A stretch of DNA of 38,197 bases from NCBI GenBank assembly GCA_029233965.1, contig JARGOP010000030.1, positions 1 to 38,197 of the forward strand, given 5' to 3'. Shown here piece by piece: positions 1-38,197 of the stretch. Below the pieces are notes generated by a model. The model was given only the letters and a program-made list of their open reading frames with translations, was not told where the DNA came from and did not search any database. Within the stretch, counting starts at the first letter, position 1, and the number at the start of each line of letters is the position of its first letter. The position numbers and the translations under genes are program-made. Source of the DNA: Verrucomicrobiales bacterium. Its GTDB lineage: Bacteria > Verrucomicrobiota > Verrucomicrobiia > Verrucomicrobiales > DEV007.

Positions 1-2
1 GC

Positions 3-188
3 ACCCTCAACCCGGAAGCTTCCGGCCGCGTCCGGGCAGTGAGCGACGTCTCGGTCAGTTACCTCGTTTTCCCCGGCACCCGCGCCCCCGCAGCCGAACC
101 CGATCTCGTGGTCTGGCGGGAGGAAGTGCTCAAGCTGCTGGGGGAAATCGGTGGCGTCTCTTCCGAAGAGATCGTTCACACCTGGTGA
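3..188 (+). CDS. 3' end of an unidentified protein (partial)
   Basis: An open frame enters from the left edge and runs about 61 codons to a TGA at 186-188, ending in the residues EEIVHTW. It contains a Pro/Ala-rich stretch (FPGTRAPAAEPDL) followed by a probable helix (VVWREEVLKLLGEIGG). Strong third-position G/C bias in this frame supports coding. I do not recognise a family from this fragment. The next gene converges from the right, with a palindromic repeat lying between the two stop codons. Confidence 0.55.
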   Translation, partial: TLNPEASGRVRAVSDVSVSYLVFPGTRAPAAEPDLVVWREEVLKLLGEIGGVSSEEIVHTW

Positions 189-206
189 GACGATCGTGTC
201 AAGCGC

Positions 207-296
207 AGCGAAAGACGGCACTCTTCCGGGGAGAGCAGGGGGGGCGAAGGAGTCACCTCCTTCGCTACACGCTCCGGGCGCGAGTCTTTCGGCTAT
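207..296. repeat. Palindromic intergenic repeat, copy 1
   Basis: Between two convergent genes lie back-to-back imperfect palindromes: AGCGAAAGAC...CTCTTCCG, then GCGAAGGAGTCACCTCCTTC followed by GCTAC, then GCGAGTCTTTCGGCTA. The same words (GTAGCGAAGGAG, CTCCTTCG, CGAAAGAC, GTCTTTCG) recur at 9681-9743, also downstream of genes. The right edge overlaps the stop codon of the leftward gene ending at 293. It resembles a REP-type or MITE-like intergenic element that could fold in RNA at transcript ends; no transposase is nearby. Confidence 0.6.
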
Positions 297-2935
297 CCCT
301 TCAAAGTCGCCAGGTAGGCAATGAGATCCCGGAGTTCCTCCCGGCTCAAGCCATTCGTGAGCCCCTTCGGCATGAGAGAGCCAATGTCCTGGATTTTTGA
401 AATCTCGACTCGTGGAATCTCGCGAACGGCTCCCGTCGCCGTGTCACGCAGGTGAAACATTCCGTTCACTTCCTTGTCCCGGTATCCCGAAAACTGTTCG
501 CCTGACTTCGTCGAAACCGTGATCGCGAAGTAGCCCTCTTTGAGCTGCCGGTTCGGCCAGAGAACGGACTCAATGAGAAGATCCGGCGAAAGGCCGGCGC
601 CCACCGCATCGAGAGACGGGCCGATGACCCCGCCGACACCATCCAACTGATGACAGGCGGCACAAGTCAACTGCGCTCGCGAATAGATCTCTTTGCCGGC
701 GGCGACATTCCCTCCGGCCCGTACTTCCGCGACGAGATCTGAGACAAAATCAACCGAGTAGGCGCGGTCCCCGGAAGTGACCCCCATCGCATCCTGGAGA
801 ATCCCTAACAGGATCTCATCATTGAGTCCGGATTGACTCATCGCGGAAACGAGAAACCCGGCTTGTTCAGGGACCCAATCGATTTCCGACAAGACGGGCC
901 GCAGGGCTTCGATCCCTCCTTTTCGCTGAAAGAACGGCGAGAGCAAAAGCTTTGCCTCCTCCGCCGAATCGACCCCGGCGAGAGCCGATCCTGCAACTGC
1001 CGCGACCCGACCGGGAGCGAGCCCGAGCAGGGACTCGACCATGGCCGCTCTGACTTCGGGTGACTCCCCGTCAAAGCGAGCGAGGAGGAGAGGAACACAG
1101 GCAGCACCTTCGAGACTTGCCCGCGCTTGGATCGAGGCAATCCGGATCGGGGCTGAAGCCTCTTTCTCTTCGCTCAGCGAAATCACTTCAGCCTTGAGCG
1201 CTCGCAACTTCCAGTGACCGATCATCTTCAAGGCCTCGATCCGGACTTCGGGATCGCTGTTCTCAAGCAAGGGACGAACCTGAGAAGCCACCTTCGCGTC
1301 CGGTTTCTGCACCGCTCCCGAAATGGCCTTCAAGACCTCTGCGTTTCCGCCGAATTCACTGATAAGCATGGAGACATCCTCGCTCTCTCCGTTGCGGGCA
1401 AGAATGCCGGCGAACCTGACGCGAAGCTCTGGGGACAGGTCAGAACTGGACAGTTTCTGCCGGGCAAATTTCGCCGCCGCGGGCCCTCCTGCCGTCTCCA
1501 GCACGTAGGCAAGATATTCCGGCTCCATCGATCCGGCATCGCCCTGTTCATAAACGGCCAGCCAGGCCGGATAGAGCGCGTGAACGGTCTGCTCGAGAGC
1601 GTAGTCAAGGAAGCGATCACGGGGATGATCCAGCGCCTTTAAAGCGATGAGCATCGCCTCTACCGTACCCTGCGAAGCGGCGTCCAGGATCGCCTCAAGT
1701 CGGCCTTTCGGGTCCTCACTGTGGATGTCAGGCTTGATCAAATCATACTCACGTTTCGTGACATCCCGGGAAATCAGCTTTCGCCCCTTCGCGGTGAGCC
1801 GCCAGACCCGGCCGTGTTTTTCGTCACGGTCAGGATGACGCAGGGACGCCTGGTAATGGCCGATGATGGGATTGAACCAGTCGGCGACATAGATCGCCCC
1901 GTCGGGACCAATCCTCGTTTCCACGGGGCGGAAACTGGAATGCGTGGAAACCAGTAATTCGACCGGCACCACCTCCGCGTAGCCGGCCCCCTCCTTCACC
2001 AGAGGAAAGGCGGTGACGCGGTGCGCATAATACCCTGACACGAGCATGTGGTTCTGGATCCAGTCGGGCAAATGAGCCGACTCGACATACTCCGCCCCCA
2101 TCGATTTCCCGGGAGTCGATCCGATCGAAGCGATCGGCACGAGATTATTTGGATGGGTCGTCGGCACGAGTCCGGGAGTGACGTAAATCAGCTCGCGGTT
2201 GTTCGACTTGAGGAACATCGCCCCCGTTCGATCGAAAGCGATCCCGCAGGGATTCTGGCTCGCGAGGCTTGGAAAGCAGAATGGCTCCAGCTTCAGGGTA
2301 TCCGGTTGAAACCGCCAGAACCCGGCGGCATCGCCCCGCACCACTCCCCACGGGGTTTCGACGCGTGAGTAGCAATGAAGCCCCTGTGCGAAATAGAGAC
2401 AACGATCCGGCCCCCAGGTGAAGTTCGAAATATTCTGATGCGTGTCCCCGGTTCCAAATCCAGTCAAAAGGACCTTGCGGGTGTCGGCCCGGTCGTCTCC
2501 GTCGGTATCCTCCAGGAAAAGAAGATCAGGTCCTTCACCCACATAGACACCGCCCTGCCCGAGCGCAAATCCCATCGGCATTTCCAGCCCGTCAGCAAAA
2601 ACCGTGGAAGCGTCGGCGCGACCATCGCCATCGGTGTCTTCGAGGATAACGAGGGTGTCATTCGGTGTCTCACCCGGCTCCAATTGTGCGTAGGTCAGGG
2701 TGGTTAACACCCAGAGGCGGCCCTTTTCGTCCCAGTGCATCGCAATGGGATTGGCAATCCCCATCGTCTCGTCCGCGAAGAGGTTCACCTCGAAATCAGG
2801 GTGCACTTCGAAAGACGCCAGCTCTGCCTCGACCGAATTATCTGCCGCCATGGTCCCCACAGAAATTGCTACAACTTCCCGGGGCGAAACCCCTGCGAAG
2901 ATGACCCCTAACAAAATCAAAATTCGCTTATTCAT
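293..2935 (-). CDS. Secreted PVC-type beta-propeller dehydrogenase-like protein with HEAT repeats and C-terminal cytochrome c
   Basis: Protein of 880 residues. It starts with a hydrophobic signal segment (MNKRILILLGVIFAGV), followed by a propeller-like domain (about 38-390) of the 'putative membrane-bound dehydrogenase' family typical of Planctomycetes and Verrucomicrobia. Calcium-type loops (DTDGDGRAD, DTDGDDRAD) are visible. An Ala/Leu/Glu-rich helical region (about 410-700) looks like HEAT repeats. The C terminus carries one heme site, CAACH at 758-762, in a PVC-specific heme-binding domain ending LRDLIAYLATLKG. Probable role: periplasmic oxidation of an unknown substrate, passing electrons to the cytochrome. 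Its ATG overlaps the 3' end of the upstream SGNH-like gene by 8 bases (ATGAATAA), so the two are almost certainly co-translated. The substrate cannot be deduced. Confidence 0.88.
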   Translation of the reverse strand: MNKRILILLGVIFAGVSPREVVAISVGTMAADNSVEAELASFEVHPDFEVNLFADETMGIANPIAMHWDEKGRLWVLTTLTYAQLEPGETPNDTLVILEDTDGDGRADASTVFADGLEMPMGFALGQGGVYVGEGPDLLFLEDTDGDDRADTRKVLLTGFGTGDTHQNISNFTWGPDRCLYFAQGLHCYSRVETPWGVVRGDAAGFWRFQPDTLKLEPFCFPSLASQNPCGIAFDRTGAMFLKSNNRELIYVTPGLVPTTHPNNLVPIASIGSTPGKSMGAEYVESAHLPDWIQNHMLVSGYYAHRVTAFPLVKEGAGYAEVVPVELLVSTHSSFRPVETRIGPDGAIYVADWFNPIIGHYQASLRHPDRDEKHGRVWRLTAKGRKLISRDVTKREYDLIKPDIHSEDPKGRLEAILDAASQGTVEAMLIALKALDHPRDRFLDYALEQTVHALYPAWLAVYEQGDAGSMEPEYLAYVLETAGGPAAAKFARQKLSSSDLSPELRVRFAGILARNGESEDVSMLISEFGGNAEVLKAISGAVQKPDAKVASQVRPLLENSDPEVRIEALKMIGHWKLRALKAEVISLSEEKEASAPIRIASIQARASLEGAACVPLLLARFDGESPEVRAAMVESLLGLAPGRVAAVAGSALAGVDSAEEAKLLLSPFFQRKGGIEALRPVLSEIDWVPEQAGFLVSAMSQSGLNDEILLGILQDAMGVTSGDRAYSVDFVSDLVAEVRAGGNVAAGKEIYSRAQLTCAACHQLDGVGGVIGPSLDAVGAGLSPDLLIESVLWPNRQLKEGYFAITVSTKSGEQFSGYRDKEVNGMFHLRDTATGAVREIPRVEISKIQDIGSLMPKGLTNGLSREELRDLIAYLATLKG

Positions 2936-3848
2936 TCTCCCCTCCCCCGGCCAGATTCCAGATCATCTCTTCCTGCTCGGCAATCAGGGCCGGCAATTTA
3001 TCAATTTCCTCCACGAACCATCGCCGGTTCGCATCCCGATGGTCCCGCGAGCTGGGGACATGCTGGCGATCGCCAAAGAGAAAGGCCCAGTTTGTGGGAC
3101 GATAGTACTGATCCCAAAGATGATTCTTCCGCAGGATTGCGGCCCGCAGACTCTCCACATCCGCGGAAGCAATTCGAGTGGGGACCAACTCAGTGAAGGA
3201 ATCAACGACGGCGAATTGATTCTCCACCGCGATCTCCCTGATTTTTTCCCGGTAGAGACTCAGGATGTTGTTTCTTTCCTCCGCCAGTGCGCCTGCCGGA
3301 CCCTCGTTCGAGTAGAGCGACGGCTGCACGAGAACGATCCGCCGACTCACCTTCGCGAGGCCCTGAAGAAGCGCCTCGTAGGACGAGACGAAACCATCGA
3401 GCGCGTCCAGCCCGTCGAGCGATTCCACCTTTCCAAACTGCAAAAGAAAAGTTCCCGGAGCGACCTTTTCCCGGCTGTCGGCGATGCTCCCTTTCTGAGT
3501 GTCGCCCTCGGCGGTGTAGAAATACATGGGCCGCTGCTGCCGGTACACGGTATCCGCCGGCCAACCGAGGTTTCTCACTTTCAACTGCCGGTCGGGGTAG
3601 GCGCGGTGCAGAATCAGCTCGAAGGACCCGCTGTCCTGCATTTGAAACACCTCAGCGCCTCCCATCAGGGAAATCGTTTCCCCTTTCCCCGGATCAAACG
3701 AACCCTGTTGGATCGGAGACCCAAGAGGGTTGGGTCGTGGCTCAAAGTGGCGAACAAGCGCCTGTGAGTCGTCCTGATTCGCAGGGTCGAAGGCGCGGAG
3801 CTGCCCCGAAGCAAGGACTATCAAGGCCACAGTAACTGGAAATCGCAT
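2928..3848 (-). CDS. Secreted SGNH/GDSL-like protein, probably non-catalytic
   Basis: I chose the ATG at 3848 because it gives a clean signal peptide (MRFPVTVALIVLASGQLRAF) and a 306-residue product; an upstream in-frame start would add an unlikely 23-residue leader. The body resembles the SGNH-like module of PVC fusion proteins: where the catalytic GDSL block should be there is LMGGAEVFQMQDSG (about 61-74), followed by LILHRAYPDRQLKVRNLGWP. The later block reads FGKVES and a DxxH end motif is not evident, so hydrolase activity is doubtful. The gene overlaps the propeller/cytochrome gene by 8 bases. Homologous segments occur fused to a propeller and cytochrome in the 9750-13238 protein, suggesting that the two products interact. 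Confidence 0.75.
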   Translation of the reverse strand: MRFPVTVALIVLASGQLRAFDPANQDDSQALVRHFEPRPNPLGSPIQQGSFDPGKGETISLMGGAEVFQMQDSGSFELILHRAYPDRQLKVRNLGWPADTVYRQQRPMYFYTAEGDTQKGSIADSREKVAPGTFLLQFGKVESLDGLDALDGFVSSYEALLQGLAKVSRRIVLVQPSLYSNEGPAGALAEERNNILSLYREKIREIAVENQFAVVDSFTELVPTRIASADVESLRAAILRKNHLWDQYYRPTNWAFLFGDRQHVPSSRDHRDANRRWFVEEIDKLPALIAEQEEMIWNLAGGGENE

Positions 3849-3913
3849 TCCGGCACAGTCGGTAAATCGCCTGTAGCCGACAAGGACGGATAAACGTGCT
3901 TTGGGACCGGGAT

Positions 3914-4615
3914 TCACTCCTCGACGGGATCAAAAACGATCCCCTCGTAGATCTCCTCCAGACTCAGCCTCGCTTCCGGCTCCACGAAGTCGATGCAGTC
4001 TCCTTTTTTGGTGAGCTTGAGAACTTCCCAATGATCCCCGGCCCGGCGCAGCCATTCCACCCGCATCTGATCCTGACTCACGATGAGATAGTGATTCAGC
4101 GATTCGAGGGTCTGGTAGGCGAGTAATTTTTCACGACGGTCCGTGCTCTCGGTTCCCGGTGAGGTCACTTCGAAAATGATCGATGGTTTTTCCAAATATT
4201 GCTCATGCGAGTCCGACGGGTCGCACCCGATGACGACATCGGGGTAATAGAAAAAGTCACTCACCTCGGTTCTGATGTGAACTTTGACCCCTTCGATGTA
4301 GGTTTTGCAGGGGCCGCCCGATAACTGTGGAATGATTTTCCGGTAAACATTGCCCGCAATCTCATTGTGACGACGCCAAGCTCCGCTCATGGCGTGGATG
4401 GTACCACCAAGGTATTCGTGTTTGACCTCGCTCAGCTCCTCAAGCTCAAGATAGTCGGCAACAGAATAAAGCGTGAATTGTTCCGCCTCCAGGATCGAAA
4501 AATAGTTTCCTGAAGATACCCGAAAACCGCCTCCGACCCAATCATTTTTCCCCTTCCCAACCGCCCTTTTCCCGCTAAGACTCTGGCATGTCCCAGGATC
4601 GAGATCCCTCCACAC
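3914..4615 (-). CDS. Uma2 family restriction-endonuclease-fold protein (DUF820)
   Basis: The core reads FTLYSVADYLELEEL, KHEYLGGTIHAMSG, YYPDVVIGCDP, PSIIFEVTSPGTES and REKLLAYQTL. This matches the Uma2/DUF820 family, a PD-(D/E)xK nuclease fold common in cyanobacteria and PVC bacteria; acidic residues of PDVV and the E of FEVTSP fit its active-site pattern. Biological role unknown. The only standard in-frame start is the ATG at 4615, which puts about 40 atypical residues before the domain and overlaps the divergent ilvD-like gene by 28 bases. A non-standard CTG at 4490-4492 would give a more typical product of about 192 residues, so the 5' end is uncertain. Confidence 0.8.
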   Translation of the reverse strand: MWRDLDPGTCQSLSGKRAVGKGKNDWVGGGFRVSSGNYFSILEAEQFTLYSVADYLELEELSEVKHEYLGGTIHAMSGAWRRHNEIAGNVYRKIIPQLSGGPCKTYIEGVKVHIRTEVSDFFYYPDVVIGCDPSDSHEQYLEKPSIIFEVTSPGTESTDRREKLLAYQTLESLNHYLIVSQDQMRVEWLRRAGDHWEVLKLTKKGDCIDFVEPEARLSLEEIYEGIVFDPVEE

Positions 4616-6315
4616 TTAGAAGCGCCCGCTGGTGGGCACCGGATGACCAACGCAGCTTCGGGCACCGCTCCCGCCTTAAGCAGATGGGCTTCGCCACCGA
4701 TGACTTCAAAGGCAAGCCGACGATCGCGATCCTGAATACCTGGTCAGATGTAAACAACTGCCACACCCACTTCCGCGACCGCGCCGAAGAGGTCAAACGC
4801 GGCGTCTGGCAGGCGGGAGGATTCCCGCTCGAAATCCCGGTGATGTCCCTCTCGGAAAGCTTCATGAAGCCGACGAGCATGTACTATCGCAATCTCCTCG
4901 CGCTCGAGGTCGAGGAAACGCTGCGATGCTACCCGGTCGATGGCGCAGTCCTCATGGGTGGCTGCGACAAGACCGTCCCCGCCCTCATCATGGGGGCGAC
5001 TTCGGCCAACATCCCGAGCATTTTTCTCCCCGCCGGGCCCATGCTGAAAGGATGCTGGAAAGGCGAAACGCTCGGTTCCGGCACCGACATGTGGCGTTAC
5101 TGGGCGGAAAAACAGGCCGGAAATCTCTGTGACGATTCCTGGAACGAACTCGAAGACGGCATCGCCCGCTCCCCCGGTCATTGCATGACGATGGGGACTG
5201 CCTCGACCATGACCGCGATCGCCGAAGTCCTCGGGCTCTGCCTCCCCGGCTCCACTTCGATTCCCGCAGTTCACTCCACTCATGCCCGCATGGCTTCGGC
5301 GTGCGGTCGCCGTATCGTCGATCTGGCATGGGACAGGGCGACACCGAAAGCCTTTCTCACCGAAGCCGCTTTCCGAAATGCGGTCGTGACAGACATGGCG
5401 CTGGGAGGATCGACGAACGCGATTATTCACCTTATCGCAATGGCAGGACGGGCCGGGGTGAAGCTGACCCTCGATCAGTTCGACGAAATCTCCCGGGAAC
5501 TCAAGGTCATCGCCAACATCCGCCCCTGCGGTGACTACGTCATGGAAGACTTCTACGACGCCGGGGGAATCCTTGCACTGCTCAGCCAAATTAAAGGCCT
5601 CCTTGATCTCACCTGCCCCACCGTATCGGGAAAAACGCTCGGTGAAAATCTGGAGGGCGCTGAGGTATGTAACGACGACGTGATTCGTCCTCTCGACCGA
5701 CCGGTAGGGAAAGCGGGTGGCACCTTCGTTCTTCGTGGAAACCTCGCCCCCGACGGCGCTGTCATCAAACCCACCGCTGCCGAGCCACATCTCCTGAACC
5801 ACCGCGGACCCGCCGCTGTCTTCTCAGACTATGCGGACTTGAAAGCGCGTATCAATGACGAGGCAGCCGGATTGACCGCGGATCATGTCATCGTCCTTCA
5901 AAATGCCGGCCCGATCGGGGCACCGGGGATTCCGGAGTGGGGAATGCTGCCCATCCCTGACTACCTTTTGAAGCAGGGCGTCCGCGACATGCTTCGCATC
6001 TCGGACGCCCGCATGAGCGGGACCAGCTACGGAGCCTGCGTCCTCCACGTCGCGCCTGAGTCCGCCATCGGCGGACCTCTCGCTTTCGTTCAGGATGGAG
6101 ACATCATCGAAGTCAGTGTCGACGAGAGAACGATCCATCTCGATATCTCCGACGAAGAGCTGGCGGCCCGGCGGGAAGAGTGGAAACCTCTGCCGCCGCG
6201 ACACAAGCGGGGATACGGTCGCCTCTACGCCGACGAAATCACCCAGGCCCACGAAGGATGTGACTTCCGCTTCCTCCACGCCGGGGAAGATACCGCTGAA
6301 CCTGATATTTTTTAG
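4588..6315 (+). CDS. IlvD/Edd family dehydratase, probably sugar-acid (arabinonate-type)
   Basis: Protein of 575 residues and full length for the family. It contains NTWSDVNNCH (Cys58), GGCDKT (Cys126, Lys128) and PGHCMTMGTAST (Cys199), the three cysteines expected to hold the [2Fe-2S] cluster, plus RISDARMSGTSYG near 470-482 with the catalytic serine region. The N-terminal RSARWWAPDDQRSFGHRSR and the spacing resemble pentonate and other sugar-acid dehydratases more than the branched-chain enzyme, so I prefer removal of water from an aldonic acid to 2-keto-3-deoxy acid. No other ilv genes are nearby, and the neighbourhood contains uxaC and an SDR dehydrogenase. The start ATG lies head-to-head with the Uma2 gene. 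Dihydroxy-acid dehydratase activity cannot be excluded. Confidence 0.85.
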   Translation: MSQDRDPSTLRSARWWAPDDQRSFGHRSRLKQMGFATDDFKGKPTIAILNTWSDVNNCHTHFRDRAEEVKRGVWQAGGFPLEIPVMSLSESFMKPTSMYYRNLLALEVEETLRCYPVDGAVLMGGCDKTVPALIMGATSANIPSIFLPAGPMLKGCWKGETLGSGTDMWRYWAEKQAGNLCDDSWNELEDGIARSPGHCMTMGTASTMTAIAEVLGLCLPGSTSIPAVHSTHARMASACGRRIVDLAWDRATPKAFLTEAAFRNAVVTDMALGGSTNAIIHLIAMAGRAGVKLTLDQFDEISRELKVIANIRPCGDYVMEDFYDAGGILALLSQIKGLLDLTCPTVSGKTLGENLEGAEVCNDDVIRPLDRPVGKAGGTFVLRGNLAPDGAVIKPTAAEPHLLNHRGPAAVFSDYADLKARINDEAAGLTADHVIVLQNAGPIGAPGIPEWGMLPIPDYLLKQGVRDMLRISDARMSGTSYGACVLHVAPESAIGGPLAFVQDGDIIEVSVDERTIHLDISDEELAARREEWKPLPPRHKRGYGRLYADEITQAHEGCDFRFLHAGEDTAEPDIF

Positions 6316-6374
6316 CCTCTGGAATCCACGAAAACTCTCGATCCTTTGACCGAATCCCGTTACAATTCGAGGAA

Positions 6375-7334
6375 ATGAAGGAGCAGGAAAAGCCAGCCTC
6401 CCCGCCAAAGCAGTCGACACTTTACATCGCCTGTTCGGTCGGCCTCGCGGCCATCATTCTCGGTTTCACGCTTTTCCTTCTCATTCGTGGATTCCAATGG
6501 AGAGGTGCCCTCGCCGACTTAAGAGCCGAGCCGGGAATCGAGATCCTCAGCGTTGAGCGTTTCGGTTTTTTCAAAAAACGACTCCGGGGATTGCGCGACC
6601 CGTTGGCTCCGACCGCAGAGAGCTACCTCTTGAAACATCATATTGGGAGGCACTCAGCCGATGTCATCCTGACTGAATACCATTCGCTGAACACACCCTA
6701 CGCCCTTCAGCGAGATTCCGCCCGCGACAATGAAGCGAAAGCAATTCGTGACGATCTCATCCGGACCGTCGGCACCTTCGCGGAAGAACTGAAAGAAAAA
6801 CGGGAGGAGGATCTGGAAAAGATCACTCAAATGCTTTTTGAAGCCCGCTTTCCGGAGGCGATGAAGACGGTCGATATCAAATGGGAGGACGGAGCCTGGC
6901 TCGTGGACGGCGAACTCTACGCCCCGGAACGGGAGGCGTTTCTCGCCGAGTCACCACAATACATCATTGAAGGCAGGGTCGATTTTTCCCGATTGGTTGA
7001 TCTCACCGAAACCCGGACGAGAACGCTTCGAAACGATATCGAGAGCACCAACCTCCTTGAGAAAGACCTCGATGGAAATCTGGTCCATCTCGACCGCATT
7101 CGCCGACTCATTCTCGATTTCGATGAGGTCTGCGAACGATCAGATCTTCCCCTTCCCTCCCTGCAACTTGCCCTGCCCGAAACGGACGCTCCCGAAGGGG
7201 AAAAAATTCGCTCACAGCTCTCCGTCGGGAACGGCGTCAGCAACGAACGATTTCTCCCGGACACGGCGATCCCCGGGCAATCCGGAGAGGATGCCGTCGC
7301 CAGATTGATGCTCGTTCAACTTCAGGCCCCGTGA
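6375..7334 (+). CDS. Membrane-anchored protein of unknown function
   Basis: Protein of 319 residues with a short charged N terminus, one strong membrane helix (about 18-38, ACSVGLAAIILGFTLFLLI) and a large extracytoplasmic or cytoplasmic remainder. The segment LRAEPGIEILSVERFGFFKKRLRGLRDPLA resembles the BON-like region that precedes OmpA domains in some envelope proteins, but there is no OmpA peptidoglycan-binding motif. Two further segments (about 175-215 and 220-265) look mixed alpha/beta and helical. GAGGAA sits just before the ATG. Its TGA overlaps the alternative GTG of the DUF2752 gene, so the downstream gene is probably coupled. Function unknown. Confidence 0.7.
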   Translation: MKEQEKPASPPKQSTLYIACSVGLAAIILGFTLFLLIRGFQWRGALADLRAEPGIEILSVERFGFFKKRLRGLRDPLAPTAESYLLKHHIGRHSADVILTEYHSLNTPYALQRDSARDNEAKAIRDDLIRTVGTFAEELKEKREEDLEKITQMLFEARFPEAMKTVDIKWEDGAWLVDGELYAPEREAFLAESPQYIIEGRVDFSRLVDLTETRTRTLRNDIESTNLLEKDLDGNLVHLDRIRRLILDFDEVCERSDLPLPSLQLALPETDAPEGEKIRSQLSVGNGVSNERFLPDTAIPGQSGEDAVARLMLVQLQAP

Positions 7335-7342
7335 CCGTAGCG

Positions 7343-7744
7343 ATGTCGAAGCGTCATCCGGAAGTGCTCATCGCGCCCGCAGTCACTCTCATCGCCGTCG
7401 CCCTCATGCTGGTTGTCGCTCACTTTTACGAACGGCTTCCGGCCCGTTTTCCTGAATGCGGATTCTACAATCGCACCGGGATCCCCTGCCTTGCCTGCGG
7501 TGGCACGCGATCGATGCAGGCACTCGCTCATGGCAAAGTAATTTCAGCGCTTCAGTTTCATCCAGCCTTCACGCTCGGTGTCCTCGCGACGCCATTGTGG
7601 CTCGCCTTCGGAATAAGGCGCTTTCGGCGACGCTTTCCCATGCTCCCGTCCGCAGAGCAGAACCGTCGAGTAAAGGTAGGCATCTTCGTCTTTTCCGGCA
7701 TTCTTGTAGCAAACTGGATCTACCTCGTTTTTACCCTCCCATGA
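7343..7744 (+). CDS. DUF2752 family membrane protein
   Basis: Small integral membrane protein of about 133 residues. It has the family signature ECGFYNRTGIPCLACGGTRS: conserved cysteines followed by G-G-T-R. Three hydrophobic helices are visible: near the N terminus (LIAPAVTLIAVALMLVVAHF), in the middle (FHPAFTLGVLATPLWLAFGI) and at the C terminus (VGIFVFSGILVANWIYLVF). An alternative GTG start at 7331 overlaps the preceding stop (GTGA). The last codons overlap the SDR gene by four bases (ATGA). The biochemical role of DUF2752 is unknown. Confidence 0.8.
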   Translation: MSKRHPEVLIAPAVTLIAVALMLVVAHFYERLPARFPECGFYNRTGIPCLACGGTRSMQALAHGKVISALQFHPAFTLGVLATPLWLAFGIRRFRRRFPMLPSAEQNRRVKVGIFVFSGILVANWIYLVFTLP

Positions 7745-8520
7745 ATATCATTCTCAACGGCCATCAGGTTGTCGTTATCGGCGGCGCCAAAGGAATCGGA
7801 GCGGCCATTGTCCGGTCCTTTCTCAAAGCCGACGCCTCCGTCACGGCACTCGATCGGGACGAGGATGCACTGGCTTTACTTCAGGAGGAGTTTCCGACCC
7901 GCCTCGAGACCGCAGTTGTTGATATCGCGGATGAGGAGGCCCTTCGGGAATTCGCCGAAAATCAGCCCGTCGATCATCTGGTCTGCGCCGCTGCGATCGG
8001 ATCGGGAAAAGCCGGCTTCCCTTTCTGGAACATGGAGCCCTCGGACTGGAAACGTGTCATCGAAGTGACCTTGATGGGGACCGTGAATTCCCTGCATGCT
8101 TTCGTCCCCAGACTCCTTGAAGGTGACACCCGGAGAAAGTCGGTTCTTCTTCTCTCATCGGTCGCCGGTCAGATCGGATCGCAAACGGATCCGCCCTACA
8201 GTGCCTGCAAGGCGGCCGTAATCAACTTTGCCCAGTGCGCCGCGAAGGATCTCGCGACATACGGGATTCGCGTGAACGCGCTTTCCCCGGGGATGGTGAA
8301 GACGGAATTGAATGAATCCGTCTTCCGGGCAAACCGGACAGATGAGGCCCTCACCTACGAGGAGTGGGCCGACGAAAAAATCCAGCGAACCTCACCACTG
8401 GGGCGCTGGCAGGAACCCGAAGAGTTCGGGGCCACCGCCGTTTTTCTCGCCAGCAGGCATGGCCGGAACATCACCGGGCAGACAATCAACGTCGATGGCG
8501 GTCAGGTCATGCATTCCTGA
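7741..8520 (+). CDS. Short-chain dehydrogenase/reductase (SDR)
   Basis: Protein of 259 residues starting at the ATG that overlaps the DUF2752 stop by 4 bases. Classical SDR features: cofactor loop GGAKGIGAA (14-22), acidic residues DRD after the second strand (about 38-40), which suggest NAD preference, catalytic Ser140 (LLSSVAG) and YSACK (Tyr153, Lys157). It ends INVDGGQ, typical of family members that oxidise or reduce a sugar, sugar acid or 3-oxoacyl substrate. The specific substrate is not evident; the dehydratase upstream makes a sugar-acid pathway plausible but this is inference. Confidence 0.85.
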   Translation: MNIILNGHQVVVIGGAKGIGAAIVRSFLKADASVTALDRDEDALALLQEEFPTRLETAVVDIADEEALREFAENQPVDHLVCAAAIGSGKAGFPFWNMEPSDWKRVIEVTLMGTVNSLHAFVPRLLEGDTRRKSVLLLSSVAGQIGSQTDPPYSACKAAVINFAQCAAKDLATYGIRVNALSPGMVKTELNESVFRANRTDEALTYEEWADEKIQRTSPLGRWQEPEEFGATAVFLASRHGRNITGQTINVDGGQVMHS

Positions 8521-8572
8521 TGTATTGACGACGCGGAGCATCAGACTAGGATAACGCTACCGATCTTCGTTC

Positions 8573-9634
8573 ATGACTGCTTCTGTCCGCCACCTCCGCA
8601 ACGGAGCGGTTTTCCTGGTTCTCATTTGCTGCTGCGCGATTGTCGGATATGTCATCGCCGGGTGGACTTTCGGCGAAGCCGCCTACATGGCGGTCATCAC
8701 CGTCTTCGCGGTGGGATATGAAGAGGTGAACCCGGTGATCACTCCGGGACTGCGAATCTTCACGATGCTTTTTATCATGTTGGGATGCACGGGCTACCTC
8801 TACATCGGAGGCGCGCTCGTACAGTTTTTAATCGAAGGACAAATAGAAACCGCTCTCGGAAACCGGCGTATGACAAAAATGATCAACAAACTCAAGGAAC
8901 ACACCATAATTTGTGGCTATGGCAGGGTTGGCAGAATGCTGGCAGCGGAACTCTGCGAAGCAAACCACCCCTTCGTGGTCATAGATCAAAACGAGAGCCT
9001 CGCCGCTTCCATTAACGAGAAAGGGTATCTTTTTCTCGCGGCTGATGCCACGAGCGAGAAAGCGCTTGTGGAAGCAGGAATTCTCCACGCCAATCAGATC
9101 GCCGTCGTCCTCCCTAATGATTCGCTCAATGTTTTCATTACCCTGAGCGCGAGAAACCTGAACCGTGATCTTACCATCATTGCCCGCGGCATGCTCCCTT
9201 CGACCACGGCAAAACTGAAACAGGCCGGAGCGGACAAGGTCGTCCTTGCGGAGCAAATCGGGGCGGAGCGAATCGCCAGTCTCATCCTGCGTCCGACCGC
9301 CAGTTCCATGATCGCGAACGGAACCCTCCTGACTCACATCGCCAATGATTTCGCGGACCTCGGACTGCAGGTCGAGGAACTTTCCATCCCGGAAGGGTCC
9401 AACCTCGCCGGGCTCACGCTTGCGAATCTGGAAATGAAAGGGAGCAGCGCCTTCCTCATCGTCGCCGTCGTGAAGAAAGACGGAACGAGCATCGACTCCC
9501 CTTCTCTCGATACCAAGCTCGACTCCGGCGACACTCTCATTTCCGTCTGCCACAAAGGCGACGCTCCCGAATTCACGAAAATCTTCGACGTGAAACGGGA
9601 GCTCCAGTATCGCGGCGCGAAACTCGACTCGTAA
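8573..9634 (+). CDS. Two-helix potassium channel with RCK (TrkA-N/TrkA-C) domains and an atypical selectivity filter
   Basis: Protein of 353 residues. Two membrane helices (about 12-30 and 62-84) flank a pore loop, TVFAVGYEEVNP (43-54). The filter reads VGYEE where canonical potassium channels have TVGYGD. It is followed by a Rossmann-type RCK domain with GYGRVG (115-120), a nucleotide-binding acidic end (VVIDQNE) and further strands to about 240. A TrkA-C domain (about 265-345) with LAGLTLANLEM and SGDTLISV is clear. The overall architecture matches GsuK/MthK-like ligand-gated channels in the inner membrane. The filter change makes ion selectivity uncertain. It appears to be monocistronic, followed by a palindromic repeat. 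Confidence 0.88.
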   Translation: MTASVRHLRNGAVFLVLICCCAIVGYVIAGWTFGEAAYMAVITVFAVGYEEVNPVITPGLRIFTMLFIMLGCTGYLYIGGALVQFLIEGQIETALGNRRMTKMINKLKEHTIICGYGRVGRMLAAELCEANHPFVVIDQNESLAASINEKGYLFLAADATSEKALVEAGILHANQIAVVLPNDSLNVFITLSARNLNRDLTIIARGMLPSTTAKLKQAGADKVVLAEQIGAERIASLILRPTASSMIANGTLLTHIANDFADLGLQVEELSIPEGSNLAGLTLANLEMKGSSAFLIVAVVKKDGTSIDSPSLDTKLDSGDTLISVCHKGDAPEFTKIFDVKRELQYRGAKLDS

Positions 9635-9680
9635 CAGGATTCAGAGGCTTTCAGAATACGAGAGTCCAAGCACCTTGTCC

Positions 9681-9743
9681 GTAGCGAAGGAGGTCACTCC
9701 TTCGTCTCCTTGCTTCGTCCGAAAGACTCACGTCTTTCGCTAC
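9681..9743. repeat. Palindromic intergenic repeat, copy 2
   Basis: GTAGCGAAGGAGGTCACTCC, continuing TTCG, forms one palindrome and CGAAAGACTCACGTCTTTCG, continuing CTAC, forms a second; together they read as an inverted pair bounded by GTAGCGAA...TTCGCTAC. The words match copy 1 at 207-296. It lies between the convergent channel gene and the large leftward propeller gene, a place where a bidirectional transcript-end structure would fit. Confidence 0.65.
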
Positions 9744-9749
9744 CTTTAG

Positions 9750-12700
9750 CTACTCTTCAATGGGGTGCTCTTTGAGCAAATCCGCCGGAGCATAAAATGC
9801 CTGCTGAGCTCTGGTTGCCTCGCGCACCTCTTTCACCTTCGCCGGAGTGATTACCGAAGCTTTGTTGCCCCAGGTATTTCGAACAAAGGTCAAAACGGCG
9901 GCCATCTCTTTGTCGTCGAGTAATGCTTTGAACGCAGTCATCGGCGGAACTCCCTTCCCGGGATCATAGGTCACTCCGTTGACTTCGATCGGTCCCCAGA
10001 GCCCGTGCAGGGTCAGCTTGATCAAGCGCTCTTCACTTCCCGTGACCCAGTCACTTGCGACGAGCGGCGGATAAATATTCACGATCCCCAATCCGGTCGC
10101 CTGATGACAGGTCACGCAGTGAGCATCACGATGAAAGACTTCCGACCCTAGCTGATAGACCTTCGCTTCCGCCTTCGAGAAATGAGTCGGCACGTTGACT
10201 TCGATTTTCTCCTCGACCTGTTCGATCGGACTGGTGACCACGTTGTTCACCGGATCGGCAACATCCCAATGATGCTCCACGGTTTTTGCAGCAATCACGG
10301 CATGAGGCTCAGGCGAAGCCAAGACCGTATTCAGCAGATCCCGGTCGCGGACGTTGAACTGTTGATGAACCCAGAGGGCTTCGAGAAGATGGCGGGCGTG
10401 ATCCTTATTTTGAGGATCCCACTGTTTGACCCATTCCCGGACGGCAGGAATCACGCTACCGAGGGGGCGCTCACTGAGCTCGACCCGGGTGCGGTGTCGA
10501 ACCCCGGTGACAGGATGAGTCAGATTATCGAGCAGCGCAGCCACGGGCTCGCCATCAATCGCGACCGGTTTCTGCAGAGGGCGGCCCTCGTAGACGATGC
10601 GATAGACACGCCCATGACGTTTGTCCCGGTTGGGGTCGCGGATATTGTGCTGCATGTGACCGATGATGACGTTGTGCCAGTCTGCCACGTAAAGCGCCCC
10701 GTCTTCGCCGAAGATCGCATCGGTGGGGCGGAAATTCTTGTCGGTGCTCACCAGCATTTCATCGGTCGGAGTGCCCCAGACCTCACCGGGAGCGAACTCC
10801 TTCATAACTTCTTTGGGCGGCTCGTTTCGCTTCGCCTGCTCCATGATGGTTCCCTTGAAGCCATCCCGATGGAGCTTGTATTGCTTGATTCCCAGAAATC
10901 CGATCGTGTTGCAGATCAGGAAATTTCCCTGCATTTCATCGGGAAAGTTGGCACTCGCAACGATTTCATTCGCGGGAACGGGTCGAACCTCTTTCGTGAG
11001 GAGAGGGAACATTTTAAATCCTTCACCATCCGGCCGGACCTGATAGGAGCGCCCACCAGTGCCGTCGTTCGCATAGAGGTAGCCCCAGTCATCGAAACTC
11101 GTCCCGTGAGGATTCGGCGAATTGGCGGCATGAAAAGTGATCGTGTAGCGCCGTGGATCGAAGCGATACATCCCCGAGGCGGTCGACTCGAGAGAAGGCC
11201 CCCGGGGATGCTCGTGGTTGTGCTGAAGGAAGATACCGCTTTGCCAATAGATTCCGCCATCAGGACCGAAGGTCAGATTGTTCGCGGCATGGTGAGTGTC
11301 GGAAGAACCGATGCCTTGAAACAACACATACCGGACATCGGCGACATCATCCCCGTCCGTGTCTTTCAAAAAGAGAATGTCAGGCTGTGAGGTCACAACA
11401 ACGCCGCCGTTCCAGAAGGTGAAGCCGAGAGGATTGTGCACTTTCGCAAACTCGGTCGTCCGGTCGGCAGTGCCGTCTTTGTCGTCATCATGCAGAATGA
11501 GAAGCGCATCGTTCATCTCTTTGAGTGGCTCCCATTTTGGATAGGTCGCCCAGGCCGCGACCCAGAGACGTCCTTTGCCATCGACCTGCATCTGCACCGG
11601 ATTCACCAGCTCGGGGAACTTCTTCTCGTCCGCGAAGAGATTGACCTTGAAGCCCTCGGGAACAGTCATCATGGAAAGGCCTTCCTCTCCACTCACATAG
11701 TCGAGATTGCCTTCCTTCTCGGCACTGGAGCTCTTGCTTCCTCCTCCGACGTTAGAAATCACGGGCACGGGGTCCGGCACATTGCTGTCGTCCACTTTCC
11801 AGTCGCTCCCGTTCGCTTTTGCCCGGATCAGCGGGTCACGATTGTTGCTCATGACGTCCAACATCACGAGTTCGTGCCGGAGAACTTCCGCATTGGTTTG
11901 ATCGTTCACGAATTTCAAAGTGGAGCGCCCGCCCCAGATATCATTGCCATCCGTCGCCCGGTAGCGGTTGTGCCAGTACCAGTTCTTGTCGAGAACCGCT
12001 TCACGAGTCGCTGCGAGAAGTTCGACATCGTCACTTGCGCTGCCATTGATTGCTTCCGCAATGATGCGCCCCACGTGGCGGTTTCCCGCTTCGTTGAGAT
12101 GAATGCCATTGATCGTAAGCGGCTCTTCCTCCGCTTCGAAAAGCTCCCTCGTCGGATGATAGAGATCAACGAAGGCCACTCCCTCGTGAGCCGCCACCTT
12201 CTGCATCGAAGCCGTGTAGAGAGCAATTCGCTGGTTGTTCTCCGAGCCATCGGGAAGATTCGGATCGTTCAGATTCTCATGAGCGATCGGGCTGAAGAGA
12301 ACGATGCGGGCGAAGTCTTTTCCGTTGGATTTGATGCCGCGATAAGTCTCGATCATCTCTGCGAGTTTCTTTTCAAACTCCTCGATTCCGGCCGCTCCGG
12401 CGAAAGACTCGTTGTAGCCGAAGAAAGCAAAAATCACATCGGCCTCGACGTGCCTCAGGTAGTCATTCATCGGCATGAACCCCTTGCTTCGGGGATATCG
12501 GTCAATGCGGTCACCGGTCAGGCTGAGGTTACGAAATGAGAGTTCTTTGTCAGGATTTACCGCCTGGAGGTGAGTCTCCATCCAGCCGTCGTGCTGCATC
12601 CGGTCGGCGAGTCCGTTGCCGATCACAGCAATGCGGTCCTCTTTCTGAAACGCAAACGGTTCAGGATCGCGGTAGTCGGCCGGAACCGGCTCGGGCAGGA

Positions 12701-13238
12701 TTGGAACCGGAAGCGCCTTCCCGTCATAGCCCGCCATCGAGATCTCTGTTTCTCCATCAAAAGAAAGAGCAATCGATCCGACCGGTGCGGGATTGTTGCC
12801 GCGCTCGAAAACCACCTTCCGTTCTTCGTCCAGCAACTGGAGCGTAAAGCCCTCCAGTCTTTTCTCCAACCCCTGGCGATTCCAGATCTGAATTTTTGCG
12901 ATCGGCTTCCTGCCGCCAAGATCCAATTCCCACCAGGGTGCGTTGTCCTTCCCTTCCGCCGTATGCGTCTGCCCGCCCCTGCCCCAGTCGGGATCCTTGT
13001 TCCCGTCGATGGCCCGTTCCGGAACTCCGCCGGCGCCTACGCTCGACTGCGTCGCTTTCCCTTCCGGCGCCACATTCCTCCCCGCAACGGTCACTTCGAC
13101 CTCAGCAAGAGTGAGGACTCTTTTCTCCCCCTCCAGTGAAATCCTGACGAACCGGGCTTCGGGATGATCTGCGGCAAGGGAGAGCAGGGGAAAGAGAAGA
13201 CCCAGAAAGGTCGCGGAGAGCAAAATATAACGATTCAT
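9750..13238 (-). CDS. Large secreted fusion: discoidin-like domain, SGNH-like domain, beta-propeller and cytochrome c
   Basis: The ATG at 13238 gives a typical signal peptide ([19 protein letters not shown]); a GTG at 13268 would add ten residues and has poorer spacing. The product is 1162 residues. Order: F5/8 type C-like carbohydrate-binding domain (about 25-160, with [10 protein letters not shown]), SGNH-like domain (about 200-410), PVC dehydrogenase-type propeller (about 525-950, with KDTDGDD loops) and cytochrome c with CVTCH at 1041-1045 and a probable distal Met in VPPMTAF. In the SGNH part GDSL is replaced by GNGL (207-210) and the DxxH block reads INGIHL (376-381), so nucleophile and Asp are missing. 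Probable periplasmic sugar- or polymer-related oxidoreductase; substrate unknown. It mirrors the two-gene arrangement at 293-3848. Confidence 0.88.
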
Positions 13239-13675
13239 GAGATTGGAGGGGGAGTATTTCACATACACCGCCTCATCGACAATCCCTCAATCCCGTTAAA
13301 AAAAATAACGACGACTGAGGGACAGCCTCTGCTATTCGCTCCACTGAAGTGGGCTCGGAAGCCGGGATCTCAGAAACTTCACCGGGCGTCTCGCGCCCTT
13401 TCCTTGAGCTGATCTGTTTTCTTCCTGGTCCAATCACCCGCTCCGGGAAGACACCTGAACAACACCCAGATCACCCCGAAGACCGGAAGAAGAATAAAGA
13501 GCGCTCCCAACTGGCTTTTTCATGCAGTCGGCTCGGATTCGACCGAAGCAGGATCTTCAAGCCCTCTTTTTTCCTCGTTACTCACAGCCCGAAATTACGC
13601 GGACGACTGCTTGTTTCCGGCGCAAAAGGCGTCTAAATTCCGCCCCTTCTCCTCAACACAGAAGCCCCACACGCC
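13239..13675. other. Intergenic region between divergent genes (437 bases)
   Basis: The region separates the leftward fusion gene and rightward miaB, so it should hold both promoters. An A-rich run (AAAAAAAATAACG-like, around 13300) is near the leftward gene. The only coding candidate is a short leftward frame at 13379-13510, listed separately. I saw no tRNA, clear terminator or repeat. Confidence 0.5.
13379..13510 (-). CDS. Possible 43-residue single-span membrane protein
   Basis: A leftward frame beginning at a TTG (13508-13510) reads one membrane helix, LGALFILLPVFGVIWVLFRC, then a basic/helical tail WTRKKTDQLKERARDAR and a TGA at 13379-13381. The hydrophobic-then-charged pattern looks like a genuine small membrane protein. 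There is no Shine-Dalgarno sequence, and the nearest ATG (rightmost base 13522) with MKKPVG is in another frame, so a frameshift or a chance frame is possible. Confidence 0.3.
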   Translation of the reverse strand: MGALFILLPVFGVIWVLFRCLPGAGDWTRKKTDQLKERARDAR

Positions 13676-15037
13676 ATGCCGAAAGTCTTCCTCAGAACCT
13701 TTGGATGCCAGATGAACGAACGCGACTCCGAGCAGGTCGCCCAAATGTTCGTCGAGCGTGGCTTCACGGTCACGCCTCAAGCCGATGACGCGGATGTCGT
13801 TCTCATGAATACCTGCTCCGTGCGTGACCAGGCAGAGCAAAAGGCTCTCGGTAACATGCGTCACCTCGGGAAGCACCGGAAAAAGAATCCCAATATCGTC
13901 TACGGCATGATGGGATGCATGGCGCAGAGCCGCGGCGATCAACTTCTCGAAGAAGTCCCCCATCTCGATCTCGTCGCCGGGACGCAAAAGTACCACCGGG
14001 TCGTCGATCATTGCGTCGACCTCATGAGGGCGAAGGAGGAAGCGCAAATGGACGACCTTCGCCGCCCCATCATTGATACCGACGAAGAAGAAAACTCTCA
14101 GAACACGATTCGTGACCACGTTGTGAAAGAGCACGGGGTGAGCGAGTTCGTCAGCATCATGCAGGGCTGCAACATGAAGTGCACCTTCTGCATCGTGCCC
14201 TACACACGCGGACCCGAGCGGGCCCGCCCCATTGCGGAGATCGTCGAGGAATGCAAACGCCTCGCCGATCAGGGAGTGCGTGAAGTCACCCTCCTCGGTC
14301 AGATTGTGAACCTCTACGGCCGCCACGAGTTCCCCAAGGTCGACGGGAAGAGCCCGTTTGTGCAGCTTCTCGAAGCAGTTCACGAAATCGACGACATCAA
14401 GCGCATCCGTTTCACTTCCCCCCACCCGATTGGCTACAAGGAGGATGTCATCGAAGCTTTCACCTATCTCCCGAAGCTCGTCGACCACGTTCATTTCCCG
14501 ATGCAGTCGGGCTCGGACCGCATCCTCAAAGCAATGCATCGTCCCTACAAAGCGCAGCGTTTCATCGACATCTGCGACAAGATGAAAGAAGCCCGGCCCG
14601 GTATCGCCATCTCCACCGACATCATCGTCGGTTTCCCCGGCGAAACGGAAGAGGACTACCTTGAAACGCGCAAAGCGGTCGAGCACGTGCAGTTCGACCA
14701 GGCCTTCATCTTCCGCTATTCAAAGCGCAAAGATACCCCGGCTGCGGAAATGGACGGCCAGCTCCCTGAGCGGGTCAAGGAGGAGCGCAATCAGGATCTT
14801 CTCCAACTCGTGAACGAAATCGTCCAGAAGAAAAACAGCCAGCTCATCGGATCCACCCAGGAAGTCCTTTGTGAAGGCCCGAGCCGTTACAATAAAGAGA
14901 CCCTGACCGGTCGCACGAGAACGAACCGGATTGTCATCTTTGACGGCGATGCAGACCGCATGGCCGGGCAGCTCTTCAACGTCAAAATCACCGAAAGCAC
15001 CGGCTACACCCTCTATGGGGATCCGGTCTTGCAATAA
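13676..15037 (+). CDS. miaB: tRNA-2-methylthio-N6-dimethylallyladenosine synthase MiaB
   Basis: Radical-SAM methylthiotransferase of 453 residues that thiomethylates the isopentenyl-adenosine at position 37 of tRNAs. The UPF0004 domain carries Cys11 (RTFGCQMNERDS), Cys47 (NTCSVRDQAEQK) and Cys81 (GCMAQ) for the auxiliary [4Fe-4S] cluster. The radical-SAM motif is CNMKCTFC (Cys165, 169, 172) followed by VPYTRGPERAR. The sequence VTLLGQIVNLYG matches the family's LLGQNVNSY block with one substitution. The C-terminal TRAM-like region begins near residue 390. Length and motifs distinguish it from RimO and MtaB. Monocistronic or followed by a short gap to the next membrane protein gene. Confidence 0.95.
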   Translation: MPKVFLRTFGCQMNERDSEQVAQMFVERGFTVTPQADDADVVLMNTCSVRDQAEQKALGNMRHLGKHRKKNPNIVYGMMGCMAQSRGDQLLEEVPHLDLVAGTQKYHRVVDHCVDLMRAKEEAQMDDLRRPIIDTDEEENSQNTIRDHVVKEHGVSEFVSIMQGCNMKCTFCIVPYTRGPERARPIAEIVEECKRLADQGVREVTLLGQIVNLYGRHEFPKVDGKSPFVQLLEAVHEIDDIKRIRFTSPHPIGYKEDVIEAFTYLPKLVDHVHFPMQSGSDRILKAMHRPYKAQRFIDICDKMKEARPGIAISTDIIVGFPGETEEDYLETRKAVEHVQFDQAFIFRYSKRKDTPAAEMDGQLPERVKEERNQDLLQLVNEIVQKKNSQLIGSTQEVLCEGPSRYNKETLTGRTRTNRIVIFDGDADRMAGQLFNVKITESTGYTLYGDPVLQ

Positions 15038-15070
15038 GCGGTTTTTCTCCGAGTCTTTTCGACCCCGTTC

Positions 15071-15646
15071 ATGCAGGCCCTCTACGATTATTTATACGAG
15101 CCCGGTTTCTCTCTCAAGGTGATGGGCTTCGTCGTCGGCCTCTGGCTCATCCTCTCTCATGGATTTGCTCTCCTTAAACCGGACCTCGTAAAGACGCAGT
15201 TGAAAGCGTTTCCGAGGAATGAAAAAGCGGGGGTTCCCATGGTCATCGTCGGCTTTGCCTGGGCCCTGATTCTCTGGTCCGGCATGGATCTGGGTGAATT
15301 TTTCAAGATCGAAAAATCAGTTCAGGCGATCATCATCGGGGTCTGTGTTGGCGTGATCATTTATGTGAAAGAGTTCATCGCAGTGAGGGCCCTCGGCTTT
15401 CTCATGATTCTCGCCGCTGCTCCGATTCTTGATGCCGCTTTCCTGAAGGACCCTCAGTCCCGACTCCTCCTCGTCGCCTTCGCCTACGCGATCGCCCTGA
15501 AAGGAATGTTCTGGGTTGGAATGCCCTACCTGATGCGGGATCAGATCAACTGGCTCCTTGCGGAGAGAAAACGCTACCTCATCGGGGCCGGCGCAGGAGT
15601 GGCATACGGAGTTGTCGTGCTGATTTGCGCAATTCTCTGGTGGTAA
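15071..15646 (+). CDS. Multi-pass membrane protein of unknown function
   Basis: Protein of 191 residues with five or six hydrophobic helices (approximately 17-36, 55-70, 83-101, 104-120, 130-150 and 170-190) and short charged loops. No enzymatic motif is apparent. It starts 33 bases after miaB, so it may share its transcript. The 3' end contains CTGGTGG, which can pair with CCACCAG about 25 bases downstream, enclosing the stop codon. I do not recognise the family. Confidence 0.7.
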   Translation: MQALYDYLYEPGFSLKVMGFVVGLWLILSHGFALLKPDLVKTQLKAFPRNEKAGVPMVIVGFAWALILWSGMDLGEFFKIEKSVQAIIIGVCVGVIIYVKEFIAVRALGFLMILAAAPILDAAFLKDPQSRLLLVAFAYAIALKGMFWVGMPYLMRDQINWLLAERKRYLIGAGAGVAYGVVVLICAILWW

Positions 15647-15711
15647 GAAGCCACTGCGGACCACCAGTCCACTCTTGATCTCGCCCCAAACTTCGCGACA
15701 ATTCGGGCGAT

Positions 15712-17136
15712 ATGTCTCAGCCCTTTATTCACGATGACTTCATGCTGCAGTCGCAGGCGGCAAAGGAACTCTATCACCACTTTGCGAAGGACGAACCGAT
15801 CCTCGACTTCCACAATCACCTCCCGCCTGCCGAAATTTCAGCGGACCGGTCGTTTGATAATCTCTATGATATCTGGCTCGCCGGCGACCATTACAAGTGG
15901 CGCGGGATGCGGGCCAACGGCATCCCTGAGAACCGCATCACCGGCGATGCCCCGCCGCGCGACAAATTCGATGCCTGGGCCGAAACCGTTCCTCATACGC
16001 TGAGAAACGCACTCTACCACTGGACTCATCTCGAGCTTTCCCGCTACTTCGGTTTCGACGGCCTTTTCTCCCCGAAGACCGCAGACGAGGTCTGGGAAAC
16101 GGGCAATGCAAAGCTCGCGACGCCCGATTACTCCTGCCGGGGTCTCCTCAAAATGAGCAAGGTGCGTGCCCTCTGCACCACGGACGACCCCACTCATTCC
16201 CTCGAGCATCACCTCGCGATCGCAAACGATCCGACGATCGACTGCCGGGTTTACCCGACCTTCCGCCCCGATCCGGCGCTCCGGGTCGATGACGCCGATC
16301 ACTTCAATGCCTACGCCGACAAATTGGCGGAGGTCAGCGGCGGGGATTGTGAAACCTTCTCCGGATTCCTCGATGCGATCCGCTCACGCCACGATTTTTT
16401 CCACTCCGTGGGAGGACGGCTTTCCGATCACGGACTGCACCATGTCTTCGATGCGGACTGTTCGGAAAACGAAGCGATGGCGATCTTCAATCAGGTCCGT
16501 CAGGGCAGGTCCGCCGACGCCGGACAAACGGAGCGGTTCGGCGCCTTCCTCATGCTTTTCTTCGGGGAACTCAACGCAGAGAAGAACTGGACGATGCAGC
16601 TCCACATCGGTGCCGAGCGGAACAACAGCCAGCGCCTTTTCGAGTCACTCGGACGGGATGTCGGCTGCGACTCCATGGCCGATGTCAATCATGCCGGAGC
16701 GGTTCGCCGTTTCCTGAATACTCTCGATCAGCGCGACCACCTTCCCAAGGTGATGCTCTACAACTTGAATCCCAAGGACAACTACGCGCTCTCCGCGATG
16801 CTCGGAAACTTCCTCGAAGCCAAGCCCGGCGATCCGCCCTGCCGTCTCCAGCTCGGAACCGCCTGGTGGTTCATGGACACGAAGGAAGGCATGGAGTGGC
16901 AGATCAACACCTTCTCGAACACGAGCCTGCTTTCCCGCTTCAACGGGATGCTCACGGATTCGAGAAGCTTCCTCTCATTCACCCGTCACGAATACTTCCG
17001 CCGTATTCTCTGCAACGTGATTGGTACTGACGTGGAAAATGGAGAAATCCCGCGCGACATGGAAATGGTCGGAGACATGGTCCGGCGGATATGCTTCCGG
17101 AACCCGGCGGAGTTTTTCGGTCTGGAGCTGCCGTGA
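15712..17136 (+). CDS. uxaC: Glucuronate isomerase
   Basis: Protein of 474 residues that converts D-glucuronate to D-fructuronate (and D-galacturonate to D-tagaturonate) in the cytoplasm. Typical features: N terminus FIHDDFMLQSQAAKELYHHF, metal-binding-type motif DFHNHL (32-37), YDIWLAGDHYKWRGMRANG, and C-terminal SFLSFTRHEYFRRIL. Length fits the family. Its TGA overlaps the GTG of the FAD oxidoreductase gene (GTGA), and that gene overlaps an aldo/keto reductase gene, so the three form an operon. Other usual uronate genes (uxaB/uxuA, kdgK) are not in the window. Confidence 0.95.
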   Translation: MSQPFIHDDFMLQSQAAKELYHHFAKDEPILDFHNHLPPAEISADRSFDNLYDIWLAGDHYKWRGMRANGIPENRITGDAPPRDKFDAWAETVPHTLRNALYHWTHLELSRYFGFDGLFSPKTADEVWETGNAKLATPDYSCRGLLKMSKVRALCTTDDPTHSLEHHLAIANDPTIDCRVYPTFRPDPALRVDDADHFNAYADKLAEVSGGDCETFSGFLDAIRSRHDFFHSVGGRLSDHGLHHVFDADCSENEAMAIFNQVRQGRSADAGQTERFGAFLMLFFGELNAEKNWTMQLHIGAERNNSQRLFESLGRDVGCDSMADVNHAGAVRRFLNTLDQRDHLPKVMLYNLNPKDNYALSAMLGNFLEAKPGDPPCRLQLGTAWWFMDTKEGMEWQINTFSNTSLLSRFNGMLTDSRSFLSFTRHEYFRRILCNVIGTDVENGEIPRDMEMVGDMVRRICFRNPAEFFGLELP

Positions 17137-18323
17137 GCGAATCCCGAACAGTCACTGCTGACACCGTTATCCTCGGCGGAGGGGTCGCCGCGCTCTGGAC
17201 CGCGAATGTGCTGAAAAGTGCCGGGCAGTCCGTTGTCGTCCTCACCAACTCGCCGCTCGGGGCGGGACAGTCGCTGGCGGCACAGGGCGTCATTCACGGC
17301 GGTCTCAAATATGCCGTCGGCGGGAAGCTGACGGATTCGTCGGAGGAACTTGCCGACATGCCCGCCCGCTGGCTCGCGGCGATTCGTGGCGAAGGTCCCG
17401 TCGATTTGAGCGGCGCCAAACTGCTCTGCGATCATCAGCTCATGTGGAGTCTGCCGAATGTGATCAGCAAGACGGTTGGCTTCTTCGGGAGCAAGGCGGT
17501 GCGCGGGCGATCCTCCGGCGTTCCGCGCGGGGACTATCCGCCCGTTTTTGACACGCCTGCTTACAAGGGAAAACTCTTCCGCATCGATGAACCGGTCGTC
17601 GACCCTGTCTCGATCATCAGAGAGCTCGCGAAAGGGGTTGCTGAAGAAACCCGGTTGATCGATTGGGACAAGAACGCCGCCCTCGAAGTGAACGATGGAA
17701 AGATCACCTCGATCAAGCTGACGGAAAACAACGGGATTCTCGTTACCCTTCAGGCCGGACAATTTCTCCTCGCTGCCGGTGCGGGAAACGGCGAACTGCT
17801 TACGCAGATGGGAATCACGGAGCCGGCGATGCAGCGCCGACCGCTCCATCAGATTATTGTCAGGAAAAAGGGGCTCCCCGATTTTTATTCGGTCTGCGTC
17901 GGAACCGGACCGAAACCGCCCATGGTTTCGACGACCCATCTCGACAGTCAGGGCAGAACCATTTGGTACATTGGCGGCGACATCGCCGAACAGGCCGGCG
18001 TCGCCCGCAGCAAAGAGGAACAGATCGAAGCCGCCAAAGCTCTCTTTGCCAAACTGCTCCCGTGGATCGATCTCACCGGGGCTGACTGGTTCACCTGGCG
18101 CGGCGACCGTGCCGAAGCGCACACCGGAACCGGTGACCGCCCCCCGGGAGCTTATCTGAAGCGGATTCACAATGTGCTCATTGCCTGGCCCACGAAACTG
18201 GCGCTGGCACCGAATCTGGCGGACCAGGTTCTTGCTCAGTGTTCGACCGCTGAATCCCGTGATATCATCAGGCTCGACCTTCCCAGCCCATGCCCTGGAA
18301 CGCCTCCCTGGGACTTACCATGA
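17133..18323 (+). CDS. FAD-dependent oxidoreductase (DAO/glycerol-3-phosphate dehydrogenase-like)
   Basis: The GTG at 17133 overlaps the uxaC stop by four bases and places the nucleotide-binding motif near the N terminus: DTVILGGGVAALWTANVL with Gly15-Gly17, as expected for FAD enzymes of the DAO family. The next block SLAAQGVIHGGLKYA is typical of this group. The 396-residue product has no signal peptide and is cytosolic. It may oxidise a hydroxy or amino acid linked to uronate metabolism; the substrate is inferred only from context. Its last base pairs overlap the aldo/keto reductase start (ATGA). Confidence 0.8.
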   Translation: MSESRTVTADTVILGGGVAALWTANVLKSAGQSVVVLTNSPLGAGQSLAAQGVIHGGLKYAVGGKLTDSSEELADMPARWLAAIRGEGPVDLSGAKLLCDHQLMWSLPNVISKTVGFFGSKAVRGRSSGVPRGDYPPVFDTPAYKGKLFRIDEPVVDPVSIIRELAKGVAEETRLIDWDKNAALEVNDGKITSIKLTENNGILVTLQAGQFLLAAGAGNGELLTQMGITEPAMQRRPLHQIIVRKKGLPDFYSVCVGTGPKPPMVSTTHLDSQGRTIWYIGGDIAEQAGVARSKEEQIEAAKALFAKLLPWIDLTGADWFTWRGDRAEAHTGTGDRPPGAYLKRIHNVLIAWPTKLALAPNLADQVLAQCSTAESRDIIRLDLPSPCPGTPPWDLP

Positions 18324-19114
18324 AACGCCGCCTCATTCACTCCACCGACATCGCCGTTTCCTCCCTCGGCCTCGGCACCGTGAAATTCGGCCGGAACCAG
18401 CAGGTCAAATACCCGGCCGGATTTGAACTTCCCTCCGATGAAGAAATCCTCGCCCTGCTCGATCTCGCGCAGGAGCAGGGCATCAACTTGATCGATACCG
18501 CCCCTGCTTACGGCATCAGCGAAGAACGTCTCGGCAAACTGCTCGGCTCACGACGGGACGAGTGGGTCATCATGTCGAAGGCCGGCGAGGACTTCATCGA
18601 TGGTGCGTCGCACTTCGATTTTTCACCCTGCGCGATCACCGAAAGTGTTGAGCGAACCCTGTTGCGTCTCCGGACCGACAGGGTTGAATCGCTGCTGCTG
18701 CACTCGGACGGCAATGACCTCGAGGTGCTCGACCATTCCGGAGCCATTGATGCTCTTCAAAAGCTGAAAGAGCAGGGTCTCATCCGGAGCTACGGAATCT
18801 CGACAAAGACGGTCGCCGGCGGCCTCCGCGCGATCGAACTGGGCCTCGATGCGGTCATGGTGACTTACAATCCCTGGCACACCGAGGAGGAATCCATCCT
18901 CGACTCAGCCCTCGAAAGCGGAACCTCCGTCTTTCTCAAAAAGGCGCTTGGAAGCGGCTGGTTTGGCGACGGGGAAGCTCCTGACGATCCCGTGACAGAG
19001 GCTTTCCGTTTTGTCTTTTCCCATCCGGCGACAACCTCGGCGATTGTCGGAACAATCAATCCGAAGCACCTCCGGGAAAATTGCGAAGCCCTGACGGCGA
19101 TCGATGGAGATTAG
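18320..19114 (+). CDS. Aldo/keto reductase
   Basis: I start at the ATG that overlaps the preceding TGA; a farther upstream start would duplicate coding for the FAD gene. The 264-residue barrel enzyme shows the catalytic tetrad: Asp59 and Tyr64 (DTAPAYG), Lys87 (MSKAG) and His128 (LLLHSDG). The C-terminal SAIVGTINPKHLREN fits NADPH binding. It is likely an NAD(P)H-dependent carbonyl reductase acting with the uxaC operon; the substrate is unknown. Confidence 0.88.
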   Translation: MKRRLIHSTDIAVSSLGLGTVKFGRNQQVKYPAGFELPSDEEILALLDLAQEQGINLIDTAPAYGISEERLGKLLGSRRDEWVIMSKAGEDFIDGASHFDFSPCAITESVERTLLRLRTDRVESLLLHSDGNDLEVLDHSGAIDALQKLKEQGLIRSYGISTKTVAGGLRAIELGLDAVMVTYNPWHTEEESILDSALESGTSVFLKKALGSGWFGDGEAPDDPVTEAFRFVFSHPATTSAIVGTINPKHLRENCEALTAIDGD

Positions 19115-19167
19115 GAGAAAAAAGGTTGGGTCCGTCCCCGGAGTGAGGCAACTTACCGCATCCTTCT

Positions 19168-20010
19168 ATGCCCGAATCCTCCCCGATTTTTTTCGACAGC
19201 CACATGCACACGCCCCTCTGCAAGCATGCCGAGGGACATCCCATCGAATACATGGAGCGCGGAGTCGAACAGGGACTCGCCGGCATCATCATGACCTGCC
19301 ACAGCCCGATGCCGAATCAATTTTCGCACCGGGTGAGGATGTCTCCGGAGCAGTTCAACGAGTATGTCGCCATCGTGCAGGAGGCTGCCGACGCCGCTCC
19401 CGATGGATTCGAGGTGCGCCTCGGGATGGAAAGCGACTACTTTCCCGGGAAAGAGAAATGGCTCAGCGCGCTGCACGAAAAAGCGGACTTCCATTATATC
19501 CTCGGATCCGTGCATTGGCACATTCCGGAGTATCTCGATGCCTTCTGGCGCGGTGATCCGATGGCCTTTCGTCGTCAGTATTTCGAGCACCTTGCCGATT
19601 CGGCGGAGTCCGGACTCTTTGATTCTCTCGCCCACCCTGACCTCGTCAAGAACGCCAGCCCCGACGACTGGGACTTTGAAAAGATGCGCCCTTTCATTGC
19701 CAGGGCCCTTGATAGAATCGCCAAAACCGGAGTGGCGATGGAGCTCAACACGTCCGGCCTTAACAAGGCTTACCCGGAAATGAATCCGGGACCGAAAATG
19801 CTGACGATGATGGCAGAGCGCGACATCCCGGTCGTGATTGGCTCGGATTCACACACTCCCCTTCGTGTCGGAGATCAATTCCCGCGCGCTCTCGAAAACC
19901 TGCAGAAGGCGGGTTTTGATACCGTCAGCGTATTCCGGGAACGACGGAGAATGGACTACCCGATCAAACTGGTTCAGGAAAGTCTCACGATTCCGAAATC
20001 GGCATTTTAA
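19168..20010 (+). CDS. PHP-domain phosphatase, histidinol-phosphatase-like
   Basis: Protein of 280 residues. The metal-binding N terminus DSHMHTPLCKHA gives His12, His14 and His20; further PHP motifs are MTCHSPMP, GMESDY, GSVHWH, LAHPDL and the late GSDSHTP. This is the HisJ/HisK-type histidinol phosphatase layout (histidine biosynthesis), although other PHP phosphoesterases look alike and no other his genes are present. The stop codon overlaps the stop of the convergent PqqD-like gene by three bases (the shared string is TTAA), leaving no room for a terminator. Confidence 0.82.
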   Translation: MPESSPIFFDSHMHTPLCKHAEGHPIEYMERGVEQGLAGIIMTCHSPMPNQFSHRVRMSPEQFNEYVAIVQEAADAAPDGFEVRLGMESDYFPGKEKWLSALHEKADFHYILGSVHWHIPEYLDAFWRGDPMAFRRQYFEHLADSAESGLFDSLAHPDLVKNASPDDWDFEKMRPFIARALDRIAKTGVAMELNTSGLNKAYPEMNPGPKMLTMMAERDIPVVIGSDSHTPLRVGDQFPRALENLQKAGFDTVSVFRERRRMDYPIKLVQESLTIPKSAF

Positions 20011-20936
20011 TCGAGCCGGGCTTCGATCCCGCCGATCAGCTTTGCAAGAGCAGTCATCTTCTGAACTTCGTAGCGGTAGCCGATCTCGTTGTTCTGGAGA
20101 TGAAACTCGTCCCGGCGGATTCGGCATTCGGCCATCTCGCGCCTCAGGCTTTCCAAATCTTCGAGAGTGGGGGTTGCCGTCGTCGGAGGCTCGGGGGTTG
20201 CCGTCGTCGGAGGCTCGGGAATTGCGTCAGCACTGACAACCGGATCAGCCTTGATCGGCACTGCGGTCGGAACTTCCGGAGCGCGTCCCGCAAGTTCCAG
20301 TTCCAAAATCGGAGTCTCAAGAAGTTCGTTTCCGGTGTGCCGCTCTGCAGGAGGTTTCGAATCCTGATAAAAATATCCCTCGATAGAGGAGCAGACCAGA
20401 TTCACCGGCGGCTCGAGGATAGGCGCAGCAACGTAGGCGATACGGAGAACAGCGAGCGAGAAAAGAACGAGGGCAGAAATTTTCAGAGCGTTCCTCTGCC
20501 AATGATTGGAACCCCCAAAGCGCGCTCTCACCGTGTTTTGAATCTGCTCAGCATTTCCCGCGTGACGGGCGAGAGGTTTTCGATGAGTGAGCGGAACGGT
20601 ATCGGATTCATCATCCGTCACCAGTTCAAAAATCGAATCACATTCGCACAGCACAAGATTCTCGTCATAAAGCCACTGATAGAAATTGGTGAGGCCAACG
20701 GCAGAAAACTCACCCTGGAACTGTCCGTAGATCTCTTTCGCGATTTCTTCAAACGTGCGCTGCCCATCGAAACGACGCATCATTTCATACTGCCACGGCT
20801 TGAGGACAAAGCGCTGCCCGTCGGACACCTTTTCCGCGAGCACCTCCCCGTTCCCGTGCGCGAAGCGCATCTCCTGCCGCGGTCTGAGCCGAAGCGGAAA
20901 GATCTCTGATAAGTGAGCCGGTGAGACTCTATTCAC
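20007..20936 (-). CDS. PqqD-like domain protein with one membrane helix and coiled-coil tail
   Basis: Protein of 309 residues from a GTG at 20936. Residues about 25-105 resemble the PqqD-like winged-helix module (RFVLKPWQYEMMRRFDGQRT then EEIAKEIYG). One membrane helix spans about 151-172. A Pro/Thr-rich hinge contains a tandem PEPPTTAT repeat (240-255). The tail (about 257-309) is a charged amphipathic helix, similar in style to HlyD-type adaptors. PqqD-like modules bind leader peptides or partner enzymes in RiPP systems and occur in PVC M50/HlyD export clusters; here neither a radical-SAM enzyme nor M50 or HlyD is adjacent. It lies downstream of the subtilase gene but has its own promoter-like sequence. 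Function unknown; a membrane tether that recruits a protein or peptide is my inference. Confidence 0.7.
   Translation of the reverse strand: MNRVSPAHLSEIFPLRLRPRQEMRFAHGNGEVLAEKVSDGQRFVLKPWQYEMMRRFDGQRTFEEIAKEIYGQFQGEFSAVGLTNFYQWLYDENLVLCECDSIFELVTDDESDTVPLTHRKPLARHAGNAEQIQNTVRARFGGSNHWQRNALKISALVLFSLAVLRIAYVAAPILEPPVNLVCSSIEGYFYQDSKPPAERHTGNELLETPILELELAGRAPEVPTAVPIKADPVVSADAIPEPPTTATPEPPTTATPTLEDLESLRREMAECRIRRDEFHLQNNEIGYRYEVQKMTALAKLIGGIEARLD
20173..20220 (+). repeat. Two-copy 24-base in-frame tandem repeat
   Basis: The unit beginning GTTGCCGTCGTCGGAGGCTC is repeated at 20173 and 20197, differing only at the last base. On the leftward coding strand it encodes the PEPPTTAT repeats of the PqqD-like protein linker, so it should vary in copy number by slippage without breaking the frame. 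Confidence 0.85.
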
Positions 20937-20963
20937 GAAAGGTTAATTGTTAATTTTACAAAA

Positions 20964-20992
20964 ATTATAAATTTATTCCGTAATTAGTCCAA
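20964..20992 (-). promoter_or_regulatory. Sigma70-like promoter for the PqqD-like gene
   Basis: On the leftward strand TTGGAC (20987-20992) and TATAAT (20964-20969) are separated by exactly 17 bases in an AT-rich gap. Transcription would start around 20957, about 20 bases before the GTG. The perfect -10 box is the main support; the -35 matches only its TTG part. Confidence 0.5.
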
Positions 20993-21032
20993 CTCTTTTC
21001 GGAAAGAATTTTCCGGCTTTTCGATCAGGCGA

Positions 21033-21803
21033 TCAACGCGATGAAGCCAGGATGCCCAGCAACGGCTTGATCAGAGACGGCTCGATCCCCGGAAACGCCG
21101 AAAGAAGCCTTGCGATACGCCCCGCAACCAGAGGTGCGGCGTAGCTGCTGCCGGTCTCTGTTTTCATTTGTCCATCCAGCCAGGGAACCTCAACCCGCTC
21201 CCCGCGGGCGAAGAGGGAAACCATTTCGCCCTGCTTCGCGAAAAGTTCATCCGGCTTACAGTCAATTCCCTGAACACTGATTACCGATGGAAAATAGGCC
21301 GGCCACTCGCGGATCGACGAATTCACATTGCTGCATGCCGCCACAACCTGAACTCCGGCAAGGTAGGCCTCATCGACCCAGTCTTTGTAATCCATGACGT
21401 AGCGGGCAAGCCCCCGACATCCAAAACTGCAATTGATGACTTGGTATCCCCTCGCGATTGCCTGACTCACGCATTCAGCGATGACGAAACTCCGGGCGTG
21501 ATTCGTGCTGTCGAGCGCCCGAAAGCTGCCAATGATCGCTCCGGGTGCTTCATTGGAAAGCAGACTCGCCACTGCGGTCCCGTGGCCATAGACGTCGGTT
21601 CCTCCGTTTTCGTTGATATGCAAGCTCACCCCGTCACAGGAAATGGCGAGATCGTCCTCCAGTTGCATTCCATGCAACGCCGGATGGGAAGGGTCCACGC
21701 CCGAGTCGATCACCGCTACCTTTACCCCCGCCCCGTCGCCGGACCGAATCGCTTCGGCCGCTGCAGCCAGATCAGGCCATCTTGGATCCTGATCAGCTGA
21801 CAT
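21033..21803 (-). CDS. Cytosolic subtilisin-like serine protease (S8), no propeptide
   Basis: Starting at the ATG at 21803, the protein has 256 residues. The catalytic triad is visible: Asp33 (VAVIDSGVD), His74 (YGHGTAVAS) and Ser220 (GSSYAAPLVAG), with the oxyanion Asn159 in AACSN. There is no signal peptide, no prodomain and no C-terminal extension, so it should act inside the cell. This resembles the protease modules of peptide-maturation systems such as PatA rather than secreted subtilases. The start lies within the end of the GAF gene (11-base overlap), indicating translational coupling. Likely substrate is a cellular or cluster-encoded protein; this is inference. Confidence 0.88.
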   Translation of the reverse strand: MSADQDPRWPDLAAAAEAIRSGDGAGVKVAVIDSGVDPSHPALHGMQLEDDLAISCDGVSLHINENGGTDVYGHGTAVASLLSNEAPGAIIGSFRALDSTNHARSFVIAECVSQAIARGYQVINCSFGCRGLARYVMDYKDWVDEAYLAGVQVVAACSNVNSSIREWPAYFPSVISVQGIDCKPDELFAKQGEMVSLFARGERVEVPWLDGQMKTETGSSYAAPLVAGRIARLLSAFPGIEPSLIKPLLGILASSR

Positions 21804-22395
21804 CACTCAATCCCAGGGCTGAAGAGAGAAGAGTCTCATTCACCAACCTCTCGACCACGTTCGAAACCAGAGCGAGAGCCTCGATGTCTGCTGAACTGAA
21901 GCCGTTTTTCCCGACACCGTTCTCGACTTCCTCCAACTGAACGCATGAGATGACGCCGCGCAGGCCAAACGCGAAATAGAGAGGAACCGCAAGGAGTGCC
22001 GTCGTGTGTTTTGACATTTTCCGATCGAGCGTATCATCATGACCATTGCTCGCTTGAATGTCATTTTCGCAATACGGCTGCTGCTGCGAAAAAACCATCG
22101 AGATGATGCCTGAACCAATCGGCTGTTCGAATCCGATCAGGGAATCGGCGTCATCGCCTGAGTTGTAGGACGCGATGAGGTATTTCTCCTCGCTGTCAGC
22201 AAGCCAAACCGTTCCTTCGCAACCGCCGACATGGGCAAACGCTTCGCGCAGAAGCGAGATCGCGACCTCATCGAAAAGCCCGATGAGGTCAGTCGGAGTC
22301 CCGGTGCTGATCCAGGACTCCAAGTGCTCGATCAAGTCGCCACCGAGGCGATTGAATTCAGCATTCCTGAGAAGGCGGGTCCTGGCTCCGATCAT
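21793..22395 (-). CDS. GAF-domain sensor-like protein
   Basis: Protein of 200 residues. Residues about 40-185 show GAF-fold patterns: LLREAFAHVGGCEGTVWLAD, FEQPIGSGIISMVF, ALLAVPLYFAFGLRGVISCV and the closing helix SADIEALALVSNVVERLVNE. No output domain follows, so it could be a free-standing ligand or redox sensor. A cysteine is present in GGCEG, but no known ligand set is obvious. Its ATG shares one base with the upstream TGA (TGATG), and its 3' end overlaps the subtilase start. Confidence 0.75.
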   Translation of the reverse strand: MIGARTRLLRNAEFNRLGGDLIEHLESWISTGTPTDLIGLFDEVAISLLREAFAHVGGCEGTVWLADSEEKYLIASYNSGDDADSLIGFEQPIGSGIISMVFSQQQPYCENDIQASNGHDDTLDRKMSKHTTALLAVPLYFAFGLRGVISCVQLEEVENGVGKNGFSSADIEALALVSNVVERLVNETLLSSALGLSDVS

Positions 22396-22616
22396 CAGGA
22401 TTCCGCCTGGAGCTTGCTGACCAATTCGTGGAGCGCTGTTTCGTTTCCGAGAATTTCGGGAAGCAATCCCTCCCTTTCAGCAGCCGTGAGCGTGCCCTGT
22501 GCGAACTTCTGGATCAGTTCGGCCTGGCCTTCAGATAGAGGATTCGAAGAATGGCCGGACACTTCGGGTCCAAGATTCTCGAGAAATTGGGCGAGGATTG
22601 AGAAATCGTTATTCAT
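22395..22616 (-). CDS. 73-residue acidic protein, first gene of the GAF-subtilase cluster
   Basis: The reading frame begins ATGAATAACGAT and ends in a TGA that overlaps the GAF start. The product is helical and acidic with motifs FSILAQFLENLG, GQAELIQKFAQGTLTAAERE and ETALHELVSKL. The central segment resembles the short helical unit found in anti-sigma-like and regulatory proteins, without the zinc cysteines. There is no signal peptide. Its position before a sensor, a protease and a PqqD-like protein makes a substrate, leader or regulatory partner possible. No family recognised. Confidence 0.65.
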   Translation of the reverse strand: MNNDFSILAQFLENLGPEVSGHSSNPLSEGQAELIQKFAQGTLTAAEREGLLPEILGNETALHELVSKLQAES

Positions 22617-22673
22617 GTCAGTTAATCAGCGGAGAGTTGGATGTTGTTCACGGGATCGACGCTCCGAATACTA

Positions 22674-22689
22674 CCCTTATGCAAAAGGG
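22674..22689 (-). promoter_or_regulatory. Hairpin in the 5' leader of the GAF cluster
   Basis: CCCTT and AAGGG flank a six-base loop (ATGCAA on the plus strand) about 60 bases upstream of the 73-residue ORF. It could be an operator or a leader-RNA hairpin. Only the symmetry is seen; function is not. Confidence 0.3.
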
Positions 22690-22796
22690 ATGATCTTTCG
22701 TGAAAATATTTATCCTTTTCGGGGGCTCACGCCAGTTAAAACTAATTAATTATTGTTATTATTGTTTTTATATTGAATTGCCTGTAATATCCTGAT

Positions 22797-22892
22797 AGGA
22801 TTTCCCGGGAACAGGCGCCTTCGGGCAGCTAGTTTTGTGTTGAGGGGTTACAGGCGGCATCGATCGGGAACGGTCGGTGCCGCCTTTCTTTT
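22797..22892 (+). ncRNA. Candidate small structured RNA with promoter and terminator
   Basis: Two overlapping promoter-like pairs precede it: TTGTTT-17-TAATAT (22762-22790) and TTGAAT-17-TAGGAT (22773-22801). The body includes the palindrome TTCCCGGGAA and a GCC-TTCG-GGC tetraloop hairpin and ends in a strong terminator (22853-22892). It has no ATG. I do not recognise an Rfam family. Alternatively, it may be part of a longer leader or attenuator, because upstream GCCTGTAA (22780-22787) can pair with TTACAGGC (22848-22855), which overlaps the terminator stem. Confidence 0.4.
22853..22892 (+). terminator. Rho-independent terminator
   Basis: GGCGGCA (22853-22859) and TGCCGCC (22878-22884) form a seven-base GC-rich stem, extended inside by GATCG/CGGTC-type pairing, and are followed directly by TTTCTTTT. 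It ends no known gene on the plus strand, so it points to a non-coding transcript. Confidence 0.7.
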
Positions 22893-22973
22893 AGCCGGGA
22901 TACACCGATAAGCTTGGCCTCGAAGAGGCTAACTTGTGATTCCCAGGGCAACGCCGGAAGAGCGGAGGAATCC

Positions 22974-23024
22974 CGAAAAGGAAAACGGCCCGGCACTCAG
23001 ACTTTCATCCGCTGCACCGGGCCG
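22974..23024 (-). terminator. Rho-independent terminator on the leftward strand without an assigned gene
   Basis: CGGCCCGG (22986-22993) and CCGGGCCG (23017-23024) form a perfect eight-base stem; on the leftward strand the stem is followed by TTTTCCTTTT. The sequence to its right, up to smc, has no leftward gene, so a short leftward RNA or a boundary against readthrough is suggested. Confidence 0.5.
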
Positions 23025-23291
23025 CCCCGTTCCGCACAAAGTTTCAGAGCTCTCAGGAGAGAAACACCCCCCGGAATTTCGAGTCTTTAAAAGGCCTCAA
23101 AACCGTCTCACACCCTAACGTATCTCCCATTTAAGAGCGCGCAATAAAAAAGTGTGTTTTTTTCCAATATTGTCACTTAGTTTTAAAAACTTACGCAGAT
23201 TTGCGATTCAGGGAGCGTAAAAAGAATTTCCAAAATTAACGCGCCGGGCCCAGTTTTTACTCGACACTCCTCTAGAACCGCTCAATGTAAG

Positions 23292-23349
23292 GGAAGGTTT
23301 ATCATTTTTGAGAATTAAATTCTTAGATTTGAGATATTTATACTTTCCC
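23292..23349 (+). promoter_or_regulatory. Inverted repeats in the smc upstream region
   Basis: An AGAAT-TAA-ATTCT palindrome (23311-23323) sits inside an imperfect outer repeat, GGGAAGG...CTTTCCC, just before the smc ATG. TATACT (23339-23344) would place a transcription start only a few bases before the ATG, giving an almost leaderless mRNA, but no good -35 is present. Confidence 0.35.
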
Positions 23350-23353
23350 TGCC

Positions 23354-26300
23354 ATGCGCCTGAAGTCGTTAGAGATCCACGGATTCAAATCTTTTGCTGA
23401 CAAGACCAAGCTCGAATTCCACGAGGGAGTTACGGGAATTGTCGGCCCGAACGGCTGCGGAAAGTCTAACATTGTCGACTCGATGCGTTGGGTTCTCGGT
23501 GAGACTTCGGCAAAAGCGCTCCGTGGAGGAGAGATGGCCGACGTCATTTTCAACGGCACCGACAAGCGCTCCCCGCTTGGAATGGCGGAAGTTACCCTGA
23601 CATTGTCAGACTGCGCTGATGCGCTCAAGACTGATTACGATGAGGTGGCTCTCGGTCGCCGCGTCTTTCGTGACGGAAAGAGCGAATATCTTATCAACAA
23701 GCAGCCGTGCCGGCTCAAAGACATTCACAGCCTGCTCATGGACACCGGCATCGGTCGCTCCAGCTACTCCATCATGGAGCAGGGAAAGATCGACATGCTT
23801 CTCAGTTCGAAGCCGGAAGACCGGCGCGCCGTGTTCGAAGAGGCCGCCGGGATCACAAAATACAAATCTCAGAAAAAAGAGGCCCTGCGAAAACTCGACT
23901 ACACCGAGGCAAACCTGATTCGCATCCGTGACGTCATTGCCGAGAACGAACGACAGATTCGCTCCCTCTCCCGCCAGGCGTCGAAAGCAAAGCGATACCA
24001 GGGGCTCTTCGACGATGTGAAGACTCTCGAGCTTCACCTCAGCCACAAACAATGGCGCGAACTCCGGGCTGAAAAATCTGAACTCAACACGTCAATCAAC
24101 ACTCTTCGAGTTCAGCAGGACAATCTCGAAGACGACATTGAGAAGCGGCAGGCACAAATGGCTGCGGCCCGGGTCGAGTATCAGGAAATCGAAAACCGTC
24201 TCAGCGAGCTGCAGGCGGAACTTGCCCGGCTCGAAAACGAAATCGGCACGGCGAACAACCGCATCGAGTTCAACGGGGAGCGGACTCATGAGTTGAGTGT
24301 TCTCATCAAGCGCAACGAAGAGAACATTGCCGAAGCCTCCGCGAAGAAGGAACGACAGGAATCCGACATTGAAGCGGCGGACCGTCAGCTTGCCGCTGTG
24401 CAGGAACGCATCACTGAGGAAAGGTCGAAAGTTGAACTGCTGGAGCAGAAAACAAAAGAAGCCCGCTCCACCCGCGAGGTCGTGAATCAGCGTCTCCGTG
24501 ATCTCGAAGAGGAACGAAGTCAGCTCAAAAGCCGGATCGGAAGTCTCGATGCAACAATTGAAACCAACGAAAGTCAACTTGAGTCAGATCAGCAGCGCTC
24601 CCGGCAGCTGACCGATGAAATTTCCCGCCTTCAGCAGGACGAAGGCACCCGCCGGTCCGACGCGACCGAGCTCAAGGATCGGATCACAAACCATCAGCAG
24701 TCGATCGAGGAGTTCGAGGAAAACCTCGCGGAGATGGACCAAAAGTATCACCAGGCGAAGCGTGCCGCGGTAACGATGCAGGAGGACCTTTCCGCCCTTC
24801 ATCAGCTTCATGCTGAAAAGCGTTCGCGCCTCGAGGTGCTTGAACAGCTCATTGCCGAAGGCGGGGGGTTTGAAAAAGGAACGCAAACCGTGCTCAAAGG
24901 CGTCGATGAATCAGGCCGCTTTGAGGGCAAAGTGCTGGGTCCCCTCTCCCGCTCTATTGAAGTGGATCTTCAATACGCAGAAGCGATTGAGGCCGCTCTC
25001 GGTCGACGCCTTCAGACTGTTCTCATCTCCGATCTTGAAGCGACCGGGCAAATCATCACCGCGCTCCGAGAGGACCATCTCGGACACGCATCCCTCATTG
25101 CGCAGTCAGATCTCAAATCAACACGAGTCGAAAAATCATCCGAGGCCCCGCTGGGAGCCATCGGATGGGCGATCGACAAAGTGAAGGTGGAAGAGCGATT
25201 CAACGCCCTTCTCTCTTCGCTACTGAATGGGGTCCTCCTCGCGGAAGATCTCAACACCGCCCTGCGGCTGCGGGAAAAACATCCCGACCTTGCGGTGGCC
25301 TCACTAGATGGCACCTTCGTCACGAAAGAAGGCATCGTTCAGGGTGGTCGCAGCGGCGATGAGTCCGTTTCCGTGCTCAAGATGCAAAGTGAGATTGGCG
25401 AGCTTCGAAAGGTTTCCGACTCGTTGAAAGAAGAAGTCACAACGCGCCAGACGCGACGGGACGAACTCAATGCCCGCGTCGACCAACTCGAAGACACCCT
25501 CCAGGTCGCCCGCGAGCGTCTCCAGCAAAAGCGCGTCGCTTCCTCCACTCTTGAGGGCAAGCTCGCCTTGATCGAGCGCGACCTCAATCAGTTCCGCAAC
25601 AAGATCGAAAGCCTGGAATGGGAGCAAAAGGAGGTGGGCGAGCGCAAAGCAAAAGTATCCTCGGATCGGGATTCCAATGTGATTGAGCGGGATAAAGCGG
25701 TCTCACGGGTCGGTGAGCTCAGCGAGGAATCGACTTCACTCGCAGAACAACTGCGAACCGCGCAGAGGGACGAGGAAGCGCTCACCGAAGAAGTAACCGA
25801 AGCGCGAACCTGCCTCGCCGTCGAAGACGGCACCCGCCAGAATCTGGAAGAGCAGCGCGCTCCGATGATCGCCCGCCTCCGGGAACTCGAAGAACTGATC
25901 CATCGTGCCAGCGAAGAGATCGGGAACTACAGGGAACGAATCACGCGCGCGAATGAAGAGTCCGCGCAACTCCAACAGCAGATCACCGACTGGAAAACCA
26001 GGGCTGAAACGTCCTCCGAAGAACGCGCCGCGATCCTCATCGAAAAGAGCGGCTACTCGGCAAAAATCGAAGAAGGCGAAGAGGAGCTCACCCGCAAACG
26101 GAAAGCCGTTCAGGAAGTCGCCAGTCAGCGGGGCAAAGAGGAAGTAAAAACAGCTCAACTCGATCTCGGCCTTGAGAATCTGGAGCGGACCTGCCGTGAT
26201 CGCTATCGCACCGAGCTCGAATTTTTTGAACCCGACAGCCATGCCCTGCTCCTTGCCATCGAAGAGCGTCGCAAAAACGGTGCGGCCCGCCCCGCTCCCA

Positions 26301-27073
26301 TTCCGGAAAACCCCGAGGAGGAAACCGGCGATGCCACTGCGGAAGAAGAGACAAACCTTGAAGATCCTGCGGAGCCGGACTGGGACTTTGTCGTCGAAAT
26401 CGTGACCCAGCTGCGGACCAAGCTCGATTCGATGGGGCCGGTCAACATCGATGCGATCGAAGAATTCGACGAGCTGGAAGAGCACTATCGTTTCAATGTG
26501 AATCAGCTCGAAGACCTCGAGAATTCGAAAGAGGAGCTTCTCCGTATGATCGCCCGAATCAACCGGGACACTCGCAAGATGTTCTCCGAGACCTTTGAGA
26601 AGATCCGGAAGAATTTCCGCGACATGTTCAAAGAGCTCTTCGGTGACAAGGCGAAAGCTGACCTGCTTCTCATGGACGATTCCGATCCTCTTGAGTGCGG
26701 CATCGATATCATCGCGAAGCCACCCGGCAAGAAACTTCAATCCATCAGCCTCATGTCCGGCGGGGAACGCTCCATGACCGCCGTCGCGCTGCTCTTCGGC
26801 ATCTACATGGTGAAACCTTCACCTTTCTGTGTCCTCGATGAGTTGGACGCTCCGCTCGACGAAGCGAATATCAGTCGCTTCATCCGCGTGCTCGACCGCT
26901 TCATCGGCGGCAGTCAATTCGTGATCGTGACTCACAGTAAGCGAACGATGTCCCGGGCTGATGTCATGTATGGGGTTTCCATGGAAGAATTCGGAGTCTC
27001 GAAGACGGTCGGTGTGACTTTCTCGAAAGCAGATGAAGCAAAGGGATTGAAAACCGCCGCAATCGGTGGATAA
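23354..27073 (+). CDS. smc: Chromosome segregation protein SMC
   Basis: Protein of 1239 residues with the full SMC plan. The N-terminal head begins MRLKSLEIHGFKSFADKT and contains Walker A GPNGCGKSN (31-39). A long coiled coil is interrupted by the hinge (about 505-660, with VLGPLSRSIEVDLQY and GTFVTKEGIVQGG). A second coiled coil leads to the C-terminal head with signature LMSGGERS (1133-1140), Walker B FCVLDELD (Asp1162, Glu1163) and THSKRTM. An acidic Pro/Glu-rich insert near 980-1010 lies before the C-terminal head. The homodimer condenses DNA with ScpA and ScpB; scpA and scpB are not adjacent. Confidence 0.97.
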   Translation: MRLKSLEIHGFKSFADKTKLEFHEGVTGIVGPNGCGKSNIVDSMRWVLGETSAKALRGGEMADVIFNGTDKRSPLGMAEVTLTLSDCADALKTDYDEVALGRRVFRDGKSEYLINKQPCRLKDIHSLLMDTGIGRSSYSIMEQGKIDMLLSSKPEDRRAVFEEAAGITKYKSQKKEALRKLDYTEANLIRIRDVIAENERQIRSLSRQASKAKRYQGLFDDVKTLELHLSHKQWRELRAEKSELNTSINTLRVQQDNLEDDIEKRQAQMAAARVEYQEIENRLSELQAELARLENEIGTANNRIEFNGERTHELSVLIKRNEENIAEASAKKERQESDIEAADRQLAAVQERITEERSKVELLEQKTKEARSTREVVNQRLRDLEEERSQLKSRIGSLDATIETNESQLESDQQRSRQLTDEISRLQQDEGTRRSDATELKDRITNHQQSIEEFEENLAEMDQKYHQAKRAAVTMQEDLSALHQLHAEKRSRLEVLEQLIAEGGGFEKGTQTVLKGVDESGRFEGKVLGPLSRSIEVDLQYAEAIEAALGRRLQTVLISDLEATGQIITALREDHLGHASLIAQSDLKSTRVEKSSEAPLGAIGWAIDKVKVEERFNALLSSLLNGVLLAEDLNTALRLREKHPDLAVASLDGTFVTKEGIVQGGRSGDESVSVLKMQSEIGELRKVSDSLKEEVTTRQTRRDELNARVDQLEDTLQVARERLQQKRVASSTLEGKLALIERDLNQFRNKIESLEWEQKEVGERKAKVSSDRDSNVIERDKAVSRVGELSEESTSLAEQLRTAQRDEEALTEEVTEARTCLAVEDGTRQNLEEQRAPMIARLRELEELIHRASEEIGNYRERITRANEESAQLQQQITDWKTRAETSSEERAAILIEKSGYSAKIEEGEEELTRKRKAVQEVASQRGKEEVKTAQLDLGLENLERTCRDRYRTELEFFEPDSHALLLAIEERRKNGAARPAPIPENPEEETGDATAEEETNLEDPAEPDWDFVVEIVTQLRTKLDSMGPVNIDAIEEFDELEEHYRFNVNQLEDLENSKEELLRMIARINRDTRKMFSETFEKIRKNFRDMFKELFGDKAKADLLLMDDSDPLECGIDIIAKPPGKKLQSISLMSGGERSMTAVALLFGIYMVKPSPFCVLDELDAPLDEANISRFIRVLDRFIGGSQFVIVTHSKRTMSRADVMYGVSMEEFGVSKTVGVTFSKADEAKGLKTAAIGG

Positions 27074-27127
27074 GCCTCTTTCGAAAAGCAGTTGAGAGAC
27101 ACCGGCTTTCTGTGGGATAGTGGTTGG

Positions 27128-28021
27128 GTGATTCACTCTTTTCCCAGAACCCTTCTCTGTATTCTTGCCCTGCAGGGTGCTCTTTTCGTCGGCAGCACTC
27201 CGGCCGCCCCCTATCAGGGCCCGGGTATTCAATCCATGAAATTGGTCTCCGACATCAACGCGATTGTGCCGGGGGAGACATTCACGATCGGCCTTTTGAT
27301 CGTGCCGGAGCCGGAACACCACACTTACTGGAAGGGACCCGGGATCGTCGGGGTCGCGACCTCGATCGAATGGGATCTCCCTGAAGGGTTCGAAGCGGGG
27401 CCGATTCTCTGGCCTGCTCCTGAGAAAGTCGACATGGTCGGAATTGCCGCCAACGGATATCGGGAAGCCACCATCCTCCTGACAGAAATCGAAGTGCCTG
27501 AAACCTTGCCGAACGGCATGTATTCCTTTCACGCCAAGGTTGCCTGGATGGCCTGCTCAACATCGTGCAACCCGGGTTTGACCGAATTCACCTTCATGAG
27601 GCCCTGTAACCCCGGGGAATTCCCGAACCCGGAAAATCCGTCCATAAAGTTACTCCTCGACTCGTTCCGAAAGGAAATCCCGCCGCCGGCTCCTGAGTCG
27701 TGGAAGAAGAAGGTGAAATTGACTGACAAAAATACAATCACGCTGACCCTTTCCATTCCGGAGATGAGTCAGGAACTCGCCGGAAGCATCGAATTTTTCT
27801 GCGATGACATGCAGGTCAACTCTGACGAACCTACCAAACTGACCTGGATCGATAATCCGACCGGCACCTTCGAACTTCAGTTCTCCCGCCCTGACTTTGC
27901 GCCGAAAGCTCCGTCTCAGTTCTCCGGAGTGATTCGGAATTCAGCCGGCTGGCCGTCCGCAGATTCCCATTTCTTTGAAATCTCCGTCCCCTGGCCGGAG
28001 GGCACGTTCCCCGATGAGTAA
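27128..28021 (+). CDS. Secreted DsbD N-terminal-domain-like protein
   Basis: The GTG at 27128 gives a signal peptide (MIHSFPRTLLCILALQGALF) and a 297-residue product. Residues about 30-160 match the immunoglobulin-like alpha domain of DsbD: NAIVPGETFTIGL, HHTYWKGPG and VAWMACSTSCNPG with Cys143 and Cys147 in CX3C spacing. DsbD alpha normally receives electrons from the transmembrane domain and passes them to periplasmic thiol proteins; here no transmembrane domain follows, so it may be a free periplasmic carrier. The stop overlaps the SET gene by 8 bases (ATGAGTAA). Confidence 0.8.
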   Translation: MIHSFPRTLLCILALQGALFVGSTPAAPYQGPGIQSMKLVSDINAIVPGETFTIGLLIVPEPEHHTYWKGPGIVGVATSIEWDLPEGFEAGPILWPAPEKVDMVGIAANGYREATILLTEIEVPETLPNGMYSFHAKVAWMACSTSCNPGLTEFTFMRPCNPGEFPNPENPSIKLLLDSFRKEIPPPAPESWKKKVKLTDKNTITLTLSIPEMSQELAGSIEFFCDDMQVNSDEPTKLTWIDNPTGTFELQFSRPDFAPKAPSQFSGVIRNSAGWPSADSHFFEISVPWPEGTFPDE

Positions 28022-28574
28022 GAAATCCAACGCCTTACTTCCGGGAGAGCGCTGCGACTCGAAGTGGTGCGAGGTCCGTCAATCCGGAATTCATGGTCGC
28101 GGTCTCTTTGCGAAGAAAAAGATTCTCAAAGGCACCTACATCATCGAATACCTCGGCGAACGAATCGATAAAGACGAATCCAACGAGCGGGGTTGGGCAC
28201 AAATGGATCATGCGAAAGAAACGGGAGATGCTGCGGTCTACATCTTCACCCTCGACGATGACTGGGACATCGACGGCAACGTTCCTGAGAATGCGGCGCG
28301 CCTCATCAACCACAGTTGCGACCCCAACTGCGAAGCCTTCATCGAAGAGGACTCGATCTGGATCGCCGCGCTGAGAGATATTCCGAAGGATGCGGAACTG
28401 TTCTTCAACTACGGTTTCGACCTCGAGAACTACCAGGATCATCCCTGCGGCTGCGGGTCCGACAAATGCGTCGGCTACATTGCAGGGGAAGAATACTGGA
28501 GCACCCTGAAGCGAAAGCTGTCAGCCCGCAAAGCGTGGAAGAAGCGCAAAAAGAAAGAAAAGGCGAAATCCTGA
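28014..28574 (+). CDS. SET-domain lysine methyltransferase-like protein with post-SET zinc site
   Basis: Protein of 186 residues, started at the ATG overlapping the preceding stop. All SET motifs are visible: GIHGRGLFA (25-33), IIEYLGE, the pseudoknot RLINHSCDPNCEA (Asn99-His100, Cys102, Asn105) and LFFNYGFD with the catalytic-type Tyr133. A post-SET-like cluster follows, HPCGCGSDKC (Cys145, Cys147, Cys152), then a Lys/Arg-rich tail (167-186). It should transfer a methyl group from S-adenosylmethionine to a protein lysine. SET proteins in Chlamydiae and related bacteria are known; the target here is unknown. The stop is six bases from the convergent YHYH gene. Confidence 0.93.
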   Translation: MSKKSNALLPGERCDSKWCEVRQSGIHGRGLFAKKKILKGTYIIEYLGERIDKDESNERGWAQMDHAKETGDAAVYIFTLDDDWDIDGNVPENAARLINHSCDPNCEAFIEEDSIWIAALRDIPKDAELFFNYGFDLENYQDHPCGCGSDKCVGYIAGEEYWSTLKRKLSARKAWKKRKKKEKAKS

Positions 28575-28580
28575 CGGCCA

Positions 28581-29456
28581 TCAAAACGGTCGCGGGGGTC
28601 GACCACCCGGTGGGGGTCCCTGAGGAGGACCTCCTCTTCCGGGCATTCCTCCCGGTTCGCCCGGAGCCTTCTTCCCTCCGGATCGGCTCCTTTTTTTCAA
28701 AGCGAAACTGCTCGTCAACTCGACCACTTCAGATTGAGGATCATCAGCATTCGCCTGCCCATACAACGCGTAGATCGGAAACCCGTCCGCCGCCCATCCG
28801 ATCAGTGGAGAGTGCTCTCCGACTTTATGCCCCAACCGCTTCATAAGACCGGTGGGGAGACCGTGGTAGTGATAGTTCCCGTCAGGCTGGACGTGCCCGT
28901 AATTCGCATCCAACCCCAAACGAACCGCTCCGCCGAGCGCTTCATAATTCCACCCGTTCTCACGACGTCCCTTCCGGAACTCAGCGGTGCCCGACTCAAG
29001 AAAGACGCCGTCAAGGGTGACACCGAAGACGCGAAATTGTCGACTCGCAAGGTCTCCCTGCAATTTCGTCACGGTGGGAGCCTCTTCGCGATCTGAGGGA
29101 AACACGATATCGTAGTCCTGTTCTTTCACCTCATGAGGATTCCCGGAATTGGGAAACGCCCCGATGAGATGGTCCGGTATCCCGTTGGACTGGATGGAAA
29201 CTTCATCGTTCCGTTTCCGGATTTTCACCTTGTTCCGCTCCGGGGTTCGTTCCTCAGCCGACACCAGCTTGAGTGGTGCTGATTCCGTCGCGGTGTGCTG
29301 CCGCCCGCCGGGACCACCCCTTCCTCCGGGGCCACCGGGAGGCCCGTCAGGACGCTGTGGCGGAGGCCCCTCAGGACGCGGACCGGGGTTCTGTCCGATC
29401 AGAGGCAGGGTAAAACCAACGAGGAGAATAAATACAGTCAGGCGAATTTTCATCAT
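28581..29456 (-). CDS. Secreted YHYH-domain protein
   Basis: The ATG at 29456 (with a second ATG next to it) yields a signal peptide (MMKIRLTVFILLVGFTLPLI) and a Pro/Gly-rich linker (GPRPEGPPPQRPDGPPGGPG). The YHYH domain is clear: DANYGHVQPDGNYHYHGLPT, then PLIGWAADGFPIYALYG. A Gly/Pro-rich C terminus (GMPGRGGPPQGPPPGG) follows. YHYH proteins are widespread secreted proteins of unproven function, possibly metal binding. A GTG at 29474 would give a slightly longer product. Confidence 0.88.
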   Translation of the reverse strand: MMKIRLTVFILLVGFTLPLIGQNPGPRPEGPPPQRPDGPPGGPGGRGGPGGRQHTATESAPLKLVSAEERTPERNKVKIRKRNDEVSIQSNGIPDHLIGAFPNSGNPHEVKEQDYDIVFPSDREEAPTVTKLQGDLASRQFRVFGVTLDGVFLESGTAEFRKGRRENGWNYEALGGAVRLGLDANYGHVQPDGNYHYHGLPTGLMKRLGHKVGEHSPLIGWAADGFPIYALYGQANADDPQSEVVELTSSFALKKRSRSGGKKAPGEPGGMPGRGGPPQGPPPGGRPPRPF

Positions 29457-29496
29457 CCCCCACTCTTCCCTCACTCAATGACAGAAAGCCGGTCGC

Positions 29497-29520
29497 GATC
29501 ATGACAGTCTTGTCATGATC
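29497..29520. promoter_or_regulatory. Perfect 10-base inverted repeat upstream of the YHYH gene
   Basis: GATCATGACA, loop GTCT, TGTCATGATC: a perfect ten-base stem between the LysM stop and the YHYH start. It lacks a T-run, so it is either a non-canonical transcript-end hairpin for the LysM gene or an operator for the YHYH gene. Confidence 0.5.
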
Positions 29521-29537
29521 GGCAAAGTCACGAATCC

Positions 29538-30083
29538 TCAGGGAAGACGCAGTGACTGACCCGTGCGGATGTCATTGCCGGTCAATCCATTCGCATTTTT
29601 CAACGCATCCACCGAAGTGCCGTAGCGCTGAGAAAGGGAGTAAAGCGTGTCACCGGAAACCACCTTGTGATACCTTGCGGCCGCAGGCTCAGCAACAGCC
29701 GGAGCCGCCGCAACCACTTCCATCGCCTGATTGGAAGCCACTTCGCCCACATCAGCAGGACCATAATAACCGGCGGACGATGATGCCGGGGCAACATCAT
29801 TGGCGGCAACTGCGGTCTCCGGCAACTTGGAAGCACTTCTCGTTTTCCCGGTCGCATTGCTCTTCACCCAGTCCTTGCGATACTTTCCGTCGTCATCAAA
29901 AGGATACTCTTTTTTCTCCATACCGTGACCCGAAGGAGTCTTCAACGTTGCCGGGTCGTACTCAATGTCCTGATAGTTCCCACCAGTCGATTTGCACTGG
30001 GTCAGAGGCAAAGGAAAAAGAAGAGCACCACTGAGCAGGCAGAGGGTGCGCACCGTTGACAGAGAAATGACGAAGGCTTTCAT
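29538..30083 (-). CDS. LysM-domain putative lipoprotein
   Basis: Protein of 181 residues. The N terminus is hydrophobic and ends at LPLTQC (Cys30), a lipobox-like site with an unusual Gln before the Cys. A low-complexity Ala/Glu/Pro linker (about 85-130) leads to one LysM domain (about 137-180): VVSGDTLYSLSQRYGTSVDA, then ANGLTGNDIRTGQSLRLP, expected to bind peptidoglycan glycan. Probably tethered to a membrane facing the periplasm. Lies between the YHYH and thioredoxin-like genes on the same strand. Confidence 0.85.
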   Translation of the reverse strand: MKAFVISLSTVRTLCLLSGALLFPLPLTQCKSTGGNYQDIEYDPATLKTPSGHGMEKKEYPFDDDGKYRKDWVKSNATGKTRSASKLPETAVAANDVAPASSSAGYYGPADVGEVASNQAMEVVAAAPAVAEPAAARYHKVVSGDTLYSLSQRYGTSVDALKNANGLTGNDIRTGQSLRLP

Positions 30084-30167
30084 GAAAAGGATCCAGATGG
30101 AACCACCTCATCCGAATCAGGACAGGTTCTTCGCAATTTACTTTATTTTTCTAAAAGTTAAAGAAAT

Positions 30168-31097
30168 CTATGGTTCCTCTGCCTCCTGGCGCAATTTTTC
30201 GGCCCGCAGTTCGTCCAGCTGTCGCTGGGCTTCCTGACCGTAACCTGAGTCATGATCGACCTCCACGACTCGCAGGAGGCTTTCAATCCGCCCCCTCAAG
30301 GAGCCCATCTGGCCCTGCACGGAAGACTTGTTCAGGAGTGCCTTCTGCAACATTCCGCCCTGCAATTTCCGCTCTTCGATGTAGGAATCCGTGAGCTCGA
30401 TCATCTTGTCCCACCGGGAATCCTTCGCGAGCATTTGCATGGCCTTGCTGTACTCCACGTCGTCCAACATCTCGATATACTCCTCTTTCTTCCCGAGCGT
30501 ATTCTCAGGGTCTGCAGCTACGACTTTTTTCATTTCATCACCGTAGTAACGCGCTGCCATGTTACCGGGGAGCTCCGGAATTCCCTCAATCAAAGCCTCT
30601 GCCATCCCGACTCCCTCAAGTCGATCCGCCGCTTCGCGGGAAGCCTGCTTTTGCTTCCCATACTCGTTCATATCCAAAATCTGTTGCACAAAAATCTCCG
30701 GTGTTACCGGCTGGAACCCGTTGAGTCCAAATGGCTTTCCGTCCGACTGGGTCAGAACGATCGCGGGAAAGCCACGAATCCGGTAGGCATCTTTGAGCAG
30801 TTGATTCTGCGCCGCCAGTTTTTCAGGCAGCCTGTTGTCCTCAGGAAAATTCAAGCGAACGAGGACAAAGTGCTCGGACACCTCCTGTAAAAAATGATCG
30901 GTGCTGAGGATGTCTTCTTCGAATTTCCGGCAGAGCGGAATCCAGTCTCCGGTGAAGAGTAGAAGGAGCGATTTTTGCTGCTGCTTCGCTGTTTCCACGG
31001 CGGCAGCATAGTCATCGGTCCATGCCGTTTTTTCCTGTCCGGGTAAGGACATCGCAAAGGAAAAAATCAGAATGAGAGACAGCTGGAGAATTTTCAT
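30168..31097 (-). CDS. Secreted thioredoxin-fold protein with degenerate active site
   Basis: The ATG at 31097 gives a signal peptide (MKILQLSLILIFSFAMSLPG) and a product of 309 residues; the longer frame upstream is not plausible. The thioredoxin-like domain (about 22-145) shows LLLLFTGDWIPLCRKFEE, where the usual WCxxC reads WIPLC, and the cis-Pro loop RGFPAIVLTQSDG. Thus only one active-site Cys remains. The C-terminal half is helical and TPR-like (about 160-305). Possible role: periplasmic thiol handling or a structural scaffold; no disulfide reductase activity can be assumed. Confidence 0.85.
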   Translation of the reverse strand: MKILQLSLILIFSFAMSLPGQEKTAWTDDYAAAVETAKQQQKSLLLLFTGDWIPLCRKFEEDILSTDHFLQEVSEHFVLVRLNFPEDNRLPEKLAAQNQLLKDAYRIRGFPAIVLTQSDGKPFGLNGFQPVTPEIFVQQILDMNEYGKQKQASREAADRLEGVGMAEALIEGIPELPGNMAARYYGDEMKKVVAADPENTLGKKEEYIEMLDDVEYSKAMQMLAKDSRWDKMIELTDSYIEERKLQGGMLQKALLNKSSVQGQMGSLRGRIESLLRVVEVDHDSGYGQEAQRQLDELRAEKLRQEAEEP

Positions 31098-31152
31098 GAA
31101 TAGATAAAAGGGGTGGAATCCGCCGCGCCCGCGCGATGAGTCCTCCTGATTC

Positions 31153-31174
31153 TTTGTCACGTAGTGATGACAAA
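31153..31174. promoter_or_regulatory. Inverted repeat between divergent genes
   Basis: TTTGTCA-CGTAGTGA-TGACAAA is a perfect seven-base inverted repeat, with a nested TCAC-GTA-GTGA, in the 217-base gap between the leftward thioredoxin-like gene and the rightward cytochrome gene. Its position and symmetry suit a dimeric regulator of both promoters. No regulator gene is adjacent. Confidence 0.45.
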
Positions 31175-31314
31175 GCGACACAAAACCGGAAAAAACATGC
31201 TGAAGCAATGTCTTCCTTCCGGTGCCGCAGCGGACCGCAATGGAGCTACTTTCCGCTGAGGTTATCGCTTTGACCTCATCTCTCACCTCCTCTACCCTCA
31301 ACGCCTCCCCGCGA

Positions 31315-32958
31315 ATGAAGATAAAATACCTCCTCCTGCAAGTCGCCATGATCCCCCTGAGCATTTTCGCCCAGGAAGACAAGATCCTCGAATTGGGAAA
31401 ACTCACTTTCCAGTCCTGCGTCGCGTGTCATGGCGCGGATGGCAAAGGAGTCAAAGCCGGTGATCTACAAATGGCGCCGACCCTTCACGGCTCCGCCTTC
31501 ATGAAAGATGGCAATGCCGATCTTCTCACGGCCATCATCCTCAAAGGTATTCTCAAAGAGGACAACAAATACATCCAGGCAATGCTCGCCCTCGAAGCAG
31601 CACTCAATGACGAACAGATCGCGGCGCTCATCGCCTACACGACCGGGGAATTCGGCGGGAAGCGTCAAAGTCCCACTGCGAATGATGTCGCCAGGTGGAG
31701 AAAGGATTATGCGAGCCGAACCAGTCCATGGAAGCGCGCGCAGCTCCAGGAAATGATCGACGCGGCGAGCGAACCACGACTTCTCACTGACCTCACCTAT
31801 TCTGTCTACAAAGGAAAATGGGAAGAACTTCCCGACTTCTCCAAACTGAACCCTGTGAAAACCGGCGAGCTTAAGGACGGACTCATCACCCTCGAGCCTG
31901 CCAAAGATCTGAAAGGTGGATTCGGCATGGTTTTCGAGGGTACTCTCTCGATTGAAAAAGCCGGGAAGTTCATTTTTTCGATCACCTCGGATGACGGCTC
32001 TGCGATTGCCCTGAATGGCGAAACGCTGGTCGGCAACGACGGCATCCACCCGGCGAAAACCGCACGCATGCCCCACGAGCTTGAAGTCGGTACCCACACC
32101 TACAAAGTCCTCTATTTCGATGGCGGCGGACAGCGCTTCCTCTCCGCCGGTATTCGCATGGGAAAAGAGACCGTCTGGCTTTCCAAAGAGCGGGGCGAAG
32201 GAAAAACGAAGAAAAACGAAAGCTATGATCCGATTCTCCTCACCGCGCACAAGCCCGGCGAGGCCATCGTCCACCGTGCCTTTCTTCCCGATGCCAGGCC
32301 CCGTGCCATCGGCGTGGGATATCCGGAAGCGGTCAATCTCGTCTGGGACGCCGACACCTTGAACCTCGCGTATGTCTACCGCGGGGATTTCATGGATGCG
32401 TCACCGCATTGGAACGGCCGTGGTTCCGGGAGCACTCCGCTCGGAACAGATCGTGTGAAGACGGCACAGGGCCTCCCCCTTCAAGTCCTCGAAAGCCTCG
32501 ACGAGCCCTGGGAGCCGTTCTCAGAAGCAACGATCCAGTATCAGCGCGACACCCCTAATCCGGAAAAGGAAATCACCTTCAACCTCAAGCATCCGGACTA
32601 CCAGTTCCGCGGCTATCGTCTCGATGCGAAGCGCTTCCCCACTTTCCGCTACGACTACAGGAACCTCAGGGTGACAGATCGCTTCGACCCGGCGGAAGTC
32701 GACGGCGTTATGTCGATCGTGAGAACTCTGAACGTGGAAGGCGAAGCGGACGAAAACCTCTATCTCCGCCTCGCTGACACCGGATCCCAGGAAGTCGGCG
32801 ATGGCTGGATCGATGTGGGAAGTAATTTGAAGCTCAAAATCGAAGGGGCCGGGCCCGTTCACCGAAAGGTCGACGGAAAGAGAGAAACCCTTGTGCCGGT
32901 CTCCAGTGATGCAACCATCACCGTGATCTACCGCTGGAACACACCTGCCAAATCCTGA
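31315..32958 (+). CDS. Secreted cytochrome c with PA14 domain
   Basis: The ATG at 31315 gives a signal peptide ([20 protein letters not shown]) and 547 residues. A class I-type cytochrome c follows with CVACH at 35-39 and an N-terminal fold through about 110. A PA14-like carbohydrate-binding beta-barrel is visible near 165-270 ([20 protein letters not shown], then [14 protein letters not shown]). The C-terminal half (about 290-545) is beta-rich with no family I recognise. It is 53 bases upstream of a propeller gene on the same strand, a pair like those of PVC polysaccharide or sugar oxidation loci. Probably periplasmic or outer-membrane associated. Confidence 0.85.
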
Positions 32959-33011
32959 CACAGCAAGACAAATTCACCGCCTTTCCTGATCCACCCAACC
33001 CTGTTTGGTCC

Positions 33012-34496
33012 ATGACTCAACCCTTTTCATTCTCCCACCTGATCCTGTTGACTGTTGCCCTGGCCTCTCCCCTGCTTTTCGCGGAGGAACCGAAGGAATC
33101 AGATTTCTACACCATCACCCAGATTCCCACCCCCGATGGTGAGATCGTGGAAGGTGGCGCCATTGAACTGCTTCCGGACGGCAAGGTCGCGGTCTGCACC
33201 CGCCGGGGCCAGATCTGGACCATTGAAAACGCCTTCGAATACCCTGACAAAGAAACCAAGTGGACTCTCTTCGCTGAGTATCTTCACGAGCCGCTCGGGC
33301 TTGCCTGGAAAGACGGCTGGCTCTATGCCGTGCAGCGGCCCGAGGTGACCCGGATGAAAGACGAAGACGGCGATGGCCGGGCCGACATCTTCGAAACGGT
33401 CAGCGACGACTGGGGTATCAGCGGAAACTATCATGAGTACAACTTTGGAAGCCGCTTCGACAAAGAAGGGGACCTCTGGACAGCACTCTGCCTCACCGGT
33501 TCATTTTCCTCCGAAACACTCTTCCGGGGCTGGGTCCTCCGAATCAACGAAGACGGGGAAATGATCCCCACTGCCAGCGGAGTGCGCTCCCCCGGCGGCA
33601 TTGGATTCAATGCGGAAGGTGACGTGTTTTACACTGACAACCAGGGCGCCTGGAACGGGTCCAGTTCTCTCAAATGGGTCAAGCCCGGCTCCTTTCAGGG
33701 AAACCCGAACGGAAACATCTGGTATGAATATGCCGACGGTGCCATCGGTGATCGTCCGGTTGAGCCACCCTACTCCGACGATGGAAGCCGCACCATAACA
33801 GAGCGTGAAAACATTCCGGAGTTGATCCCTCCCGCTGTCATCCTGCCACACCAGAAGGTCGGTAACTCCCCCACCGTGATCGAACCTGACATGAGCGGCG
33901 GGAAATTCGGTCCCTTCGCCGGTCAGGTTTTCGTCGGAGAGCAGACACATTCAAAGGTTCACCGGATCTTTCTTGAAAAAGTGAACGGACTCTACCAGGG
34001 AGCGATGTTCCCGTTTCTCGAAGGATTCCAGTCCGGCAATATCGGCCTTCGCATCTCAGAGGACGGCAAGCTTTTCACAAGCGGTTCCAATCGCGGATGG
34101 GGTGCCCGCGGCGGCAAGCCGCATGCCTTTGAGCGCGTCGACTGGACCGGCAAGGTGCCTTTTGAGATTCACGAAATGCGCGCGCTCCCGGACGGGTTTG
34201 AACTGACCTTTACGAAGCCGGTCGACCCTGCCAGTGCTGTCGATGCCTCCTTCAGGATGGAGGCCTACACTTACATTTACCAGAAAGCCTATGGAAGCCC
34301 CGAGGTGGATCAGGTCAAGCCGACTGTGACCGTCGCCTCTGTCTCTGATGACGGGAGGAGCTTGAAACTCAAAGTGGAGCCCCTCACGAAGGGGCACGTT
34401 CACGAACTCCACGCCGGAGGTCTCAAGGCAAAGGAGAGCGGGAACGGCCTCCTTCACAAGGACGCCTACTACACCCTGAACGAAATCCCGGAGTAA
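33012..34496 (+). CDS. Secreted beta-propeller, sugar dehydrogenase-like protein
   Basis: Protein of 494 residues with a signal peptide ([23 protein letters not shown]). The rest looks like a propeller related to soluble PQQ-type sugar dehydrogenases and PVC membrane-bound dehydrogenases: [74 protein letters not shown]-terminal beta domain begins near 385. There is no heme motif, so electrons would pass to the adjacent cytochrome/PA14 protein. Substrate unknown. Confidence 0.83.
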
Positions 34497-34524
34497 GCGA
34501 TCCGGGATTTCAAGGTGCCTTGAT

Positions 34525-34967
34525 TCAATTCAGGAACTTTGCGATCCTGGCGTGTACCTCGTTCTTGTCAGGAGCGGGTTTTCCTTCATCGGTGATCACT
34601 TTCGCGATCGCGAACCTCTCGTCCATGAGAGATTCTCCGTCGATCTCCTCCGCAATCGAGAATTCGTTTTCTTTCGCTTCCACTTCTTCCCGGAATCGTT
34701 GAACCAAATTCTCATTCTCGGAACGGGAATGATCAATCAGGTCGTCTGCGTCGTCATCGCAGAGGCTCCGGTTTTGCTCTCCTTCACCACCCTGAGACTG
34801 AACAGAACCAGTGCTCTGACTCTCGTCTATCTGACCATGGCGGGCACCATCCTCCTCTTCACTGGCTGGATGCTTCCAAGGCTGTTCGTGTCAGGGATAT
34901 GCTCCTCCAAAACGAAGAAATCCATCGCGAACGCGGAGGAACTCGACCCCGTTTCCAAAGTCGTCAT
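34525..34967 (-). pseudogene. Frameshifted acidic reading frame coupled to the rluD-type gene
   Basis: An ATG at 34965-34967 overlaps the pseudouridine synthase TGA (ATGA) and opens a frame MTTLETGSSSSAFAMDFFVL, continuing EEHIPDTNS, that stops after 46 codons (TAG at 34827-34829). A second frame, one base back, has a stop just before the overlap and then reads HPASEEEDGARHGQIDESQS and continues acidic to a natural-looking end, EVHARIAKFLN at 34525. Joining them through a -1 shift between about 34868 and 34900 makes one acidic protein of about 145 residues. This can be a disabled gene, a sequencing error or programmed frameshifting; the plus-strand hydrophobic frame here looks like its shadow. 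Confidence 0.4.
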
Positions 34968-35893
34968 CTGAAACGGATGAACTCATCCGGTATCGGACAC
35001 TCAAACGAGACGCGCTCTCCTGAAGGATGCATGAAGGACAGCTTCCATGCATGGAGCATCAATCGCCCTGTCTTGATCGCCTGCCGCTTCGGCTGACCGT
35101 AAATCACATCCCCGAGAATCGGACAATGGAGTCCCTCTTTCAGGTGTACCCTGATCTGGTGCGTTCGTCCCGTGTGAATCACGCAGGAAAGCAGGGCCCA
35201 TTTTCCAGACTGATCCGCGTTCATGACCTGATAATCCGTAATTGCCTCTTTGCCCGCCGGTGCCTCGAGAATTGCCATTTTCTGGCGATTGACCGGGTGT
35301 CTTCCAATCTGCGTCGTGAGAGTCCCACTTTCTGAGGCCGGAACTCCCGATGTCACCGCCAGATACTCCTTTCCCGTCTCCCGTCCCGAAAACTGGGCAA
35401 CCAGCGACTCGTAGGCGCGGTCGCTCTTCGCGGCAACAAGGCAGCCTGAGGTGTCTTTATCCAGCCGGTGAACAATTCCCGGCCGATCCGGATCCGCCAA
35501 CTTAGAAAGCTTCCCCGCAGTGTGATGAATCAGTGCATTCACGAGCGTGCCGTCTGTATTTCCGGAAGCAGGATGAACCACGATGCCTGCTGATTTGTTG
35601 ACGACGATGACATCCTCATCTTCAAAAAGCACTTCCAGACCGATAGCCTCCCCGAGGATTTCCGCACGCTTGTCCTCCGGCACCTTCACCTCGATCCTGT
35701 CTCCTGCTGACAGGGCGTGACGGGGTTTGATACTCCGATCATTCACCCGCACCCCGCCATCTTTGATCCACCCCTGAAGTGCGGCTCTCGAGACAGAGAC
35801 CCCCGTACTTCCCAGCATCCCGGGGAGAACGCGGTCGAGACGCTGCCCGGCTACGGCCCCGTCGACCACAAATTGATGCACTTCCCCGGACAT
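34964..35893 (-). CDS. RluD-family 23S rRNA pseudouridine synthase
   Basis: The ATG at 35893 has a good AGGTGA ribosome site and gives 309 residues; a TTG at 35944 is less likely. An S4 RNA-binding domain (about 14-75, RLDRVLPGML...GWIKDGGVRVN) precedes the RluA-type catalytic domain with HRLDKDTSG (catalytic Asp145), then HTGRTHQIRVH, typical of the family that modifies 23S rRNA near 1911-1917. Exact RluC versus RluD target is not settled. The downstream frame is coupled by an ATGA overlap, and the SGNH gene ends 53 bases upstream. Confidence 0.9.
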   Translation of the reverse strand: MSGEVHQFVVDGAVAGQRLDRVLPGMLGSTGVSVSRAALQGWIKDGGVRVNDRSIKPRHALSAGDRIEVKVPEDKRAEILGEAIGLEVLFEDEDVIVVNKSAGIVVHPASGNTDGTLVNALIHHTAGKLSKLADPDRPGIVHRLDKDTSGCLVAAKSDRAYESLVAQFSGRETGKEYLAVTSGVPASESGTLTTQIGRHPVNRQKMAILEAPAGKEAITDYQVMNADQSGKWALLSCVIHTGRTHQIRVHLKEGLHCPILGDVIYGQPKRQAIKTGRLMLHAWKLSFMHPSGERVSFECPIPDEFIRFR

Positions 35894-35946
35894 AGAATCA
35901 CCTAACTTCACCTGCTCCGGACTCTTGTCAGGCTTTTTCGCCAAAG

Positions 35947-37107
35947 CTAGTCCAGCTTTGGGGTGTAAATGGGAAGCTCACGATTCATTCGCAAGTCGTC
36001 CACCATTTCCCAGGTTGAGAGCGTCTTGTCATTGCTCAGAGGAACGACGCGCATCGAGATGCTCGATCCAATCTCACGGGTTGCCGCACCGGTGTACTTT
36101 CTGCCAAAGACAATCCCGTGGGCAATCCGGATTTTGTCACAGGGGTAATTACCGAGCCGGTCATCGATCACCTCATACTCATACAAGCCGAGAGCATTGG
36201 CATAGGGAAGTTCGTTTAGATTCTGAATTTCAGATTTCTCGACCAGTTTCAGAACCAGATCGAGTTCCTCCATAGGCAAACCGGAGACCTTGTTGGTTTC
36301 CATCGAACTGTGTCCGCCGGACGATGAAACTGCAGAAGGGGTCTGAATCGGCAGCGCCCGCACGATCGCGGGAGCCGACGGCGACGGGGAAACCTTCATG
36401 AAATCATTGAAATGCAGGGAAACTTTTTGCGCCCAGCCCCGGGCATCTTCCGGACCGTAGTGAATCCCGTCGGTCGCCGGATAGGGATCATCAAAACGAG
36501 TCACCTTCTGACTTTCGAAAACCCTTCCCTCGTATTCATTGACAACGTCACGCATGATGGAGGACAGTTCCTCCTGCAGCGATTTCGGGTATCTCTGCTC
36601 GTGTGAATGGGGCGGAAGCACCCAATAGGAAACAGCGCCCGACTTGGCAATCGAATAACACATCTGCTGAATCAGCGATGTCACCTCGCTGACATTCCCC
36701 TCCTTTGTCCGACGCTTGGATCGGAGCGTTGCGTAGAGGTTGGACCCCGTCTGCACGACGACCACATTCGGCTCGTGCAATTCGAGAAGGTCCTCCAGTT
36801 TCGGCACGGCCCTCACATAACCGACCCGTCGTTCGCTGAGAGGAGACTTTTCCCAGAATCCAATCGTGCAGGGAAGCGACTGGTAGCTCTTCAGCCAGTA
36901 ATAGGGACTGGCGCCTCCTGCGACAACGGTATGAACCTCAAAGCCCGATGACCGCATCGACTGATCCAAGGTCTGGCCGAAAGCACCGATGCTCAGCGAG
37001 TCACCAAGATAGAGAATCCGCGGCGCTCTCGCCGCCCGGGCAGAAAAATCTGAAGCGAAAAACCCGCTCGCAACCATTGCGACCAAAAACAAGGAGACCC
37101 GAATCAT
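35947..37107 (-). CDS. Secreted SGNH/GDSL hydrolase
   Basis: Protein of 386 residues with signal segment MIRVSLFLVAMVASGFFASD. Catalytic blocks are intact: GDSLSIG (Ser37), Gly64 in VAGGAS, GSN (121-123) and the DxxH motif DGIHY (Asp213, His216). This is an esterase/acyl hydrolase fold similar to DUF459/OafB-type enzymes that de-acetylate polysaccharides; the substrate is inferred only. A second region after about 275 (residues 275-386) is beta-rich and of unknown fold. It lies 92 AT-rich bases downstream of a sigma factor gene. Confidence 0.87.
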   Translation of the reverse strand: MIRVSLFLVAMVASGFFASDFSARAARAPRILYLGDSLSIGAFGQTLDQSMRSSGFEVHTVVAGGASPYYWLKSYQSLPCTIGFWEKSPLSERRVGYVRAVPKLEDLLELHEPNVVVVQTGSNLYATLRSKRRTKEGNVSEVTSLIQQMCYSIAKSGAVSYWVLPPHSHEQRYPKSLQEELSSIMRDVVNEYEGRVFESQKVTRFDDPYPATDGIHYGPEDARGWAQKVSLHFNDFMKVSPSPSAPAIVRALPIQTPSAVSSSGGHSSMETNKVSGLPMEELDLVLKLVEKSEIQNLNELPYANALGLYEYEVIDDRLGNYPCDKIRIAHGIVFGRKYTGAATREIGSSISMRVVPLSNDKTLSTWEMVDDLRMNRELPIYTPKLD

Positions 37108-37199
37108 GGCGCAAGATTACACGCTTTTCGGCCTAAACTCCAAACAGAAAGACTGCGTTTTTGATAATTTTCGCAATATAGAGAATTATTTTGCGCCGA

Positions 37200-37904
37200 T
37201 CACAAGTCTAACCCGGCGGCACACAGACGCTGAAAATCCTCCCATTCGATCGAGAGATCGGCATCCTGCTTCTGAATAAACGCCATGGTCTCGTTCGCGA
37301 TTTGAGCGCGCGCTGAAGTGAGAGCCCGGCTCACGCGGGTCTGGTCACATTGCCACATCCGCGCGATCAGGGTCTGACTGATTCCATGCAGGTAGGAAAG
37401 CTTCAGCATGAGCAGAGTATCCGGCTCGAGGGAGTCAAAGGCATGCTTAATCGCGCGTCCCATCAAGTCACTGAGATCCTCATCGAGCAGCGCCTCGTCC
37501 TCCTCCCCGGCAACGCGGTCGAAGCGGTCCCCGGACCGCTCGTCGTCATCTTCGTAACTCGGAAGTTCACCACGGAACTTGTCGCGACGCTTCAGATCAA
37601 GCCACCGGTTCCAGGTGATCCGGATCATCCAGGTGGAAAGCGAGGAACGTCCCTCAAACTTTTCCAGCAATGGACGGGTCTGCCCTTTTTTGCCGGCCCC
37701 GAAACACTCGGCAATGATATCCGCAACGAGATCCTGAGCCTGGCTGCGCTCGACGCCACGGGACATCATGACCCTCTCAAGCATGGGCTGATACTCTTCC
37801 TGGAAGGCCCTCACCGCCCCCTCATCGCCCGCCACTGCCCGATCGACCAGATCAAGGTCTTCAGCGTGCTTCAGCGGTTTGATTTCAGACGATGATTCTC
37901 TCAT
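37200..37904 (-). CDS. ECF-like RNA polymerase sigma factor
   Basis: From the ATG at 37904 the product has 234 residues. Region 2 (about 18-95) contains DRAVAGDEGAVRAFQEEYQP and SSLSTWMIRITWNRWLDLKR; region 4 (about 150-205) contains LEPDTLLMLKLSYLHGISQT and QTRVSRALTSARAQI, the helix-turn-helix for the -35 box. An acidic linker (YEDDDERSGDRFD) separates them. No anti-sigma gene is adjacent, but a secreted SGNH hydrolase lies immediately downstream and may be part of its regulon (inference). Confidence 0.85.
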   Translation of the reverse strand: MRESSSEIKPLKHAEDLDLVDRAVAGDEGAVRAFQEEYQPMLERVMMSRGVERSQAQDLVADIIAECFGAGKKGQTRPLLEKFEGRSSLSTWMIRITWNRWLDLKRRDKFRGELPSYEDDDERSGDRFDRVAGEEDEALLDEDLSDLMGRAIKHAFDSLEPDTLLMLKLSYLHGISQTLIARMWQCDQTRVSRALTSARAQIANETMAFIQKQDADLSIEWEDFQRLCAAGLDL

Positions 37905-38131
37905 TGGGGTAACGGTCCTGAAGAAGAGTGTTCGTAAAACAGTTTGAGGACTCTCGCAATTCAAGAATCAAACCGCAAGCCCTGAGTTCGCGAAGTGACT
38001 CCGCACCGTCGCGCAGGTAAGAGAGGCATCACTGGCGGGTCAAGAAAGTCGATGCGTCCGATCCATATTCCGGGACTCATGATTCCATCAGAATGCCCGC
38101 CGCGAGGAAAAGAGATTTCACCCTCGCCCTC

Positions 38132-38197
38132 TTACGAACCCGCCACCACCTCAACCGCTGACCGCTCGTCCGAAACAATCCTCCCGTCCTGCAGGTG
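38132..38197 (-). CDS. C-terminal end of an ABC transporter ATP-binding protein (partial)
   Basis: Leftward frame entering from the right edge: HLQDGRIVSDERSAVEVVAG, Ser, then TAA at 38132-38134. The ending 'L-x-DGRIVSDE' is characteristic of LolD/MacB-type ATPases that power lipoprotein release or efflux. Only 21 codons are visible. The 227 bases between it and the sigma factor gene hold no coding frame that I can support. Confidence 0.6.
   Translation of the reverse strand, partial: HLQDGRIVSDERSAVEVVAGS

Follow-up and report, generated by a model that had tools for sequence, protein, structure and literature searches.

A candidate ECF sigma factor switch in Verrucomicrobiales combining an anti-sigma-like protein, a GAF-domain protein and a cytosolic subtilase

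What could a 73-residue protein (A73), a GAF-domain protein, a cytosolic subtilase (S8) and a PqqD-like membrane protein (RRE-TM) be doing together? The question is raised by a compact cluster at positions 20007-22616 of a 38,197-nucleotide stretch of DNA from a Verrucomicrobiales bacterium (the whole stretch is referred to here as the window). A preliminary description of the cluster had proposed that a ligand sensed by the GAF protein triggers proteolysis of a recruited substrate at the membrane, with A73 as substrate or regulator. We posit that the cluster serves an ECF sigma factor switch in which a GAF-gated cytosolic subtilase cleaves A73 and thereby frees the sigma factor, a reading to which we give a probability of a little under one half (roughly 0.45).

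As shown in Table 1, all four genes are open on the minus strand, and the layout is as had been described: the A73 and GAF genes share one base at a TGATG junction, and the overlap between the GAF and subtilase genes is 11 bases if the subtilase starts at ATG and 14 bases if it starts at GTG. The preliminary description had made its interpretation depend on homologues of the four genes being neighbours in other genomes, and they are: the order A73-GAF-S8 is kept in 18/18 loci of the window's genus (L037-L054), and the PqqD-like gene is present in 16 of these (absent from L042 and L044). Loci of other genera retain sigma-A73-GAF-S8 without the membrane protein, which was seen only in the window's genus; RRE-TM therefore lies outside the core of the cluster and is a genus-level addition. 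Locus counts throughout use HMM-labelled ORFs because a simple gene caller chose ORFs on the wrong strand where loci were GC-rich (e.g. L085 and L126). No structured RNA was matched in Rfam up to E 0.5 between positions 19000 and 24500.

Table 1. Features of the window bearing on the proposed switch
Feature	Position	Strand	Description
RRE-TM membrane protein, 309 aa	20007..20936	-	RRE/PqqD fold, one TM helix, Pro-rich linker, C-terminal hairpin
Conserved C-terminal helical hairpin of RRE-TM, residues 258-308	20013..20165	-	Conservation, model
Long hydrophobic helix of RRE-TM (putative membrane helix), residues 145-173	20418..20504	-	Model; hydrophobicity read from sequence
RRE/PqqD-like domain of RRE-TM, residues 9-98	20643..20912	-	Foldseek and VIA structure comparison
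Sigma70-like promoter TGGACT-16-TATAAT before RRE-TM gene (weak)	20964..20991	-	Pattern scan
Subtilase (S8), 257 aa	21033..21806	-	Peptidase_S8 E 1.9e-24; alternative ATG start at 21803
GAF-domain protein, 200 aa	21793..22395	-	GAF_2 E 3.9e-7, over cut-off
A73, candidate soluble anti-sigma factor, 73 aa	22395..22616	-	Predicted helices 3-14, 29-39, 45-56, 59-72
ECF-type promoter TGCATA-N16-CGTC	22658..22683	-	41 nt before A73 start codon
ECF sigma factor, 234 aa, candidate A73 partner	37200..37904	-	14.6 kb upstream of A73, same strand

Two of the elements in Table 1, the sigma factor gene and the ECF-type promoter, are missing from the preliminary description. The window sigma factor belongs to the ECF type by its sigma70 regions 2 and 4: TIGR02937 scored 66.9 bits (cut-off 42.9) and Sigma70_r2 29.9 (cut-off 24), with region 4 weak and under cut-off (E 0.07-0.1). 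Homologues of A73 adjoin one family of such sigma factors in 19 non-redundant loci (L056, L059, L065, L066, L076, L077, L078, L082, L083, L084, L087, L124, L126, L127, L128, L131, L184, L185 and L186; duplicates L121, L123 and L134 removed), among which L065 and L066 are extra divergent copies in G015, which belongs to the same genus as the window, the A73 match in L128 is weak (E 7e-5), and sigma and A73 lie ∼0.7 kb apart in L184. A GAF gene, an S8 gene or both occur within ∼3 kb in 14 of the 19, in four different gene arrangements; neither was seen in L184 and L186 (3.2 kb) or on the 6.4-8.6 kb contigs of L124, L126 and L128. Three further sigma loci (L085, L125 and L129) carry no labelled A73. 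Within the genus, sigma lies upstream of A73 on the same strand in 15/15 contigs holding both, 9.5-23 kb from S8. A close sigma orthologue is found in 29 of 32 genomes with an A-type subtilase (identity of at least 59%; the top 32 among the subtilase matches listed), compared with 2 of the 63 other genomes (G018 and G054, the latter with sigma-A73-GAF on a cut contig); in G014, G032 and G053 the A-type cluster is present and the close sigma was not found. The pairing of sigma with A73 is thus well supported computationally, and A73 resembles class I anti-sigma domains (ASDI) in being encoded with an ECF sigma gene.

A73 itself has no family match in a Pfam scan, and none of the Pfam anti-sigma models exceeded its cut-off (zf-HC2 matched one member out of 30, at E 0.096). 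Homology to anti-sigma domains came from profile comparison: in hhalign, the A73 profile aligned over 41 columns with the N-terminal ends of 24 FecR-type proteins at 79% (E 1.6e-5), and seven control alignments and 10 column-shuffles all gave 0.7% or less. An ECF gene lies upstream of these FecR-type proteins in 24/24 cases, and it is from these neighbours that their own anti-sigma role is deduced. The comparison used 24 of 30 loci; L205-L209 had no ORF of at least 300 aa over the match, L212 was dropped because its longest ORF was out of frame, and six N-termini were shortened manually. The A73 model resembled the anti-sigma structures RslA (Z 4.7; 1.6 Å over 45 residues), RsiW (Z 3.8) and DdvA (Z 2.8, tied), which took ranks 1, 2 and 4 among 17 rows, although each match is insignificant individually (Foldseek E 1.3 or worse; all Z <5). 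Residues 29-73, which may form a three-helix bundle, superpose on RslA and RsiW at these low Z values. In class I anti-sigma domains, as characterized in part of PMC7406223, a fourth helix follows the bundle and binds sigma region 2; in the A73 model the extra helix (residues 3-14) precedes the bundle and no C-terminal fourth helix is seen. Because its extra helix is N-terminal, we term A73 anti-sigma-like rather than a canonical ASDI. Most likely, A73 is a stand-alone anti-sigma domain and not a peptide substrate. Against PDB sequences, the best match of the A73 profile covered 19 positions in an engineered helical construct (E 0.0011), followed by weaker, short helical stretches, and these matches were set aside. 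Beyond its order A73 is rare, occurring in 5 of 387 genomes drawn across the phylum, the window genome included.

The PqqD-like region postulated in the preliminary description was borne out by the predicted structure. RRE-TM has no Pfam match over cut-off and reaches the ScmD/PqqD-type NCBIfam model only at E 0.0084, far under cut-off; its N-terminal domain matched TbiB1 (5v1v) in Foldseek with probability 1.00 (E 6.8e-3, none of the matches reaching E 0.001) and gave Z 8.3 over 85 residues in VIA, with PqqD (5sxy) at Z 7.3, and the fold is one in which Rv2067c, GdmN and NovN, which are not RiPP enzymes, score equally or higher (Z 8.6-9.2). Computation thus supports the same fold as in the RRE domains of TbiB1, lasso B1, ThcOx and PqqD; RRE-TM differs from these in that the domain continues into a membrane helix, a Pro-rich linker and a conserved C-terminal hairpin, with no RiPP enzyme among the scanned neighbours. 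It might recruit a peptide, or else the subtilase, to the membrane. The promoter-like sequence that had been noted before this gene is present as a sigma70-like site, which is weak because four such sites were found in the region compared with 1.8 expected.

This fold, together with a subtilase akin to maturation subtilases, is what recommends the original model of a RiPP-like or peptide-processing cassette in which the PqqD-like protein hands A73 to the subtilase. The properties of A73 speak against that model: conservation extends to its C-terminus, leaving no variable core, for which reason a RiPP precursor was rejected, and both its anti-sigma likeness and its pairing with sigma argue against a peptide substrate. 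The RRE protein is moreover missing from the loci of other genera, and a Pfam scan of nine neighbours (UxaC, DAO, aldo/keto reductase, PHP, SMC, DsbD_N, SET and two unmatched; 13676-15037, MiaB-like by eye, was left out of the scan) turned up no peptide-modifying family, so that a precursor with an adjacent modifying enzyme is not found here. We consider the handover of A73 as a substrate very improbable. The original interpretation stands in part: the genes are neighbours, the RRE fold is there, the subtilase resembles maturation subtilases and the GAF-protease pair is recurrent, but the role of A73 as peptide substrate is not upheld. A role for A73 as the subtilase's I9-type propeptide was likewise rejected: the I9 fold is alpha/beta and the A73 model nearly all helical.

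The ECF-type promoter would link the sigma factor to the operon. A loose form of the motif, TGCATA-N15/16-CGTC, precedes A73 in 22/22 genus loci examined and in 10 of 18 others, with shuffled controls averaging <0.05; the 22 and 18 starts were chosen from labelled ORFs with internal starts set by alignment, and the count omits L126, L127 and L128 (start ambiguous) and genus genomes with short loci only. The strict pattern was found near 0/61 S8 and 0/18 RRE-TM starts, and near 4/16 YkuD, 2/62 sigma, 1/6 rSAM and 1/54 GAF starts, some of these within coding sequence. Genome-wide in six relatives, it gave 25 matches compared with 13 for the reversed control. Because the strict pattern is scattered and only mildly enriched, single further sigma targets are unproven. 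One loose match in 15 before B-type GAF genes was taken as chance. The promoter is supported computationally, and we infer that sigma reads TGCATA-N16-CGTC.

The subtilase appears intact. It is a member of peptidase family S8 (PF00082, 86.9 bits; cut-off 21.8), with the triad D34/H75/S221 in 60/60 aligned homologues and N160 in 58/60. Pfam matched only the S8 domain, which spans residues 25-249 and therefore leaves no room for a propeptide; neither a propeptide nor a signal peptide was seen. The resemblance to peptide-maturation subtilases noted earlier was recovered, with the QhpE model NF049966 at E 6.4e-25 (87.8 bits; cut-off 165) and PatA at E 3.6e-9 (35.9 bits; cut-off 421), both under cut-off, and a mycosin model scoring better than either (E 4.9e-29), also under cut-off. 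The window enzyme shares with QhpE and PatA the S8 domain and this profile similarity, and differs from them in falling under the curated cut-offs and in being paired with a GAF protein. The pairing of GAF and protease recurs: B- and C-type GAF-S8 pairs occur without A73, Cys109-Glu110-Asn111 is conserved in A- and B-type GAF partners, and the B-type pairs (n = 15, our own grouping of GAF-S8 pairs without A73; L061, where a short contig shows only S8, is not among them) adjoin an L,D-transpeptidase-like protein in 13/15 loci. The proteins downstream of A- and B-type pairs are alike in placing an N-terminal portion ahead of a single membrane- or signal-like segment (B-type by eye).

These observations allow the sigma factor and A73 to be the switch and the GAF-subtilase pair its output, a sigma-induced protease acting on envelope-directed or RiPP substrates such as RRE-TM or an RRE-held precursor. 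That the A73-GAF-S8 operon lies behind a sigma-type promoter, that paralogous pairs adjoin the L,D-transpeptidase-like protein and sit in a RiPP operon, that the downstream proteins share their layout and that the subtilase resembles QhpE and PatA would all fit. GAF-S8 nevertheless remains beside sigma-A73 in several rearranged loci without the RRE protein, for which a regulatory partner is the better fit, and we regard the output role as possible but doubtful. The subtilase might, alternatively, degrade sigma itself and keep the system off, as proposed for ECF54, with A73 stabilising or presenting sigma. The part of PMC8999054 that treats ECF54 reports subtilase genes near these sigma factors and suggests that sigma is controlled by proteolysis, mainly as an actinobacterial mode; since that proposal concerns groups discussed there as lacking an anti-sigma factor, and an anti-sigma-like partner is present here in 19 sigma loci, we hold this unlikely. 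The likeness to ECF54, an ECF gene near a subtilase gene, is one of gene neighbourhood.

In the favoured mechanism, A73 would act as a soluble anti-sigma domain that binds the ECF sigma factor and keeps it inactive. The GAF protein would sense a cytosolic ligand or a redox change and gate its partner subtilase, and the active subtilase would free sigma by cutting A73 and not some other protein; the cut may fall in the conserved, unstructured stretch near PEVSGH that separates helix 1 from the helical bundle. Freed sigma would then transcribe the A73-GAF-S8 operon from the TGCATA-N16-CGTC promoter, yielding more protease and more anti-sigma, and might also drive other genes, including a GrrM/MNIO RiPP operon in genomes having that operon.

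The suspected link to RiPPs holds elsewhere and not at this cluster. The GrrM/MNIO operon carries its own paralogous GAF-S8 pair, and the TGCATA/CGTC motif also precedes its GrrM radical-SAM gene in 5/5 genus loci examined; the sigma-A73-GAF-S8 locus lies apart from the operon, and the common promoter motif is the link. Sigma is therefore a concrete candidate regulator for the GrrM/MNIO operon in Verrucomicrobiota. A tie between MNIO RiPP clusters and sigma/anti-sigma genes is already known from bufferin (Buf1) in PMC12452194, where the anti-sigma is NrsF, whereas here sigma-A73-GAF-S8 is separate from the RiPP operon. More tentatively than the cleavage itself, we propose a new ECF input, in which a ligand-gated subtilase destroys, in a single step in the cytosol, a FecR-like stand-alone anti-sigma encoded in the same operon, replacing membrane-tied regulated proteolysis, and the same sigma switches on a RiPP operon with a second GAF-subtilase pair.

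Like class I and other soluble anti-sigma systems, the locus combines an ECF sigma factor, a small cytosolic anti-sigma-like protein and a sigma-type promoter before the operon; unlike them, A73 lacks a zinc motif, has its extra helix N-terminal to the bundle and shares its operon with a GAF protein and a subtilase. The relevant portion of PMC8999054 lists conformational change, partner switch and mechanosensing as release modes of soluble anti-sigma factors, and not a dedicated operon protease, and reports proteolysis of ChrR with an unclear role. With FecR-type pairs A73 shares the profile of their N-terminal domain and differs in having no membrane segment or FecR domain, so that the input would be cytosolic. 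The titles and abstracts searched yielded no description of the sigma-A73-GAF-S8 arrangement, an absence that is weak evidence. With anti-phage defence in mind, the proteins were compared with PADLOC: the subtilase matched a general subtilase model (E 1.5e-17) and, along 41 residues, IetS (E 2.4e-8), the other four proteins had no match, and defence was rejected. If the favoured mechanism is correct, a dedicated cytosolic protease and sensor within an anti-sigma operon would constitute a further, self-contained means of release and provide a compact, portable switch whose promoter is defined, and a role would be proposed for A73, a small protein unrecognised by the family libraries used. Apart from the RRE protein, every component looks small and soluble.

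We found all four genes of the cluster on the minus strand, with the overlaps given for them in the preliminary description (see the table). Pfam recognised the GAF and S8 (subtilase) domains among the cluster proteins, and neither the 73-residue protein (A73) nor the PqqD-like membrane protein reached the cut-off in family-model scans that included Pfam. The proposed co-occurrence of these genes in other genomes, named there as a check, is borne out: the order A73-GAF-S8 is kept in 18/18 loci examined in the genus of the window organism (L037-L054), and the membrane protein gene in 16 of these. The named relatives found with the subtilase come from 18 MAG loci whose labels read Verrucomicrobiales, Akkermansiaceae, Verrucomicrobiaceae or simply Verrucomicrobia/Verrucomicrobiota. 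A73 was found in 5 of 387 genomes sampled across the phylum (window genome counted), and the system of A73 and its candidate partner, an ECF sigma factor, is rare outside the order.

Features of the window cluster and of the related RiPP operon
Feature	Position	Strand	Basis or content
A73	22395-22616	-	reading frame
GAF protein	21793-22395	-	reading frame
S8 subtilase	21033-21806	-	reading frame
PqqD-like membrane protein	20007-20936	-	reading frame
RiPP operon	L036 9273-16246 (own genome contig C23); relatives L069, L070, L071		GrrM/OscB-type radical SAM, MNIO, GAF-S8

Four helices are predicted in the structural model of A73 (mean pLDDT 75.8). Foldseek returned nothing significant among 43 rows, the top row being the anti-sigma domain of DdvA, with RslA at rank 35 and RsiW at rank 39; structural realignment placed RslA, RsiW and DdvA at ranks 1, 2 and 4 of 17 rows, each with a low Z. 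No Pfam anti-sigma model reached its cut-off across 30 A73 members. Profile comparison was the stronger test: in one comparison, residues 30-70 of A73 aligned with FecR-type N-termini at 79% probability (E 1.6e-5). This set comprised 24 proteins, out of 30 loci, drawn from four genomes of the window genus; an ECF gene lies upstream on the same strand in 24/24 cases. Controls stayed at ≤0.7% throughout, both for seven unrelated alignments and for ten A73 alignments with shuffled columns. On this match A73 looks like a FecR-type anti-sigma domain minus the membrane and sensor parts. We put the probability of an anti-sigma function at roughly 85%. Class I anti-sigma domains, as described in an excerpt of PMC7406223, carry their fourth helix at the C terminus, whereas A73 lacks that helix and has its extra helix at the N terminus.

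An ECF sigma factor is a frequent neighbour of A73 in other genera. A search profile built from the window gene (37200-37904) placed sigma next to A73 in 19 non-redundant loci; 14 of these also have GAF and/or S8 no more than ~3 kb away. The order may be sigma-A73-GAF-S8 in a single direction (e.g. L056, L059, L082 and L087), sigma-A73 facing GAF-S8 (L076-L078, L185), sigma-A73-GAF with S8 opposed (L066) or GAF-S8-A73 with sigma opposed (L065). Within the window genus sigma is set apart from A73, yet lies upstream on the same strand in 15/15 contigs holding both, 9.5-23 kb from the subtilase; in G043 and G054, of another genus, it directly precedes A73 and has 65% and 70% identity to the window sigma. 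Among the matches listed, a close sigma orthologue is present in 29 of 32 genomes with a subtilase of the window cluster's type (A-type; the exceptions are G014, G032 and G053) and in 2 of the 63 remaining genomes. Two loci of other families, L184 and L186, hold sigma-A73 pairs with no GAF-S8 seen within 3.2 kb, and in L184 a cyclic-nucleotide-binding-like gene, identified by eye, adjoins A73. The gene downstream of the unusual arrangement in L065 (8726-10933) has a start that we take to resemble DUF4062.

A bipartite element, TGCATA-N15/16-CGTC, precedes A73 in 20/22 genus loci (loose form 22/22), 30-81 nt from the start codon and 38-42 nt in 15 of the 22; its spacing and CGTC core are ECF-like. 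Among the other loci it was found in 6/18 (loose form 10/18), and shuffles for the loose form averaged 0.025 and 0.045. It was not found before A73 in the divergent loci L065, L066, L076-L078 and L184-L186. The economical reading is that the GAF protein gates S8, that S8 would cleave A73 and so free sigma, and that the freed sigma would feed back through the operon promoter; that S8 acts on A73 we infer from gene linkage alone. A serious rival is that GAF-S8 is an output under sigma control and not the input. In excerpts of the review PMC8999054, soluble anti-sigma factors are not credited with a dedicated protease in their operon, and subtilases are mentioned for ECF54, with sigma as the target. 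No description of the present sigma-A73-GAF-S8 arrangement was found in the literature searched, from which most papers behind a subscription and the principal ECF classification were absent.

The window genome holds 13 matches to the element pattern versus 0 for the reversed control, 8 of them with a called gene start ≤450 nt downstream; a stricter form gave 25 matches versus 13 for the control in six relatives, so individual promoter sites carry little weight. A further target stands firm: the gene for the GrrM-type radical SAM enzyme in a RiPP operon, with the element upstream in 5/5 fetched genus loci (4 strict); it was not found at L072, from another genus, where the radical SAM enzyme is of a different kind. 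Further candidate targets, named by eye, code for exported proteins and an amidase-like protein. Homologous exported-looking proteins at L157 and L180 (genomes G008 and G026; 52% identity over 281 aa), whose genes start 29-40 nt past an ECF-type promoter match, are possible regulon members.

Three GAF-S8 pairs occur in the window genome: A in the window cluster, B beside an L,D-transpeptidase-like protein and C inside the RiPP operon. The radical SAM enzyme of the latter (L036) scores as GrrM/OscB (433 bits, cut-off 310), and the operon has an MNIO enzyme extended at its C terminus, its own GAF-S8 pair and a divergent ABC transporter; the precursors in L069-L071 bear C-terminal repeats rich in Trp/Arg/Asn/Cys. 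MNIO clusters of Buf1 bufferins contain sigma and NrsF anti-sigma genes according to an excerpt of PMC12452194, so an MNIO operon under sigma control is not by itself a novelty. A conserved ORF of ~50 aa (DRIRSVRVG..QPLQYRIDLVR; L036 ~14170-14320, with matching stretches in L071 and L069) lies, as read off the alignment, downstream of the ECF-type promoter and ahead of the radical SAM gene. In B-type loci (L035 7225-9869 and 12 more, thus 13/15), the gene after GAF-S8 encodes a YkuD L,D-transpeptidase-like protein of ~410 aa, which has an internal membrane- or signal-like segment behind its first 190 residues.

The subtilase triad is intact in 60/60 homologues, and Cys109-Glu110-Asn111, common to A- and B-type GAF proteins at frequencies of 0.86-1.00, is a possible redox or ligand site. 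As for the membrane protein, confined to the window genus among the loci seen, structure prediction and structural comparison uphold the PqqD-like region as an RRE/PqqD fold (residues 1-98), but three enzymes from outside RiPP pathways match it equally well or better, so the fold alone is no proof of peptide binding. Behind this domain come a single hydrophobic helix, a Pro-rich disordered region and a helical hairpin that is conserved.

Two intergenic elements without an Rfam match lie on the plus strand between the cluster and smc. A candidate small RNA (~22792-22909), with a conserved GUUGAGGGGUUA stretch and then a covarying terminator-like hairpin, turned up in 10 of the 25 loci that were scanned; the other element (22974-23043), ~60 nt and nearly invariant with GCCCCGTTCCGCACAAA, has a scarcely varying 7-pair stem and was found in 18 of the 25.
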